From positions 1 to 64,000 of the forward strand of contig CALMUP010000013.1 of NCBI GenBank assembly GCA_937872895.1: a stretch of DNA of 64,000 bases, in the 5' to 3' direction. Source of the DNA: an uncultured Verrucomicrobiota bacterium. Lineage in GTDB: Bacteria > Verrucomicrobiota > Kiritimatiellia > CAIVKH01. The notes under the pieces are model-generated. The model did no database searches. It had not been told where the DNA came from and saw only the letters and a program-made list of their open reading frames with translations. How positions within the stretch are numbered: the first letter of the stretch is position 1; each line of letters begins with the position of its first letter. This document shows, piece by piece, positions 1-64,000 of this stretch. A program made the position numbers and the translations under genes.

Positions 1-51
<51 letters not shown>

Positions 52-483
52 CGCCGCGACATCATCGCCACCTTCGCCGGCCTGCGCCCGTTGCCCCGCA
101 CCGACGGCCAACGTTCCTCCGACGTCAGCCGCGACTTCCACCTCGCCGTCGCCCCCTCCGGCCTCGTCTCCGTCTTCGGCGGCAAACTCACCACCGCCCG
201 CGCCATGGGCGAAGCCGCCGTCAACCGCGTCCTCGCCACCGCCGGCGGACCCGATCGCCCCAGCCAAACCCGCGACTGGACCTTCACCCCCGGCCCCGAA
301 CCCGCCTCCCACCTCGAACCGCCCGACCGCGCCTGGGTCGAACACGCCGTCCACCACGAAATGGCCCGCACCCCCGACGATCTACTCTACCGCCGCACCC
401 GCCTCGCCCTCCTCAACCCCCCCGCCGCCCAAACCGCCCGCCCAACCCTCGCATCCTGGCTCCACGCCCTCCTTTCCTCGTAA
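52..483 (+). CDS. glpD: Glycerol-3-phosphate dehydrogenase, C-terminal part (partial)
   Basis: This is the 3' end of an FAD-dependent glycerol-3-phosphate dehydrogenase, which oxidises glycerol-3-phosphate to dihydroxyacetone phosphate and passes electrons to the quinone pool. The visible part starts with IIATFAGLRPL and contains VSVFGGKLTTARAMGEAAVN, the conserved C-terminal FAD-binding segment of the GlpD/DAO family. A shorter helical cap follows (roughly the last 60 residues). The 5' end is lost in the C run, so the start is not visible. The stop codon at 481-483 merges into a TAATCC tandem repeat. Family assignment is firm; whether the enzyme is intact cannot be judged. Confidence 0.8.
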   Translation, partial: RRDIIATFAGLRPLPRTDGQRSSDVSRDFHLAVAPSGLVSVFGGKLTTARAMGEAAVNRVLATAGGPDRPSQTRDWTFTPGPEPASHLEPPDRAWVEHAVHHEMARTPDDLLYRRTRLALLNPPAAQTARPTLASWLHALLSS

Positions 484-1390
484 TCCTAATCCTAATCCTA
501 ATCGCACGCCCCCCACCGCTCCCACCCATCACCCATTAACCATAAACCATTCCCCATTCTTCCATTTCCATTCCCATTCCCTTCGATCCGTGTCCATTCG
601 TGTTCATTCGTGGTTCCACCTCCCCATCCCCGTGCCGCTCGCGGAGCGGCTACTACACCGGCCTTCCTGTAGCTCCGGCGATATTCGCCGGAGGGGAGCC
701 CGCTTCGGACCAACACACGCCCCGCCCAACCCACACCTTCCTCGTCACCGTCATCCCAATCGCCCTCCCCGCGTCACCCATGCTCGTACACCCCCTCGTA
801 CACGCCCCCCATCAACCATAAACCATCACCCATTCCTCAAGAGGCGGATCCGCCTCCGGCGGGCACCCATTCTTCCATTCCCATCTCCATTCCCATGCCC
901 AACACTCACCCACCCATCACCCATTAACCATAAACCATTCCCAATTCTTCCATTTCCATTTCCATCTCCATTCCCCCTCATCCGTGTCCATTCGTGTTTA
1001 TCCGTGGTTTCCCTTCCTTGGAAAACTCCGGGTCGGACCAAATCCGCGATTGCCCCGCAACGCGTTATGCACGACGCACGCCTCTCCCATCCGGAATTCC
1101 CCGTCCCACCAAGCATCCTCCCCCCGTTCGTAGTGCGCCCGTAAGGGCGCATGCCCCGATGCGCGCTACTCCTTCACGGACAGCGCCATGAACCGCAAAA
1201 TCGCTGCCCTCTCTATCCGTTTCTATTCGTGTCCATCCGCGAGTCTCCGGCCTTGGTTCCTCATCCGCTCACCACGCGCCTTCTGGACATTCAATCCGGA
1301 CACCTACACGCAATGATGTTCCGGCTTGATGATGCCGTCCACGGGCACTATAAACGAAACCGAGGAGCGTCGCTAAAAGGGAGGTATGTC
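484..1390. repeat. Intergenic mosaic of short repeat families
   Basis: No convincing gene is seen here; open frames are low-complexity and have no family signature. The tract holds several repeat families that recur elsewhere in the window: a TAATCC tandem (481-504); the CGTGTCCATTCGTGTTCATT motif (585-617, 981-1010, degenerate at 1215-1243); ATTAACCATAAACCATT units with TTCCATTTCCATT runs (about 531-580, 812-836, 922-975); CTCGTACACCCCCTCGTACACG (about 784-806); and a REP-like block with two palindromes (634-693). A ribosome binding site GGGAGG at about 1379-1384 belongs to the next gene. Confidence 0.7.
634..693. repeat. REP-like element with two palindromes
   Basis: Two perfect palindromes lie close together: GCCGCTC-GCG-GAGCGGC at 634-650 and CTCCGGCGA-TAT-TCGCCGGAG at 673-693. 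A close copy lies at 2589-2648, and a variant with the same first palindrome lies between sdhA and sdhB. Recurrence in intergenic positions and the paired palindromes suggest a REP/BIME-type element. A transposase of the REP-associated family is encoded at 37361-38293, but a direct link is inference. Confidence 0.65.
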
Positions 1391-2374
1391 ATGAGGAGTC
1401 GTCTAGTTTGCGTTCGCTGTGTCTTTCTTGCGTGCTTGGCAACAACGACGGCAAAGGCGCAGTTTGTCTACATCGAGGCATATGTTTCGCACCCACCGGC
1501 CAGTTACAGCAATTCGTTTTATGGCAAAGCCTCTGACCTGGCCACAAACCTGTTCGGTGGCGTGGTTGATACCGGCAATGCCGTGCTCGCCATGGAGGCC
1601 GGATTCGGCATCTTGAGGTCGCGGAATTCCATCGACTCCTCATCGCCCGGGGCCCCTCCGTTTGCTACGTCCTCCTGCGTTGCCGAGTGGAGTGATTACC
1701 TGACCATTGTCCCGGCGAACTCCAGCCTGAACAACCAAACCGCTACGATACGGGTCCGTTTCTCCATATCGGGTCAGGGCTATGCATTTGCGGACGGAAC
1801 CAATACAGCGATTAGCCGCTATGAGTTTAACAGCATGTTCAATGGAAGTTCGCCTGGTACGTTTGATGGAACCTGGTCTGGCAACAACAGTTTTTCCGGA
1901 TTCCCTCCCTCTAACGCCATTACGAACTGGACCTTCGAGGTAACGCTTGGGCAGTCGTTCCCGATCTCATCCTACATAAGGACCGAAACCTCCTATGATC
2001 GCAGCGGATTGACGGGAATTGCGCATGCCTGGGTTGACTTTGCCAGGGGCTATCAATGGCTTACGATTGATGAGGTGCGGGTTGGATCCGAGGAATTGAC
2101 CGATTTTACGATAGAAACCGACTCGGGAAACGATTGGCTATCGATTGCGAAGCAACCCGGCCCGCAAATTTCGGACATGACCATCACCAATGGACAGGTG
2201 TATGTGGTCATTAACGGGCTCAGCATTGCCTACACGAACCAACTGGAAGCCTCGCCTGATATCACGGAAACCAACTGGAGCACGGTGAAGATCTTCGAAA
2301 ATGCGACTGGAGCAACCGGGGAGATCATCAATCTTCCCTCGAGTTTTCAAATCCTTCGTGTCGTGCAGGAATAA
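1391..2374 (+). CDS. Secreted protein of unknown function
   Basis: This encodes a protein of 327 residues. The start at 1391 is chosen because GGGAGG lies 6-11 bases upstream and because translation then begins with a clear signal peptide (MRSRLVCVRCVFLACLATTT, cleavage probably after AKA-Q). An upstream in-frame extension to 1151 runs through repeat sequence and is rejected. The mature part is rich in Ser, Asn, Thr and aromatic residues. Its C-terminal segment (LEASPDITETNWSTV and then a region ending LRVVQE) resembles short tails I associate with exported proteins of Verrucomicrobia-like bacteria. No catalytic motif is visible. Base composition is less GC-rich than the flanking repeat tracts. 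Confidence 0.6.
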   Translation: MRSRLVCVRCVFLACLATTTAKAQFVYIEAYVSHPPASYSNSFYGKASDLATNLFGGVVDTGNAVLAMEAGFGILRSRNSIDSSSPGAPPFATSSCVAEWSDYLTIVPANSSLNNQTATIRVRFSISGQGYAFADGTNTAISRYEFNSMFNGSSPGTFDGTWSGNNSFSGFPPSNAITNWTFEVTLGQSFPISSYIRTETSYDRSGLTGIAHAWVDFARGYQWLTIDEVRVGSEELTDFTIETDSGNDWLSIAKQPGPQISDMTITNGQVYVVINGLSIAYTNQLEASPDITETNWSTVKIFENATGATGEIINLPSSFQILRVVQE

Positions 2375-3171
2375 TCCAGCATTGACGATGCGACCCGAGA
2401 AGAGGCGGGAATCATCTCTTCATCGTGAATATACCACCCGGGGTCGGACCAACGCGCGCCCCGCCTCACCCACACCTCCCTCGTAATCGTAATCCCAATC
2501 GCCCTCCACTCTCGCCCATCAACCATAAACCATCACCCATTCTCCATTCCCATCCCCCTCATCCGTGGTTCCCGCTCTGCGTCCCCGTGCCGCTCGCGGA
2601 GCGGCTACTACACCGGGCTTGCTGTAGCTCCGGCGAACCTCGCCAGAGGGGCGTCTGTTTCAGGCCAACGCACGCCCTGCGTCGCCCGACCTCGTACACC
2701 CACTCGTCCATGCCCTCCATCAACCATCAACCATAAACCATCACCCATTCTTCCATCCCCCTCATCCGTGTCCATTCGTGTTCATTCGTGGTTCCTCCCC
2801 TCCGTTTTCCCCACACTCGTACACCCACTCGTACACGCTCGCATCCCGCCTCCGGCAGGCAACCATCCCTCATCAACCATGAACCATTAACCATCAACCA
2901 TTCCCCGCGCCCACGCCCCCCATCAACCATCAACCATTCCGCCTCCTCCCCACTGTCCAGTCCCTGGAAAACGCAATCCCTGGGATATCCAATCCTTGGA
3001 CAGACGCCCCCGCTTCCACTTGCCGGAATCCCCACACTTTGTCATTCTGGACCCGTTGCCAACGTCACGGGAGGGTGTTGTTGCCAGGCACGACGTACTT
3101 GAACGCACAAGGGATGACCTACGAATCAACGGGAACCGATGCTCGTTGAGCCGTAGCGTACGCAAGAAACC
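2375..3171. repeat. Second intergenic repeat mosaic
   Basis: No gene is supported here. The tract repeats the families of 484-1390: a GGTCGGACCAACGCGCGCC block (about 2443-2461), CATAAACCATCACCCATT units (2524-2545, 2728-2745), a second copy of the REP-like block (palindromes at 2589-2605 and 2628-2648, the latter with one mismatch), the CCGTGTCCATTCGTGTTCATT motif (2764-2795), and CTCGTACACCCACTCGTACACG (about 2817-2840). From about 3040 to 3171 the sequence becomes less repetitive and may hold a decayed 3' end of an unidentified gene. Confidence 0.65.
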
Positions 3172-3501
3172 ATGAACCCCTCCCTTCGCATCGATCAGCA
3201 GTTCAGCCCAAAATCCGCTGGCGCTCCCAACGCCACCACCCGCCACCCCGCCATCCGCGGTATCGAGGCCGACATCGGCAAGGAAAAGGAACACGCCGAC
3301 ACCTTCCGCTCCGTCCAGCACCCCGACCTCCGCGCCGACTACGTGCTCGCCAATCCGCCCTTTAATAATTCCGACTGGTTCCGCAAGGACGACGAAGTGC
3401 GCTGGCTGTTCGGTGTCCCGCCCAAGAGCAACGCCAACTTCGCCTGGGTCCAGAACTTCATCCACCATCGAAAGAACAAGGACAACCAATATGTGGTCTG
3501 A
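3172..3501 (+). pseudogene. hsdM fragment (type I restriction-modification methyltransferase)
   Basis: This is a fragment from the middle of an HsdM N6-adenine methyltransferase. It contains [12 protein letters not shown], then [14 protein letters not shown], which includes the NPPF catalytic motif, then [20 protein letters not shown], a typical HsdM segment. The N-terminal domain and the S-adenosylmethionine-binding motif are missing upstream. The C-terminal part breaks off after the IHH residues at about 3470, where qatA begins. The remaining frame closes at 3499-3501 inside qatA. Together with the hsdR fragment after qatD, it shows that the qat genes occupy the interior of a former type I R-M locus. 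Confidence 0.8.
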
Positions 3502-5383
3502 CAACGAAACATCTGATGACCTTTTTGGGTTTCGCGTCCACGCCGACCTGATCCGAGAACTCATCATTGATCCGGCTGTGTTGCCGGCCACCATTGGTGT
3601 CTATGGCGATTGGGGCGGCGGCAAATCGAGCATCATGCAAATGCTGCGGGATGACTTTGAAAAGGAAACCGCAGGCGAGAACGCGGAAGCCAATCCCTAC
3701 AAGGGAGTGGCAGTGCTCTATTTCAACGGCTGGCTCTTCGAGGGTTATGATGATGCGAAGGCCGCGCTGCTGAGCTCCATCCTGACGGCTCTACGCGACC
3801 ACAAACGGTTTGGTCCGAAGCTCAAGGAGAGCGCTGGCAAGCTGCTCAATCGGGTGGATTACATGCGCGCGGTGAGGATGCTTTTCACCGGAGCCGTCGC
3901 GGGAGGAGTGGCGGCAGCAACGGGTGGAGTCGGGCTCGCGGCGATCCTTCCTGCCTTGTCCACCGGCGCATGGGCGGGAACGAAAGATTCAGCACCAGAT
4001 GCTATCAAGGACGCCCTCGAAAATGGAGCCGAGACGAACCCGGATGAGGCGCTCTCCGACATTCGCCAGTTTCGTGACGATTTCGCGAAGATGCTCGCCG
4101 AAAGCGACATCAAGACGCTGGTCGTTTTGATCGATGACCTGGATCGATGTTCCCCGGATCGGATCATCGAAAATCTGGAAGCCATCAAACTCTTCTTGAA
4201 TGTGCCGAACACGGCCTTCGTGATCGGTGCAGATCGGCGGATTATCCGGCAGGCGGTAGCTTGGCGCTATCGAGATACTCTGAAGGCATCGACCGACGGG
4301 CAGTCCGATTCTAGCGAGCGGTTAGTGGACGACTATTTGGAGAAGCTCATCCAGATCCCGTATCGGCTCCCCCGTCTGTCCCCCTCCGAAATCGAGACGT
4401 ATCTCACGCTCTTGTTTTGTAAACGCCACCTGGAGCCAGCGCTCTTCAGCCGGGTGTGCGAGGAGTCGCGGAATCAGCGGGCCAAAGATCGCTACTGCGC
4501 GTTTACCCAGACGAACGCTTTGGAAGCTCTGAAGAACGCTACTCTGCCGCCCAAACTCTCAGAGGCACTACGCATCGGGGCGGGAATCGCCTCTCAGGTT
4601 ACGGATGTGCTTCAGGGAAACCCACGACAAGTGAAGCGGTTCCTAAATGCATTCTTTCTTCGGCGAAAGCTGGCCGATGTAGCCAAACTCGACGAGGTGA
4701 AGGACGAGGTTTTGGTGAAGCTCATGCTCTTGGAATACGCGGCACCAAAGCTGTTCGATAAGCTATTCGCTAACATGGATGGTCAGACGGGCTTGGTGGG
4801 AATTCTTGCAGAGTTGGAGCCCAAGCCGCAATCCAAGCCCGGAGCCACGCCCTCAGCACCGACAGAAGGACTCGCTGAATGGGCACCAATGACCCGCTGG
4901 CTCGCGCTACAGCCGCCGTTGGCGACTATCGATTTGCGCGACTACATGTGGGTGACGCGGGATCGACTGGGCTCGACAATGAGTGGGACGACCATGGTTC
5001 CTCCTATTGTTCGCGCGATTTTTAGGAATGTGCTGAGCGAGATGGGTGACGCCGCAGGACGAAAAGCAATCCATCAGCTTCAACCTGCAGAACGTTCGAT
5101 CCTGACTCAGTTGTTGGTTGCGAATGCGCAACGAACCCCGGGCGATATGAAGGCATTCCGAGCGTTGATGGAGATCGCCGATATTGACACGCAGGTTGCA
5201 GATGAATTTAAGGCTGTGGTGTCGAGGATTCCAAGTCGAGAGCTCTCACCCGCGCTGGGAATTGACATCGTCACGATGTCCGCAAAGTCGAGTCCCTTGG
5301 GGAAGGTATGCCAGTCGATCGTTGCTGAGAGGCAGGACGGGAAAACACCTTTCGAAAAGGCTCTGAAACAAAAGGCGAGATAG
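3491..5383 (+). CDS. qatA: QatA, KAP-family P-loop ATPase of the Qat anti-phage system
   Basis: This encodes a KAP-family NTPase of 630 residues. Walker A is GDWGGGKSS at about residues 40-48 and Walker B is [16 protein letters not shown] at about 211-226. A hydrophobic Gly/Ala-rich segment at about residues 130-160 lies between them, where KAP proteins often carry membrane helices. In Qat systems this is the ATPase component; the four-gene system is known to protect against phage, but its mechanism is not settled. The start at 3491 has AAGGA upstream and gives [20 protein letters not shown], a normal KAP N-terminus; the longer frame runs through the hsdM remnant. It is followed after 3 bases by qatB. 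Its GC content is lower than that of the housekeeping genes, consistent with transfer. Confidence 0.88.
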
Positions 5384-5386
5384 CGT

Positions 5387-6229
5387 ATGGGCACTTCAAC
5401 CAATTATTCGGGATCGCCAAACTGGGGGGCAGCAAAAACTGAAACCACCCGGGCGGGCGGCGAAGGGCACGTCACTCCGCAGAAGGCAGGTTCCATCGTT
5501 AGCGGATTCGTGGACCAGATGGCGCGAGCGCCGCAACTGGGTTTCGGAGCACCGCTTTCCAGCCATGGAGGCGGATCAGCTATTCGATCAGGAGGTGGTG
5601 CAGGTCGTGCGAGAGTAGGAGGTGCAGGCGGAGGAGGAAGTCGGGGAGGCGATGGCGGTGGTGGCGGAACTCGTCGAATCGCTGGATCAGCACGCACAGT
5701 CGCACGCGGGATTGGGGCCTTCTTGGCTGATGTCGGGACCAAGGGATTTCGCGAGGCGCTGGCGGAGCTAGGATTGGCTGATCTTACGGGCAAGTCTCCC
5801 GATGAAATTGCATTGGCACTAGCGGATCTTCTCGGCGGGCCTGCCAGCTTGATTGAGCAAACTGCGCTGCGTGGCGCGCTCATGGAACTGGTGCTCAAAT
5901 GGTCGGAGGGCGTGCAGGGAATCGATGGGCTGGTCGAGTCGGTGACGAACGCCGCCCAGAACATCGAAGGCGCTCTTCATGACTTTTTCGGCCACTACAT
6001 TTTCGAGGTCTTCAAGACCGTGGGCTATCAGGGCGTTCTCGATACCCATGGCTTTGAAAAGGCTGAAAGCATGGCGGGCCAGATTCGAGATTTCATCGAC
6101 GCCAAGATCGGAGCTCTGGAAGCCTCGCGTGCGCTTTCTTCGGTGGATTGGAACGGCACCGCTGGCGCGGTGATTGTGGACGGCATCGTCGCGGACACGA
6201 TTGCAATCTTCGGGGAGGAGCAGCCATGA
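5387..6229 (+). CDS. qatB: QatB, component of the Qat anti-phage system
   Basis: This encodes a protein of 280 residues with no recognisable enzymatic motif. Residues 1-65 are polar. Residues about 66-98 form a Gly/Arg-rich low-complexity linker, and the remaining helical region (from about 105) contains LADLTGKSPDEIALALADLL and an EGALHDFFGHYIFEVF stretch. The assignment to QatB rests mainly on position: the second gene between a KAP ATPase and a QueC-like protein, which is the diagnostic qat order. The start is 3 bases after the qatA stop, and its stop overlaps the qatC start (ATGA at 6226-6229), so translation is probably coupled. The biochemical role is unknown to me. Confidence 0.8.
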   Translation: MGTSTNYSGSPNWGAAKTETTRAGGEGHVTPQKAGSIVSGFVDQMARAPQLGFGAPLSSHGGGSAIRSGGGAGRARVGGAGGGGSRGGDGGGGGTRRIAGSARTVARGIGAFLADVGTKGFREALAELGLADLTGKSPDEIALALADLLGGPASLIEQTALRGALMELVLKWSEGVQGIDGLVESVTNAAQNIEGALHDFFGHYIFEVFKTVGYQGVLDTHGFEKAESMAGQIRDFIDAKIGALEASRALSSVDWNGTAGAVIVDGIVADTIAIFGEEQP

Positions 6230-7584
6230 GACGAGACATAACCATCACGATTGCGCCGGAGTCCGACATCAGGAAAGAGATCGCCAAACTCTCTCTTCAT
6301 TTTGAGGGACAACCCGAAGAGGTCGTTCTCGATGTGAATGCAACTGCGCTACTGAAAATATCGCGGACCGTCCCGGACCTTGCTCAGGATTTTTTATGCA
6401 TCGCATCGTGTATTTATGCTGCGGATAAAGCGGTGCGGCGGGAAGGCGCGGACGACAAGTGGACTCGACACCTAGCCATCGAAATCCCTGTCGAGCACGT
6501 CGATACATGGGCCGATGTCGCCGATGAACTGTCGGACTGTATTGGCTTCCTGACCGGTGACCGCTGGGAAATCTCATTCCGTCACGGCGAGAAACGTTTG
6601 GTTCAAAAGAAGCCCAGAAGGCGCAGCGTTCGATTAAAGCGTGCTACCGGTGAAGCTGTATGCCTCTTCTCGGGTGGGTTGGATTCATTCATCGGTGCAG
6701 TGGACTGGTTCACCGATAATCCGACCGAGAAATTGCTTCTGGTTGGGCACTACGACGGTGATGTTTCCGGCCCTGGCTCGGACCAGCGGGCATTGCAAAC
6801 TATCTGCAAACAAAAATTCGATGGCCGTTTTAACCTCGCTCAAACTCGTGTTGGTCTATCGTCCGGTGGAGCTGATACGAACTTCCGTAGCCGTTCACTC
6901 CTCTTCGTCTCCCTGGGATGTTACTTTGCAGAGCTTCTAGGCAAAGGCACGCCAGTCTTGATTCCGGAGAATGGCCCCATCGCGCTGAATTTCCCTTTAA
7001 TCCCGGCACGCCGTGGATCATGCAGCACCAGGACGGTTCACCCTCACTTCATATCGGGGCTTAACGAAATTCTCAGACGGGTGGGAATGCTCAATCCAGT
7101 TAGTAACCCCTATGCACTAAAAACCAAGGGCGAGATGGTAGAGGAGTGTCGGGATCAAGCCCTGCTAAGCAGAGCCTTCGCTCTTACCCGTTCATGCGCG
7201 AAGTCGTCGCGTCGGGGCCATTGGATCAATATGAAAGGCCCGTCTGGAAAAGCGCCACTCGGGTGCGGGATTTGCATTCCTTGCCTCTTCCGCCGAGCTG
7301 CACTACACAAGCGAGGGCTAGACACCGAAGTTTACGGAATTCCAGTAGAATTGATTGCTGATCTATCGGGTGATGCCAGGGCTGACCTGTTGGCGCTAAT
7401 TTCATTTCTTCGCAGAGGAGACTCTGACCGCGAGATTGCTGCAGGTTTGCTTGGAAACGGGTCGCTCCCGTTGGGCAGCCTTTCTGAATATGTGGAGCTG
7501 GTGAAACGGATGCGCTCTGAAGTACTCACATGGTTGCGGGCAAGCGGCTCGACATATGTGAAGAGCGAGATTCGAGCATGTTGA
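6226..7584 (+). CDS. qatC: QatC, QueC-like protein of the Qat anti-phage system
   Basis: This encodes a protein of 452 residues. The PP-loop of the QueC-like ATPase fold, FSGGLDSFIGAVDWF, lies at about residues 148-162. A Cys cluster, CGICIPC, near residue 347 matches the zinc site of QueC enzymes. True QueC makes preQ0 for 7-deazaguanine modification. QatC is much longer, with an N-terminal domain of about 145 residues absent from the housekeeping QueC at 23465-24157, so it is a specialised paralogue. The reaction in defence is not established. The start overlaps qatB by 4 bases and the stop lies 7 bases inside qatD, indicating a tightly coupled operon. Confidence 0.88.
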   Translation: MRRDITITIAPESDIRKEIAKLSLHFEGQPEEVVLDVNATALLKISRTVPDLAQDFLCIASCIYAADKAVRREGADDKWTRHLAIEIPVEHVDTWADVADELSDCIGFLTGDRWEISFRHGEKRLVQKKPRRRSVRLKRATGEAVCLFSGGLDSFIGAVDWFTDNPTEKLLLVGHYDGDVSGPGSDQRALQTICKQKFDGRFNLAQTRVGLSSGGADTNFRSRSLLFVSLGCYFAELLGKGTPVLIPENGPIALNFPLIPARRGSCSTRTVHPHFISGLNEILRRVGMLNPVSNPYALKTKGEMVEECRDQALLSRAFALTRSCAKSSRRGHWINMKGPSGKAPLGCGICIPCLFRRAALHKRGLDTEVYGIPVELIADLSGDARADLLALISFLRRGDSDREIAAGLLGNGSLPLGSLSEYVELVKRMRSEVLTWLRASGSTYVKSEIRAC

Positions 7585-8324
7585 TCGATACCCACTGCCA
7601 CATTGACCAGTATCCCTCTCCTGAAGAAGCGGTCCGGGAGTGTGAGAAAAGCGCTTTACGCGTGGTGGCGGTCACGAACCTTCCTTCCCACTTCGCAGTC
7701 GCTGCCGACAGGCTACGCGGTCACAAATTCGTGTCTGCGGCTCTGGGGATGCATCCGTTGTTTGCAGCCAAGGGAATTCGAGAGTTGGCTGCGTTTAAGC
7801 GGTTGGCGCCTCACTCTAACTTCATTGGAGAGATTGGCCTCGATTTTTCCCGCCAAGGCATGGCGTCGAAGACCGTCCAAGAGCGCGTATTCGAAGAGGT
7901 TCTTAGCGCAATTCAGGATCGCCCGCGATTCATCACTTTGCATAGTAGAGGAGCGGAGGCCGCTGTTTTGGAAGGGCTTCGTCGGCACCGAATCAAGGCG
8001 GCGGTCTTCCATTGGTTCTCAGGTTCGCTAAAAGTCCTTCAAGCCGTTATTGCTGAAGGCCATTTCGTATCCGTCAATCCGGTTATGCTTTCTAGCGCTA
8101 GCGGCCAGCGAGTTATCGCACACTCACCCAGGGAAAGAATTTTGGTCGAGAGTGATGGGCCATTCACAAAGGTCCACGACCAAGTATGCAGCCCGACGAG
8201 CGTTGCACTTGTCTATCAGAGCTTGGCTGATCGTTGGAATGTTTCGAACGAGACGGCTGTTGCCTGCATCAAGGCGAACTTTGAGAGCATTCTGGCCAAT
8301 GTCCCCCCGGCGTCACTTTCGTGA
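7578..8324 (+). CDS. qatD: QatD, TatD-family metal-dependent hydrolase of the Qat system
   Basis: This encodes a TatD-family protein of 248 residues. The metal-binding set of the family is complete: DTHCHID at residues 4-10 (HxH), GEIGLD, the His of TLHSRG, the His of VFHWFSG, and the Asp of VESDGP. TatD proteins are magnesium-dependent DNases, and in Qat this is the presumed nuclease. The start at 7578 overlaps the end of qatC by 7 bases and gives the normal TatD N-terminus; the longer frame starting at 7530 lies inside qatC. The hsdR remnant begins directly after the stop. Confidence 0.88.
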   Translation: MLIDTHCHIDQYPSPEEAVRECEKSALRVVAVTNLPSHFAVAADRLRGHKFVSAALGMHPLFAAKGIRELAAFKRLAPHSNFIGEIGLDFSRQGMASKTVQERVFEEVLSAIQDRPRFITLHSRGAEAAVLEGLRRHRIKAAVFHWFSGSLKVLQAVIAEGHFVSVNPVMLSSASGQRVIAHSPRERILVESDGPFTKVHDQVCSPTSVALVYQSLADRWNVSNETAVACIKANFESILANVPPASLS

Positions 8325-8588
8325 ATCTTCTCCGTCGCTGACAAGGCCACCGTGCCGATCTGTTACTAGAGTCGGATTTGACTCCCTCGCGACCCCGCTC
8401 AATCGGGCTTCGCCCAACGCATTGCGTTGTCTATCTCAGTCGCCCCGCTTGGCTCCTTCGGTTACAAGCTCGCCCTGAACGCCGTCGAACTCCCGAAGCT
8501 CGACGCGGAATTTGAGGAAATAACCGAAGGTGAGGCGCTGACGAAGAAGGTAAACCTCAAGAAGAAGTGGCCCGTGCGTGGGGCGTAG
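8325..8588 (+). pseudogene. hsdR fragment (type I restriction endonuclease), disrupted
   Basis: Starting next to the qatD stop, one frame reads FSVADKATVPICY, stop, SRI, matching the ATVPIYYESRLAKL region in the motor part of HsdR, with the Glu codon changed to TAG at 8367-8369. After about 80 bases of unrelated sequence the homology resumes at 8463 as YKLALNAVELPKLDAEFEEI and then TEGEALTKK, followed by KWP before a TAG at 8586-8588. It therefore carries a nonsense mutation, an insertion and truncation at both ends. It is the right-hand counterpart of the hsdM fragment at 3172-3501. Confidence 0.72.
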
Positions 8589-8676
8589 ATGTATAGTCAA
8601 TTCCTGCCCCGCCTCCTATGGGCCATCGAGCAATCGGCTTCATTTACGTACCGCATTACCTGGCGTAACGGTAAAG

Positions 8677-9249
8677 TTACGATTCCGGCGGGTACTCCTT
8701 TTTAATCTTCTTGAGGTAGGGTTTTACGTCCATACCGCACAGCGACATCATTTTCCACTTATACCCATATCCGCTTCGCAAGGAGTCCGGCCCAAGTCCT
8801 TCCCAGATTTCCGAATACGTCACGTACCCTCTGCCGGTCTCTCCGACTTCTTCACTTGCTGTTTTGTTGTAGGTCCCTTTATCAAAATCAGACAATATCA
8901 TTTCAATCCCGCCAGCGATTTCGCTGCCGAAATATTTATCCAGGAGAAACAGCCTCCGCGATCGACTGCCCAGGTATTCGGCTTGAATGGCCTCGTATTT
9001 ATTCCATAGCTCAATTCTCTTGCTCGGATCTTCTTGCGCGGTAAACGAGTCGTCGATTGAATCAAGAATGGCATGGCCCGTTTCAATTAGGGTTGATACC
9101 TCCTCGAAAACCTGTTCGCGACGCTCAATCCAAGCCTGACGTTTGGAAAAGCAGTAAGAAATGGCCGCGCTGGTAATTGTGCTCGCCAAAAAAACGATTA
9201 CGGCAAACACATACTTGTTGGCCGCGATTGCAACATGTTCGTTTCCCAT
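8677..9249 (-). CDS. Hypothetical protein with one N-terminal membrane helix
   Basis: This encodes a protein of 190 residues with a strong ribosome binding site (GGAGG, 6 bases before the ATG). A hydrophobic helix at about residues 14-34 (VFAVIVFLASTITSAAISYC) is followed by a helical, charged region (KRQAWIERREQVFEEV) and a soluble C-terminal half without known motifs. This suggests an inner-membrane-anchored protein with a cytoplasmic or periplasmic helical domain. It is the most downstream gene of a leftward group that reaches back to 13554. No function is assigned. Confidence 0.6.
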   Translation of the reverse strand: MGNEHVAIAANKYVFAVIVFLASTITSAAISYCFSKRQAWIERREQVFEEVSTLIETGHAILDSIDDSFTAQEDPSKRIELWNKYEAIQAEYLGSRSRRLFLLDKYFGSEIAGGIEMILSDFDKGTYNKTASEEVGETGRGYVTYSEIWEGLGPDSLRSGYGYKWKMMSLCGMDVKPYLKKIKKEYPPES

Positions 9250-9286
9250 ACGACCTCCTCATGAATAGATGATCGAGCGGCGAGGA

Positions 9287-9463
9287 TTAATCCCCCGCCT
9301 CGCTGTCCGCTCGTGCGATGGCGTCATCCAGATCGCGATACGACGCGATAATGTTCCCGCGCGGATCCACGACGATGTAGTCCCCGTCACTCCATAAACT
9401 AACCGGACCAGAGACCTCTTCCTTTTTCACGCGATAGCCGCCGTTCTCGTACACCGTCTTCAT
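9287..9463 (-). CDS. Small acidic protein translationally coupled to the upstream hydrolase
   Basis: This encodes a 58-residue protein that begins MKTVYENGGYRVKKEEVSGP and continues with WSDGDYIVVDPRGNIIASYR and an acidic tail. Its ATG overlaps the TGA of the upstream hydrolase gene (ATGA at 9460-9463), a classic sign of translational coupling, and supports it being a real gene despite its size. The central part reads like a short beta-hairpin domain. No family is recognised. Coupling suggests it partners with the hydrolase. Confidence 0.6.
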   Translation of the reverse strand: MKTVYENGGYRVKKEEVSGPVSLWSDGDYIVVDPRGNIIASYRDLDDAIARADSEAGD

Positions 9464-10443
9464 GCTCCACCCGCCTTCAAAATCGTCGTCTTCCGGTACT
9501 CGTCGTTCGGGAAGACGCGGCCGGTGAGGATGGTGTTGAAGATGTGATTGAAAACGACGCCCGGTTTTGACTTGGGTTTTCCGCCGAGGAAGTAGGTGTG
9601 GCCTTTGGGGGTATCGTAGGCCGTGTTGATGTCATCGCAGTCGATCGCATAGACGTTCTTGGGGGTCTTGTCCATGTCTTCCGGGCCGGTATGGCCGAGG
9701 CGGCGGGAGGCTTCGCCGTTCTTGAGGTTGGAGACCTTGCTGGCCCGGAGGGCGAGGTCGTCGGACGCGTAATACACGACGACGTTGCGCGAGGCGTGGG
9801 CGATCAGCTCGCCGGAATGCCCCTTGTGGATCGTCTCGTTGAGGATGTCAGGCGCGGCGAGGAAGGTGTTCCGGAACAGCAGCGGCACCCCCTGGGGCTG
9901 GAACTTGTTGCGCCATAGCAGCAAGGTCTGGCGCAGGACCCGGTTGCCCATCGAGTGGGCGAGGATATTGATGCGCTTCAGGCACGGATCATCGTCCGGA
10001 TTGTCCTGCTCCGAACTGCGCCAGGCCATGAACTTCTCCAGCATGCGTGAGAAGGAAAACGAACTCTGGTCGGCCGCCTGCTGGTCATCCCAGTAATCCT
10101 TCACGATTCCCAGGTCGTTGTCGCACGGCCAGATGATCGGCACTACCAACACCTCCTTCGCCTTCTTCGCATCGCAGAACGCCTGCAAGGTCTTGCTGGT
10201 CTGGAAGACGTAGTCCGGCAGGTTGTTGAAGCCGTGCAGGTACAGTAGGATCTGTCGATACCCGGACGCCTTCAGGGCACCCAGCATCGCCTTGCTCCCG
10301 ATCTCCCGGATCGTCCCGTTCGCCATCCGCCGGCAGCAATAAAACGCCCGACTCGACGAGTTGTTCTGCAAATCGAACACGAAATCCGGATTAAGCTCCG
10401 GCTCCGTATTCACCGCGGGCATACGACTGGTAATGAAATACAT
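9460..10443 (-). CDS. Alpha/beta-hydrolase, DUF900-like
   Basis: This encodes a protein of 327 residues with an alpha/beta-hydrolase fold. The strand and oxyanion region is QILLYLHGFNN and the nucleophile elbow is LAHSMGNRVLR, with Ser in the position of GxSxG, as in the DUF900 family. Later Asp and His candidates (DCDDIN, GHTYFLGG) are plausible partners of the triad. There is no signal peptide. The start at 10443 follows AAGGAGGTG; the longer frame starts before this site and is not preferred. The 58-residue gene overlaps its stop. The substrate is unknown. Confidence 0.7.
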   Translation of the reverse strand: MYFITSRMPAVNTEPELNPDFVFDLQNNSSSRAFYCCRRMANGTIREIGSKAMLGALKASGYRQILLYLHGFNNLPDYVFQTSKTLQAFCDAKKAKEVLVVPIIWPCDNDLGIVKDYWDDQQAADQSSFSFSRMLEKFMAWRSSEQDNPDDDPCLKRINILAHSMGNRVLRQTLLLWRNKFQPQGVPLLFRNTFLAAPDILNETIHKGHSGELIAHASRNVVVYYASDDLALRASKVSNLKNGEASRRLGHTGPEDMDKTPKNVYAIDCDDINTAYDTPKGHTYFLGGKPKSKPGVVFNHIFNTILTGRVFPNDEYRKTTILKAGGA

Positions 10444-10573
10444 AAACACCTCCTTGATCAAAAAGTACAACCGCAGCAAAAAATAAACCACAAGAAGAAC
10501 GTTACACTAAGGTTAGCGGGATTCTCGACGTCAATGTGCGATCGGTTCCAACCCAGCAGCCATGTTTCCAGAA

Positions 10574-11680
10574 TCAAAACCGCATCGAATAACTGAGGGC
10601 GATGCTGCCCCAGTAATGGGACCGCGAGAGATCACTGTCGAACTCGGATGATCGGCCGTAGACGGAATACTGCAGGCCGAAATTCCCCATTCGTGCCATT
10701 CCTCCAACCTGAGTTTCGGAGACAAGCCGTTCGATATCTTCCGAATCCACCGTAACGTCACTGTCCCTGAACTGGCCCTGCAGCATCACATTGTATGCCA
10801 TGGCGTATCCGCTTGCTTTTCCAAAGACAAATAGCTCGAACGGTTCAAACCAGCGATCCCTCGCTGATCGCGGATTCTTTCGCTCTGCCGATTTGTTTGC
10901 GCCGATTTTCATCGGAACCACTACATCCGAAAGGGTTCCAGACGATACATAGTTCCTGTTGATGTAACCAACGCGCAACATTCCACCAGCTTTCACGTAG
11001 GTGTAATAACCAAAGGCAAGCTCCCCTCCGGGAATCAACTGTACCCAGTCATGGTTGTCGGCTGCCTTAAGGTGGAAGCACCGGGTGTCGTAGGCAACGC
11101 GATACATCATGGTCGGTTCCCCGCCATCGGAAATCTGATGGGGCCAACCCTCGGGATCGGGTCTTCCCCGGCCATTGTTCGCAGCGCGCAAACTGGAATG
11201 TATCCACGTTTGTACATCTTCCGAAATACGCAAACCGAGAAGCCCCACGGTAAGCTCTGTGGTCAGGGATTTGGTCGGATTGATTATGCTGTCGGTTCTG
11301 CGGACCAGTGTGGCAACCGAGAGCAGGGATGCATATGGGCGGTCATTGTAGATGGGCTCGGGGTTTGCGAGGTTCTCCGGCGTAAAGGTGGTGGAAGCAA
11401 CAGTGACGCCGTGTGCGACACCACTGAATGCGTCCAATATCGATTCGCAGAAGAGGACGGAGTCCAGGCCTTTCAACGGATCCGTGATACCAGATTGTTC
11501 GATACTCATTCCCGTCCAATGCGCAGCGACGCCCATCGTATAATTTCTGTCCTCGTTATACGACGGGTAAAATAGATCCTGATCGATAATCAGGGTCAGG
11601 CGTGAATCCCCAGTAGCTAGCACCGCAACTGGCGCACAAATCAGCATGGCCAAAAACAAGGATGCAAGGACTTGTTTCAT
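10574..11680 (-). CDS. LpxR-like outer-membrane lipid A deacylase family protein
   Basis: This encodes a 368-residue protein with a signal peptide (MKQVLASLFLAMLICAPVAV, cleavage near LAT-G). Mature segments LIIDQDLFYPSYNEDRNYTM and YNDRPYASLL match the paired motifs of the LpxR/DUF2219 family, outer-membrane barrels that remove the 3'-acyloxyacyl chain of lipid A. The C-terminus ends in an aromatic pattern (ALSYSMRF) typical of outer-membrane insertion. It starts 8 bases after the stop of the preceding gene, indicating one operon. Enzyme activity is inferred from the family only. Confidence 0.72.
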   Translation of the reverse strand: MKQVLASLFLAMLICAPVAVLATGDSRLTLIIDQDLFYPSYNEDRNYTMGVAAHWTGMSIEQSGITDPLKGLDSVLFCESILDAFSGVAHGVTVASTTFTPENLANPEPIYNDRPYASLLSVATLVRRTDSIINPTKSLTTELTVGLLGLRISEDVQTWIHSSLRAANNGRGRPDPEGWPHQISDGGEPTMMYRVAYDTRCFHLKAADNHDWVQLIPGGELAFGYYTYVKAGGMLRVGYINRNYVSSGTLSDVVVPMKIGANKSAERKNPRSARDRWFEPFELFVFGKASGYAMAYNVMLQGQFRDSDVTVDSEDIERLVSETQVGGMARMGNFGLQYSVYGRSSEFDSDLSRSHYWGSIALSYSMRF

Positions 11681-11688
11681 GAAGCTCG

Positions 11689-12480
11689 TCAGAATCGAGC
11701 CCGGATAATCGGACTAAAGCCAGATATGCCGCCATCGCCCGTACGGTAGAGATTGATGATTCCCAGCGATACGCCTCTATCCATTTTTTGCGCGGCATTG
11801 ATCATTCCAAGTTGAAGGCCGGTGACTGTGGATGCCGAATTGATCAATCCTATCTGCGCTCCGTCCATGTCGCCACACGCATTCCATAATCCGACCTGAA
11901 TGCCCGACAGGTTGCGAACGATCATGTTGACGCCTCCAGCCTGCAGTCCCTCGAAATCCCGGTCGGCAATCTGAACGAGTCCGACCTGGAGAATTCCCGC
12001 ATCAAACCCGGAATAGTTGAACAGTCCAACGGAGGCACCACCGACGCAGCCGCCATTCAGGTTTGCCAATCCCGCCTGGATACCGCTGAAGGAATCCCCG
12101 GAACGGTTGATTACTCCCAACTGAAGCCCCAAGGAATCCCCTTGGGTGCTTTGGTATAACCCGACCTGAGCACCAAGGATATCGCCACCAACCACATTCA
12201 TGGGCGCGATTTGAAGCCCGATATAATCACCGGAAGCCTCATCCAATAGGACGCTGGCACTAAGCCCGGTTGTATTTTTGTTCGAACTGACGATGCCAAG
12301 TCCGAGTCCCTCGAGATTGTCATCGGACATCCATACTACACCTGGCCACAGGGACAGTTTCAACCATGCCGAATCTCCATTCGGTTCGCTTTTGGTTTCT
12401 TCCTCGGCAAATAAAGCGGATGGTGAACCAAGTGCGAGGAAGATAAGAACAACAGCATAAATCCATTTATAGAATGTCAT
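11689..12480 (-). CDS. Exported repeat protein (LA_2272-like surface repeats)
   Basis: This encodes a 263-residue protein with a signal peptide (MTFYKWIYAVVLIFLALGSP, then SALFA) and a good Shine-Dalgarno GGAGG. From about residue 90 to 245 it is built of short repeats of the form GxQxGLxNxx..., for example SGIQAGLANLNG, EGLQAGGVNMIV, SGIQVGLWNACG and TGLQLGMINAAQ, each about 20-23 residues. This is the pattern of the LA_2272 family of surface repeat proteins, which probably form a beta-solenoid or barrel. Function is unknown. It stands 9 bases downstream of the 12490-13554 gene and 8 bases upstream of the LpxR-like gene. Confidence 0.68.
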   Translation of the reverse strand: MTFYKWIYAVVLIFLALGSPSALFAEEETKSEPNGDSAWLKLSLWPGVVWMSDDNLEGLGLGIVSSNKNTTGLSASVLLDEASGDYIGLQIAPMNVVGGDILGAQVGLYQSTQGDSLGLQLGVINRSGDSFSGIQAGLANLNGGCVGGASVGLFNYSGFDAGILQVGLVQIADRDFEGLQAGGVNMIVRNLSGIQVGLWNACGDMDGAQIGLINSASTVTGLQLGMINAAQKMDRGVSLGIINLYRTGDGGISGFSPIIRARF

Positions 12481-12489
12481 GTGCGCCTC

Positions 12490-13554
12490 CTATGGTTTCC
12501 AGCTGATTGAAACACCCCACATAAACGGGACATCGTATTTGTCGTTGGTAAGCTGACCCGGTTGCGCCGGCTCCCCTTCGACATTCCCGCTGGTCAATTC
12601 CTCGCCCCGGTGGAGGGATGCGCCGGCCCAGAGGTTCAGCGAGATATCCTTGATCCGCATGCCAACGCCAGCACCCAGCATCGGTTCAAACGCCTCCGTT
12701 ATGTCGGTTCGAAAGCCAGCCATCACATGGAACGGGGTCCACAAGGGAGCTGGTAGTGCTTTGTCCATTTCCTGGTCCTTGATCCGCTTCTCCACGCCTC
12801 CTGGATAGTAATTGATGGTCAGGAATGTCGGGGGTTTGGAGTCATCCTTTGCAGTAACAATGCCGTTATCCTTGTCATACGTAATTTGCTTCGGGTCCTT
12901 GATGGCGTAGGCCAGGGAAAAACTGAAGCTTTCGAGGGTTCGATTCTGGATTACCGAGGTGCGTTCGCTGATGGGCTTTCCGACATACTCCTTAATCATG
13001 GATGGCCTGTTTTTAGTAAAGGTTTCCGCCAGGGCCTCATAGTCTTTGGCTTGTTCAAAACGCCGAAGCGCCTCGTCCCGGTTCGTGGTTATGTTTAGCG
13101 CCGCATTTTTCAGGCTGTCCAGCGCCGCTGATTTGGCTTTGTCCGCACTGCCGGTGATGGATTGCAGTACTTCGGCGTTGTGATTTGTGTAATACGAAGC
13201 CGTCACCGAGAAGAGAAAGTCCTTGCCTGGGTACTTGACCTCCGCCAGATACAAATAGATAGATCGTTGATCCGCAGCTTGAGCAAACATGACCGATTTG
13301 GCTTTTCCCGCGAGCCCGGCGAGTTCAGAGAAGAATTTCAACAGATTGTCTTTCGACTCAATCACCTCGATTTTTGTCCCTTGAACCCGGTAATGAAGTG
13401 AGGGTGGTGAATCTGCATCCGCAGAGTCGTCAAGGAAGAGACCCAGCACGACAAATGACCTCGAATCATGGAAACGGCCGGCAACGTTTCCGTTGTCCAG
13501 AAATACGCTGACGGTATCAAATGCTACCCCCTCCTTCTTTTTTTTGTTTTCCAA
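12490..13554 (-). CDS. Hypothetical protein with C-terminal barrel-like region; start uncertain
   Basis: This frame is 354 residues from a TTG at 13554 without a clear ribosome binding site. The N-terminus (ENKKKKEGVAFDTVSVFLDN) has no signal peptide although neighbouring products are exported. A purine-rich AAGGAGGGG stretch lies just inside the frame, followed by no in-frame start codon. This could mean a frameshift in the poly-A run or an unusual start. The middle is helical; the last 90 residues alternate like outer-membrane strands (WTPFHVMAGFRTDI, VPFMWGVSISWKP). Upstream, ACCTTC-6-GAAGGT at 13587-13604 is a possible operator. It is the first gene of the operon running to 10574. Confidence 0.55.
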   Translation of the reverse strand: MENKKKKEGVAFDTVSVFLDNGNVAGRFHDSRSFVVLGLFLDDSADADSPPSLHYRVQGTKIEVIESKDNLLKFFSELAGLAGKAKSVMFAQAADQRSIYLYLAEVKYPGKDFLFSVTASYYTNHNAEVLQSITGSADKAKSAALDSLKNAALNITTNRDEALRRFEQAKDYEALAETFTKNRPSMIKEYVGKPISERTSVIQNRTLESFSFSLAYAIKDPKQITYDKDNGIVTAKDDSKPPTFLTINYYPGGVEKRIKDQEMDKALPAPLWTPFHVMAGFRTDITEAFEPMLGAGVGMRIKDISLNLWAGASLHRGEELTSGNVEGEPAQPGQLTNDKYDVPFMWGVSISWKP

Positions 13555-13628
13555 AGGTAGGTGTGGATACGTTAGTAACAGGTGATACCTTCCCTTAAGA
13601 AGGTCAACCTTGTTGGTCCCTAGGCTAA

Positions 13629-13790
13629 GGGGTCAGACATACACTATTAACTATAGATGTTGTTTGAGGGCGTTGGGCAAATCGTTACGTCATGCCGAGG
13701 AAATCGAGGATCCAGTTTAATCGGGCGTTGTATCAAGTAACGAGTTGGGGGAATGCTCGGCAGGTGATATTTCATGGGGTCGATGGCCGG
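13629..13790 (+). pseudogene. Decayed left end of a RAYT transposon
   Basis: The stretch 13629-13655 matches the left terminal repeat of the intact element at 37299 (GGGGTCAGACAT then ACTATTAACTAT, 25 of 27 bases). From 13692 the product MPRKSRIQFNRALYQVTSWG then NARQVIFHG aligns with the first 30 residues of the intact transposase (MPRKPRIQFDGALYHVTSRG). Homology stops at about 13790 in the codons for HGVDGRE. This is a dead copy of the same transposon family, truncated to its left 160 bases. Confidence 0.8.
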
Positions 13791-14219
13791 GAATCCTGCC
13801 GGGGTCGAACCAAGTCGGGCGTTTCTGCTCGGCATCACGCCGGAGCGCGATGCCTACCGGGAGCGATTGCGAATCCATCTGAAGGAGTCGCCGGTGTCGC
13901 TGTTGAACTTCACGATCACCTCGAAGAGAAGCGCCTCCGTATCACGCGCGAATGCGTGGTGCCCGCGCGTGGCTGGTACGCGAAGACCGGAGCAACTGGC
14001 TAGACGGGCATGAACCGACCCATAAAGTGGCTCTAACGAGCCCGATCAGCACCTTCTCCGGATCAAACGCTGGGTAATCAACACGAGACCTGATCCGACC
14101 CCGAATCCTAAAGTGTCGAGATCAAACAAAATTCGGCAATCCTTGGAAACGACAGCCTCAAAAGCAAGGAGTGATACAAGCCAAGGAATCTTGCTGTCAC
14201 ATGCTATTGGGCTCGTGAA
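13791..14219. other. Unassigned degenerate sequence
   Basis: Two overlapping plus-strand frames cross this stretch without a family signature. Pieces such as ITPERDAYRERLRIHLKE and, in another frame, VREDRSNWLDGHEPTHKVA look like real protein fragments broken by frameshifts, possibly of a second transposase. I could not identify them. No intact gene is proposed. Confidence 0.4.
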
Positions 14220-15251
14220 TCAAAACGCTGCGACGATACCTCCAGGGATGTACGACGGAAAGCTTCCAAGTCCCGGCATATTGCGCCAGAGCGAGCCTCG
14301 GCGAGCGCTTCTATCTGCAAACTCCGCAAATTGACTCGAGGGCATTACCGCGTGAATCATGACCTGTCGGTTGATTCGGCATTCCACCTCGTCAGCCGTT
14401 GGTACGAGAGGGCTGCGTTCACCCCAGGGGAAAAGAACAAGTTGGTTGGGGTGTGCGAATAAATTGTCTTGCAAGGTCCTTGCCACAGCTTGGCAGCGCA
14501 TCAGAGCAAGCTGTTGGTTGTGATCATGGCCTCCCTGGGTGTCGGTGTGTCCATCGATAAAAAAGAGCCATCCCCGGTTATCATAAACAAAATTGCGGAT
14601 GTCCCGAAACACAGGATCCTCGATGGAGACTTCGCTGCTGTTTCGGTTGAAGGTAATCGGGCCAAAAGATCGGACAATGCTTTTTCCCTGAAATGAGGAA
14701 AGAGGAAGTGCGGATTTGGCCGCGTCGGGATAAACGATGGATTCTGCGTAATTGGTACCGCGTCCCGTCCGTATAATCAGGAAGTGGTCTCTCTTGGCCA
14801 ATCGCGTTGAACGATAAAAGCTTCCGTTTCGGCCCATTGCACCCCCCTGTATGGGGTTTTCCGGTTTAAACAAAAAAGGAGCGATGTCCGCATCGTTGGA
14901 AAACCCTGCATAAGCGGCTCCATCAGTGGAAACATGGATCTCCGATTTGTTGCGAAGCACATAGATGGCCACTGAGATTACAACCAGCGTCGCGATGCCA
15001 ATCCGAATTACAGGGCGAGGAGTAAAGTTACTCTTCGTGTTTCGTGCCCCGACGACAGTGACCGCGAAAAAGGAAACCAAGGCAGCGATGAAAGAGTTGC
15101 CAACGAACAAATCCGCAAGTTTCGATGAAATCGCTTCTCGCAGGGTTTGGAGGAAGCCGGAAGGGAAAGGGTTTTTTTGAACAGGGGTGGAGCGCCGCGA
15201 TGTTGCGGTTGCTGCGGCCTTACCTTTTCGGGGCCTCCTGTTCCTTTTCAC
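14220..15251 (-). CDS. Membrane-anchored protein with OmpA-like peptidoglycan-binding domain
   Basis: This encodes a protein of 343 residues starting at GTG with AAGGAG 9 bases upstream. A basic N-terminus is followed by two predicted membrane segments (about residues 50-68, FIAALVSFFAVTVVGA, and 83-100, IGIATLVVISVAIYVL). The C-terminal half contains an OmpA/MotB-type domain: FFIDGHTDTQGGHDHNQQLA, then RCQAVARTL, PWGERSP and CRINRQVMI, which correspond to the conserved peptidoglycan-binding residues. It probably links the inner membrane to the cell wall. The last 40 residues extend beyond the domain. The stop lies near transposon debris. Confidence 0.7.
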   Translation of the reverse strand: MKRNRRPRKGKAAATATSRRSTPVQKNPFPSGFLQTLREAISSKLADLFVGNSFIAALVSFFAVTVVGARNTKSNFTPRPVIRIGIATLVVISVAIYVLRNKSEIHVSTDGAAYAGFSNDADIAPFLFKPENPIQGGAMGRNGSFYRSTRLAKRDHFLIIRTGRGTNYAESIVYPDAAKSALPLSSFQGKSIVRSFGPITFNRNSSEVSIEDPVFRDIRNFVYDNRGWLFFIDGHTDTQGGHDHNQQLALMRCQAVARTLQDNLFAHPNQLVLFPWGERSPLVPTADEVECRINRQVMIHAVMPSSQFAEFADRSARRGSLWRNMPGLGSFPSYIPGGIVAAF

Positions 15252-15353
15252 TGTTCGTTACTCCTTTTCTTCCCAAACATTTTCGGTGGCTACTAAACCC
15301 CGCAGCTCGTCGAAACGAGTTCATGCGCATGTGAACCTTGATCATGACCGCAT

Positions 15354-15803
15354 TCATTTCGCGACTAGTTGCTGTTGCAAACCGGCATACCATTCAGCGT
15401 TACGGTCAGCTCGTTCCAAAAACAGACAGGAACCGAGATGCCCCAGGCGCGCTGAATTCACCTCGTGAAGATTTGCGGCCATCCGAAGAGAAGGGCTTAT
15501 CTGAACCCTCCCTCGTTCGTCGGCAGTTACGCATTCCCGCCGATTAAGGTAAAAGGCAGTGAGTTCGGATATCCGTACGTTCTGACGCTCTGCGGCCTGC
15601 TCCCTTGCGTAATCGATAATTGCACTTATGGGGCCGAAAAAAATCAAGATGCGAAGACGCTCGTCAAGCGTCAGCCACGTGTTGATGGGAAATTCAACGG
15701 GCAAAGCACCGATAAACGGTTTCGCCCTGGCGGGAATTTGGACCCTATTTTGCGCATCAAACGCCACAATGTTGGGATCTTTTGTGTTATGGGCGGCATT
15801 CAT
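15354..15803 (-). CDS. MraZ/AbrB-like protein with two DxxGRVxIP-type half domains
   Basis: This encodes a protein of 149 residues from the ATG at 15803. Two related segments, AFDAQNRVQIPARAKPFIG near residue 15 and VTADERGRVQISPSLRMAAN near residue 95, match the repeated SpoVT-AbrB swapped-hairpin pattern of MraZ-type DNA-binding proteins. MraZ usually opens the mraZ-mraW-ftsI cell-division cluster; no such genes are nearby, so this is an orphan paralogue. A perfect TATAAT on the minus strand (15842-15847) lies upstream in an AT-rich region, but no clear -35 is seen. A DNA-binding role is inferred. Confidence 0.55.
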   Translation of the reverse strand: MNAAHNTKDPNIVAFDAQNRVQIPARAKPFIGALPVEFPINTWLTLDERLRILIFFGPISAIIDYAREQAAERQNVRISELTAFYLNRRECVTADERGRVQISPSLRMAANLHEVNSARLGHLGSCLFLERADRNAEWYAGLQQQLVAK

Positions 15804-16388
15804 GGCTGACAAATTGGTTAAGTTGTCCCTTTGTACTGCCTATTATATAAAGAGATGCCCCAAAAATATGGCGATTTCAAGAAAATACTTTTTATACAGT
15901 ACTTAATTTGCGGTTCATGAATCCAAAAAAGCCAATTTTTCGCGGAAATAATCACAATACATCAATAAGTTGTATAATTTATTACAAGCCGCCTATATGT
16001 GGTGGTGTCGGTCGGTCGCGTTCACATCCTGGCGGCGGCGGATACCGAGGATGGATTCCGCGCGGGCACGATTCCCGGAGGGGAGCCCGCTTCGGACCAA
16101 CACGCGCACCGCGTCGTTAAACTCCGCCCCCTCCATCCGTGTCCATTCGTGTTCATCCGTGGTTCCACCTCCCCGTTTTCTCCATACTCGTACACCCACT
16201 CGTACACGCCCCCCATTCCGCCAAAGGCTGATCCGCCTCCGGCGGGCACCCCTCTCCATTCCTGTCCCTCGTCCGGGAACCATAGGTGACAGAGCGTTTG
16301 TTGCAAGTTGTTGTATAGCAACGCACCGGCGCTGGAGTGATCAACATTTCGAGGGTTGATGCACGACGATATTGGTTGATTGGCGCTG
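15804..16388. repeat. AT-rich intergenic region followed by repeat mosaic
   Basis: The stretch 15813-15990 is the most AT-rich part of the window and probably holds promoters: TATAAT at 15973-15978 on the plus strand and 15842-15847 on the minus strand. It then changes abruptly to the GC-rich repeat families seen at 484-3171: a GAGGGGAGCCCGCTTCGGAC block (about 16077-16097), the CCGTGTCCATTCGTGTTCAT motif (16134-16167) and CTCGTACACCCACTCGTACA (about 16188-16209). No gene is supported. Confidence 0.6.
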
Positions 16389-16406
16389 TTTCACCGTTTG
16401 GTGAAA
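16389..16406. promoter_or_regulatory. Operator-like inverted repeat 1 upstream of abiEi
   Basis: A perfect palindrome TTTCACC-GTTT-GGTGAAA is extended outward by GCGCT/AGCGC arms (16383-16387 and 16407-16411), allowing one bulged base. It lies 62 bases upstream of the abiEi start. A second, similar site overlaps the start codon. AbiEi antitoxins are known to repress their own operon by binding inverted repeats at the promoter. Confidence 0.6.
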
Positions 16407-16455
16407 AGCGCAGATGCAATGAAGGCCGCTTGATTGGTATCATTGATTATGGTAA

Positions 16456-16473
16456 TTTCACCAACAGATGAAA
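16456..16473. promoter_or_regulatory. Operator-like inverted repeat 2 overlapping the abiEi start codon
   Basis: TTTCACC-AACA-GATGAAA has the same 7-4-7 layout as the upstream site with one mismatched pair. It contains the start codon ATG at 16468. A candidate promoter, TTGATT at about 16430-16435 with a 17-base spacer to TAATTT at about 16453-16458, would place transcription start at or next to the ATG, so a bound protein would block both polymerase and ribosome. Confidence 0.5.
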
Positions 16474-17583
16474 GCAAAAGATAAACTGAAAGAGAGTGGC
16501 TTAGCGTTGCGCTTCGACGAATTGTTGCGTGAGCTGATCGGGCGTATACCGACGTTGAGGCTGGTTTCGCTTGTGCGGGAGGCACGGCTTTCGCCCGGGT
16601 CAGTTGATCGGGCTGGCCAGGTGGCGCAGGTGATGGCGGGCAAACGAATCTGGACGTTGGTGGTGGAAGAGAAACGAAGGGCGCAGCCACGCGAGGTCCG
16701 AATGGCGGTCTTGCAGCTCAAGCATGATCTTGAAAACCTGCCGGGTGACCAATCGCGGTATGCCGTGTTGATGGCACCATTTATCTCGGAGGCGTCGGCG
16801 AGGATTTGCACCGAGGCGGGTATCGGTTATGCCGACTTGTCGGGAAACGCGCGGTTATCATTCGATCAGGTATATATTGAGAAACGCGGATCGGAGAATC
16901 CATTTCGCGAGAAACGCGAAAAGCGATCGCTATTTGCCCCGCGCGCGGCACGCGTGCTGCGCGTCTTGCTAACCCCGCCGTTGCGAGCGTGGAAAGTCCT
17001 CGAGCTTCAAGAAGCCTCCGGGGTGAGTCTTGGTCAGGTAAGCAATGTGCGGAAAGAGTTGTTCGACCGCGAGTGGGCCAAGACGGGCAGCCAGGGAATG
17101 TATGTAAGCAAACCCGAAGACCTGGCGCGGGCCTGGCAGGAATCCTACGAACCGCGTCCGCGTCGCCGCGAATTGGCCTACACGATGTTACACGGAAACG
17201 AATTGGACATAGCGATACGCTCTGCCCTCGCCGAGGCGGGCAAAGGAGAACACGCGGTGTTGTCATCCTACTCCGCCGCACGGTGGTTTGCCCCTTTTGC
17301 GCGACAGGCGACGCAGTTTTTTTATGCGGACAAACCAGGCGCGGAAATGCTGAAACAACATCTGCATCTGCAACCGGTAGCGCGCGGCGAAAACGTGGTG
17401 ATCCTCGAGCCGCGTGAAGACGATGTGTTTTCCGGACGATTGGAGGCGGCACCAGGGATCTGGTGCAGTGGCCTGGTGCAAACCTGGCTGGACCTGGGTG
17501 TGGCCGGTGAACGGGGGCGCGAAGCCGCGGACCATCTGATGCGGGAAAAACTCCTGCCGGCGTGGAAGATGGTGGCGCCGTGA
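16468..17583 (+). CDS. AbiEi-family antitoxin (type IV toxin-antitoxin)
   Basis: This encodes a protein of 371 residues. A region rich in basic residues near 165-215 (VLRVLLTPPLRAWKVLELQE and SLGQVSNVRKELFDREW) has the form of a winged helix, expected for the DNA-binding part of AbiEi. The remainder contains a central ADLSGNARL segment common in this antitoxin group. AbiEi counteracts the AbiEii nucleotidyltransferase without direct contact and represses its own promoter. The two palindromes at 16389 and 16456 fit this role. The downstream gene overlaps by 4 bases (GTGA), giving the normal antitoxin-toxin order. No close relation to the qat cassette is visible beyond sharing the accessory region. 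Confidence 0.7.
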   Translation: MKAKDKLKESGLALRFDELLRELIGRIPTLRLVSLVREARLSPGSVDRAGQVAQVMAGKRIWTLVVEEKRRAQPREVRMAVLQLKHDLENLPGDQSRYAVLMAPFISEASARICTEAGIGYADLSGNARLSFDQVYIEKRGSENPFREKREKRSLFAPRAARVLRVLLTPPLRAWKVLELQEASGVSLGQVSNVRKELFDREWAKTGSQGMYVSKPEDLARAWQESYEPRPRRRELAYTMLHGNELDIAIRSALAEAGKGEHAVLSSYSAARWFAPFARQATQFFYADKPGAEMLKQHLHLQPVARGENVVILEPREDDVFSGRLEAAPGIWCSGLVQTWLDLGVAGERGREAADHLMREKLLPAWKMVAP

Positions 17584-18434
17584 ACGATCCGGACATCGCG
17601 AACGACTACCAGGAACGGGATGTAAAAGCGGCCTACTCCGTGCTGATCGAGCTTGGGCAGGTGCTCGGCGCATGGCGGGATAAATTTGTGGTAGTGGGTG
17701 GTGCGGTCCCGAGGCTCTTGTTCGGCGATGCCCACCCGCAACATATCGGTACGCTGGACATTGACCTCGACCTAAACCCGGAAGCGCTGGCCGATGGCGA
17801 ATATGCGACTCTGGTCGAGGCGCTGGAGAAAAAAGGGTACGAGCGCGGCGTGGATGGATTGAAACCGTTTCAACTGCGTCGATGGGTGACGATGGAACCA
17901 GGAGCGCCGGTGGGCGTGCTGGTGGATTTACTTATGCCGCGCGGCGTAAAGGGAGATGGAAACAGGGAGAAGCTGATCGATGGTTTGCGCGTTCAAGGTG
18001 CTGATGGCGGAGGGATCGCGTTAACCCAGAACAGGTTGAGGACCTTCGAGGGCCGTATGCCCGACGGCAGGACCAACAAAGTAGCGTTGCTGGTGGCAAC
18101 CATACCGGCATTGCTCGTGATGAAAGGGTATGCGCTCGTGGGTCGCGACAAGAAGAAAGACGCCTACGACATTTACTACTCGACCCGCAACTATGCCGGT
18201 GGTCCAACGGCACTGGCCGCAGCGTGTCTCGTGTTGATGGAGGATGCCATTGCCCGCAAAGGATACGAATCGATCGCAGGCAAGTTCCGCCACCCCGATG
18301 ATTTTGGCCCAGCAACCGTTCGGAAGTTTCTTGAGGAATCGTCGGCGCTTGGTGACATGACGCCCGAACAAATTCAGACGGACGCTTTCATGCAAGTGAC
18401 CGCGTGGCTACGGGGCATCGGGCTTCACGAATAA
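17580..18434 (+). CDS. AbiEii-family nucleotidyltransferase toxin
   Basis: This encodes a protein of 284 residues from the GTG at 17580, which overlaps the antitoxin stop by 4 bases; an in-frame GTG at 17562 is an alternative. The N-terminal part has the nucleotidyltransferase signature VVVGGAVPRLLF followed by GTLDIDLDL, the GG and DxD elements that bind nucleotide and metal. Later segments (VLLVATIPALLVMKGYAL, then DKKKDAYDIYY) match the AbiEii/AbiGii toxin family. Family toxins act by nucleotide transfer and stall growth, aborting phage infection. All key acidic residues appear present, so it may be active. An hsdR remnant follows directly. Confidence 0.75.
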   Translation: MNDPDIANDYQERDVKAAYSVLIELGQVLGAWRDKFVVVGGAVPRLLFGDAHPQHIGTLDIDLDLNPEALADGEYATLVEALEKKGYERGVDGLKPFQLRRWVTMEPGAPVGVLVDLLMPRGVKGDGNREKLIDGLRVQGADGGGIALTQNRLRTFEGRMPDGRTNKVALLVATIPALLVMKGYALVGRDKKKDAYDIYYSTRNYAGGPTALAAACLVLMEDAIARKGYESIAGKFRHPDDFGPATVRKFLEESSALGDMTPEQIQTDAFMQVTAWLRGIGLHE

Positions 18435-18442
18435 CCAAGATC

Positions 18443-18613
18443 ATGTCTCTCGATTATACGGAAGACCAACGAGTCGAACAACCCGCCGTCGGGTTGTTCA
18501 CAGAACGTGGCAGGGAAGTGGTCGCGGCGGTGTTTCTGGGAAGAACGGATGCCACGAGCGAATCGCGTCTGGGTGGCGGGTGCGGCGTATCATCGGCCCC
18601 CCCGGTGTCATGA
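18443..18613 (+). pseudogene. hsdR 5' remnant
   Basis: The frame from ATG 18443 reads MSLDYTEDQRVEQPAVGLFT and then ERGREVVAAVFLGRTDA, which matches the N-terminus of type I restriction endonuclease subunits (YTEDxxVEQPAIxLFxELGW). After about 45 residues the similarity ends and a stop closes the frame at 18611-18613. It lies 8 bases after the toxin stop, so the toxin-antitoxin pair probably once sat inside a restriction-modification operon. Assignment is by motif only. Confidence 0.6.
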
Positions 18614-18743
18614 TCGGGCGTTGCTGCTGGGGGCGCCCGCAACCAACCGCCCCCGCCCCATCAACCCCAAAAAGAATAAATAGTGAGGACTGACCCCTTT
18701 CGGGGGGGGATTTGGCTTTCCGTGTCGGGCCGGGTGCATCAGG

Positions 18744-19016
18744 ATGTCTGGCATGAACACGTTGCGACGTACCTCTGCGCCGAAACCGATTTCGCGGCAG
18801 GAGGTCGAGGCGCGCCAACGCGCCCGCGAGGCCCGGCTCGCGCAACAGATGACGTTTCCCTGGGTCCGCATCCTGCTGGGCACCGGTACGGCCGTCGTGG
18901 TGGTCTGGTTGATCGGCGGCGGTCTCCTCTCCCTGTTCATCGCCGCCACCATCGCCGGCGTGCTCACCAAAGGCCGCAGTGTTCCGGGATTCTTCAGCCG
19001 CCCGCCGCGTTTCTGA
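18744..19016 (+). CDS. Small membrane protein
   Basis: This encodes a protein of 90 residues (or 87 from the second ATG at 18753). A basic and helical N-terminus (RQEVEARQRAREARLAQQMT) is followed by one or two hydrophobic segments (ILLGTGTAVVVVWLIGGGLL, then SLFIAATIAGVL). Codon composition resembles neighbouring genes. It faces the 19116-21443 kinase gene convergently. No family is recognised. Just upstream (18681-18697), a TAGTGA...CTGACCCC stretch resembles the right end of the RAYT element at 38285-38311. Confidence 0.5.
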   Translation: MSGMNTLRRTSAPKPISRQEVEARQRAREARLAQQMTFPWVRILLGTGTAVVVVWLIGGGLLSLFIAATIAGVLTKGRSVPGFFSRPPRF

Positions 19017-19115
19017 CGCACCCGCCCGACCCCGCGCCGTTCCGTCATCCAATTCTGTCCAAGGATTGGAAGATCCCCCGCACCCGCGTTCCAATGCCTG
19101 GAACCAGCGCCGCAG

Positions 19116-21443
19116 CTACAAACCCGGTTCGGTGGCGGGCGGCAGGGTGACGCGGAATACCGTGTTGGTGGTGCCGGGAGGCGAGGCGGGAAAGTCGAGG
19201 GTGGCGGGTTGGTGGCCATCCGCCACGACGGAGAGGGTGTAGGCGGTGAAGGGGTCGAGGGTGAAGGGTTCGCCGGAGCGGCCGAGTTGCTGGTCCCGTA
19301 CGCCGAGCAGTTTCTTGAGGCCGCTGCCCGCCGCGCGCACGCGGAAGATGGTGGCCGGTGGTTGGCTGTCGATGATAACCGTGACCGGCAGGGGTTTGAC
19401 GCGGACGGTGACGGTGCGGTCCTCGCGGTCGCGCAGCGTGATTGGTTGGGGCTGGGTGGTGGTGTACCCGGGAACCTCGAGGGCGAGGGGAATGGGGGCG
19501 CCAAGGTCGCGCAGCTCCCCGGACCATGGCAGCTCGATCTCCTGCGGGGCGCGTGAACCGATGGTGATGCGGGCGCGGGTCGGGGCGGCATCGGCCGGCA
19601 CCGCGACGTCGCCGCTCACGCTGACCGCGACGCGCAGGGTGGCGGCCTGCTGTTCAAGCGCGGGCGCGTCCAGGACAAGGGCGCTTTCCGGGCCGATGTC
19701 GATCGCGAGCGGGGTGGAACGGTAGCCGGGGCGGCGCAGCTCGAGTTCGTGCGGGCCGGCGGCGAGCTCGGCGATGCGTTCGCCGGCGCGACCGAGCAAC
19801 CGGTTCTTCTCCCAGATTTCAAGATCGTCCGGCCCGTTGAGAAGCAGCGAGCCCGGCCGGGGCTGGAGGGTGGCGACGAGGGTGACCGGTTCATTCTCAC
19901 GGATGTCGGCGGTGAACGTGAAGGGCTGGTGATGGGCGCGGGTGACGTCGATCTGGTAGCGGTCGATGGGCAACCGGTAAACGAGATCGAGCCCTTGCCG
20001 CTGGGGCGGAGCCGGTGTGAACGGCAGGCCGGAAACCGGACGGATGGTGATCTGGTCGCTCTCCGGCTGACGGGTGTGGAGGTAGCCGAACGCCTCGATC
20101 ATCGCGACCGTCCAACTCGACGCGCTTTCGGGACCGACCGGGACCTCCTGCACGATCGTGCGGTAGCCGGGGTGGGTGAGCTGGAAGGTGTAGCGGTCGG
20201 GCTTGAGCCGGATCTTCATGCCCTTGGTGCGGCCGATCACCGCTTCGGCGATGACGTCCTTGCCGCGCGAGATGCGCAGGACGGCGCCGGTGGGTTCGAC
20301 GTTGAGTTCGAGCGGGGCGAGTTGCTTGTCGCCGAGGGCGGAAGCGAGCGGGAGGATCTCGTCGTGGTCGGGCGCGGCGGGCGGGGCGGCGCGCGATCCG
20401 AGCAAGTAGATGCCGGCGGCGGCGAGGACGAGCACGGCCGCGATGGCGATGCGCTGGACCAGCGGGCGCTGGTGGGCCGGGGCGGCGAGGGCGAGCAGGT
20501 CGGCGCGCATCTGCGCCGCGCTCTGGTAGCGCTTGTCGATCTCGCGCTGGAGGCATTTGGCGATGATCGGGTCCCAGCGTTTGCGGAAGCCGAGTTTCGA
20601 CGGCGGATCGTAGGCGCCTTCGGGGCGGTGGCCGGTCAGCATGCGGTAGAGGATCAGGCCGAGGGCGTAGAGGTCGCTGCGGGCATCGACGGCCGCGCCG
20701 GTCTTCTGCTCCGGGCTCATGTAGTCGTAGGTGCCGAGCAGCGGGGCCGAGCTGCCGGGTGTCGAGTTGACCATCGTCGCCATGTCCTCGGACTTGGCCG
20801 GGCGGACCTGCATCGCGGTCAGGGTGGTCGAGCGGTCGATGACCGCGCGGATGTAGTCGGTGCCGACGATCTTGGCCAGGCCGAAATCGGCGATCTTGAT
20901 GCGGCGGTCGTCGGTGCCGGCGAGGACCGAGCGGCCGCCGCCCATGCTGGAGGTGTGGCCGGCCTTCTGGATCAGAATGTTGCCGGGCTTGAGGTCGCGG
21001 TGGATGATCGCGCCCTGCGGGAAGGTGTGGGCGTATTCGAGCGCGTCGCACAACTGCACCGCCATGTTCAGCACGGCCTGTTCGGGCAGCTTGTTGCCCC
21101 AGGCGAGTTCGTCCTCGAGGGTGCGTGGCGATCCGTCGGGACCTTCGACGTAGTCCATGACGAGGAAGTGGCGGCCGTGGTCCTCGCCGAAGTTGTGCAC
21201 GCGGACGATGCCGGGGTGCTCGAGGTCGGCCATGACGCGGGCCTCGATGCGGAAGCGGTCGATGAAGGCGACATCGGCGGACACGTCGGGCGGGAGGATC
21301 TTCAGCGCATAGCGTTTGCGCAGGTGCGCGTGTTCGACGAGGTACACTTCGCCCATGCCGCCGGCGCCGAGCGGGCGGATGACCCGGTACGAGCCGATGG
21401 TGTCTTCGGGCTGGAGCATGAACGAGGTGCCGGCGGGTTTCAT
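19116..21443 (-). CDS. Membrane Ser/Thr protein kinase with PEGA-type extracellular repeats
   Basis: This encodes a protein of 775 residues. The kinase domain at about residues 17-300 has the glycine loop LGAGGMGEVYLVEH, catalytic Lys in RYALKIL, HRDLKPGNIL and IADFGLA, with GTYDYMSPEQ after the activation loop. One membrane helix (IAIAAVLVLAAAGIYLLG) follows at about residue 330, and the remaining 430 residues are tandem PEGA-like beta domains that probably bind cell-envelope ligands outside the membrane. About 50 residues, rich in Ser and Thr, separate DFG from GTYDY, longer than usual. The start overlaps the stop of the upstream cyclase gene (ATGA), so both are co-translated. The alternative 1019-residue frame is an artefact running through that gene. 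Confidence 0.88.
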   Translation of the reverse strand: MKPAGTSFMLQPEDTIGSYRVIRPLGAGGMGEVYLVEHAHLRKRYALKILPPDVSADVAFIDRFRIEARVMADLEHPGIVRVHNFGEDHGRHFLVMDYVEGPDGSPRTLEDELAWGNKLPEQAVLNMAVQLCDALEYAHTFPQGAIIHRDLKPGNILIQKAGHTSSMGGGRSVLAGTDDRRIKIADFGLAKIVGTDYIRAVIDRSTTLTAMQVRPAKSEDMATMVNSTPGSSAPLLGTYDYMSPEQKTGAAVDARSDLYALGLILYRMLTGHRPEGAYDPPSKLGFRKRWDPIIAKCLQREIDKRYQSAAQMRADLLALAAPAHQRPLVQRIAIAAVLVLAAAGIYLLGSRAAPPAAPDHDEILPLASALGDKQLAPLELNVEPTGAVLRISRGKDVIAEAVIGRTKGMKIRLKPDRYTFQLTHPGYRTIVQEVPVGPESASSWTVAMIEAFGYLHTRQPESDQITIRPVSGLPFTPAPPQRQGLDLVYRLPIDRYQIDVTRAHHQPFTFTADIRENEPVTLVATLQPRPGSLLLNGPDDLEIWEKNRLLGRAGERIAELAAGPHELELRRPGYRSTPLAIDIGPESALVLDAPALEQQAATLRVAVSVSGDVAVPADAAPTRARITIGSRAPQEIELPWSGELRDLGAPIPLALEVPGYTTTQPQPITLRDREDRTVTVRVKPLPVTVIIDSQPPATIFRVRAAGSGLKKLLGVRDQQLGRSGEPFTLDPFTAYTLSVVADGHQPATLDFPASPPGTTNTVFRVTLPPATEPGL

Positions 21444-22354
21444 AGGTGTTGGATGTCCTTGCGGAGGGAGAGGCGCAGGGTGAGCGGGGATTCGGCGTCC
21501 ACCGGGCGGCCGAGCGACACCAGGCCGCTGGAGCCGAGCAGGGCCTCGTCGCGGCGGACGGTGTGGTCGCCCGACTCCTCGAGGCGGACGAAGGTGCCGT
21601 TGGTGCTGGCGTCGCGCAGCACGAAGCGGTTCTTCACCACCTCGATGCGGGCGTGGAGGCGCGAGACCTTCGTGTCGTCGACGACGACATCGCACTGCGA
21701 GCTGCGGCCGAGGGTCAGGCTCGGTTTGTCCACCGTGACCGTCCAGGTCGTGCCGCCGTAGGCGACGTCCAGCGCCCAGCGGTCGCCGCTCGGCGGGGCC
21801 GATCCCTTCCACGTCGTGGCGAGGGTGGCTTCGACGGTGTTCCAGACGATCTCGTACAGTTCGAACGTGCCGGCCTGGCCCTTCACCGTGGTCTGGTCGA
21901 CGAAGCGGGCGAGCGGGCGCAGGGTCGGTTCGAGGCGCTCCACGGTCTGGCGTGTGGTCATGATCTGGTGGGCCTTGGAGAAGGCGGCCATGCGCGCGGC
22001 CATGTTCACCGCATCGCCGAACACGTCGCCGTTCTCGCGCACCACGCCGCCCTCGTGCAGGCCCACGCGCAGCTTCAGGCTCGCGTGCAGTTCGCCACCC
22101 TGCGTCCGTTGCTGCAGGGTGTTCTGCATCGTCACGGCGGCGGTCACCGCTTCGGAGCTGCTCGGGAAGATGCACATGATCTCGTCGCCGATGGTCTTGA
22201 TCACCAAGCCGTTGTGGGTGGCGACAATCTCGGACATCAGGGACAGGCAGGAGGCGACGATGCGCCGGGCTTCCGCATCCCCGTAGGTCGCGTACATCTT
22301 CGAGCTGTCCACCACGTCGGCGAACACGATGGTTACTGGGTCGGTGGTTTCCAT
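21440..22354 (-). CDS. Class III adenylate cyclase fused to an FHA domain
   Basis: This encodes a protein of 304 residues. The N-terminal class III cyclase domain (about 1-175) keeps its key residues: metal-binding Asp in IVFADVVDSS and in IKTIGDEIM (with the Lys that favours adenine), and the Asn/Arg pair in GDAVNMAARM. This suggests active ATP cyclisation to cAMP. The C-terminal FHA domain (about 205-285) has LGRSSQCDVVVDD, SRLHARI and TNGTFV, the phosphothreonine-binding set. The FHA domain probably docks onto the phosphorylated kinase encoded just downstream, tying kinase signalling to cAMP; this link is inference from the gene overlap. Confidence 0.87.
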   Translation of the reverse strand: METTDPVTIVFADVVDSSKMYATYGDAEARRIVASCLSLMSEIVATHNGLVIKTIGDEIMCIFPSSSEAVTAAVTMQNTLQQRTQGGELHASLKLRVGLHEGGVVRENGDVFGDAVNMAARMAAFSKAHQIMTTRQTVERLEPTLRPLARFVDQTTVKGQAGTFELYEIVWNTVEATLATTWKGSAPPSGDRWALDVAYGGTTWTVTVDKPSLTLGRSSQCDVVVDDTKVSRLHARIEVVKNRFVLRDASTNGTFVRLEESGDHTVRRDEALLGSSGLVSLGRPVDAESPLTLRLSLRKDIQHL

Positions 22355-22522
22355 GGCATGCGGCTGCGGGGGCGGTAGGGAGGCACAGCGGTGCAGTGGC
22401 AGATGCTTGTAGTGACCCCCGTCATGGTTTGGATGATAAAACCCTCATCGCGCAAGATCAAGGCAGGGTTCACCCACGACCGGTGCGAACATGGATGGAT
22501 CGTCCTGTTTCGTCCTGCCGGA

Positions 22523-23296
22523 TCAGGCGAGGCGGCGGCGTGGCGGGACGGTGCGGCGGGCGGCGGTGTCGGGGGTTCCGCGGCCGAACCGCACGTCCGG
22601 GCGGTAGAGTACGCGCACGAGCAGGTCGCCGCGGCCGCCACGTGCGGTGGGCAGGCCGTGGCCGCGCAGGCGGAGGATCTCGCCGCGTTTGACCTTGGCC
22701 GGGATGGTCGCGGTGAGGGTGGTGCCGTCGGGGCCGCGCAGGGTTTCGGTGCCGCCGGACTCGGCGCGGCGCGCGGTGATGGTCAGGTCGTAGCGGAGGT
22801 CGCGGCCTTTCGGTTTGAAGAACCGGTCGGGGCGCGCCTTCACGCGGACCTCGAGCACGCCGTGCGCGAAGGGGGCTCTGCGTTTGATCCTGAACCGCGT
22901 GCCCGGCGCGGTCCCGGGCGGGACCTCCAGGGGGTAGGTTTCGTAGCCGTCGGGGTGCCCGGGATCGCGCACCTCGACGGTCAGGATTGTGCCCCGGAAA
23001 AAGTCGGCCAGGGCGAGCAGGATCTCCTGCTTGATCGGCGGTGCGGGGGTGCGGGCGGAGGTCGTCGCGTCGTCGGCCTCCCGCGCCGCGTCATACTCCG
23101 CGCGGCGCGCCGGATCGCCCAGCACCCGGTACGCCTCGTTGATCGCCTGGGTCCGGGCCATCGCCTGCGCCGTCGCGCCGTTGACGTCGGGATGGTGCGC
23201 CTTCGACAGGATACGGAAGGCCGATTTGATCTCGGCGGGAGAACAGGCGCGGTGAAGTCCGAGCGTGGCGTAGTGGTCGGGACGGGATTGTTCCAT
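22523..23296 (-). CDS. J-domain co-chaperone, CbpA-like
   Basis: This encodes a protein of 257 residues. The N-terminal J domain (residues about 7-70) has the HPD motif within SKAHHPDVNG, which activates DnaK-type chaperones. The C-terminal half (about 100-235) corresponds to DnaJ substrate-binding beta domains: TVEVRDPG, LEVPPGTAPGTRFRIK, and then LRLRGHGLP and GDLLVRVLYRP. There is no Cys-rich zinc centre and no clear Gly/Phe linker, so it is not DnaJ itself. It lies upstream of the cyclase and kinase genes on the same strand but separated by 168 bases, so co-transcription is uncertain. Confidence 0.8.
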   Translation of the reverse strand: MEQSRPDHYATLGLHRACSPAEIKSAFRILSKAHHPDVNGATAQAMARTQAINEAYRVLGDPARRAEYDAAREADDATTSARTPAPPIKQEILLALADFFRGTILTVEVRDPGHPDGYETYPLEVPPGTAPGTRFRIKRRAPFAHGVLEVRVKARPDRFFKPKGRDLRYDLTITARRAESGGTETLRGPDGTTLTATIPAKVKRGEILRLRGHGLPTARGGRGDLLVRVLYRPDVRFGRGTPDTAARRTVPPRRRLA

Positions 23297-23464
23297 GGAA
23301 TCCTTTAACGCATCCGCCTTCGTTCAGCGATACCGAACTTCGGCGTACCGGAAACCGCACCGCGCGCAAAGGGTCGCAGATGAAAATTCCTATTTTCAGG
23401 AAATGCCGCGAAGCGAGGTGCCGGCATGGTTGATCATCGCGCGTCTGCGCCTTTGCGCGAACCA

Positions 23465-24157
23465 TCACCCGTAGGCGGGATCGGTCAGGCCCAGTTCGGC
23501 GAAGCCCTTGTTCCGCAGCAGGCAGGCGTCACACTGGCCGCACGGCCGGCCATCGCGTTGCGGATCGTAGCAACTGATGGTGAGCTTGTAGTCCACGCCG
23601 AGGTCGAGTCCGGTCCTGATGATCTGCGCCTTGGTCATGTCGATCAACGGAGTGTGGATGGTGATGCGGGTCGTGCCCTCGACGCCGGCGCGGGTGGCGA
23701 GGTTGGCCATGGCTTCGTAGGCGGCGATGAAGGCCGGGCGGCAGTCGGGATAGCCGCTGTAATCGAGCGCATTCACGCCGATGAACAGGTCGGCGGCCTC
23801 GATGACCTCGGCCCAGGCCAGCGCAAAGGACAGGAAGATCGTGTTGCGGGCGGGGACGTAGGTGATCGGGATCCCGTGGTTCATGTCGTCGAGCGAACGG
23901 GCCTTCGGGACATCGATGTCCGAGGTCAACGCCGACCCCCCGAAGATGCGCAAATCGATCTCGGCGATCTTGTGTTCAACCACCCCCATGCGGCGGGCTT
24001 GCCGTTCCGCGCAGGTGAGCTCCAGTGCATGGCGCTGCCCGTAACGGAACGAGAGGGCATAACAGTCGAACCCCTGGCTCTTGGCCACGGCCAGGGCGGT
24101 GGCCGAGTCGAGCCCCCCGCTGAGAAGAACAACGGCTTTTTTCGATGGTTGCGTCAT
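23465..24157 (-). CDS. queC: 7-cyano-7-deazaguanine synthase
   Basis: This encodes a protein of 230 residues, the normal length of QueC. It converts 7-carboxy-7-deazaguanine to preQ0 with ammonia and ATP in queuosine synthesis. The PP-loop is [18 protein letters not shown] near residue 10, and the zinc site is formed by Cys residues in ISCYDP and CGQCDAC near the C-terminus. [11 protein letters not shown] and [11 protein letters not shown] are typical. queE lies close by (24856-25638), also leftward. It is distinct from the QueC-like qatC at 6226, which has an additional large N-terminal domain. Confidence 0.93.
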
Positions 24158-24311
24158 GCCATCACCTTAAACCAGGACCGGGCGGGGATAAACAGGGATT
24201 TTCCGTCGCCGCCGCCCGGATTAGATTTGCATGTGCCTCCACACCACCCTTGCTCCGGCGTCGGCTCTCGGCTACCAATACCCCATCAACCAACCAACGG
24301 GGGGCGTTTGC

Positions 24312-24827
24312 ATGAAGCACGTGGGCGTTTGGGTCGTGGCGATCAACATGCTTGGCGCGGTTTTCGCAACCGCTCAACCCGGCACGGTAACCATCAAGGC
24401 GGAAAAACACGTTGTCGGCTCCCGCGACGGAGCCAACATCACCCCGGGCAAGAACATCGACACAAAGGCGCGCGACCTCTACTACACCTTCGATGTGCGC
24501 AGCATGGCCCCCCAGCCGGCCGACCTCTCGGTGGAATGGGTGATCCTCGTCGAGACCATGAAGGGCCGGCTCCGCACCGTGTCGGACGGCCGCGAAACCG
24601 TGGCCCTCAAACCCGGCGAAACCGCGACGGTGGAAACCCCGCTGTTCACGCTGCGTGAGGAATCCGGGCCGAAAGGCAAAACCGCCAAGGGCGAGATTGA
24701 AGGCATCGGGGTGCGCGTGACCGACGCCAGCGGCGTGCTGATCGGCTCCCTGTACGACCCGGCGACCAACCGCCGGCAGATCGAGGAAGCCTTCAACGGC
24801 AACGTGCCCCAGCGGAAGAACAAGTAG
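24312..24827 (+). CDS. Small secreted protein between queC and queE
   Basis: This encodes a 171-residue protein with a signal peptide (MKHVGVWVVAINMLGAVFAT, cleavage near TAQ). The start at 24312 is preferred; the 27-codon extension upstream lacks a signal and ribosome site. The mature part looks like a beta-sandwich with alternating hydrophobic strands (LYYTFDVRSM, DLSVEWVILVE, IGVRVTDASGVLIGSLYDPA). No enzymatic motif is visible. It is oppositely oriented to both queuosine genes, so a functional link to them is unlikely. Confidence 0.6.
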   Translation: MKHVGVWVVAINMLGAVFATAQPGTVTIKAEKHVVGSRDGANITPGKNIDTKARDLYYTFDVRSMAPQPADLSVEWVILVETMKGRLRTVSDGRETVALKPGETATVETPLFTLREESGPKGKTAKGEIEGIGVRVTDASGVLIGSLYDPATNRRQIEEAFNGNVPQRKNK

Positions 24828-24855
24828 GCCGGTCCGCGCGCGGTTGATCCGGGCG

Positions 24856-25638
24856 CTACAGCGCACCCATCATCTTGTGGCATTGCGGGATCACCCGCAC
24901 GTCGTGCAGGTGGTTCCCGGCGTGTTCCTGCCAGCGCATCAATTGGTCGGTGCCTGGCGTGTTCCGCGCCTCGCCGAACGGCGTCATCGGCTGGATCACA
25001 AACGGGGTTTCCGGGGCGAGGTCGGCCACCACCTTGACCGCGGCGGCGAGATCCTCGTCGGTGGTTTCCGCGCTGACAATGACCTTGGCATAGGTCGCCA
25101 CACCCTGCCCGATGCAGCGGCCGAGGAACTGCCGGTGGCTGCCCCAGGCCGCTTCGTTCCGGGTGACGCTGGGCAGCTTGATGTCCATCGCGCAGATGTC
25201 CAGCCACGGCAGGATCTTCTCCAGCTCGTGGTACAGGTCGCCGGCCGTTTCCAGGTAGCTCGTGAATCCGGTCTCGCGCAGGCGCGGCAGCAGCGTGCGC
25301 AGGAAGTCCGCGTGCAGCAACGGCTCGCCGCCGGTGAAGGCGATGGAGTGGTGTTTGCCGCGCGGGGAATCGAAGCGGAGGAACTGCTCCATCAGGTGGT
25401 CGGCATCCACCGGGTTCGGCACGGCGACGAGGTCGCGGCCGCCCGGCGTCTGTTCCAGTTGGTAGCTCGGCGGCTTGAATCCCGCCGGTTGCCATGCCGT
25501 CACCGTCTCCGGCGAGTCGCAGAAGACACATCGACGGTGGCACCCGTAGAAGCGGACGAAGATCTGGCGCACCCCGACGTAGGGGCCTTCGCCCTGGATC
25601 GAGGAGAACAGTTCGGTGAGATGGACTTGCCGCGTCAT
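24856..25638 (-). CDS. queE: 7-carboxy-7-deazaguanine synthase (radical SAM)
   Basis: This encodes a 260-residue radical SAM enzyme that contracts 6-carboxytetrahydropterin to 7-carboxy-7-deazaguanine, the step before QueC. The N-terminal LTELFSSIQGEGPYVG is the QueE signature. The cluster-binding motif is CHRRCVFC (Cx3Cx2C), and AFTGGEPLL is the SAM-binding GGEP. The C-terminal VIPQCHKMMGAL is also typical. The ATG at 25638 gives MTRQVHLTELF; an upstream in-frame start adds 12 residues without support. Together with queC, it provides two steps of the queuosine pathway. Confidence 0.9.
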   Translation of the reverse strand: MTRQVHLTELFSSIQGEGPYVGVRQIFVRFYGCHRRCVFCDSPETVTAWQPAGFKPPSYQLEQTPGGRDLVAVPNPVDADHLMEQFLRFDSPRGKHHSIAFTGGEPLLHADFLRTLLPRLRETGFTSYLETAGDLYHELEKILPWLDICAMDIKLPSVTRNEAAWGSHRQFLGRCIGQGVATYAKVIVSAETTDEDLAAAVKVVADLAPETPFVIQPMTPFGEARNTPGTDQLMRWQEHAGNHLHDVRVIPQCHKMMGAL

Positions 25639-25779
25639 GCCGGCCACTGTCAACCGGGCCCGGGGAACTTTCAACTTCCAAATCCGGAGCGCGGCCTCCG
25701 CTTCCGTGCCGGGTAATCGCGCAGGCGCCGACTAATTGGCGTGATCTGTCCGCCGACCTTGCTACGATTCCGGGCTGCC

Positions 25780-28700
25780 ATGATGGGTTCCCTCCAGATT
25801 CTCGCCACCCCGTATTTCCCGGCGACGTTGCGCAGCCGCGGCGCGGCGTATGTGCAACAGGGCCGCGTGCGCATTGTGCAGGCGACGCCGCGCCTGGTCC
25901 GCGCCAAGGTGCGGGGAACCTCGACGTATGACGTGGTATTGAGCTGCGAGCCGCAGGATCATGGCGCGGATGTGATGCTTACCTGCACCTGCGCCTACAG
26001 CGGGGACCATGATTGCTGCAAGCATGGCTGGGCGTTGTTGAGCGAGGTGGACCGGCTGGGGCTGATCAAGCTCCCGCCCGGCGCGCGGTTTCTCGCGTTG
26101 TCCGATGCCGACGCATGGCCCGGGCGGGTCAGTGAACCCGCGCCGCCGCCACCACCCGCACCGCCGCCCGCCAAGCCCGCCGCATCCTCGTGGACCAAGA
26201 CCCTCAAGCGGCTCGACGAAGCCGCCACCTACGCGCCACCCGTCGCGCCGGAGGAACCAAAGGCGCGCGAATGGAGCCTGCGGTGCTGGCTGGATCTGGA
26301 TGCCTCGTACGGCGGCCACCTCTACATCGGGGCCGTTCTTCTTTCCCGCAAGGGCAACGGAGACTGGAGCCGCGGACGGGGGCTGGACCAACAGGCCCTG
26401 CCCGTGGAGCTGCCGGAAGCGGACATGACATTGGCGGCCCTGATCCGGTCACTGGCCGATGGCACGTCCTATTCCTACAGCGATCACAGCCTGCCGATGC
26501 GCGCCAAGGCGGCGTTACGCCTGTTGCCGATGTTGTGTGCGCGCGGCGATTTCTTCGCGGAGCTGCACACGCAGCGTCACGGTCCGTTGCGGTGGGACGG
26601 CGACATCCCGTGGCGCTTCGAGGTGGAGGTCGCGGGCGATGACACGAGTGCCCATTACCAGGCCCGTGGCTGGTTGTGTCGCGGCGAGGAGCGACGCCCG
26701 CTGAACGAACCGGTCCTGCTGCACCGCGAGGGCTGGGTTATCTGGCCCGACGCCATTGGCCGCCTGGAGGCCGAGGCTTCGTATGATTGGATCGTCATGC
26801 TGCGGGAAAAGAAACGCCTCCCGGTGCGGGCGGACGAGGTGGACGATTTCATTCGGGAAACCATGCGGCGGAAACATGCCCCGCCGCTGCGCCTGCCGCC
26901 CTCCCTGCGGTATGAAGAGGTGCGGATCGCGCCGGTTCCCCGCGTGAACATCCACCAGGCCGCCAGCCCGTCCGCGCGGCACGCGCCGATCACCATCGCC
27001 TTCGCCTACGGTGACGAGGTGGTGCGCGCCCTGCCGGTCCGGCCCCACCTCGAGGGCGTCCACGACAAGCGCATCGTGTACCGCGACCTCGCCGCCGAGC
27101 AGGCGTACCTCGAGCGGGCGATGGCGTTGGGCGTGAAGCGGCAACACAGCTATGTTGACGAGGATCCGCAATACGCGGTGGCCTACACCCAGACCCCCGC
27201 CATGGCGCGCAGCCTGATGGCGGAGGGGTGGACGGTACTGGCGGCGAACCGCGCCCTCCGCTCGTCCAGTTCGTTCCAGGTATCGGTCGCGTCCGGCATC
27301 GATTGGTTTGACGTGACCGTGCAGTGCGACTTCGACGGCCGGACGGCGAGCCTGCCCGCGTTGCTTGCCGCCGCACGCGAGCGGCAGGAATGGATTGAGC
27401 TGGATGACGGATCCTGGGGCATGGTGCCGGAAGCATGGTTGAAGAAATACGCCGGCATCGTCGCCCTCGGCGAAGCCGGCGATGAAACCATCCGTTTCCG
27501 GAAAAACCAGGCGGCCCTGCTCGACGCCTGGCTGGCGGCGCTGCCGGGGGTGGCCATCGACGACGTGTTCCGCCGCACCCGCGAACGCATGGCCGAGGCG
27601 GGCCGCGTCGAGCCGCGGGATCCGCCGGAAGGTTTCCGGGGCACGCTGCGGCCCTACCAGTGCGAGGGTCTCGGTTGGTTGCACTACCTGCAACAGATGG
27701 CGTTCGGCGGTTGCCTGGCCGATGACATGGGTCTCGGCAAGACCGTGCAGGTGCTCGCCCTGCTGGAGGAGCGGCGGGTGCGGCGGGCCAAAGAGGCGCT
27801 GCCGCCATCGCTCATCGTCGTGCCGCGCTCCCTGCTGTTCAACTGGATGCAGGAGGCGGGCAAGTTCACCCCGCACCTGCGGCTGCTCGACTTCACCGGT
27901 ACCGGACGGCAACTCGGCGCGGATGCGCTCGACCAGGTCGATGTCATCCTCACGACCTATGGAACAGTGCGGCGCGACATCGAACGGCTCAAGGACCAGC
28001 CGTTCGACTATGTCATCCTCGACGAGGCACAGGCGGTGAAGAATGCCGCCGCGATCACCGCGAAAAGCGTGCGCCTGCTCAACGCGCGCCACCGGTTGGC
28101 CATGAGCGGCACGCCGGTGGAAAACCACCTCGGCGAGTTGTGGAGCCTGTTCGAGTTCCTCAATCCCGGGTTGCTCGGCGCGGCCTCCGCGTTCAACCAG
28201 TCGATCGCCCGCGACCCGACACCCGAACAGCGCGCCCTGCTCGGACGAGCGTTGCGTCCGTTCATGCTCCGCCGCACCAAGGCGCAGGTGGCCAGGGACC
28301 TGCCCGACCGGCAGGAGGACACCTTGTATTGCGCGTTGCCGGAAGCCCAGCGCCGGAACTACGACGCGTTGCGGGAATACTACCGCAAGGCCCTGCTCGA
28401 AAAGGTCGCGGCGGATGGCCTCAACAAATCCAAGATCATCGTGCTCGAGGCCCTGTTGCGCCTGCGCCAGGCGGCGTGCCACCCCGGCCTGATCGACAAG
28501 GCGCGCGCCGACGAGCCGTGCGCCAAGTTTGATACGCTGCTGCCCCAGCTGGTCGAGGTCGTCGAGGAGGGGCACAAGGCGCTCGTCTTCTCCCAGTTCA
28601 CCGGCTTCCTCGCCCTGTTGAAGAAGGAGCTCGATGCGCGGGGCATCGTGTATGAATACCTCGACGGCAAGACGCGCGACCGGCAAGCCCGGGTGGACCG

Positions 28701-29025
28701 GTTCCAGGCCGACGACGCGTGCAAGCTCTTCCTGATCAGCCTCAAGGCCGGCGGCGTCGGCCTCAACCTCACCGCCGCGGAATACGTGTTCCTGCTCGAT
28801 CCGTGGTGGAATCCCGCCGTCGAGGCCCAGGCCATCGACCGCGCCCACCGCATTGGCCAGACCCGCAAGGTCATGGCTTACCGCCTGATCGCCAAGGACA
28901 CCGTAGAGGAAAAGGTCCTCGCCCTCCAGGAGAACAAGCGCGAACTGGCCACCGCCATCCTGAGCGAGGACAACGCCGTGCTGCGCAACCTCACCCTCGA
29001 CGACCTCGCCTTCCTGCTCGGTTGA
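25780..29025 (+). CDS. SNF2-family helicase with SWIM zinc finger
   Basis: This encodes a protein of 1081 residues. Near residues 68-83, CTCAYSGDHDCCKHGW is a SWIM zinc finger (CxC...CxH). A middle region of unknown fold follows up to about 600, then the SNF2 ATPase: LADDMGLGKTVQVLALL (Walker A, near 645), VILDEAQAVKNA (DEAH-like, near 747) and the helicase C part with SLKAGGVGLNLTAAEYVFLL and AIDRAHRIGQTRKV (motif VI near 1020). It probably remodels nucleoprotein complexes or clears stalled polymerases. The start at the tandem ATG 25780/25783 is preferred over GTG 25741. It diverges from queE by about 140 bases. Confidence 0.9.
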   Translation: MMGSLQILATPYFPATLRSRGAAYVQQGRVRIVQATPRLVRAKVRGTSTYDVVLSCEPQDHGADVMLTCTCAYSGDHDCCKHGWALLSEVDRLGLIKLPPGARFLALSDADAWPGRVSEPAPPPPPAPPPAKPAASSWTKTLKRLDEAATYAPPVAPEEPKAREWSLRCWLDLDASYGGHLYIGAVLLSRKGNGDWSRGRGLDQQALPVELPEADMTLAALIRSLADGTSYSYSDHSLPMRAKAALRLLPMLCARGDFFAELHTQRHGPLRWDGDIPWRFEVEVAGDDTSAHYQARGWLCRGEERRPLNEPVLLHREGWVIWPDAIGRLEAEASYDWIVMLREKKRLPVRADEVDDFIRETMRRKHAPPLRLPPSLRYEEVRIAPVPRVNIHQAASPSARHAPITIAFAYGDEVVRALPVRPHLEGVHDKRIVYRDLAAEQAYLERAMALGVKRQHSYVDEDPQYAVAYTQTPAMARSLMAEGWTVLAANRALRSSSSFQVSVASGIDWFDVTVQCDFDGRTASLPALLAAARERQEWIELDDGSWGMVPEAWLKKYAGIVALGEAGDETIRFRKNQAALLDAWLAALPGVAIDDVFRRTRERMAEAGRVEPRDPPEGFRGTLRPYQCEGLGWLHYLQQMAFGGCLADDMGLGKTVQVLALLEERRVRRAKEALPPSLIVVPRSLLFNWMQEAGKFTPHLRLLDFTGTGRQLGADALDQVDVILTTYGTVRRDIERLKDQPFDYVILDEAQAVKNAAAITAKSVRLLNARHRLAMSGTPVENHLGELWSLFEFLNPGLLGAASAFNQSIARDPTPEQRALLGRALRPFMLRRTKAQVARDLPDRQEDTLYCALPEAQRRNYDALREYYRKALLEKVAADGLNKSKIIVLEALLRLRQAACHPGLIDKARADEPCAKFDTLLPQLVEVVEEGHKALVFSQFTGFLALLKKELDARGIVYEYLDGKTRDRQARVDRFQADDACKLFLISLKAGGVGLNLTAAEYVFLLDPWWNPAVEAQAIDRAHRIGQTRKVMAYRLIAKDTVEEKVLALQENKRELATAILSEDNAVLRNLTLDDLAFLLG

Positions 29026-29060
29026 CCGGGCGCCGGGCCGGCGCCCGGCGGGTCGCCGAC

Positions 29061-29090
29061 AAAAAAAGCCGCGTTCCGGAGAACGCGGCT
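29061..29090 (-). terminator. Rho-independent terminator of sod
   Basis: On the minus strand, a perfect 10-bp stem (AGCCGCGTTC with GAACGCGGCT, 4-base loop) is followed directly by a run of T (the plus strand shows AAAAAAA at 29061-29067). It begins 32 bases past the sod stop. Confidence 0.9.
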
Positions 29091-29121
29091 TGAAGGGATC
29101 CGGGTGGAAAACCCGGCGCGG

Positions 29122-29748
29122 TCAGCCCTTCGCGGCGGCGTAGAGCTCGGCCACCTTGTCCCAGTTCACGACATCCCAGAACGCTTTCACGTAATCGGGG
29201 CGGCGGTTCTGGTAGTTCAGGTAGTAGGCATGTTCCCAGACGTCGAGGCCGAGGATCGGGGTGCCGGGGCATTCGGCCACGCCGGCCATGATCGGGTTGT
29301 CCTGGTTCGGGGTGGAACAGACGCAGAGTTTGCCGTCGGCCTTGACGCACAACCACGCCCAGCCGGAACCGAAGCGGGTGGTGGCGGCCTTCGCGAAGGC
29401 TTCCTTGAAGGCCTCGAAACCGCCGAGCTCGGCGTCGATCGCGGCGGCGAGCGCCCCCGAAGGACCCTTGCTGCCGGGCTTCAGCAACTGCCAGAACAGG
29501 GCGTGGTTGACGTGCCCGCCACCGTTGTTGCGCACGGCGGCGCGGATGTCGGCCGGGACGGCGTTGAGGTCGCGGATCAATTCCTCGGCGCTCTTCGCCT
29601 GCAGCTCCGGATACTTCTCCAACGCGGCGTTGAGGTTGTTCACGTATGCGGCGTGGTGCTTGCCGTGATGGATCTCCATCGTGCGGGCATCGATCACCGG
29701 TTCGAGGCTGTTGGCGGCGTAAGGCAGCGCGGGCAAGGTATGGGCCAT
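29122..29748 (-). CDS. sodA: Superoxide dismutase, Fe/Mn family
   Basis: This encodes a protein of 208 residues. The metal ligands of the family are present: His in [15 protein letters not shown], His in [10 protein letters not shown], Asp and His in [24 protein letters not shown] is the conserved dimer-region motif. The [10 protein letters not shown] form is the one usual in manganese or cambialistic enzymes, so sodA is suggested, but metal preference cannot be fixed from sequence. No signal peptide is present, so it acts in the cytoplasm. The gene ends at a strong terminator and has GGAGAATC upstream of its ATG. Confidence 0.92.
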
Positions 29749-29840
29749 ATGATTCTCCTTAGGGTTGAATTACGACCAATATAGTCCACTTTCCCGGCCA
29801 CGTCCAGAGGGGGTGGCGGAAAATACGCGAACCGGCCGGC

Positions 29841-30380
29841 TCAGGCGACCGCTTCGGAGCGGATCAACAGGGCGATGAAGTCGGGGTGTTCGTCCGGCGA
29901 GAGGGTCGCTTCGCCGGCCACGATCAGGCCCTGGTCGATCAGGAACGCCCCCGGAAGTTGGCGCGGGTCGGACTTCGGCAGGCCCATGCCGTACTTCTTC
30001 CGGGCCTCGTTGCCCTTGCGCCAGACGTTGCGGTTGAACACCGACAGCATGGGCGCCCGGTGCAGGCCGAGGGCCTGATAGAGCGCGCGGTCGGGGTCGT
30101 GGAAGCGCGGCAGGGTGTCGAGCCCGTACAGGCTGAGCTGGTCCTGCATGTCGGCCTCGGGGTCCATGTGGACCAGGCCGACGCGGTAGCCGCACCCGGT
30201 GATGTGCCTCATGCTGGCGGACAACTCGTGCAGCGCCTTGCGGCAGAACGAGCAGCCGACGTGGCGCAGCAGGACCAGCAGCATCGGGGCGGCATGCGAG
30301 TGTTCACTGATGCTCACGCCGTGCTGGTCGCGGAAGGCCGGTAGCAGGGCGTGGGCGCGGTGAAAGGTGGATTCGCTCAT
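29841..30380 (-). CDS. Peroxiredoxin-like (SelL-related AhpC/TSA) redox protein
   Basis: This encodes a protein of 179 residues in the thioredoxin fold. The redox motif is HVGCSFCRKALHEL (CxxC) near residue 45, preceded by a strand MLLVLLRH. The segment GYRVGLVHMDPE and a PGAFLIDQ strand near the C-terminus match the AhpC/TSA family of SelL-related proteins. The start at 30380 has GGAG 7-10 bases upstream. It lies upstream of sod on the same strand, with a gap of about 90 bases, which supports an oxidative-stress role. Confidence 0.72.
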   Translation of the reverse strand: MSESTFHRAHALLPAFRDQHGVSISEHSHAAPMLLVLLRHVGCSFCRKALHELSASMRHITGCGYRVGLVHMDPEADMQDQLSLYGLDTLPRFHDPDRALYQALGLHRAPMLSVFNRNVWRKGNEARKKYGMGLPKSDPRQLPGAFLIDQGLIVAGEATLSPDEHPDFIALLIRSEAVA

Positions 30381-30456
30381 GGTGATCTCCTGGTGTCGGT
30401 TTGGGGACAAACCGGGAAACAGGGGAAAACCTTACAGGAAACTTTTCGCGGGAGGG

Positions 30457-30714
30457 TCAGCGGCGCTGGCGGATGGCGTTCTTGATCGCATCCTTGTCGC
30501 AGCAGGACAGGCACGCGCCGGAGGATTCGATCTGCGCGTTTTCGCGGCGGCGGAAGGCGCGCGCCGCATCCTGCATGATCATGACCTGGCGGTTGTAACG
30601 GCCGCACACCGCGCACAGGGCGATGTGGATGCGCAGGCCGAGACGCTCCAGCGGCGACATCGCCGCATAGTCTTTCCGGGCCAGCGCGTTCGAGACCTGT
30701 TTGCAGGTTAACAT
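30457..30714 (-). CDS. Small Cys-rich protein, probable zinc-containing anti-sigma factor
   Basis: This encodes an 85-residue protein with Cys4 in MLTCKQVSNAL and IHIALCAVCGRYNRQ, giving the Cys...HxxxCxxC arrangement of anti-sigma zinc domains (zf-HC2-like). It has no membrane segment. A second cluster of cysteines lies near the C-terminus (GACLSCCDKD). It starts 10 bases downstream of the sigma factor stop. The role as a soluble anti-sigma factor is inferred from motif and position. Confidence 0.7.
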   Translation of the reverse strand: MLTCKQVSNALARKDYAAMSPLERLGLRIHIALCAVCGRYNRQVMIMQDAARAFRRRENAQIESSGACLSCCDKDAIKNAIRQRR

Positions 30715-30724
30715 AAGCCGTTGT

Positions 30725-31315
30725 TCATTTCCTCTGCCATTTCGACTCCAGGCATTTCTTCAACTGGGTGCGTGCCCGGTGGTTGAGCACCCACAGATGA
30801 TTCGGTGTAATGCCCAAAACCTTACAAACCTCGTCGGACTCCAGGTCCTCGACCATCTTCAGGACAAAGGCCTGGCGGATCGGCTCCTTCAGCCGGTCCA
30901 GGCATTCCTCAAAGATAGGCCAGAATTCGGCGCGGTCAAAGGCCTCCTGCGGATTAAATTCCCACGGGGAGGGGCGCATGGTCGGGATGCCGGAGGCCCG
31001 GAACAACAGGCTGTCGAGGATTTCCGTGTCCTCGATGGGAGTGACGACCTGGTCGCGCACGGAGGCGCGGATGTGGTCCACGACCTTGAACCGCAGGATG
31101 CCGCGCAGCCAGAACTTGATGTCCACCCGGCCGTCAAACTGGTCGTAGCGCTTGATGGCGGCGAGGAAGGTTTCCTGCACCGCGTCGCGCGCGGCGTCGG
31201 GATCGCGCAACCGCATCAGGGCATAGCGGTAGAGGTAGTCGCCGTAGGCGTCGACCCAGGTATCGGGGTCGGCTACGGGAGGCGCGGCCGATGCATCTGG
31301 CGGAAGGTCAGGCAT
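30725..31315 (-). CDS. ECF-type RNA polymerase sigma factor
   Basis: This encodes a sigma-70 family protein of 196 residues. Region 2 is YLYRYALMRLRDPDAARDAV plus QETFLAA near residue 30-55, and region 4 (about 135-190) has IRQAFVLKMVEDLESDEVCK and a helix-turn-helix VLGITPNHLWVLNHRAR. It lacks regions 1 and 3, as expected for the extracytoplasmic-function group. An acidic N-terminal tail precedes region 2. The neighbouring Cys-rich gene 30457-30714 is its likely negative regulator. The target genes are unknown. Confidence 0.85.
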   Translation of the reverse strand: MPDLPPDASAAPPVADPDTWVDAYGDYLYRYALMRLRDPDAARDAVQETFLAAIKRYDQFDGRVDIKFWLRGILRFKVVDHIRASVRDQVVTPIEDTEILDSLLFRASGIPTMRPSPWEFNPQEAFDRAEFWPIFEECLDRLKEPIRQAFVLKMVEDLESDEVCKVLGITPNHLWVLNHRARTQLKKCLESKWQRK

Positions 31316-31390
31316 GGTCCGATTGTACGGACTCGGTGGCCAAGTTCAAGCCGGGGCGGAGTGGCCGGGCGGTTGTTCCGCGGCGCCGGT

Positions 31391-33106
31391 TCAGCGGCGA
31401 TCCCAGCGCGGCCGGTCGGTCAGGAACAACTGGTCCCGGTTGCTCAGGAAAAATGCCTCGGTCAGCGGGAAATCCACCGGCACACGTTCGCGGAAGATCG
31501 GATACCACGAGCTGTAGGCACCGGTGGCCAGGGTGCGCACGTAGGGCAGGTCGCGGGTGAGGGTGGTGAAGTAGATGCCGCTGACCCGCTTCTTCAGGTC
31601 GTTGATCTTGTAGAACTCCTCGACCGAGACCGGCAGCAGGATCGAGCTGCGGTCGCCGTACCACGCGGTTGCCCACGGCATGTCGGTGCAGAGCAGCTCG
31701 TCCTCGTTGAGCATCTGGGTGATCAGCGTGGTGTAGCTCGGGTAGTAGGGCGGGTAGGGGTAGCCCACGCGCGGCGGCAGCAGGGTGAGGAACAGCGGCA
31801 GCGTGGTCACCGTCACCAGCAGGGCCAGCAACCCGGTGCGGTACAACGGCAAGGTCAGTTGCAGGCGGTCGAGCAACAGGTGGAAGAAGGCGAGGCCGTA
31901 GAGGATCGCCACCGGCCAGAAGATGCTGAACACCCGCATGGTGTTCTCGCCGAAGAACCCGGCGACAATGAACAGCAGGATCATCGCGGCGAGGATGCCC
32001 ATGCGCAGGGTGTGCACGTGCGGCCGGTTGAAGCGGAAGAAGAACGTGGTCAGGAACAGCGCGGTGAGGATGCCGTTGCCGGCCATCGGCAGTGCGGTGT
32101 CGTAGAAGGTGCGGAGGTTGGATATCCACTGGACCTGCAGGCGGTGTTGCCATCCCTCGGTCACCGGTGCCACCGCGCGTTCGAATGACAGGGTCACGCC
32201 GGGATCCATCCCGTTCAGCGCGAGGAACGGGGTCAGGCCGAACAGGTGGCCGCTGACCTGCAGGTTGCGGATGAACCACGGCGCGCTGAGCAGCAGCACC
32301 GCGCCGAGCAGGCCGAGGCCGAGTTTCCACCCGTTGCGCGGAATCATCAGGGTCAACACGATGGCCATGCCGACCACCACCACCGAGGCGGCATAACGGG
32401 TCAGCGTCAACAGCACGCACGCCAGGATCGCGAACGTGTAGGCGTACAACCAGGTGAAACGCCGATCCGGGGCGTTGAACCCGTCCGCCGCGGCCAGCGT
32501 GGTGTACACCGCGATCATGGTCAACAGACCGGCCAGGGGCAGGCTGGTTCCGGAGATGCTGGTCGCCCATACGCTGTCCGACAGGAAGAACAGCGAGGTG
32601 CCCAGCACCGCGATACGCCGCTCGAAGAAACGCCGCGCCGTCAGGTACAGCATCAGTCCGGTCAGCAGCGTAAAGAGGTGACTCAACGGGATGATGGCCC
32701 ACTGCTCGGGCGGGAACGAGCGCACGATCTTCGCCGGCGAAAACGAGTCGCCGATCAGGCCGAAGGTCTTCGAAAGGATCCACGGGTACACCGGCGGGTG
32801 AACGATATCGGGCTGGCGCAACATGATCGCCCGGGCATCCACGCCGTGTTGCTCGAACAGCCAGACTGCCGCCGGACGGATGTATTTCGTGGAAAAGGTG
32901 TCATCGGCCATCAATTGCCGGGCGATCTGCGCCTGGTCCATCGCCTCCGCATCCTTCAGCCCCCAGAACTCGGAGGCGGTGTACAGGGTCAGCAGGGCCA
33001 GCGTGGCGAAGATGAACAGCGCCCCCTTGATCAGTTTCAAGCCGATGCCGACATCGACGTTGTAGACCAGGTCCTGGATGCGCGATTCAAAATTTTTCGG
33101 TTGCAT
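31391..33106 (-). CDS. Membrane glycosyltransferase, PMT/ArnT-like
   Basis: This encodes a protein of 571 residues with about ten to twelve hydrophobic helices. A short cytoplasmic start (MQPKNFESRIQDLVYNVDVG) is followed by a first helix (LIKGALFIFATLALLTLY) and then the conserved loop ASEFWGLKDAEAMDQAQIAR, where an acidic pair near the second residue of the loop is the catalytic feature of PMT_2 enzymes. These use polyprenyl-phosphate sugars to modify proteins or lipid A. The start at 33106 gives a normal N-terminus; a longer frame that overlaps the next gene is rejected. It lies downstream of the response regulator, probably unrelated. Confidence 0.78.
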   Translation of the reverse strand: MQPKNFESRIQDLVYNVDVGIGLKLIKGALFIFATLALLTLYTASEFWGLKDAEAMDQAQIARQLMADDTFSTKYIRPAAVWLFEQHGVDARAIMLRQPDIVHPPVYPWILSKTFGLIGDSFSPAKIVRSFPPEQWAIIPLSHLFTLLTGLMLYLTARRFFERRIAVLGTSLFFLSDSVWATSISGTSLPLAGLLTMIAVYTTLAAADGFNAPDRRFTWLYAYTFAILACVLLTLTRYAASVVVVGMAIVLTLMIPRNGWKLGLGLLGAVLLLSAPWFIRNLQVSGHLFGLTPFLALNGMDPGVTLSFERAVAPVTEGWQHRLQVQWISNLRTFYDTALPMAGNGILTALFLTTFFFRFNRPHVHTLRMGILAAMILLFIVAGFFGENTMRVFSIFWPVAILYGLAFFHLLLDRLQLTLPLYRTGLLALLVTVTTLPLFLTLLPPRVGYPYPPYYPSYTTLITQMLNEDELLCTDMPWATAWYGDRSSILLPVSVEEFYKINDLKKRVSGIYFTTLTRDLPYVRTLATGAYSSWYPIFRERVPVDFPLTEAFFLSNRDQLFLTDRPRWDRR

Positions 33107-33189
33107 GCCGATTGTCCCTTTTTGCCACTCTACCCGCTTTGTGTGGCCCGGGCAATGGCCGTGTGCCGGGATGCCGCGCGCCCACGCGC

Positions 33190-34565
<1,376 letters not shown>

Positions 34566-34569
<4 letters not shown>

Positions 34570-35744
34570 GGCGCGTTCTCCGGTTTCGGGGCCTTGAGCA
34601 GGCGGATGCGCGCGTCGTCGCGCGGCAGGTACAGGGTGAAGGTCGTGCCGGCGTTGGGCTCGGTGCGCACCTCGATCTCGCCGCCGTGGTCGCGCAGGAT
34701 GCGCTGCACGATCATCAGGCCGAGCCCGGTGCCCTCGTTCTTGGTGGTGAAGTACGGCTCGAAGATCGTGCTGAGGTTGTCGGCGGGAATGCCCGGTCCG
34801 GTATCGGTGAACGAGATCGCGACGAACCGGTCGCTCGCGCCTAGGGTGATCTTCAGCAGGCCGCCGTTGGCCATCGCCTGGATCGCGTTGCGGATGATGT
34901 TGAAGAAGGCCTGCTTCATCTGCGCGCGGTCGATCGGCGCGGCCGGCAGGTCCTCGGGCGCTTCGACCTCGACCAGCACGTCGCGGTCCTTGATCTCCTG
35001 GGCGAGGAACGCCAGCGTCTCGTTCAGCACGTCGGTCAGGCGGTGCGGCTCGAGGCGCGGCTGGCTCGGGCGCAACGCGCGCAGGAACTGGGTGATGATC
35101 TGGTCGAGCCGCTCCACCTCCCCCTGCGCCACCGTGAGCAATTCCTCCAGCGCGGCCCGGTCCCCGGTCTCGGCCTGGCCGATCTCGCGCTTGAGCAGTT
35201 GCAGGTGGATGGTCAGCGAGTTCAGCGGATTCCCGATCTCGTGGGCCACCCCGGCCGCCAGCAGGGTGATCGCGTTCAGCCGCTCCGACTCCAGCGTCTG
35301 CGACTCCTGGTGGCGCTCGCGGGTCACGTCGCGCAGGATCATCACCGCGCCCTTTTCGCCGTCGCGCACCGCCGACAACGGCACGATGTAGAAATCCAGG
35401 AACCGGTGCGTCGGATAGGTGATCTCGATCTCGCGGCTGATCAACCGCGTCCACTCCTGCTCGTCCAGCTTCAGGATCTGCTTCCAGTCGATGTCGCGCA
35501 GGTACCGCGAGATCGCCGTCCCCGCCGCCGCCTCCAGCGTGAACCCGAGCATCGCCTCCGCCGCCCGGTTCGCATAGGTGATCCGCCCGCGCCCGTCCAA
35601 CACCACCAACCCCTCCTGGATCGCATGGAAAATCGTCTCCAACAACCCCTTCTCGCCGGCCAGACGCAGGAACTGGGTCTGCAAACTGCCCGCATCCAAC
35701 TTGTCCAACCGCTCGATCAGCTTGTCCAGAAAGGCCGATTTCAT
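34566..35744 (-). CDS. PAS-containing histidine kinase of the NtrB/AtoS type
   Basis: This encodes a protein of 392 residues without membrane helices. A PAS domain (about 35-145) includes IQEGLVVLDGRGRITYANRA. The phosphoacceptor His lies in GVAHEIGNPLNSL near residue 168, followed by a HATPase domain (NIIRNAIQAM, DTGPGIP, GTGLGL). It is cytosolic and would sense an internal signal. It shares a 4-base overlap with the sigma-54 activator gene downstream, and the pair probably forms one transcription unit. An upstream region of about 150 bases separates it from the divergent VWA gene. Confidence 0.9.
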
Positions 35745-35859
35745 GGGGAAAACCTACGTCGCCTGCGCCAAAATGTCACGCCCGAAGCGCGGAGCACCTG
35801 CCGTGGATTGGTGGTGTGGCACAGGAGTAGGGGGTTCGACGCACGGCGCACACTTTGAA

Positions 35860-35887
35860 TTGACAGCGTTACGTAATGGTGTATGGT
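35860..35887 (+). promoter_or_regulatory. Candidate sigma70 promoter of the VWA gene
   Basis: TTGACA at 35860-35865 and TATGGT at 35882-35887 are separated by 16 bases on the plus strand, 24 bases before the ATG of the VWA gene, with AGAAAGGA serving as ribosome binding site. The -35 hexamer is perfect; the -10 is weak. Confidence 0.45.
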
Positions 35888-35911
35888 TGCTCCAGAAAGG
35901 ACGGATACGTC

Positions 35912-36568
35912 ATGAAAAAAAGCCGTACGCATATCACGATGGTGTTGGATCGGTCGGGGTCGATGGAGAGCATCCGGGACGATGTGGTGGGTGGGGTGAA
36001 CCACTTCCTGCGGCAGCAGGCGAAGCGGATACCCGATGCCACCTTCACCCTGGTGCAGTTTGATACGGAGGATCCGTTTGAGGTCTTGGTGCGGTTCACG
36101 CCGGTGGCACGGGTGGCGCCGATCGACCGCGAGGCGTTCCAGCCGCGCGGCGGCACGCCGCTGCTGGATGCCATCGGCCAGGCGATCGATAACCTGGACT
36201 CCTGGTTGCTGGAGGCCCCGGCCGCGCAGCGCCCGGACAAGATCGTGGTCGTCGTCGTGACCGATGGCCAGGAGAATTCCAGCCGGGCGTATTCCCATGC
36301 GGAGATTACCGACATGATGGAGGACAAGAAGGAGGCCGGCTGGCAGTTCGTGTTCCTGAGTTCGGACCTGCGGGCGGTTGCGAACGCCCGGCTCAACGGG
36401 TTCAATCCCTCCGCGACCATGCACTACCGGCCCACGCACGATGGCATCGTTCACATGTTCCGGTCCACCGCTGACCGGGTGTGTGCATTTGCCGCGGCCG
36501 AAGCCCCCTCGGTTACCTTCACCGAGGAAGATCGTTCCAAGCAGGCAAGCCCAACGGCCAAGCCTTGA
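35912..36568 (+). CDS. VWA-domain protein
   Basis: This encodes a 218-residue von Willebrand A domain protein. The metal-ion-dependent adhesion motif is VLDRSGSMESI (DxSxS) near residue 10. Conserved Thr in RGGTPLLDAIG and Asp in VVVVTDGQENSS complete the site. There is no signal peptide, so it is cytosolic. Bacterial VWA proteins often act with AAA+ ATPases or as scaffolds; no such partner is seen here. A MerR-type regulator gene follows after 35 bases and may be co-transcribed. Confidence 0.82.
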   Translation: MKKSRTHITMVLDRSGSMESIRDDVVGGVNHFLRQQAKRIPDATFTLVQFDTEDPFEVLVRFTPVARVAPIDREAFQPRGGTPLLDAIGQAIDNLDSWLLEAPAAQRPDKIVVVVVTDGQENSSRAYSHAEITDMMEDKKEAGWQFVFLSSDLRAVANARLNGFNPSATMHYRPTHDGIVHMFRSTADRVCAFAAAEAPSVTFTEEDRSKQASPTAKP

Positions 36569-36603
36569 CCACCGGACGCGTTTGACGCAGGGTGGCGGCC
36601 GGA

Positions 36604-37158
36604 ATGCACACGATGGAAATAGGCGAACTGGCCGCCGCCTCCGGGGTCACCCGGCGCACCATCCGCTACTACGTGGCGATCGGGTTGCTGACCCCTCCTG
36701 CCGGCACCGGCCCGCGCCGGTTCTACAACGAGGAGCACCTCGAGCGGCTGCGGCGCATCCGCATCATGAAGGAGCAGTTCCTTCCCCTCGACGAGATCAA
36801 ACGCCGCCTGGCTGCATACTCCGGGCCGCGCCGGTCGCTACAGGATCCCGATGACCCGCGCAACCTGATGCTTCTTCGCGCTCCAAGGGATCCGTCTGAT
36901 GTAAGTCCGCTAAAACGGTCTGTGCAAGCCCTGCGTGAGGAAGGCCTGCCCGACGAGGTATCCCCGTCCTTGCTTCCTCCTCCACCTCCGCCCCCGTTTC
37001 CCGTCACCACCTGCCAGCGCGAGACGCTGACTCCGAACATCGACCTGATCGTCAGCGAACACGCCTCCCCCGCGGAACGCGACCTCGTCGAGCGGCTGCG
37101 CGCCGTGGCCCGCACCCACCGCGCCACCGCCTACCGCGACCCCGAAGCCGGTACCTGA
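36604..37158 (+). CDS. MerR-family transcriptional regulator
   Basis: This encodes a protein of 184 residues (start at 36604; 36613 is an alternative). The N-terminal winged helix-turn-helix reads MEIGELAAASGVTRRTIRYY and continues with YNEEHLERLRRIRIMKEQF, which is typical for MerR DNA-binding domains. A short coiled helix follows, and the C-terminal part is unusual, with a proline run of about 11 residues (near residue 125) followed by a basic tail. No Cys ligand set for a metal sensor is visible. Target genes are unknown, possibly the adjacent VWA gene. Confidence 0.8.
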   Translation: MHTMEIGELAAASGVTRRTIRYYVAIGLLTPPAGTGPRRFYNEEHLERLRRIRIMKEQFLPLDEIKRRLAAYSGPRRSLQDPDDPRNLMLLRAPRDPSDVSPLKRSVQALREEGLPDEVSPSLLPPPPPPPFPVTTCQRETLTPNIDLIVSEHASPAERDLVERLRAVARTHRATAYRDPEAGT

Positions 37159-37298
37159 TCTCCGTCGCGCGTTGGCGCGAGGTGCATGTGCGTATCGGGA
37201 GAAATAAGATTCAGGGTTGGCTCTGCACCCGGGATTGACATTCGTCGGCCGTTCCGAAAAAACCAAGCCACGGAGGTTGTCATGATCAAGGTGTTATC

Positions 37299-38311
37299 GG
37301 GGTCAGACATTCACTATTAACTATTGACTTGGTTTTAGACCTTGGCTATTTCGTTGCGTCATGCCGAGGAAACCGAGAATCCAGTTTGATGGGGCGTTGT
37401 ACCATGTGACGAGTCGGGGGAATGCCCGGCAGGTGATCTTTCATGGAGACGATGACCGGGAGCGGTTTTTGGAGCAGGTGGGGGAGCGGGTGGTTTCGTA
37501 CGGGGTGGTGGTACATGCCTTTGTCCTGATGGACAATCATTATCACCTGCTGGTCCGCACGCCGTCGGGCAACCTGGATCGGTTCATGCAGCGACTGAAC
37601 ACGAGTTACGCCCTGTATTACCGGTACAAACACGGTCGACCGGGTCATGTCTTTCAGGGTCGCTACAAGGGATTGTTGGTGACCGATGACGACTATCTAC
37701 TGGCGTTGACCCGGTATATTCACCTGAATCCGATCAAGACCCGAAAGTGGCGCGACGAGGAGGCGAAGGCCAAACTGGCCGGGTTGAAGGCCTACCGTTG
37801 GAGCAGTTATCCGTCCTATGCCGAAGGCCGACCCCGTTACCCTTGGCTCAACCTGGATGTGCTCCATCATTACGGTGCCTCACCAAAACGAGCGGCGGCC
37901 CGCTACCGGGCTTACACCGAGGCCATGGTCTCGAAGAAGGATGACGATCTCTCTGAGGCACTCAAGGCGGCGGATGCCCAGCTCGGTCCGGCGATCGAAC
38001 CCTCACGCCGTCGGGTCGCCTCCCCGCCCGCCGCGTGGTCGTTCGACCAGGTGGACCACATCGTCGCCAAGCACTTCGACGTGGAGGCCGAGGTCTTCAA
38101 GCTCCATGGTCAATCGGCCGGTGAAGCGAAGCGCGTGGCCATCGCACTGGCCCAACGAAAAACCGGCGCCAATCTAGAAGCAATCGGCAACCATTACGGC
38201 GGCATCAGCGCCGCCGCAGTGAGCATGAATCAGAAGCGCCTTCGCCCGTTGGATGTACGCACCCTGGATGCGCTGATAAAGGCTAATAGTTAATAGTGAA
38301 TGTCTGACCCC
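37299..38311. mobile_element. Intact RAYT-type transposon with 27-bp terminal inverted repeats
   Basis: The element is bounded by perfect 27-bp inverted repeats at 37299-37325 (starting GGGGTCAGACATTCAC) and 38285-38311 (ending GTCTGACCCC). It contains one transposase gene. The gene's stop codon lies inside the right repeat. A decayed copy of the left end lies at 13629. No target duplication is obvious. Confidence 0.85.
37361..38293 (+). CDS. REP-associated tyrosine transposase (RAYT, Y1_Tnp)
   Basis: This encodes a protein of 310 residues. MPRKPRIQFDGALYHVTSRG at the start and FVLMDNHYHLLVRTP (the HUH motif, HYH) are the signature of the Y1 transposase superfamily. The catalytic Tyr probably lies in LTRYIHLNP. 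Conserved YRYKHGRPGHVFQGRYKG is also typical of RAYTs. The C-terminal 100 residues contain a DnaA/HTH-like DNA-binding part. RAYTs process REP palindromes as single-stranded substrates; here the gene sits inside larger inverted repeats. No frameshift is seen, so it may be active. Confidence 0.88.
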   Translation: MPRKPRIQFDGALYHVTSRGNARQVIFHGDDDRERFLEQVGERVVSYGVVVHAFVLMDNHYHLLVRTPSGNLDRFMQRLNTSYALYYRYKHGRPGHVFQGRYKGLLVTDDDYLLALTRYIHLNPIKTRKWRDEEAKAKLAGLKAYRWSSYPSYAEGRPRYPWLNLDVLHHYGASPKRAAARYRAYTEAMVSKKDDDLSEALKAADAQLGPAIEPSRRRVASPPAAWSFDQVDHIVAKHFDVEAEVFKLHGQSAGEAKRVAIALAQRKTGANLEAIGNHYGGISAAAVSMNQKRLRPLDVRTLDALIKANS

Positions 38312-38623
38312 GAGCGGCTCTCTGACCCCGAGCGGCTCACCCCAAGCGGCTCGGGCTAGCTACGCCCCCCTCGGATCGATTTGGGTGTACGAGTAGGTGT
38401 AGGAGTAAGTGGAAACATGATCGTGCTTGTATACCCACTCGTACACGTAGATCCCGCGGCAAACCGGGCCATGCTCCACGCACACGATCCCGTGCTCCCT
38501 CCTGAACACCGAAACCCGACACCCGACACCCTCTTTCCCCTCCCCCGGTTGCGCCATCCGGTCATCTCGTCCATTGACACCCGCCCGGCGTTTCTCTACG
38601 TTTTGCGCCATCTGTAGGTCGTT
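38312..38623. repeat. Intergenic repeat tract downstream of the RAYT element
   Basis: No gene is seen. The tract starts with tandem CGAGCGGCTC units (38311-38355), then carries the GTACGAGTAGGTGTAGGAGT stretch (about 38386-38406) and ACCCACTCGTACACG (about 38433-38447), a family also found at 784-806, 2817-2840 and 16188-16209. A GC-rich stretch leads to the HNH gene. Confidence 0.55.
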
Positions 38624-39241
38624 ATGGTTGCGTCACACGTCAATCCGCATGTGTTGGTGCTCAACCGCCTCTGGCAGGCGATCAACGTCTGCACGGTGGA
38701 CCGGGCCTTCGCCCTGCTCTATACCGGCCACGCCCAGGTGGTGAACGAGGAACCGCACGGCTTCAATACCTACTCCTTTCGTGAATGGTGCGAGTTCTCG
38801 CGCGCCGCGAACGAGGACGACACCGTCCGCACCATCTCGATCCGCATCCGCATCCCGCGCATCATCCTGCTCTGCTTCTTCGACCGCGTCCCGAACAAGG
38901 AAGTGAAGTTCACCCGCCAGAACGTGTTCGAGCGCGACAAGAACACCTGCCAGTACTGCGGGAAGAAATTCGACCGCAAGGACCTGAACCTCGACCACGT
39001 CGTGCCGCGCCACCAGGGCGGCCTGACCACCTGGACGAACGTGGTGTGCAGTTGCATCCCGTGCAATTCGCGCAAGGCCAACCACACCCCCGAGCAGGCG
39101 CGCATGCACCTGATCCGCAAGCCGAAGAAGCCGCGCTGGCGGCCGTTCATGGAAATCCAGTTCGCCCGCGCCCCGCACCGGAGCTGGAACCACTTCCTCG
39201 ACTTCGCCTACTGGAACGTCGAACTCGGCGAAGACCGCTGA
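38624..39241 (+). CDS. HNH endonuclease
   Basis: This encodes a protein of 205 residues. The HNH domain in the C-terminal half has CQYCGKKF and CSCIPCNSRK (two zinc-binding pairs) around LNLDHVVPRHQGG, which carries the catalytic His and the metal-binding residues. The N-terminal half, VLVLNRLWQAINVCTVDRAF, is a domain often attached to HNH proteins of Planctomycetes and Verrucomicrobia; its function is unknown. No phage or intron context is visible, so a cellular role such as repair or defence is possible. Confidence 0.82.
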   Translation: MVASHVNPHVLVLNRLWQAINVCTVDRAFALLYTGHAQVVNEEPHGFNTYSFREWCEFSRAANEDDTVRTISIRIRIPRIILLCFFDRVPNKEVKFTRQNVFERDKNTCQYCGKKFDRKDLNLDHVVPRHQGGLTTWTNVVCSCIPCNSRKANHTPEQARMHLIRKPKKPRWRPFMEIQFARAPHRSWNHFLDFAYWNVELGEDR

Positions 39242-39376
39242 ACCGCCCGCCCCGCCGCGTGTGGCATCCGATTTTCCCCGATGCCCCGACCGGGTTGCTG
39301 TTCCGGCTTTTTCCCGTTTTTTTTTATTGCGCGCCCGCGAACCCGAAACCAAAAATATCGTCATGCGGAGATCATC

Positions 39377-39871
39377 ATGACGCCAAAGCCCCACTACCAT
39401 TCCGACGACGAAGACGAGTCCTACGCCGGGGACGAACCCTACGAGGAATGTGAAGTGTGCCACCAGGAATTCGGCGGCGTCTGCCCGATCAATTCGGCGG
39501 ATTGCCCGTATGGCGAATTCGCCGAGGACGAAGCCGATGACGAGGACGATCCGGACTTTGAAGACGTCGAGGACCTCGATGACCTGATCGGCGACGACGA
39601 GGAAGTGGAGAAGATCATCGAGGAGGATGTCGAAATCCCCATCGAAGACCTCGTCGACGAGGACGCCGAGCCCGAGAAGGAGGAGGACGTCGGCCCGAGC
39701 AAGACCGTCGAGGAACTGGAAGCCGAGGAGGAGGAGCGCCGCCTCGCCGAGGAAAAGAAGAAGAAGCGCGCCGCGAAGGCCGGCAAAGCATCCGGCAAAG
39801 CATCCGAAAAAGCACCGGCCAAACCCGCGAAACCCGCCAAGCCCAAGGCCCCGCCGAAGTCGAAGAAGTAA
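39377..39871 (+). CDS. Acidic protein with zinc-binding N-terminus and Lys/Ala/Pro-rich tail
   Basis: This encodes a protein of 164 residues. The start at 39377 has GCGGAG upstream. Residues 24-43 hold a possible zinc site (CEVC ... CPINSADC). Residues about 47-120 are almost entirely Asp and Glu, with few hydrophobic residues. The last 40 are Lys, Ala and Pro repeats (AEEKKKKRAAKAGKASGKAS). The tail resembles histone-H1-like or nucleic-acid-binding tails. Most of the chain is probably disordered. Its function is unknown; it lies between the HNH gene and mfd on the same strand. Confidence 0.6.
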   Translation: MTPKPHYHSDDEDESYAGDEPYEECEVCHQEFGGVCPINSADCPYGEFAEDEADDEDDPDFEDVEDLDDLIGDDEEVEKIIEEDVEIPIEDLVDEDAEPEKEEDVGPSKTVEELEAEEEERRLAEEKKKKRAAKAGKASGKASEKAPAKPAKPAKPKAPPKSKK

Positions 39872-39937
39872 GCGCGGACCCTCCCGCGCGATGCCGCATT
39901 TGCGTCCCGCCCCGCCGCGGCGTATGCTGACCCCCGC

Positions 39938-43231
<3,294 letters not shown>

Positions 43232-43263
43232 CCGGTTCCTGTTGGATGGCCCTGAATGAAGGT

Positions 43264-43316
43264 AGCCGGCATAAAGCCGGCTCTACTGCGCACGTAGAGC
43301 CGGCTTTACGCCGGCT
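43264..43316. repeat. Long REP-like hairpin after mfd
   Basis: The arms AGCCGGCATAAAGCCGGCTC(TAC) at 43264-43286 and GTAGAGCCGGCTTTACGCCG(GCT) at 43294-43316 are complementary over 23 bases with one mismatch, loop 7 bases. A single arm recurs at 43508-43535. It may act as a terminator-like or mRNA-stabilising structure for mfd or as a REP element. It has no T tract. Confidence 0.75.
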
Positions 43317-43365
43317 ATGACAGATTCCAAACCGTATAGCCGCATAGGCCGAACCCCCCGTTCGC

Positions 43366-43481
43366 GTCATCATGACCCGCAAGCGCGACTACGTCATGGA
43401 CTGCGGGAGATTCCCGCGCCTCGCGCCGGGACCGATCACCGACCGCCTGCGCGCGCTGCTCGCCCTGGTCGAGAAGACCAC
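43366..43481 (+). pseudogene. Duplicated fragment of the mfd 3' end
   Basis: The stretch 43366-43481 repeats 43109-43224 of mfd (offset 257 bases) with only a few substitutions. It encodes the end of the TRCF domain (IMTRKRDYVMDCGRFPRLAP, then GPITDRLRALLALVEKTT), against VMADGKFPRLAP in mfd. There is no upstream gene, so it is a non-functional fragment. It lies between two copies of the same hairpin-repeat arm, pointing to a repeat-mediated duplication. Confidence 0.85.
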
Positions 43482-43507
43482 GCGAGTCGTGGAGTGGTCC
43501 AGTCGAA

Positions 43508-43535
43508 GTAGAGCCGGCTTTACGCCGGCTATGAC
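43508..43535. repeat. Second copy of the REP-like arm
   Basis: This matches the right arm of the hairpin at 43294-43316 and the five following bases (ATGAC), and lies 27 bases after the duplicated mfd fragment. The copies flank the duplication. Confidence 0.7.
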
Positions 43536-43545
43536 CACCCCCCGG

Positions 43546-44187
43546 TCACTTCATCGGCAGGTCGAGGTGGAACAGGTTCGCCTGGGTCGCGTCCTCGGTG
43601 AAACCGAGTTTCCGGATGTAGGCGATGTGCTTCGGCACGGTGCTGTAGGTGCAGAGGCGCGTGATGCCGCGTGCCGCGAATTCTCCGGCCAGTGCGTCGC
43701 GCACCAGGTAGCGGGTGTTCTTCAGGTCGCGGTAGGCGGGGATGGTGTAATCGAGGTCGATCACCGCGCAATCGCCCTCCTGGTGGTATGAGAACAGGCC
43801 GACCGATACGGCGTTGCGCAGGATAAAGGTGTATTGCTGCTCGGGCGACAGGTTGTCCTGCGAGAAGCGCGGGAAGTGGTAGCCGATGTCGCGGGTGTAG
43901 TAGCGCAGGAAATAGCGCAGGTACGGACTATCCTTGTAGGTCACGGTCAGGTAGTGGAAGTAGTCGATCCGGTTCGACATCTGCACGATGAACCAGATGT
44001 CGATCAGCGCGATCAGCCCGTTCAGCAGCGCCACCGGGATCGATCCGATCAGCGCGCCGTACAGCGAGAACAGCGACGCCCCGACCAGGTTCACCCAGCG
44101 GAAGTGCCACACGTTGGTGATGAGCAGTGACAGGGCCACGATGCCCGACGCGATGTATCCGATCCATTCCAAGAGTTCTGGCGACAT
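43546..44187 (-). CDS. Inner-membrane protein with C-terminal acyltransferase-like domain
   Basis: This encodes a protein of 213 residues from the ATG at 44187 (44196 is possible). Residues 1-75 contain two to three hydrophobic helices (WIGYIASGIVALSLLITNVW, LVGASLFSLYGALIG, VALLNGLIALIDIWFIVQ), a YgjV-like layout. The C-terminal 110 residues look like a GNAT fold: AVIDLDYTIPAYR, TRYLVRDALAGEFAARGITR, and then YIRKLGFTED near the end. A membrane-tethered acyltransferase is plausible but unproven. It ends 10 bases beyond the REP arm. Confidence 0.6.
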   Translation of the reverse strand: MSPELLEWIGYIASGIVALSLLITNVWHFRWVNLVGASLFSLYGALIGSIPVALLNGLIALIDIWFIVQMSNRIDYFHYLTVTYKDSPYLRYFLRYYTRDIGYHFPRFSQDNLSPEQQYTFILRNAVSVGLFSYHQEGDCAVIDLDYTIPAYRDLKNTRYLVRDALAGEFAARGITRLCTYSTVPKHIAYIRKLGFTEDATQANLFHLDLPMK

Positions 44188-44247
44188 GCCGGGCATAGTA
44201 GGACGATCCGGCGGAGAACGCACGGAGGTTTTTCGGCGGGGGCGCGG

Positions 44248-45336
44248 TCAGCGCGGCGCGTCCTGGCTCCATTTGTTGACCCAGTACGGCTGGGCGCGCC
44301 AGCAGCGCGTGAACTCGCGGGTGAATGCGCGGGCCAGCGGTGGACAGGCGAACACCACGACGTTCTCGTCGTTCACGCCGAGGGCCGAGGCCGAGAAGTT
44401 TGCCGATCCGGTGATCACCACGTTTTCATCGATGACGATCACCTTGTGGTGCATCCGTCCATTGTTCGAGCTGATCCTCACCGTCGCGCCGGCCTCGCGC
44501 AGTGGCGTCTTCAGCGAGGTGCCCTGGCGTGACAGGGTGAGGTCGAGCAGCACAGCCACCTTCACCCCGGCGGCGATGCGGCGCTTCAGGGCATCGAACA
44601 TCGCCCGGTCGGTCAGCGCGAACGCCATGATGTAGATGGAGTTGGTGGCCTTTCCGATCTCCTCGACGAACGCCTTCTCGAGGTCGTCTTCCGGGCTGAA
44701 CAGGTTGCGCACGAGCACGTCCCCCATGCGGATCTCCGGGTGCGGGGTGGGGGTGGCGTTTTTCTTGCCGTGGCGACCGGCCCAGATCTCATCCATCTCC
44801 GCCGTATAGTTCAGCGCCATCAGCGGGTGCGAGAAGGTCACCGCGTTGTTGTCGTTCATCTCGGTGTCGTTGCGGGTGAAATTGTACGAGCCGGTCCACA
44901 CGCGATGGCCGTCCGCGACCATGAACTTGTTGTGCATCAGGCCCGACTTGTTCTCGGTCTGGCGCAACAGGCCTTTCTTCAGCCACTCGTTCAGCCGCGT
45001 GCGGATTTCCGATTCGTCGCGGCCGACGAAGTTGGACGAGGGGACGGCGATGCGCAGTTTCACTCCGCGGATGATCGCGGCATCGATGGCTTCGCCGATT
45101 TCCGGGAGGTTGATTTCGTACACGCAGAGATCGAGGGTGTTCGAGGCGTTGGCGATGAAATCAACCACGCCGCGCGCGATATGGGGGGAAGGGGCCAGAT
45201 AGAGCCTGACCGGCGTGTTGCCGACCTGGCCGGACATCACGGACAGATTGAAGATCGGATTCTGGTGCGGCTCCTGGGCGTGAACCCCCGAGGACACAAG
45301 CATCCAACCAGCCAGAAGCATCCCCCATCGCTTCAT
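44248..45336 (-). CDS. Secreted phospholipase D-family protein
   Basis: This encodes a 362-residue protein with a signal peptide (MKRWGMLLAGWMLVSSGVHA). It has two HKD motifs, MHNKFMVADGHRVWTGSYNF and MHHKVIVIDENVVITGSANF, which form the catalytic centre of the PLD superfamily. The substrate could be a phospholipid or nucleic acid; secreted nuclease-type members are common. The start at 45336 is chosen because the signal peptide begins there; the longer frame enters low-complexity sequence. No operon partner is visible. Confidence 0.85.
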   Translation of the reverse strand: MKRWGMLLAGWMLVSSGVHAQEPHQNPIFNLSVMSGQVGNTPVRLYLAPSPHIARGVVDFIANASNTLDLCVYEINLPEIGEAIDAAIIRGVKLRIAVPSSNFVGRDESEIRTRLNEWLKKGLLRQTENKSGLMHNKFMVADGHRVWTGSYNFTRNDTEMNDNNAVTFSHPLMALNYTAEMDEIWAGRHGKKNATPTPHPEIRMGDVLVRNLFSPEDDLEKAFVEEIGKATNSIYIMAFALTDRAMFDALKRRIAAGVKVAVLLDLTLSRQGTSLKTPLREAGATVRISSNNGRMHHKVIVIDENVVITGSANFSASALGVNDENVVVFACPPLARAFTREFTRCWRAQPYWVNKWSQDAPR

Positions 45337-45398
45337 CACGCCGAACTGTGCCACAGCGGCGCGGCGTTGGCGATGATGAAAGCGCGGGCACGGTCCGT

Positions 45399-46250
45399 TT
45401 ACGGCGATGCCGGCCGGGGCAGTGTCTTGAGGATGGCGGTGTAATCCTCCTCGCGGAATCCGGCGTGGTCGGCCTGGCGCAGGCGGTCGATCAGCAGGTC
45501 CAGCGCCGGGAGCGGGCCGCCGGCCTGACGCAGCAGGCGGAGGTCTTTCAGCAGGTGTTTGGTCGAGAATTGCGGCGAGAAATCGCCGGCGCGCAGCTTC
45601 GGTTCCTTCAGGGCGGCGAGGCCGGACCATGAGGCATTGTTCCTCATGGCGGTGAAGAACGTGTCGTCCCCGATTCCGGCGGCGCGGCTGAGCAGCAGGG
45701 CCTCGCCCAGCCCTTCGGTCATCACCGCGATCTGCAGGTTCATGGTCAATTTGATGGTGCAGGCCTGCTCGGCCATGCCGCAGGGAATGCGCAACGCGCT
45801 GAACGAGGACAACACCGGCTCGGCGGCGGCGCGGGTCGTGTCATCGCCGCCGAGGTAGAACACGGTTTTCTTCGCTTCGGCGGCCGGTTTGCTGCCGGTG
45901 AACGGCGCTTCAAGGTAGCGGGCCCCGGTGGCGGTCACGCGCGCGCGGAAGGTGGCGGCGTCGGCGGGACCGATCGTGCTGGATTGGATGAGCAGGTGGT
46001 GCGGGGTCAGCACCGGGAGGATGGTGTCAAGGATGCCGGCCACGGCAGGCGGATCGGCCACGACGAGGATGATCACATCGGCGGCGGATGCCGCGGCCCG
46101 GGCGTCCGGGGTGAACCGCGGCACATCCGGTTTCGGCGACCGGTTCCAGCTTGCCGCCAGTAACCCGGCTTCGTGGAGATGCCGCGCCCAGATCGACCCG
46201 ATCAGCCCCAACCCGAAGACGGCCACGCGCGGCAAAGAGTTCTCGTTCAT
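45399..46250 (-). CDS. NAD(P)-dependent beta-hydroxyacid dehydrogenase
   Basis: This encodes a protein of 283 residues of the 3-hydroxyisobutyrate/glyoxylate reductase family. The Rossmann motif is AVFGLGLIGSIWARHL. The substrate-binding motif is EAPFTGSKPAAEAKKT, and the catalytic Lys is in TIKLTMNLQIAV. The GSKPAAE form is the one found in glyoxylate/succinic-semialdehyde reductases. The start has the usual MNENSLPRVAV; the exact substrate is unknown. A mobile-element-like inverted repeat starts 23 bases upstream of its ATG. Confidence 0.83.
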   Translation of the reverse strand: MNENSLPRVAVFGLGLIGSIWARHLHEAGLLAASWNRSPKPDVPRFTPDARAAASAADVIILVVADPPAVAGILDTILPVLTPHHLLIQSSTIGPADAATFRARVTATGARYLEAPFTGSKPAAEAKKTVFYLGGDDTTRAAAEPVLSSFSALRIPCGMAEQACTIKLTMNLQIAVMTEGLGEALLLSRAAGIGDDTFFTAMRNNASWSGLAALKEPKLRAGDFSPQFSTKHLLKDLRLLRQAGGPLPALDLLIDRLRQADHAGFREEDYTAILKTLPRPASP

Positions 46251-46272
46251 GGTGGAAACTTAAGCCACTCTC

Positions 46273-46382
46273 AAAAGGGGTCAAACCTATAATTTTCTCA
46301 TTAAGGAGTGGTGGTAAGGAATGACATGCGCGAATAAGGCCGAAACAACGCCGATGAGAAAATTATAGGTTTGACCCCTTTT
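46273..46382. mobile_element. MITE-like element with 29-bp perfect inverted repeats
   Basis: A 110-bp element has perfect inverted arms at 46273-46301 (beginning AAAAGGGGTCAAACC) and 46354-46382 (ending GGTTTGACCCCTTTT). The 52-bp centre has no open frame of note. It lies between two genes. The GGGGTCA ends resemble the termini of the RAYT element at 37299, though the rest differs. Confidence 0.8.
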
Positions 46383-46387
46383 GCGAG

Positions 46388-46774
46388 TCAGTCCGTCGCT
46401 TGCGCGGCGAGGGTGGCGCCGAGCGAGGCGCCGAGGAGGTTCCAGGCCATGTCCTTCCAGCTCCAGCAGGTTTCCTTCACCCGGAGGTCGTACCATTCCT
46501 TGCCAGCGCCGGCGGCCAGGGCGGTGCCGAGCCCGATGGCGGTGGCCTCGTCGCGCCCCTGGTCCTGTGCGGCCGCAGCCGTCGCAGCCCCCGCGATCAG
46601 TGCCGAGGCGGCCAGGTGTTTCGGTTTGTCGGGACCGAACCAGGCATCGTCCGGGCCGCACCTTCGAAAACCCGCACACCCGACATTGATCAGGCAAAGA
46701 GCGAGCAGGGCGGCCGGGTATTTTCCCCGATACACCTTTCGGGTTGAACTTGCTTTGTAAAATCGTTTCCACAT
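46388..46774 (-). CDS. Putative lipoprotein, YfiM/DUF2279-like
   Basis: This encodes a protein of 128 residues. A signal-like helix with a lipobox (AALLALCLINVGC) gives probable lipid attachment at Cys33. The segment DKPKHLAASALIAGAATAAA followed by TALAAGAGKEWYDLRVKETC and DMAWNLLGASLGATLA shows the DK-H and KE-D pattern of YfiM-type lipoproteins. Start at 46774 is preferred over an upstream in-frame alternative. The inverted-repeat element lies just beyond its stop. It diverges from the fumarase gene by about 50 bases. Confidence 0.6.
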   Translation of the reverse strand: MWKRFYKASSTRKVYRGKYPAALLALCLINVGCAGFRRCGPDDAWFGPDKPKHLAASALIAGAATAAAAQDQGRDEATAIGLGTALAAGAGKEWYDLRVKETCWSWKDMAWNLLGASLGATLAAQATD

Positions 46775-46821
46775 CGTATAGTTTCCCGGACTTTTCCGAG
46801 CACCATCATACGGAGATCTCC

Positions 46822-48207
46822 ATGAGCACACGCATTGAAAAAGATTCGCTGGGCGAGTTGGCCGTTCCGGCCGAGGCCTACTACGGTGTCCACACCTGCC
46901 GCAGCATCCAGAATTTCGGCGCGGCCGGCGAACCGATCCCGCTCGAGATGATCCACGGCATGGTGAAGCTGAAGTGGGCCTGTGCCAAGGCCAACCATGT
47001 GCTCGACCTGATGCCGAAGGACAAGCTCGACGCGATCGCCGGGGCCTGCCAGCGCATCCTCAAGGGCGAGTTCTCCGACCAGTTCCCGGTCGATTGTTTC
47101 CAGGCCGGATCCGGCACCTCCTCGAACATGAACGTCAACGAGGTCATCAGCAACATCGCCAACGAGGCGATGGGCGGCAAACGAGGCGACCGCGGGCTGG
47201 TGCATCCGAACGACGACGTCAACAAGGGGCAGTCCACCAACAACATCTTCCCGTCCGGCATCCGCGTGGCCTGCATCGATCTGACCGACGCGCTGATCCC
47301 GGCGTTGCAGAAGCTGATCGCCGCGTTGCAGGCCAAGGGCGTCGAGTTCGCCGACGTGATCCGCAGCGGCCGCACCCACCTGCAGGACGCGGTGCCGGAG
47401 ACGCTCGGCCAGGCCTTCGACGCCTGGGCCCACGCGCTGGTCAAGGACATCCGCCGCCTCGAGGCCGCGCGCGACCGCCTGCTGGAGATCGGGGCTGGCG
47501 GCAACGCCATCGGCACCGGGGTGAACACCAAGAAGGCCTTCCGTGCCGAGATCGCCAGGGCGATGGGCGAGATTTCCGGCAAACCCTACCGCCGCTCCGA
47601 GAACGGCATCGAGATCACCCAGTTCCTCACCGACATGGCCGACATGTCGGCGGCCCTGCGGTTCGTGGCGATCGACATCAACAAATGCTGCAACGACCTC
47701 CGCCTGCTGTGCTCCGGACCGAACACCGGCTTCGCCGAGGTGACGCTGCCCGCGGTCGAGCCGGGTTCGTCGATCATGCCCGGCAAGATCAATCCCAGCA
47801 TCTGCGAAGCCTCGAACATGGCCTGCCTGCAGGTCATGGGCAACGACCACGCGGTGCAGCTCGCCGCCAACGCCGGCCAGCTCGAGCTCAACACCCACAT
47901 GCCGGTCACCGGCCTCAACCTGGTCAAGTCGTTCCGGATCCTCACCCGCACCGCCGTGATGCTCGCCGACAAGTGCATCGGCGGCATCATCGCCAACCGC
48001 GAGCGCTGCTACCACTACTTCGAGACCAGCGGCGGCCTCGGCACGATCCTGAATCCCGTGCTCGGCTACGACAAGGTCGCCGCCCTGGTCAAGGAGTCGC
48101 TCAAGACCAAGAAGACCGCCCGCGAGATCGTCGTCGAGAAGGGCATCATGACCGGCGAGGATTTCGACAAGCTGGTCAAGCACTGCACCGGTCCCAACCT
48201 GGATTAA
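46822..48207 (+). CDS. Class II fumarase / aspartate ammonia-lyase
   Basis: This encodes a protein of 461 residues. The superfamily signature GSSIMPGKINPS is present, as are SGRTHLQDAV (catalytic His) and GSGTSSNMNVNEV. The N-terminus (RIEKDSLGELAVPAEAYYGV then HTCRSIQNF) and GTGVNT resemble aspartases, whereas VHPNDDVNKGQSTN and NPVLGYDKVA resemble fumarases. The neighbouring sdhCAB genes favour fumarase. It starts with ATG 46822 after GGAGATCTCC. The substrate cannot be settled from sequence by eye. Confidence 0.82.
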   Translation: MSTRIEKDSLGELAVPAEAYYGVHTCRSIQNFGAAGEPIPLEMIHGMVKLKWACAKANHVLDLMPKDKLDAIAGACQRILKGEFSDQFPVDCFQAGSGTSSNMNVNEVISNIANEAMGGKRGDRGLVHPNDDVNKGQSTNNIFPSGIRVACIDLTDALIPALQKLIAALQAKGVEFADVIRSGRTHLQDAVPETLGQAFDAWAHALVKDIRRLEAARDRLLEIGAGGNAIGTGVNTKKAFRAEIARAMGEISGKPYRRSENGIEITQFLTDMADMSAALRFVAIDINKCCNDLRLLCSGPNTGFAEVTLPAVEPGSSIMPGKINPSICEASNMACLQVMGNDHAVQLAANAGQLELNTHMPVTGLNLVKSFRILTRTAVMLADKCIGGIIANRERCYHYFETSGGLGTILNPVLGYDKVAALVKESLKTKKTAREIVVEKGIMTGEDFDKLVKHCTGPNLD

Positions 48208-48638
48208 TGAGAATTGAACAGGAGATCGCAGAGGCGCAGAGAAGCATGAAGATGAATGTGGAAGAATTGAATGCGCTGAGTTTTGCCGTCATCGGTGCGG
48301 CCATGGAGGTGCACAAGGTCAAGGGGCCCGGATTGCTGGAGTCCGTTTATCAGAAATGCCTGCAGAAGGAATTCGAGCTTCGAGGTATTCGGGCGGTGCG
48401 TGAGTATCGCGTTGCCTTGGAGTACAAAGGCGACGACCTGGATGAATACCTGGTGCTTGATTTTCTGGTGGGCGGTTGCCTGGTTGTGGAATTGAAAGCC
48501 GTCGAACAGGTCTTGCCGATTCACAAGGCGCAGGTTTTAAGCTATATGAAATCAATCAATGCACCCTTGGGCTTGCTGATAAATTTTAATGAAGTGACGC
48601 TAAAAGATGGCGTTCATCGTTTTGTTCTTTCAAAATAA
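48207..48638 (+). CDS. GxxExxY protein
   Basis: This encodes a protein of 143 residues (ATG overlaps the preceding TAA by one base; an internal ATG at 48246 is possible). The family motif is GPGLLESVYQKCL. VLDFLVGGCLVVELKAVEQV and HKAQVLSYMKSI match the GxxExxY family, which resembles a PD-(D/E)xK nuclease fold. It is inserted between the fumarase and sdhC. Complementary GCAGAGGCGCAGAGAA (48228 onward) and TTCTCTGCGCCTTCTG (ending near 48661) flank it, suggesting mobility. Confidence 0.8.
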   Translation: MRIEQEIAEAQRSMKMNVEELNALSFAVIGAAMEVHKVKGPGLLESVYQKCLQKEFELRGIRAVREYRVALEYKGDDLDEYLVLDFLVGGCLVVELKAVEQVLPIHKAQVLSYMKSINAPLGLLINFNEVTLKDGVHRFVLSK

Positions 48639-48683
48639 CTCTGCGTTCTCTGCGCCTTCTGTTCAAAATCTAAAAGGTAATCC

Positions 48684-49406
48684 ATGAGTACAAAACTCCT
48701 TCAATCCACGATCGGCCGCAAGGTCCTGGCGGCGATCTCCGGTCTGGCCCTGGTCGGTTTCGTCGTCGTCCACCTGGCCGGCAACCTGACCCTCCTGCTC
48801 CCCGACGGCGGCGCGGCGTTCAACGCCTACGCCCACAAGCTGGCCAGCCTGGGCCCGCTGCTCTGGGTGGCCCGTGCCGGCCTGCTGGTGTTTTTCGTGA
48901 CCCATGTGCTGCTGGCCATCGGGGTGCGGCTGGATGAGAAACGCGCCCGCCCCGACAAGTATGCCGTCACCGCGAGCAAGGGCGGGCCGAGCAAGCAGAC
49001 CTGGTCCTCCCGTTCGATGCTGGTGACCGGCGTGGTGATCCTGCTGTTCGTGCCGCTCCATGTCTGGATGTTCACCCTGAACCAGGGCACCCCCCACGCC
49101 ACGGTCGAGGTCCACGGCGAGCAGGTGAAGGACGTCTACCTGGCCGTGGTCACTGCGTTCAAGAATCCGGTCAAGGCCTGGGCCTATGTCGCGGTCATGG
49201 TCATCCTCGGTTTCCACCTGCGGCACGGATTCTGGAGCGCCTTCCAGTCGCTCGGCATGCTGAGCCCGAAATGCACGCCGGCCATCTACACCGCCGGCGT
49301 TGTTTTCGCCGCGTTGATGGCGGTCGGGTTCCTGATCCTGCCGTTGTACATGCTATATTTCGGACCCGACCCGGAAACCCTGCGCGCCGTTGTTTCCGGA
49401 CCGTAA
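48684..49406 (+). CDS. sdhC: Succinate dehydrogenase cytochrome b subunit
   Basis: This encodes a 240-residue membrane protein with five hydrophobic helices (for example VLAAISGLALVGFVVVHLAG and VLLAIGVRLDEK). Histidines in VVHLAGNL, THVLL, PLHVWMF and GFHLRHGFWSAFQ are candidates for two haem b ligands. This is the single-subunit type found with FrdA/SdhA of Bacteroidetes and Chlamydiae rather than the SdhC plus SdhD pair. It anchors the flavoprotein and iron-sulfur subunits and reduces quinone. It precedes sdhA by a short gap. Confidence 0.85.
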   Translation: MSTKLLQSTIGRKVLAAISGLALVGFVVVHLAGNLTLLLPDGGAAFNAYAHKLASLGPLLWVARAGLLVFFVTHVLLAIGVRLDEKRARPDKYAVTASKGGPSKQTWSSRSMLVTGVVILLFVPLHVWMFTLNQGTPHATVEVHGEQVKDVYLAVVTAFKNPVKAWAYVAVMVILGFHLRHGFWSAFQSLGMLSPKCTPAIYTAGVVFAALMAVGFLILPLYMLYFGPDPETLRAVVSGP

Positions 49407-49469
49407 CCGCTTACAGGAATACCGATGATTGAAATTGGCCGTGCGCCGGTAGCGCGGCGGGAGCAAACC

Positions 49470-51404
<1,935 letters not shown>

Positions 51405-51408
51405 CAAT

Positions 51409-51460
51409 GCCGCTCACGGAGCGGCTACTACACCGGTGTAGTAGCGCCTCCGCGAGGCGC
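51409..51460. repeat. Palindrome cluster between sdhA and sdhB
   Basis: Three perfect palindromes run in series: GCCGCTC-ACG-GAGCGGC (51409-51425), CTACTACACCGGTGTAGTAG (51425-51444) and GCGCCTC-CGC-GAGGCGC (51444-51460). The first is also in the REP-like blocks at 634 and 2589. In mRNA it would form stacked hairpins in the intergenic region of the operon. There is no T run, so it is not a normal terminator. Confidence 0.8.
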
Positions 51461-51482
51461 AGGGAATACAGGAAACCACACC

Positions 51483-52220
51483 ATGAAATTCAACCTCAAG
51501 ATCTGGCGGCAGGAAGGCCCGGAACTCCCGGGCGCGTTCCGCGATTACACCGTCGACAACATCATCCCGGAAATGTCCTTCCTGGAGATGCTCGACGCCC
51601 TGAACGAGGAGCTGATCAGGAAGGGCGAGGAGCCGGTCGCGTTCGACAGCGATTGCCGCGAGGGCATCTGCGGCACCTGCGGCCTCGTCATCGACGGCAT
51701 GGCCCACGGCCCGAAACTCGCCTGCACCACCTGCGAGGTGCGCATGCGCGTGTTCGAGGACGGCTGCACCATCACCGTCGAGCCGTTCCGCGCCAAAGCC
51801 TTCCCGGTCATCAAGGACCTCGTGGTCGATCGCAGCGCCTTCGACCGCATCATCGGCAAGGGCGGCTACGTCTCCGAGAACACTGGCTCCGCCCCCGATG
51901 GCAACGCCATCCCGGTGCCGAAGGACATCGCCGAGAAGGCGATGGACTCCGCGGCCTGCATCGGCTGCGGTGCCTGCGTCGCCGCCTGCCCGAACGCCTC
52001 GGCCTCGCTGTTCGTCAGCGCCAAGATCTCGCAGTTCGCCCTGCTGCCGCAAGGCCATGCCGAACGCAAGAGCCGCGCCCAGAAGATGGTCGGCCAGATG
52101 GATGCCGAAGGGTTCGGCAATTGCTCCAACCACGCCGAATGCGAAGCCGCCTGCCCCAAGGGCATCAGCATCGAGAACATCGCCCGCATGCGCGCCGAGT
52201 ACATGCGGTCGCTGCGCTGA
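51483..52220 (+). CDS. sdhB: Succinate dehydrogenase/fumarate reductase iron-sulfur subunit
   Basis: This encodes a protein of 245 residues. The N-terminal [2Fe-2S] site is [13 protein letters not shown] with C further on in LACTTC. The C-terminal [4Fe-4S]/[3Fe-4S] sites are [13 protein letters not shown] and CEAACPKGI, with a single Cys in NCSNHAEC. It transfers electrons from SdhA to the membrane anchor. The start has AGGAAA upstream and lies 22 bases after the palindrome cluster. It completes the sdhCAB cluster. Confidence 0.92.
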
Positions 52221-52276
52221 ACGGCGCCCGTGCCGGCCGGGCCTCCGGTCGGCCGGCCGACACGCCCCTCATCCAC

Positions 52277-52300
52277 CCGGCCGCGCCCGAGCGCGGCCGG
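52277..52300 (+). terminator. Possible terminator after sdhB
   Basis: A perfect 10-bp GC hairpin CCGGCCGCGC-CCGA-GCGCGGCCGG is followed by TTCCGTTT, a weak T-rich tail. It lies 56 bases after the sdhB stop. The T tract is not strong, so termination is uncertain. Confidence 0.4.
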
Positions 52301-52488
52301 TTCCGTTTCCGGGCCGCGTCGCCACGTTCCGCCGTCCCGCCCGACCCCGGTCCCGCCCACGCCCTCCGGTCCCACACGACCCGTTGCTTCCCGCTTCTCG
52401 CGCTTGACTAACCCCCCCTGTTTGCTACTCTCCGGCTACTTTTTCCCGGGCGTTTCCGGGGTAATCAACATCAGGAGAAAGTCCCGTC

Positions 52489-55263
52489 ATGGCAGCCAAA
52501 AAGTCCTCTGGCAAGAAAGCCAGCAAGCAGTACGTCTACTTCTACGGCTTCGGTAGGAAATACACCGAAGGCGATGCGAGCATGAAACCGATCCTCGGCG
52601 GCAAGGGTGCGAACCTGGCCGACATGGCGCTGGCCGACCTCCCGGTTCCTCCGGGCTTCACCGTCACCACCGAAGCCTGTGCCTACTACAGCAAGAACGG
52701 CTTCAAGTATCCGCCGGGCATGTGGGACCAGGTCGTCATGCAGCTCAACAAGCTCGAGAAGCTGATGGGCAAGAAGCTGGGCGACGCCAAGGATCCTCTT
52801 CTCGTCTCCGTCCGTTCGGGCGCGGCGATCTCGATGCCGGGCATGATGGACACCGTGCTGAACCTCGGCATGAACGACAAGTCGGTCCTCGGCTTCATCG
52901 AGAAGACCAAGAACCCGCGCGCCGGTTGGGACTGCTACCGCCGCTTCCTCGACATGTTCGGCGACGTGGTCATGGGCCCGACTACCGGCCTGACCCACCA
53001 CGACTTCGAGGTCGAGATCGTCAAGCTCAAGGCCAAGTACGGCGCGAAGGAGGACACCGACCTCACCGCCGACCAGCTCAAGGAGCTGTGCGAGATCTAC
53101 AAGCGCGTGTACTTCGAGAAGGTCGGCAAGCCCTTCCCGCAGGACCCGCTGAAGCAGCTCGAGCTCTCCATCAACGCCGTGTTCGGCTCCTGGAACTCCG
53201 AGCGCGCCAAGAAGTACCTGCAGATCAACAAGGTGTCCGGCCTGCTCGGCACCGCGGTGAACATCTGCTCGATGGTGTACGGCAACATGGGCAAGACCTC
53301 GGGCACCGGCGTGGCCTTCACGCGTGACGGCGCCACCGGCGAAGACGAGCCGATGGGCGAATACCTGATCGATGCCCAGGGCGAGGACGTGGTTGCGGGC
53401 ATCCGCACTCCGAAGCAGCTCGGCGAGATGGCTTCCGAGGGCGAAGCGTCGTGGAAGAAGGCCGACAAGGACCTCCGCGCGATCATGCACAAGCTCGAGC
53501 GCCGCTACAAGTACCCGCAGGACGTCGAGTTCACCGTGCAGGAAGGCAAGCTCTGGATGCTCCAGACCCGCAACGCCAAGCGCACCGGCCTGGCCGGCGT
53601 CCGCTGGGCGGTGGAAATGGCCACCGGCAAGGACTTCTACACCGGCAAGAAGCAGGACAAGATCCTGACCCCCGAACAGGCGTTGCACACCCTGTCCGGC
53701 GGCGATCTCGAACAGTTGCTGTTCCCGATCTTCAACACCGCGGTGGAGAAGAAGGCCGAACAGCTCACCACCGGCCTCCCGGCCGGCCCGGGCGCGGCGG
53801 TCGGCAAGATCGTCTTCTCCGCCCACGAGGCCGAAGCGCTGGTCAAGGCGAACAAGGGTGAGCAGCTCATCCTCGTCCGCCACGAGACCAGCCCCGAGGA
53901 CGTCGGCGGCATGTGGGCGGCCCAGGGCATCCTGACCTCCACCGGCGGCATGACCTCCCACGCGGCGGTCGTGGCCCGCGGCTGGGGCAAGTGCTGCATC
54001 GCCGGCGCCGGCACCCTCGAGATCGACTACGCCAAGAAGACCGTCACCTGCGGCCAGAAGGTCCTGAAGGAAGGCGACTGGATCAGCCTGAACGGCTCCC
54101 GCGGCATCGTGTACCTCGGCCAGATTCCCACCGAATCGAGCCCGGTCATCGCCGCCGTCGCCGAAGGCCGCAAGGACGCCCAGAAGCACCCGATCTACAA
54201 GATGTACCAGCAGATCTCGGAATGGGCCGACAAGTACCGCAAGATCAAGGTCCGCACCAACGCCGACACCCCGAACGACTCGCGCATTGCCCGTGCGTTC
54301 GGCGCTGAAGGCATCGGCCTCTGCCGCACCGAACACATGTTCTTCGAAGGCGAGCGCATCTGGGCCAAGCGCGAGTTCATCCTCGCCGACACCAAGGAAG
54401 CCCGCGAGAAGGCGCTGACCAAGCTGCTGCCGTACCAGCGCTCGGATTTCGAGGGCATCTTCAAGGAGATGAACGGCCTGCCGGTGACGGTGCGCCTGCT
54501 CGATCCGCCGCTGCATGAGTTCCTCCCGCACGACGACGCCGGCCAGAACGAAATGGCCCGCCGCCTGAACGTGCCGGTTGAGCGCGTGAAGCAGCGCGTG
54601 AAGCAGCTCCACGAGATGAATCCGATGCTGGGCCACCGCGGCTGCCGCCTGTCGGTCACCTATCCCGAGCTGATCGTCATGCAGGCCACGGCCATCATCG
54701 AGGCCGCCTGCAACGTCGAACGCCTCAAGATCAAGGTGCTGCCGGAAATCATGGTTCCCCTCGTGGGCACCAAGGCCGAGCTGGACTTCTGCGAGAAGAT
54801 CATCCGCGAGACCGCCGACACGATCATCAAGACCCGCAAGTCCAAGGTGAAGTACATGGTCGGCACGATGATCGAGATCCCGCGCGCCGCCCTGACCGCG
54901 GACCAGATCGCCGAGTCCGCCGAGTTCTTCAGCTTCGGCACCAACGACCTGACCCAGATGACCTTCGGCTTCAGCCGCGATGACATCGGCTCGTTCCTGC
55001 CCGACTACCTCGAGCAGAAGATCCTGCCGGTCGATCCGTTCCAGAGCCTCGACGCCAGCGGCGTCGGCCAGCTCGTGGATATGGCCGTGAAGAAGGGCCG
55101 CACCACCCGCCCCGGGCTGAAGTGCGGTATCTGCGGCGAACACGGTGGCGACCCCGCCTCCGTGAAGTTCTGCGCCAAGGTCGGCCTCGACTACGTCAGC
55201 TGCTCGCCGTTCCGCGTGCCGATCGCCCGCCTCGCCGCCGCCCAGGCCGCGATGAAGGGCTAA
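52489..55263 (+). CDS. ppdK: Pyruvate, phosphate dikinase
   Basis: This encodes a protein of 924 residues, slightly longer than usual. It interconverts pyruvate, ATP and phosphate with phosphoenolpyruvate, AMP and pyrophosphate. The N-terminal ATP-grasp part starts with VYFYGFGRKYTEGDASM-type sequence, and ILGGKGANLADMA is its signature. The catalytic His loop is TSTGGMTSHAAVVARGWGKC near residue 490. The C-terminal PEP domain has SFGTNDLTQMTFGFSRDD and the Cys-containing LKCGICGEHGGDPAS. An extra Lys-rich tail is at the start (MAAKKSSGKKASK). Terminator follows at 55291. Confidence 0.94.
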   Translation: MAAKKSSGKKASKQYVYFYGFGRKYTEGDASMKPILGGKGANLADMALADLPVPPGFTVTTEACAYYSKNGFKYPPGMWDQVVMQLNKLEKLMGKKLGDAKDPLLVSVRSGAAISMPGMMDTVLNLGMNDKSVLGFIEKTKNPRAGWDCYRRFLDMFGDVVMGPTTGLTHHDFEVEIVKLKAKYGAKEDTDLTADQLKELCEIYKRVYFEKVGKPFPQDPLKQLELSINAVFGSWNSERAKKYLQINKVSGLLGTAVNICSMVYGNMGKTSGTGVAFTRDGATGEDEPMGEYLIDAQGEDVVAGIRTPKQLGEMASEGEASWKKADKDLRAIMHKLERRYKYPQDVEFTVQEGKLWMLQTRNAKRTGLAGVRWAVEMATGKDFYTGKKQDKILTPEQALHTLSGGDLEQLLFPIFNTAVEKKAEQLTTGLPAGPGAAVGKIVFSAHEAEALVKANKGEQLILVRHETSPEDVGGMWAAQGILTSTGGMTSHAAVVARGWGKCCIAGAGTLEIDYAKKTVTCGQKVLKEGDWISLNGSRGIVYLGQIPTESSPVIAAVAEGRKDAQKHPIYKMYQQISEWADKYRKIKVRTNADTPNDSRIARAFGAEGIGLCRTEHMFFEGERIWAKREFILADTKEAREKALTKLLPYQRSDFEGIFKEMNGLPVTVRLLDPPLHEFLPHDDAGQNEMARRLNVPVERVKQRVKQLHEMNPMLGHRGCRLSVTYPELIVMQATAIIEAACNVERLKIKVLPEIMVPLVGTKAELDFCEKIIRETADTIIKTRKSKVKYMVGTMIEIPRAALTADQIAESAEFFSFGTNDLTQMTFGFSRDDIGSFLPDYLEQKILPVDPFQSLDASGVGQLVDMAVKKGRTTRPGLKCGICGEHGGDPASVKFCAKVGLDYVSCSPFRVPIARLAAAQAAMKG

Positions 55264-55290
55264 GCCGCAACGCGACAACCTCGTTCGCCA

Positions 55291-55325
55291 CGGGCGCACC
55301 GTTTCCGGTGCGCCCGTTTTGTTTT
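55291..55325 (+). terminator. Rho-independent terminator of ppdK
   Basis: A perfect 11-bp stem (CGGGCGCACCG with CGGTGCGCCCG, 4-base loop) at 55291-55316 is followed by TTTTGTTTT. It starts 28 bases after the ppdK stop. Confidence 0.9.
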
Positions 55326-55340
55326 GCCCGCCGGAATAAA

Positions 55341-55660
55341 CAACCACGAATGGACACGAATGAGCACGAATGAGGAGATTCTTTTCATACCGAAAATGAC
55401 CGAAGGGAGGAACCACGGATGGGGACGCCTGCGGCAAGCGCGTCATTCGTGTTGCTTGGTGTTCATTCGTGGTTGGTTCGGATCAACCACGAATGGACGC
55501 GAATGAGCACGAATGGGGAGATTCTTTTCATGCCGAAAATGACCGAAGGGAGGAACCGCGGATGGCGCGGATGTGCGCGGATGGGGACGCCTGCGGCAAG
55601 CTCGTCATTCGTGTTGCTTGGTGTTCATTCGTGGTTGGTCTGGATCAACCACGAATCGAC
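55341..55660. repeat. Tandem hairpin-forming repeat units
   Basis: Two near-identical units start at 55341 and 55484, with a third truncated start at 55646. Each begins CAACCACGAATGGACACGAA (or GACGCGAA) and ends near the complementary CATTCGTG...GTTCATTCGTGGTTG, so each can fold into an imperfect hairpin with arms of about 32 bases. The second unit carries an extra 19-base GCGGATG duplication. This is the inverted and clustered form of the motif seen at 585, 981, 2764 and 16134. There is no gene between 55326 and 55835. Confidence 0.8.
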
Positions 55661-55835
55661 ACGAACAGGACCGGGCTGGTTATCACGTAGAAATCATGGA
55701 CATCGTGTTCTTCCCGTCCTCCATCCGCGGTTTGACCACCGCCCGGTTGTGGTTGCTAACCGCCATTCCATTTCGTAGTGTTTCACCGTGTTTGCACAAC
55801 AAGTGTCCATATCCGGCAACAGAAGGAGTTTTCTT

Positions 55836-56477
55836 ATGAAATCATGGATGGCGATTCTGGTGGCGATGGGTGTTGGTGTGGTGTCCGCGTCGGCACAGTT
55901 GCCGACCTACGAGGAAGTCTCTCCCGATCTGGGCGTGGAGCTTCAGTTCGGTATCCCCGGTGTCGGTGACTACGACCTGTTCGAGTATGGATTGACCGCC
56001 GAGCTGCAATTTCGCGACATGGTCAGCGCCCCGTGGGGGTACCTGTTGGCCATCGGCTATGGCGAGTGGGCCTCGGACAGTGGCGCGAACAGCCCCGGCT
56101 CGAACCTGTACGATTTCGACGGCAATATGGAAGTCATCCCCTTCGGCGGTTCGGTCCTCTTCCAGGCCTACCAGTCGGACGAGTGGAACGTCATCCTCGA
56201 CGCCGGCATCCGCTACCTGAGCACGGTGTCGAAGATCACCGCGCGCAACAGCGACTCCTCGCCCGACCAGCGTTTCGATATCGACGCCGATGACGGCATT
56301 GTGTACCGCTTCGGCGTCAATGCCGACTACGCCATCAGCCCGGACTTCATCTGGTCCGCCGGCCTTGCCTATCAGGGCGATCTCGAGAAGGCGGATATCT
56401 CCACCTCGCTCGGCCCCGCCCGCGACCTGGTGATGGAGGCGTTTATCGTCTCGACCGCCCTGCGCCTGCCGTTCTAA
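55836..56477 (+). CDS. Outer-membrane beta-barrel-like protein
   Basis: This encodes a protein of 213 residues. AAGGAG lies 7 bases upstream. It has a signal peptide (MKSWMAILVAMGVGVVSASA, cleavage before QLP). The mature part shows alternating hydrophobic and polar strands (YGLTAELQFRDM, WGYLLAIGYGEW, WNVILDAGIRYLS) and ends with FIVSTALRLPF, an outer-membrane insertion C-terminus. Function unknown; small porin-like or structural barrel. Confidence 0.65.
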   Translation: MKSWMAILVAMGVGVVSASAQLPTYEEVSPDLGVELQFGIPGVGDYDLFEYGLTAELQFRDMVSAPWGYLLAIGYGEWASDSGANSPGSNLYDFDGNMEVIPFGGSVLFQAYQSDEWNVILDAGIRYLSTVSKITARNSDSSPDQRFDIDADDGIVYRFGVNADYAISPDFIWSAGLAYQGDLEKADISTSLGPARDLVMEAFIVSTALRLPF

Positions 56478-56496
56478 TCGAAACGGCATCACGCGC

Positions 56497-57288
56497 ATGT
56501 TGATCGCCGACACCCACGTTCATGCGTACCCCGGGTACGCCATGGACATGTGGTGGGCCAGCGCCTTCTCCAACCTGCGTGCCCTGGTTCCGTCCGGCGC
56601 CTCCGCCGAACTCGGCCTGCTCCTGACCGAGCGCCACGACTGTTCCTTTTTCGCCGACCTCGCCGCCCGCCGTTCCACGCTCCCGTCCGGTTACACGTGG
56701 GAGCGCGGCCCCGAACCCGGTGTCGTGGCCGTGCGTCGCGCCGCCGATCCGGCCGACCGGATATGGTTGTTCGCCGGCCGCCAGGTGGTGACCCGCGAAG
56801 GCGTCGAGGTGCTGGCGTTGCTGACCCCGGACCTCTTCCCCGACCGCGAGCCTGCGGACGCCACCGTCGCGGCGATCCGCCGCGCTGGCGGGTTGCCGGT
56901 CTTGCCGTGGTCACCTGGCAAATGGCTTGGTCGCCGCGGTGCGGTGGTGCGCGGATTGATCGAGGCCGCCTCGTCCGCGCCGCTCGCGCTCGGCGACACC
57001 ACGTTGCGCCCGTGCGGACTGCCCGCCTCCCCGCTGATCCGCCGTGGCCGCCGCCGCAAGCTGCCCGTGCTCGCCGGTTCCGATCCGCTGCCCTTTGCCG
57101 ACGACGCTGTTTCGGTCGGCCGGTACGCGGTCCTCGTTCCCTCCTTTGATCCCGCCTGTCCGGTGCTGTCGCTGCGCGCCGCCCTCGGGGCCCGCTTGTT
57201 TACCGTGACCGGCCGCCGTGACACCCCGGTGCGCATGGTCCGCCGCTGGCTGGCCAACCAACGGATGCGCAAGGGAGGCCCGGCATGA
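56497..57288 (+). CDS. PHP-like predicted metal-dependent hydrolase
   Basis: This encodes a protein of 263 residues. The N-terminus MLIADTHVHAYPGY has the HxH metal pair of PHP/amidohydrolase-like families. A histidine in TERHDCSFF and acidic residues in DLFPDREPAD and AGSDPLPF could complete the site. No exact family could be named. It overlaps the glycosyltransferase gene by 4 bases (ATGA), suggesting coupled synthesis and a role in glycan or polysaccharide metabolism. Confidence 0.6.
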   Translation: MLIADTHVHAYPGYAMDMWWASAFSNLRALVPSGASAELGLLLTERHDCSFFADLAARRSTLPSGYTWERGPEPGVVAVRRAADPADRIWLFAGRQVVTREGVEVLALLTPDLFPDREPADATVAAIRRAGGLPVLPWSPGKWLGRRGAVVRGLIEAASSAPLALGDTTLRPCGLPASPLIRRGRRRKLPVLAGSDPLPFADDAVSVGRYAVLVPSFDPACPVLSLRAALGARLFTVTGRRDTPVRMVRRWLANQRMRKGGPA

Positions 57289-58463
57289 CCGGTCGCCGCC
57301 CCCGCGTGTTGCTCGTCACCTCGCTGCCGTTTTTCCAATGGCGCGGCTCGCCCATCCGGCTGGGTTTCGACATCCAGGCCCTGGTCGCTTGCGGGTTCGA
57401 GGTCGATGTGCTCACCGTGCCGATCGGCGAAGGCCGGGAAATCGAAGGCGCGACCATCCACCGGGTCGGCAATCCGATGCGGTTCGAGCGCTATCCGATT
57501 GGTCCATCCCTGCCCAAGCTGGTCTTCGACCTGCAGTTGCTGTTCGCCGCGATCGGCATGGCCCGTCGTAACCGTTACGATGTGGTCCACGGTATCGAGG
57601 ACACCGGGATGGTCGCCTGGGCGGCCGCGCGGTGCTGCGGGGCCCGGTTGGTGTTCGAGAAACATTCCGACCCCGCCTCCTACAAGAAATCCTGGTTGCG
57701 CAACCTCGTCATGGCCGGCTACCGCGCCGTCGAACACTGGGTCATGCGCCGGTCCGATGCGATCATCGCCACCGGCGAAGGCCTCGCCGAGCAGGCGCGC
57801 GCCGCCGCGCCGGGACGTCCGGTCCACCATATCTTCGACATCCCGTCCTCGCTGGTCGAACCCGACGCGAAACGCGCCGCCGCGCTGGGTGCCCGCATGC
57901 GCCAGAAGCCCGACGAAGTGCTCGTCATGTACGTCGGCTCGTTCGCGGTGTACCAGGGCCTCGACCTGCTGTTTGACAGCATGCCCTACGTGGTGCAGCA
58001 GCATCCCCAGGCGCGGTTCGTGATCATCGGCGGCTCCGAACCGGAGATCGAGGCGCGTCGCACCTGGCTGCGCAACCACGGCATCGAGGACCGCGTGACC
58101 TTCCTCGGGCATTTCCCGCCCGACGAGCTTCCGCACACCATGGCCGCCGCCGACATCCTGCTGTCGCCCCGCCGCGCCGGCATCAACACGCCGCTGAAGC
58201 TGCTCGACTACCTGAAGGCCGCGCGCCCGATCGTCGCCACCAACAACGAATCGAACCGGCTGATCCTCGACGACTCCTTCGCAATGCTCGTCGAGGCCAC
58301 GCCGCCCGCCTTCGCCGCCGGCATCAACTGGCTCATCGCCGACGAGGATACGCGATTACGGTTCGGCGCGGCCGGCCGCCGGCTGATCGACGAGCGCTAC
58401 AACTTCGATGAGTACCGCCGCCGCCTCGCTGCGGTCTATGCCGACCTGGTCAAAACGGAGTAA
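57285..58463 (+). CDS. Glycosyltransferase family 4
   Basis: This encodes a 392-residue GT-B enzyme. The N-terminal half has the GT4-like segment LVTSLPFFQWRGSPIRLGFD, where the family usually carries a Gly-rich donor-facing loop. The C-terminal half has VLVMYVGSFAVYQGLDLLFD, FVIIGGSEPEIE, VTFLGHFPPDELPHTMAAAD and then LLSPRRAGINTPLKLLDYLK, which matches the EX7E nucleotide-sugar region (with the first Glu replaced by R-G-I). It transfers a sugar from an activated donor, probably for an exopolysaccharide or trehalose-like compound. The downstream gene encodes a GH13 enzyme. Confidence 0.85.
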   Translation: MTGRRPRVLLVTSLPFFQWRGSPIRLGFDIQALVACGFEVDVLTVPIGEGREIEGATIHRVGNPMRFERYPIGPSLPKLVFDLQLLFAAIGMARRNRYDVVHGIEDTGMVAWAAARCCGARLVFEKHSDPASYKKSWLRNLVMAGYRAVEHWVMRRSDAIIATGEGLAEQARAAAPGRPVHHIFDIPSSLVEPDAKRAAALGARMRQKPDEVLVMYVGSFAVYQGLDLLFDSMPYVVQQHPQARFVIIGGSEPEIEARRTWLRNHGIEDRVTFLGHFPPDELPHTMAAADILLSPRRAGINTPLKLLDYLKAARPIVATNNESNRLILDDSFAMLVEATPPAFAAGINWLIADEDTRLRFGAAGRRLIDERYNFDEYRRRLAAVYADLVKTE

Positions 58464-58469
58464 CCCGCC

Positions 58470-60830
58470 ATGTTTCGCGTGCTGTTGCTGCTGATGCTGC
58501 TGGCCGTGACGAGCGCCCCGTCGCGCGCACAGGAACCGCTCGGGGTGAGTGGCGGCGAAGGTGCAACCACCTTCCGCGTCTGGGCGCCGAACGCGCAGTC
58601 GGTCGCGGTCATCGGCGACTTCAACAACTGGAAGGCGATGCAGGGCGACCAGTTGGTCAAGGACGCGGCCACCGGCATCTGGTCGTTGACCATCAAGCGC
58701 AGCCGCCCACGCGGTGGCTACGCGTTCCTGATCAACGGCACCTCGGTCAAGCGCGACCCGTATGCCCGCGCGGTCACCCCGGACGGCCGCCACGGGGTGT
58801 TCCACGATCCGGCCGCCTTCGACTGGACCGGCCACCGCGCCCCGTCGCAGACGCTCGACGACATGGTCATCTACGAACTGCACATCGGGGCGTTCCACGA
58901 TCCGAAACCCGCCGACGGCCAACCCGCCACCTTTGCCGACGCCGCGCGCCGCCTCGACTACCTCGTCGACCTCGGCGTCACCACCCTCTGCCTGCTGCCC
59001 GTGCACGAGTTCAGCGGGCGGCATAGCTGGGGCTACAACCCGAGCGACCCGTTCGCCGTCGAACAGGCCTACGGCGGCCCCGACGCGCTCAAGGCGTTCA
59101 TCCGCCAATGCCACGCCCGCGGCCTCACCGTGCACCTCGACATCGTGCACAACCACTACGGTCCGCAGAACCTCGACCTGCTCCAGTTCGACGGCACCGG
59201 CAACGGGCTCAACGGCGGCATCTACTTCTACGAGGGCGAGGGCATCGGCATGACCCCGTGGGGTCCGCGTCTGCGCTACGACGAGCCGATGGTCCGCCGG
59301 TATGTGCGCGACAATGCGATGATGTGGCTCGAGGAGTACCGGGCCGACGGATTCCGCTGGGACTCGACCATCAACATCCGCGCCCACAGCTTCGGCGCAC
59401 AGCCGATCCCGGCCGGCGCGGCCATGCTCGACGACATCAACCGCGAGATCCGCGAACGTTTCCCCGGTCGCTGGAGCATTGCCGAGGACTCGCTCGACAT
59501 CGGTGCGTTCCACGCCTCGTGGGACTACGACTTCCACCACCAGGTCATGCCCGCCCTGTCCGCGCGCACCGACGACGAGCGCGACCTGCGCAAGCTCGCC
59601 AACGCGATCGGCCGGAGCGGCGGCATGCCCCGCGTCATCTACGTCGACAACCACGACGAGGCCGGCAAGATCAACGGCATGCAGCGCATCGCCTCGGACA
59701 TCGACCCGGCCAATCCGGGCGGCGCCAAGGCGCGCGCGCTCAGCGGCCTCGGTGCGCTGTTCACCTTCACCGCGCCGGGCATCCCGCTGCTCTTCATGGG
59801 CAACGAGTTCCAGGAGGCCGGCACGTTCCACGACGATGTCCCGCTCGACTGGGGCAAGACCACCCGCCACGCCGGCCTGCTCGCCCTGCACCGCGACCTG
59901 ATCGCGCTGCGCCGCAACCGCGGCGGCGCGACGGTGGCGCTGACCGGCCGCGAGGTGCGCATCCCGGAGATCGACCACGAGGCGAAGTCCATCGTGTACT
60001 GGCGCTGGTCGGCCGCCGCACCGGATGACGTCGTCGTGATCGCGGCCAACCTCGCCTCGACGCCGACCGAGGTCGTCGTGCCGTTCCCGTCGGCCGGTCC
60101 GTGGGTGCTGCGGCTCGACACCGACGATGCGAACTACGGCGGCGCGACGCGGAACGCCGCGCCCAAGCCGTTCACCCTGCGCGGGGAATCGGCGATGGCG
60201 CGCACCACCCTGCCGCCGTGGAGTGCGCGGATCTACGGGCTGGTCGAGCGGCCGCGGGCGGGGCGTGCACCGGCGGCACCGGTGGCCGAGACCGCCCCGG
60301 CGCGCCCGCCCTTTTCCATGTATGCGGCGATGCACATTTCCAGCGACGCCAACGGATGGAGCAAGACGGCGTGGCCGCTGCGCCTGGTCGCGGATCATGT
60401 ATGGGAGGGCGAAGTCGAGGTGGCTGGCGGGGCGACGCCGCAGTTCACCGTATCCGCCAACGAGGACGGGGTGATCTTCTGGGGTGCGGCCTACGACGGG
60501 CACGAAGTCGAGCAGGGGAAACCCGCGACGCTCAAGCGACTCGGCGGCAAGGTCGCGAGCGCGGAACCGCTCGCGGGCTGGTACCGCTTCCGGTTCAACG
60601 AGGAGACCCTGGCGTTCACCGTCGAGCGGGCCCCGGAGCCGCCGCCCGCGCCGGCGGCGGATGCGGATCCGTTCCGCACCTGGACCGACCAGCGCGGCAA
60701 GACGCTGGAGGCGCGGCTGGCCGGTCGCGAGGCCCAGGTGGTCGTGCTCGAACGCCGCGACGGAACCACGGTGCGGATCCCGGTCGAACGGCTCAGCACC
60801 GCCGACCAGGCCTGGCTGGAAGCGCGCTAG
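58470..60830 (+). CDS. Secreted GH13 glycoside hydrolase / branching-like enzyme with SHD1 domain
   Basis: This encodes a protein of 786 residues with a signal peptide (MFRVLLLLMLLAVTSAPSRA). A CBM48-type N-domain (FRVWAPNAQSVAVIGDFNNW) precedes the GH13 barrel. Catalytic residues are Asp298 (DGFRWDST), Glu339 (IAEDS) and Asp396 (DNHDEAG), and GYNPSDPFAVEQAYGG is typical of branching enzymes. The C-terminus adds a second carbohydrate-binding-like part and an SHD1 domain (FRTWTDQRGKTLEARLAGRE), common in PVC proteins. The 5' end lies 6 bases after the glycosyltransferase stop. Confidence 0.85.
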   Translation: MFRVLLLLMLLAVTSAPSRAQEPLGVSGGEGATTFRVWAPNAQSVAVIGDFNNWKAMQGDQLVKDAATGIWSLTIKRSRPRGGYAFLINGTSVKRDPYARAVTPDGRHGVFHDPAAFDWTGHRAPSQTLDDMVIYELHIGAFHDPKPADGQPATFADAARRLDYLVDLGVTTLCLLPVHEFSGRHSWGYNPSDPFAVEQAYGGPDALKAFIRQCHARGLTVHLDIVHNHYGPQNLDLLQFDGTGNGLNGGIYFYEGEGIGMTPWGPRLRYDEPMVRRYVRDNAMMWLEEYRADGFRWDSTINIRAHSFGAQPIPAGAAMLDDINREIRERFPGRWSIAEDSLDIGAFHASWDYDFHHQVMPALSARTDDERDLRKLANAIGRSGGMPRVIYVDNHDEAGKINGMQRIASDIDPANPGGAKARALSGLGALFTFTAPGIPLLFMGNEFQEAGTFHDDVPLDWGKTTRHAGLLALHRDLIALRRNRGGATVALTGREVRIPEIDHEAKSIVYWRWSAAAPDDVVVIAANLASTPTEVVVPFPSAGPWVLRLDTDDANYGGATRNAAPKPFTLRGESAMARTTLPPWSARIYGLVERPRAGRAPAAPVAETAPARPPFSMYAAMHISSDANGWSKTAWPLRLVADHVWEGEVEVAGGATPQFTVSANEDGVIFWGAAYDGHEVEQGKPATLKRLGGKVASAEPLAGWYRFRFNEETLAFTVERAPEPPPAPAADADPFRTWTDQRGKTLEARLAGREAQVVVLERRDGTTVRIPVERLSTADQAWLEAR

Positions 60831-60880
60831 CGGGTCGTTTGATCCGGCCGTTCGTCGTCAGCCGTCCCGCCGCCCTGACA

Positions 60881-61045
60881 TCAGGTCGCGGTTCGTTTGC
60901 TGAGCGTCATCATCGTCGACGGTGATTGCTGCGGCTTTTTCTTGGCGACCTTTTCCCTGTGCTTGCGGGCCGCTTCGGCCAGTGCGCGGTGTGCAGCCTG
61001 GTGAGACTTCGCCAGGTTTTCCTTCTGTTTTTCCGTCAGGTTCAT
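60881..61045 (-). CDS. Small Lys/Ala-rich protein
   Basis: This encodes a 54-residue protein (MNLTEKQKENLAKSHQAAHR then ALAEAARKHREKVAKKK) with a strongly helical, basic sequence. It has an in-frame upstream extension without support. It lies between the GH13 gene and the CRISPR leader region, pointing away from the array. It resembles small ribosome- or nucleic-acid-associated proteins, but no family is recognised. Confidence 0.5.
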   Translation of the reverse strand: MNLTEKQKENLAKSHQAAHRALAEAARKHREKVAKKKPQQSPSTMMTLSKRTAT

Positions 61046-61186
61046 GGTGTTTCTATTTACCCTGATCTTATTGAACTTCAATTTCAAACGAAGGAAGAAC
61101 ACAAAGGCTACTCCAGTAACGGGATCAGGACCGATAGCGCAAGCTGCACTCGTTCATTCGCCTTACGGATGCCACCCATCCCGATT
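61046..61186 (+). other. Leader-side flank of the CRISPR array
   Basis: This region of 141 bases precedes the first repeat in the direction of presumed transcription. It contains an AT-rich stretch (about 61046-61110) upstream of the first repeat. No clear antirepeat or tracrRNA is seen. No separate promoter is required, because each repeat carries its own. Confidence 0.4.
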
Positions 61187-63267
61187 GCTGTGGTTGGCAG
61201 CCAATGGCCGCTCAGATACATTCGCCTACGACGTGGGCTATCACGGAGTGGAGCTGTGGTTGGCAGCCAATGGCCGCTCAGATACATTAACCTCGAGGCC
61301 TTTGCCCTTACCGATGGCGCTGTGGTTGGCAGCCAATGGCCGCTCAGATACATTCGCGCCGCCGACGTCCATCCCCGGCAGCATGCTGTGGTTGGCAGCC
61401 AATGGCCGCTCAGATACATTGCGATGACGGATCAACCGGGGCGACCGGGGGCTGTGGTTGGCAGCCAATGGCCGCTCAGATACATTTGTAGAGGGTTTCC
61501 CCGCCGATGATGATGGGCTGTGGTTGGCAGCCAATGGCCGCTCAGATACATTCGTGATCGCGTTGGTCGTCGGCGCGATGTCGCTGTGGTTGGCAGCCAA
61601 TGGCCGCTCAGATACATTTGGTGGTGACGCCGTTGGAGTGATTGACGGGCTGTGGTTGGCAGCCAATGGCCGCTCAGATACATTTGTAGGTTCGGCGAGC
61701 AATATCCACAACGTGCTGTGGTTGGCAGCCAATGGCCGCTCAGATACATTTCCGTGCCGGAGCTGCTCGACGGCCTTGCCGCTGTGGTTGGCAGCCAATG
61801 GCCGCTCAGATACATTGTCGAGGTCGCGTTCCTGCAAGGCAATCAGGCTGTGGTTGGCAGCCAATGGCCGCTCAGATACATTGGCTGTCATGGGGGATAC
61901 AGCCACGGCCGGGCTGTGGTTGGCAGCCAATGGCCGCTCAGATACATTTGGGGAATCAGTAGCCTATGTAATACAAGAGCTGTGGTTGGCAGCCAATGGC
62001 CGCTCAGATACATTCGCTCGATGTGCGGCGCCGTGCCGTCGCCCGCTGTGGTTGGCAGCCAATGGCCGCTCAGATACATTCAGCAAGCCGTGTCCGTCGT
62101 GCTGGGGAACGCTGTGGTTGGCAGCCAATGGCCGCTCAGATACATTTTGGTTGCATGACCAGTGCGCGCATAGTGCGCTGTGGTTGGCAGCCAATGGCCG
62201 CTCAGATACATTGTAATCCCGCTCGAGGAGCTGATGCGGTACGCTGTGGTTGGCAGCCAATGGCCGCTCAGATACATTGCGCGAGTTTCGCCCTGGGCAG
62301 CGAACAGGGCTGTGGTTGGCAGCCAATGGCCGCTCAGATACATTGCGCCAAGCGCCGGGACCAAACGCGCGATCGCTGTGGTTGGCAGCCAATGGCCGCT
62401 CAGATACATTCACCGAGCACGAAACCACCATCGCCACCCAGCTGTGGTTGGCAGCCAATGGCCGCTCAGATACATTTGGCGATCGCGGAGAAGCTGAACC
62501 GTCGGCGCTGTGGTTGGCAGCCAATGGCCGCTCAGATACATTAAGGCATCCATCGGAACCCGCAGCGCGCACGCTGTGGTTGGCAGCCAATGGCCGCTCA
62601 GATACATTCGATGCGTCGCGCATGACGGGGGCGGGTTGCTGTGGTTGGCAGCCAATGGCCGCTCAGATACATTATCGAGAGGAAGGGAGCCGACCCCCTC
62701 CGGGCTGTGGTTGGCAGCCAATGGCCGCTCAGATACATTCTGCAGGAGATCTCGCCAGCCATGCCGGACGCTGTGGTTGGCAGCCAATGGCCGCTCAGAT
62801 ACATTGTGGACGCGGCCGAGACCAACGCCACGGCCGCTGTGGTTGGCAGCCAATGGCCGCTCAGATACATTCCTCGGTGTCGATGGCGTATTCGACATCA
62901 CGCTGTGGTTGGCAGCCAATGGCCGCTCAGATACATTGGCCACCACGACGCCCTCTGCGGTGATCTTGCTGTGGTTGGCAGCCAATGGCCGCTCAGATAC
63001 ATTTGGGTAGCCGCCGCCATCTGCACCAGCATCGCTGTGGTTGGCAGCCAATGGCCGCTCAGATACATTGGGAGATCCGGCGGGAGAGCAGCGGGCTCCG
63101 CTGTGGTTGGCAGCCAATGGCCGCTCAGATACATTGCCGCCGATCCTTGGCCCTTGACCCCTAGAGCTGTGGTTGGCAGCCAATGGCCGCTCAGATACAT
63201 TTGCCTCCCTGTTTTACCCGCGATCATTACAGCTGTGGTTGGCAGCCAATGGCCGCTCAGATACATT
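61187..63267 (+). CRISPR. CRISPR array, 32 identical 36-bp repeats, 31 spacers (type II-C-like)
   Basis: Repeats begin GCTGTGGTTGGCAGCCAATG and end GCCGCTCAGATACATT. All 32 copies are identical, including both ends. The spacing is 66 bases (30-nt spacers) except one interval of 65 (29-nt spacer before the repeat at 62638). Within each repeat, TTGGCA (positions 8-13) and TACATT (31-36) are separated by 17 bases, a sigma70-type promoter pointing into the following spacer. A repeat starting GCTGTGG is typical for type II systems, where this 5' part pairs with tracrRNA. A terminator follows the last repeat in the same direction. cas2 and cas1 lie on the opposite strand; cas9 and tracrRNA are outside the window. 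Confidence 0.95.
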
Positions 63268-63270
63268 ACT

Positions 63271-63305
63271 GGCCCTGTTTTTAGCAATAAAAACAGGGCC
63301 TTTTT
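63271..63305 (+). terminator. Rho-independent terminator of the CRISPR array
   Basis: A perfect 13-bp stem (GGCCCTGTTTTTA with TAAAAACAGGGCC, loop GCAA) is followed by TTTTT at 63301-63305. It lies 3 bases after the last repeat and points away from the array, confirming plus-strand transcription of the array. It also separates it from cas2, whose stop lies at 63319. Confidence 0.93.
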
Positions 63306-63318
63306 GCGGCCTTCCGCG

Positions 63319-63645
63319 TTAGAAAAACTCCAATTGAAGCGGCTTTTCTTCGGTTGGAGTTCGTTTTTTCCCGAAGTACACCTCCATTTTTCCAAATTGA
63401 TGGTCGGTCAGGGTGACCACCCGGACTTCCCCTTCCTCCGGTAATTCGTCCCGGATGAGCTTGCGGTGAACCTTGCTTGCGTCCTCGCTGACGCAGAACC
63501 GGGCATAGACGGAAAACTGGAGTTTGTTGAAGCCATCCTTGAGCAAGGTCTTGCGGAAGCGCGTATAGGCGCGGCGACGAGCTTGGGTATCGACCGGCAA
63601 ATCGAACATGGCAATAAGCCACATGCCTTTGTACTCCGGGATCAC
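63319..63645 (-). CDS. cas2: CRISPR-associated endoribonuclease Cas2
   Basis: This encodes a protein of 108 residues. MWLIAMFDLPVDTQARRRAY is the ferredoxin-like first strand with conserved Asp15 of the Cas2 active site. The segments FRKTLLKDGFNKLQFSVYAR and VRVVTLTDHQFGKM match Cas2 of type II systems. It forms the adaptor dimer with Cas1 for spacer integration. It starts 7 bases after the cas1 stop, so they are co-transcribed. It lies convergent to the array across the terminator. Confidence 0.93.
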   Translation of the reverse strand: MIPEYKGMWLIAMFDLPVDTQARRRAYTRFRKTLLKDGFNKLQFSVYARFCVSEDASKVHRKLIRDELPEEGEVRVVTLTDHQFGKMEVYFGKKRTPTEEKPLQLEFF

Positions 63646-63652
63646 GAGGAAC

Positions 63653-64000
63653 TCAGTCGAAGGAAAGGGGCGCGGGAAGGCTCAATTCCACATCCTCGCC
63701 AGCGAATCGTTGACCCAGGGACGCAGTAAGCATCGACAGGCCATCAAACAAGGTCAGGTTGTTGCCCTCCCACACCAGTCTGCCCATCATCGGCGAAAGG
63801 AGGATCGACTTGGTATCCCGGTTCAGGTCGGCTTTCGCCATTCCTTCGCGAACCAGGTGACATACCGCGTGGTCCACCAAGGGCCGAAACGGCTCCATCA
63901 CGTCATCCGCAAGGCAAAACGAGTTGTCGCGGTGGTGATGGTGCAATCCCAGCGTGGGGTGCAGCCCGGAGGCGCAGATGGCCCGCGCGACAATCCCTCG
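63653..64000 (-). CDS. cas1: CRISPR-associated endonuclease Cas1 (3' part; continues beyond the window)
   Basis: The 3' 348 bases of cas1 are visible, corresponding to the C-terminal 115 residues. RGIVARAICASGLHPTLGLH contains the catalytic His region, and LADDVMEPFRPLVDHAVCHL contains the catalytic Asp (DxxEPFRP). The start and the N-terminal beta domain are outside the window, to the right. Cas1 is the integrase of spacer acquisition. The short 97-residue frame starting at 63946 is only the visible piece after a TTG and not a separate gene. cas9 would be expected further upstream. Confidence 0.93.
   Translation of the reverse strand, partial: RGIVARAICASGLHPTLGLHHHHRDNSFCLADDVMEPFRPLVDHAVCHLVREGMAKADLNRDTKSILLSPMMGRLVWEGNNLTLFDGLSMLTASLGQRFAGEDVELSLPAPLSFD

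Follow-up and report, generated by a model that had tools for sequence, protein, structure and literature searches.

We find that a transposase gene in the window, by which we mean the whole stretch of 64,000 nucleotides analysed here, is enclosed by perfect terminal inverted repeats (TIRs), and that this element and many of its relatives have beside them tandem arrays in which the tip of a TIR is repeated together with adjoining flank DNA. The TIRs consist of a GGGGTCA tip, a spacer and two heptads. We identify the element as a TIRtron, i.e. a single TnpAREP-like Y1 HUH transposase gene between perfect TIRs, and consider it probable that it transposes by a single-strand HUH route and that side reactions at its tips build the arrays. 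More tentatively, we suggest that transposases of this type (TIRYTs) make recurrent cuts at N^TGACCCC in their own tips and join these to 3' ends of neighbouring DNA, generating tandem arrays of tip and local flank beside themselves and beside gene-less mini-elements; the arrays might then represent a fossil map of cut sites and a route to REP-like tandem repeats, and the heptads a fast-changing, element-specific address. The features of the window are listed in Table 1.

Table 1 Features of the element and of related sequences in the window
Feature	Position	Strand	Remark
Left TIR	37297..37325	+	TCGGGGTCAGACATTCACTATTAACTATT; 29 of 29 bases complementary to right TIR
Right TIR	38285..38313	-	includes the end of the gene (last two sense codons, stop codon)
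TIRYT/TnpAREP-type Y1 transposase gene, 310 aa	37361..38293	+	Y1_Tnp, REP_Tyr_transpos and Foldseek matches
HUH motif, codons for N59-H60-x-H62	37535..37546	+	columns invariant in alignment of 58 sequences
Y119 codon (YIHLNP), probable catalytic tyrosine	37715..37717	+	invariant in 58 sequences; role inferred from family
DnaA domain IV-like helix-turn-helix, C-terminal, aa 229-289	38045..38227	+	PF08299 and profile match
Period-7 direct repeat, inner left TIR	37310..37325	+	8 of 9 positions match at shift 7
Tip TGACCCC, right end	38305..38311	+	commonest restart point of junction duplications
Tip-plus-flank array	38303..38352	+	TCTGACCCCGAGCGGCTC twice, then a third, degenerate copy
Left-end relic, same family as window element	13629..13792	+	TIR and about 35 codons
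Solo TIR of a different TIRtron (contig C3 type)	18668..18704	-	matches C3 TIRs

The earlier note on this DNA had described a complete transposase gene inside perfect 27-bp inverted repeats, the right one of which provides the stop codon. The 310-aa reading frame is complete and ends in AAT AGT TAA inside the right TIR, with the stop codon at 38291-38293; the repeats are indeed perfect but, at 29 bp, two longer than had been described. The element is 1013 bp in length, its TIRs have the motif GGGGWSAS in the form GGGGTCAG, and it contains no other gene of note besides the Y1 gene. A search of the window with the TIR 27-mer, allowing up to three mismatches, gave three matches, and none in 100 dinucleotide shuffles. 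A 12-nt inverted repeat (92%) has one arm immediately outside the left TIR (37259-37270) and the other immediately inside it (37325-37336).

The encoded protein matches Pfam Y1_Tnp (E 2.2e-11) and, with 61.2 bits and thus under the cut-off of 80, NCBIfam REP_Tyr_transpos (E 1e-16). In an alignment of 58 sequences N59, H60, H62 and Y119 are all invariant, and by analogy with the family Y119 is the probable catalytic tyrosine. In Foldseek searches with an AlphaFold2 model based on this alignment (mean pLDDT 89.4), the top PDB match was TnpAREP in complex with a REP hairpin (4er8, E 6.3e-5), followed by the IS608 and ISDra2 transposases. The C-terminal region (aa 229-289) matches Bac_DnaA_C (PF08299) weakly and below the Pfam cut-off (E 2.5e-4); a match at E <= 0.01 was obtained for 17 of the 58 aligned sequences, and a profile of all 58 compared with known structures matched DnaA (best E 1.2e-9).

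In the genome of origin (3.87 Mb, 51 contigs) there are six matches to the TIR with up to three mismatches, i.e. the two ends of the window copy, the two ends of a second full copy on contig C20 (L008), the relic at 13629, and a solo TIR of the left type on contig C38. The C20 copy, the one second full copy that a search for further copies revealed, is also 1013 bp long and has the same two ends, with one mismatch in the right TIR, in unrelated flanks. This copy, together with the matching TIRs of most relatives (see below), agrees with the suggestion in the earlier note in so far as the element behaves as a unit; as far as can be judged from the two sequences, the window and C20 copies indicate that the element moves, or moved, as such. 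The copies differ at 46 positions, which are clustered: positions 49-620 are identical, and all differences lie in 39-48 and 621-997. Under random placement, a given difference-free tract of 572 bp (37347-37918 in the window) has a probability of 6e-18, and the two copies have, therefore, recombined.

An identical tract beside diverged stretches, reflecting recombination between copies, and the low copy number of two full copies in the genome would also be expected of a domesticated gene that serves the host, has the TIRs only as binding sites, and has spread by recombination rather than by transposition. We find this improbable: the copies share their exact end points but not their flanks, the source genome also contains a relic and solo TIRs, other genomes contain gene-less TIR pairs, and TIRs match within an element and differ between elements.

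As for the relics in the window, the proposed left-end relic at 13629 is genuine and continues from the TIR into the gene as far as 13792 (84% identity; 83.5% over 164 bp in a second comparison). The proposed right-end relic at 18681-18697 was rejected. This site has the tip GGGGTCAG in common with the window element, as well as TCACTATT at an offset of one base, but it belongs to a different TIR family of the genome, and the TIRs of the TIRtron on contig C3 (L010) fit it much better (20 of 20 bases for one C3 end; 37 bp at 94.6%). L010 and two further TIRtrons of the genome, L011 and L009, each have their own TIRs. Another left tip, 171 bp upstream of the C20 copy (L008:1230-1480), is preceded by the same GGCATC, which also precedes the solo TIR on C38.

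For comparison, we assembled two sets of relatives. Set A was drawn from the genome of origin, its family, part of a list from 387 genomes of its phylum (30 automatic loci and 80 chosen places, part of the whole list) and 62 named loci; it gave 203 gene hits in 194 loci, of which 171 genes remained after incomplete frames, short flanks and duplicates had been dropped. In 108 elements the tips of both TIRs could be read, and these, with L052 as two entries, provided 216 ends; a re-run of the same steps gave 112 elements and 224 ends, and the duplication counts given below are those of the first run. Set B was taken from the phylum of a Desulfobacterales genome and comprised 90 loci (30 automatic loci and 60 chosen places, again part of the whole list), with readable tips for 65 of 89 genes. 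The two sets overlap in one locus (L287 = L030), and the gene finder used for set B was derived from set A. Within both sets, related elements are not independent. Entering no count were 29 of the 30 loci of one further listing and 8 of 9 plasmid regions.

Inverted repeats are general in these relatives. An inverted-repeat score of at least 13 was reached by 138 of 171 genes in set A compared with 21 of 342 mispaired upstream and downstream pieces, the scores of which are probably due in part to the shared tip, and by 78 of 89 genes in set B compared with 19 of 178 mispaired pieces. The earlier note had named two findings that would speak against a mobile unit. Of these, relatives that all lack the repeats were not what we found in either set; repeats independent of the gene were not found as such, yet gene-less TIRs do occur, as solo TIRs in the source genome and as pairs in other genomes. 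A stop codon within the right TIR is also common (80 of 112 elements in the re-run of set A, 56 of 65 in set B).

The TIRs vary between elements but agree within one element (set A), and in both sets the left TIR has the same layout, in which GGGGTCA is followed by a spacer at positions 8-11 (mostly G/A, N, C/T, C) and a 7-nt unit that is present twice (12-18 and 19-25). The sequence of this heptad varies from element to element. At a shift of 7, identity in set A was 0.42 compared with 0.28 in shuffled sequences (z 13.0; the next best shift was 1, with z 3.5), and in set B it was 0.40 compared with 0.28 (z 9.3). Co-variation of the inner TIR with the protein did not single out the C-terminal domain: the partial correlation with inner-TIR similarity was 0.08 for the C-terminal and N-terminal domains alike, each above permutations.

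Beyond these sets, phage and plasmid collections gave 1 and 12 records, respectively, all of them distant matches and none covering 80% of the query, and nine loci were matched in viral contigs. On four plasmids (L387, L389, L390 and L392) a short Y1 'transposase' (~234-250 aa) lies beside annotated toxin-antitoxin genes (Doc-like, PemK/MazF twice, HipA). Three loci of one genome (L245, L246 and L249 in G397) have gene-less TIR pairs of ~59-71 bp with tip-flank arrays alongside. At two loci (L402 in G613, 13646-16642; L409 in G716, 81-1789) several right-type TIRs, all oriented alike, delimit stretches of ~0.7-1.4 kb, which could be one-ended events carrying neighbouring DNA. At L243 (G383:C1:2946232-2946607) about 105 bp of an element end are present three times in a row with spacings of 159 and 112, in surroundings that, judged by eye, look like a YD/Rhs-type repeat gene.

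Direct matches of at least 3 nt between the two junctions, as expected of target-site duplications, were present in 1 of 170 elements compared with ~6 expected from mispaired junctions, and none stands out. Matches of 2 nt were in excess (27 compared with ~16 expected), and 22 of these 27 were the self-complementary AT, TA or GC. TIRs often extend outward beyond GGGG, with at least two extra matching bases in 72 of 170 elements compared with ~19 expected from mispaired ends, and a mostly self-complementary 2-nt excess is what TIRs that continue outward would give. Empty sites, also proposed earlier as a check, were not found: there was none for the window flanks in eight genomes of the family, other genomes matching on the side of the HNH gene only and leaving the left flank unmatched; none in 28 genomes of the genus of a three-copy genome; no clear one among the 16 best scanned elements that lie inside genes; and no exact one in the five genomes of the G613 genus. 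In this last search G613 and G658 have the left but not the right flank of the element in common, and the match in G636 ends 126 bp short of the element.

As single strands, the ends of the window element fold no better than shuffled sequence and form no stable hairpin. GTAG is absent from the TIRs and from the 150 nt to the left. Three GTAG are present in a long imperfect hairpin to the right of the element and outside it (38372-38457; 86 bp, predicted RNA fold -40 kcal/mol); this hairpin represents a repeat family, perhaps REP-like, with copies of 74-90% identity on at least six other contigs or places, several of them near contig ends. A second short repeat (38501-38546; 31-46 bp, 85-90%) has copies on C33, C9, C1 and C8.

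Ends without hairpins and long perfect TIRs, the latter a typical trait of DDE elements, raise the question whether an unrelated (DDE) transposase recognises the TIRs and the Y1 gene is cargo. We hold this to be very improbable because the element has no other gene of note, target-site duplications are missing as described above, with a 2-nt excess that is mostly self-complementary, and the same tips accompany the same gene family in two large sets.

The arrays extend from the TIR into the flank. To the right of the window copy, TCTGACCCC GAGCGGCTC is repeated (38303-38352), with units that start two bases inside ^TGACCCC, and at the C20 copy TGACCCC GATTCCGG is repeated, using that copy's own flank. 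We scored a duplication if it spanned the TIR/flank junction, contained 3 nt or more of TIR and 4 nt or more of flank, and was 11 nt or longer overall. By this definition, 49 of the 216 ends in set A have a junction-spanning tandem duplication compared with 0-3 of 216 mispaired ends, 24 of 4139 positions chosen at random in these loci and 1 of 1875 positions in the element interior; relative to the rest of their loci, junctions are enriched ~40-fold. Duplications reach a rate of 22% at the junction itself, compared with 4-7% at 6 to 15 nt outward; at least one end is duplicated at 39 of 107 loci and both ends at 10. In set B, 16 of 130 ends have duplications compared with 0-1 of 130 mispaired ends and 7 of 2522 positions chosen at random, and 12 of 64 loci have at least one such end. 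Five predictions fixed before the analysis of set B all held, the one on the restart point with few cases (exact in 5 of 10 adjacent duplications). Similarly, plain repeats of at least the first six flank bases within 40 nt were present at 76 of 346 ends compared with 8-23 of ~340 when the start was shifted. Of four elements listed on large contigs, L171 and L172, both from the same single-contig genome, carry arrays at each of their four ends; arrays are, therefore, not confined to fragmented assemblies. L169 and L369 have arrays at none of their four ends in the same test.

The duplications have a preferred start. Among 41 adjacent duplications, 13 restart exactly at ^TGACCCC (8 of 31 in set A and 5 of 10 in set B) and 17 are compatible with this restart, compared with 8 for the next best position; the remaining 24, the window array among them, start at other points of the tip, further into the TIR or within the element. 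Another 24 of the total of 65 duplications are non-adjacent. TGACCC is preceded by C at 238 of 346 ends, and the flank portion of the duplications is 3 to 15 nt. Insertion into ready-made tips as the sole cause of the arrays was rejected on the reasoning that the repeated flank is site-specific.

A different origin of the arrays would be replication slippage or template switching at the G-rich tips; the role of the transposase would then be confined to moving the element, and arrays could form without it. The main point in favour of this scenario is that 19 of 37 joints have microhomology of 1-4 nt, which is above chance (~10 expected at a match chance of 0.28), and the variable unit lengths and restart points fit it as well. 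We nevertheless regard it as rather unlikely: 18 of the 37 joints have no microhomology (~27 expected), restarts prefer ^TGACCCC, and junctions are enriched within the very same loci. Moreover, the ends of nine E. coli IS elements have 0 duplications at 18 ends, although these lack GGGG tips and come from an organism other than the source genomes.

Two species of one genus, G613 and G658, share a site. Both have a gene-less TIR pair followed rightward by the same DNA (83% over 2.4 kb), and their left flanks are unrelated. On the left side, G658 has an additional 44-bp tandem copy composed of flank and half of the mini-element, and G613 has TTTTA-GGGG(TCA) repeats; on the right side, the tip of G613 is separated from the shared DNA by further ACCC(C) pieces, which are absent in G658. 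From this pair of sequences, the right side suggests a changing junction next to an element that remains in place, and the left side may reflect rearrangement.

In the mechanism that we favour, in which the transposase itself builds the arrays, its HUH domain would act on single-stranded TIR DNA and move the whole unit without target duplication. Cleavage of single strands by TnpAREP enzymes is reported to occur at C|T, with the T becoming linked to an added 3'-OH (Corneloup et al. 2021, PMC8266576). The ^TGACCCC restart resembles this cleavage, and we infer a preferred cut on the outward-reading strand at N^TGACCCC (C^T in most TIRs). In the window, the cut would lie at C^T between 38304 and 38305 and, by symmetry, at 37305/37306 on the minus strand of the left end. 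Cleavage would leave a 5'-phosphotyrosine on the T, and if this covalent intermediate were attacked by the 3' end of the adjacent flank, provided by a sister or nascent strand, and not by the partner end, the product would be tandem units of TGACCCC plus flank. A flank-derived attacking end would explain why arrays lie beside the window copy and many other copies. Several results speak against this mechanism: no empty site was found in the genomes searched, 24 of the 41 adjacent duplications start at points other than ^TGACCCC, microhomology at the joints is above chance, the ends of the window element lack hairpins, inner-TIR similarity does not favour the C-terminal domain, and L169 and L369 have no arrays. 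The arrays supply a concrete candidate cleavage site that is open to test, connect single-strand HUH chemistry with a transposon whose TIRs look ordinary, and may bear on the origin of REP-like repeats.

The earlier note had proposed a comparison of the ends with those of Y1 transposons of the IS200/IS605 type. The HUH Y1 fold is common to the window element and IS608 and ISDra2, and no target-site duplication is seen. IS200/IS605 elements have subterminal hairpins and no TIRs, whereas the window element has perfect TIRs and no stable hairpin; likewise, the substrates of TnpAREP and IS608 are hairpins.

With the RAYT/REPIN system the element shares a related transposase, gene-less mini-elements, tandem clusters with flank, and C|T cleavage, putative here (PMC3116915, PMC8266576); specifically, tandem REPIN clusters that include flanking sequence are described in P. 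fluorescens (Bertels and Rainey 2011, PMC3116915). REPs, as presented there, are hairpins with GTAG, whereas the TIRs here are long and without hairpins, and the gene lies inside.

The closest likeness is to TIRtrons. The earlier note took a gene enclosed by inverted repeats to be unusual for its group; Di Nocera, De Gregorio and Rocco (2013, PMC3733652) had already introduced the names TIRtron and TIRYT for such Y1 transposases flanked by long TIRs, and in a later study 20 of 26 TIRYTs were placed in TnpAREP subclass 2.1 (Quentin et al. 2018, PMC6006769). The window protein resembles this subclass in its domain features, i.e. a Y1 domain with Bac_DnaA_C or another HTH at the C-terminus. The text of the 2013 paper reports, in agreement with what we see here, GGGGWSAS in the TIRs and solo, paired and clustered TIRs; it also notes that TIRs may overlap genes (5'ov/3'ov). 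In the open-access literature covered we saw neither junction duplications of TIRtrons nor heptads in the inner TIR described, and no test of TIRtron movement. Compared with the text of the published TIRtron account, figures aside, the ^TGACCCC junction duplications and the period-7 repeat are additional here (PMC3733652). The element itself is an ordinary TIRtron, of a kind already known and little studied, and the arrays are the part worth testing.
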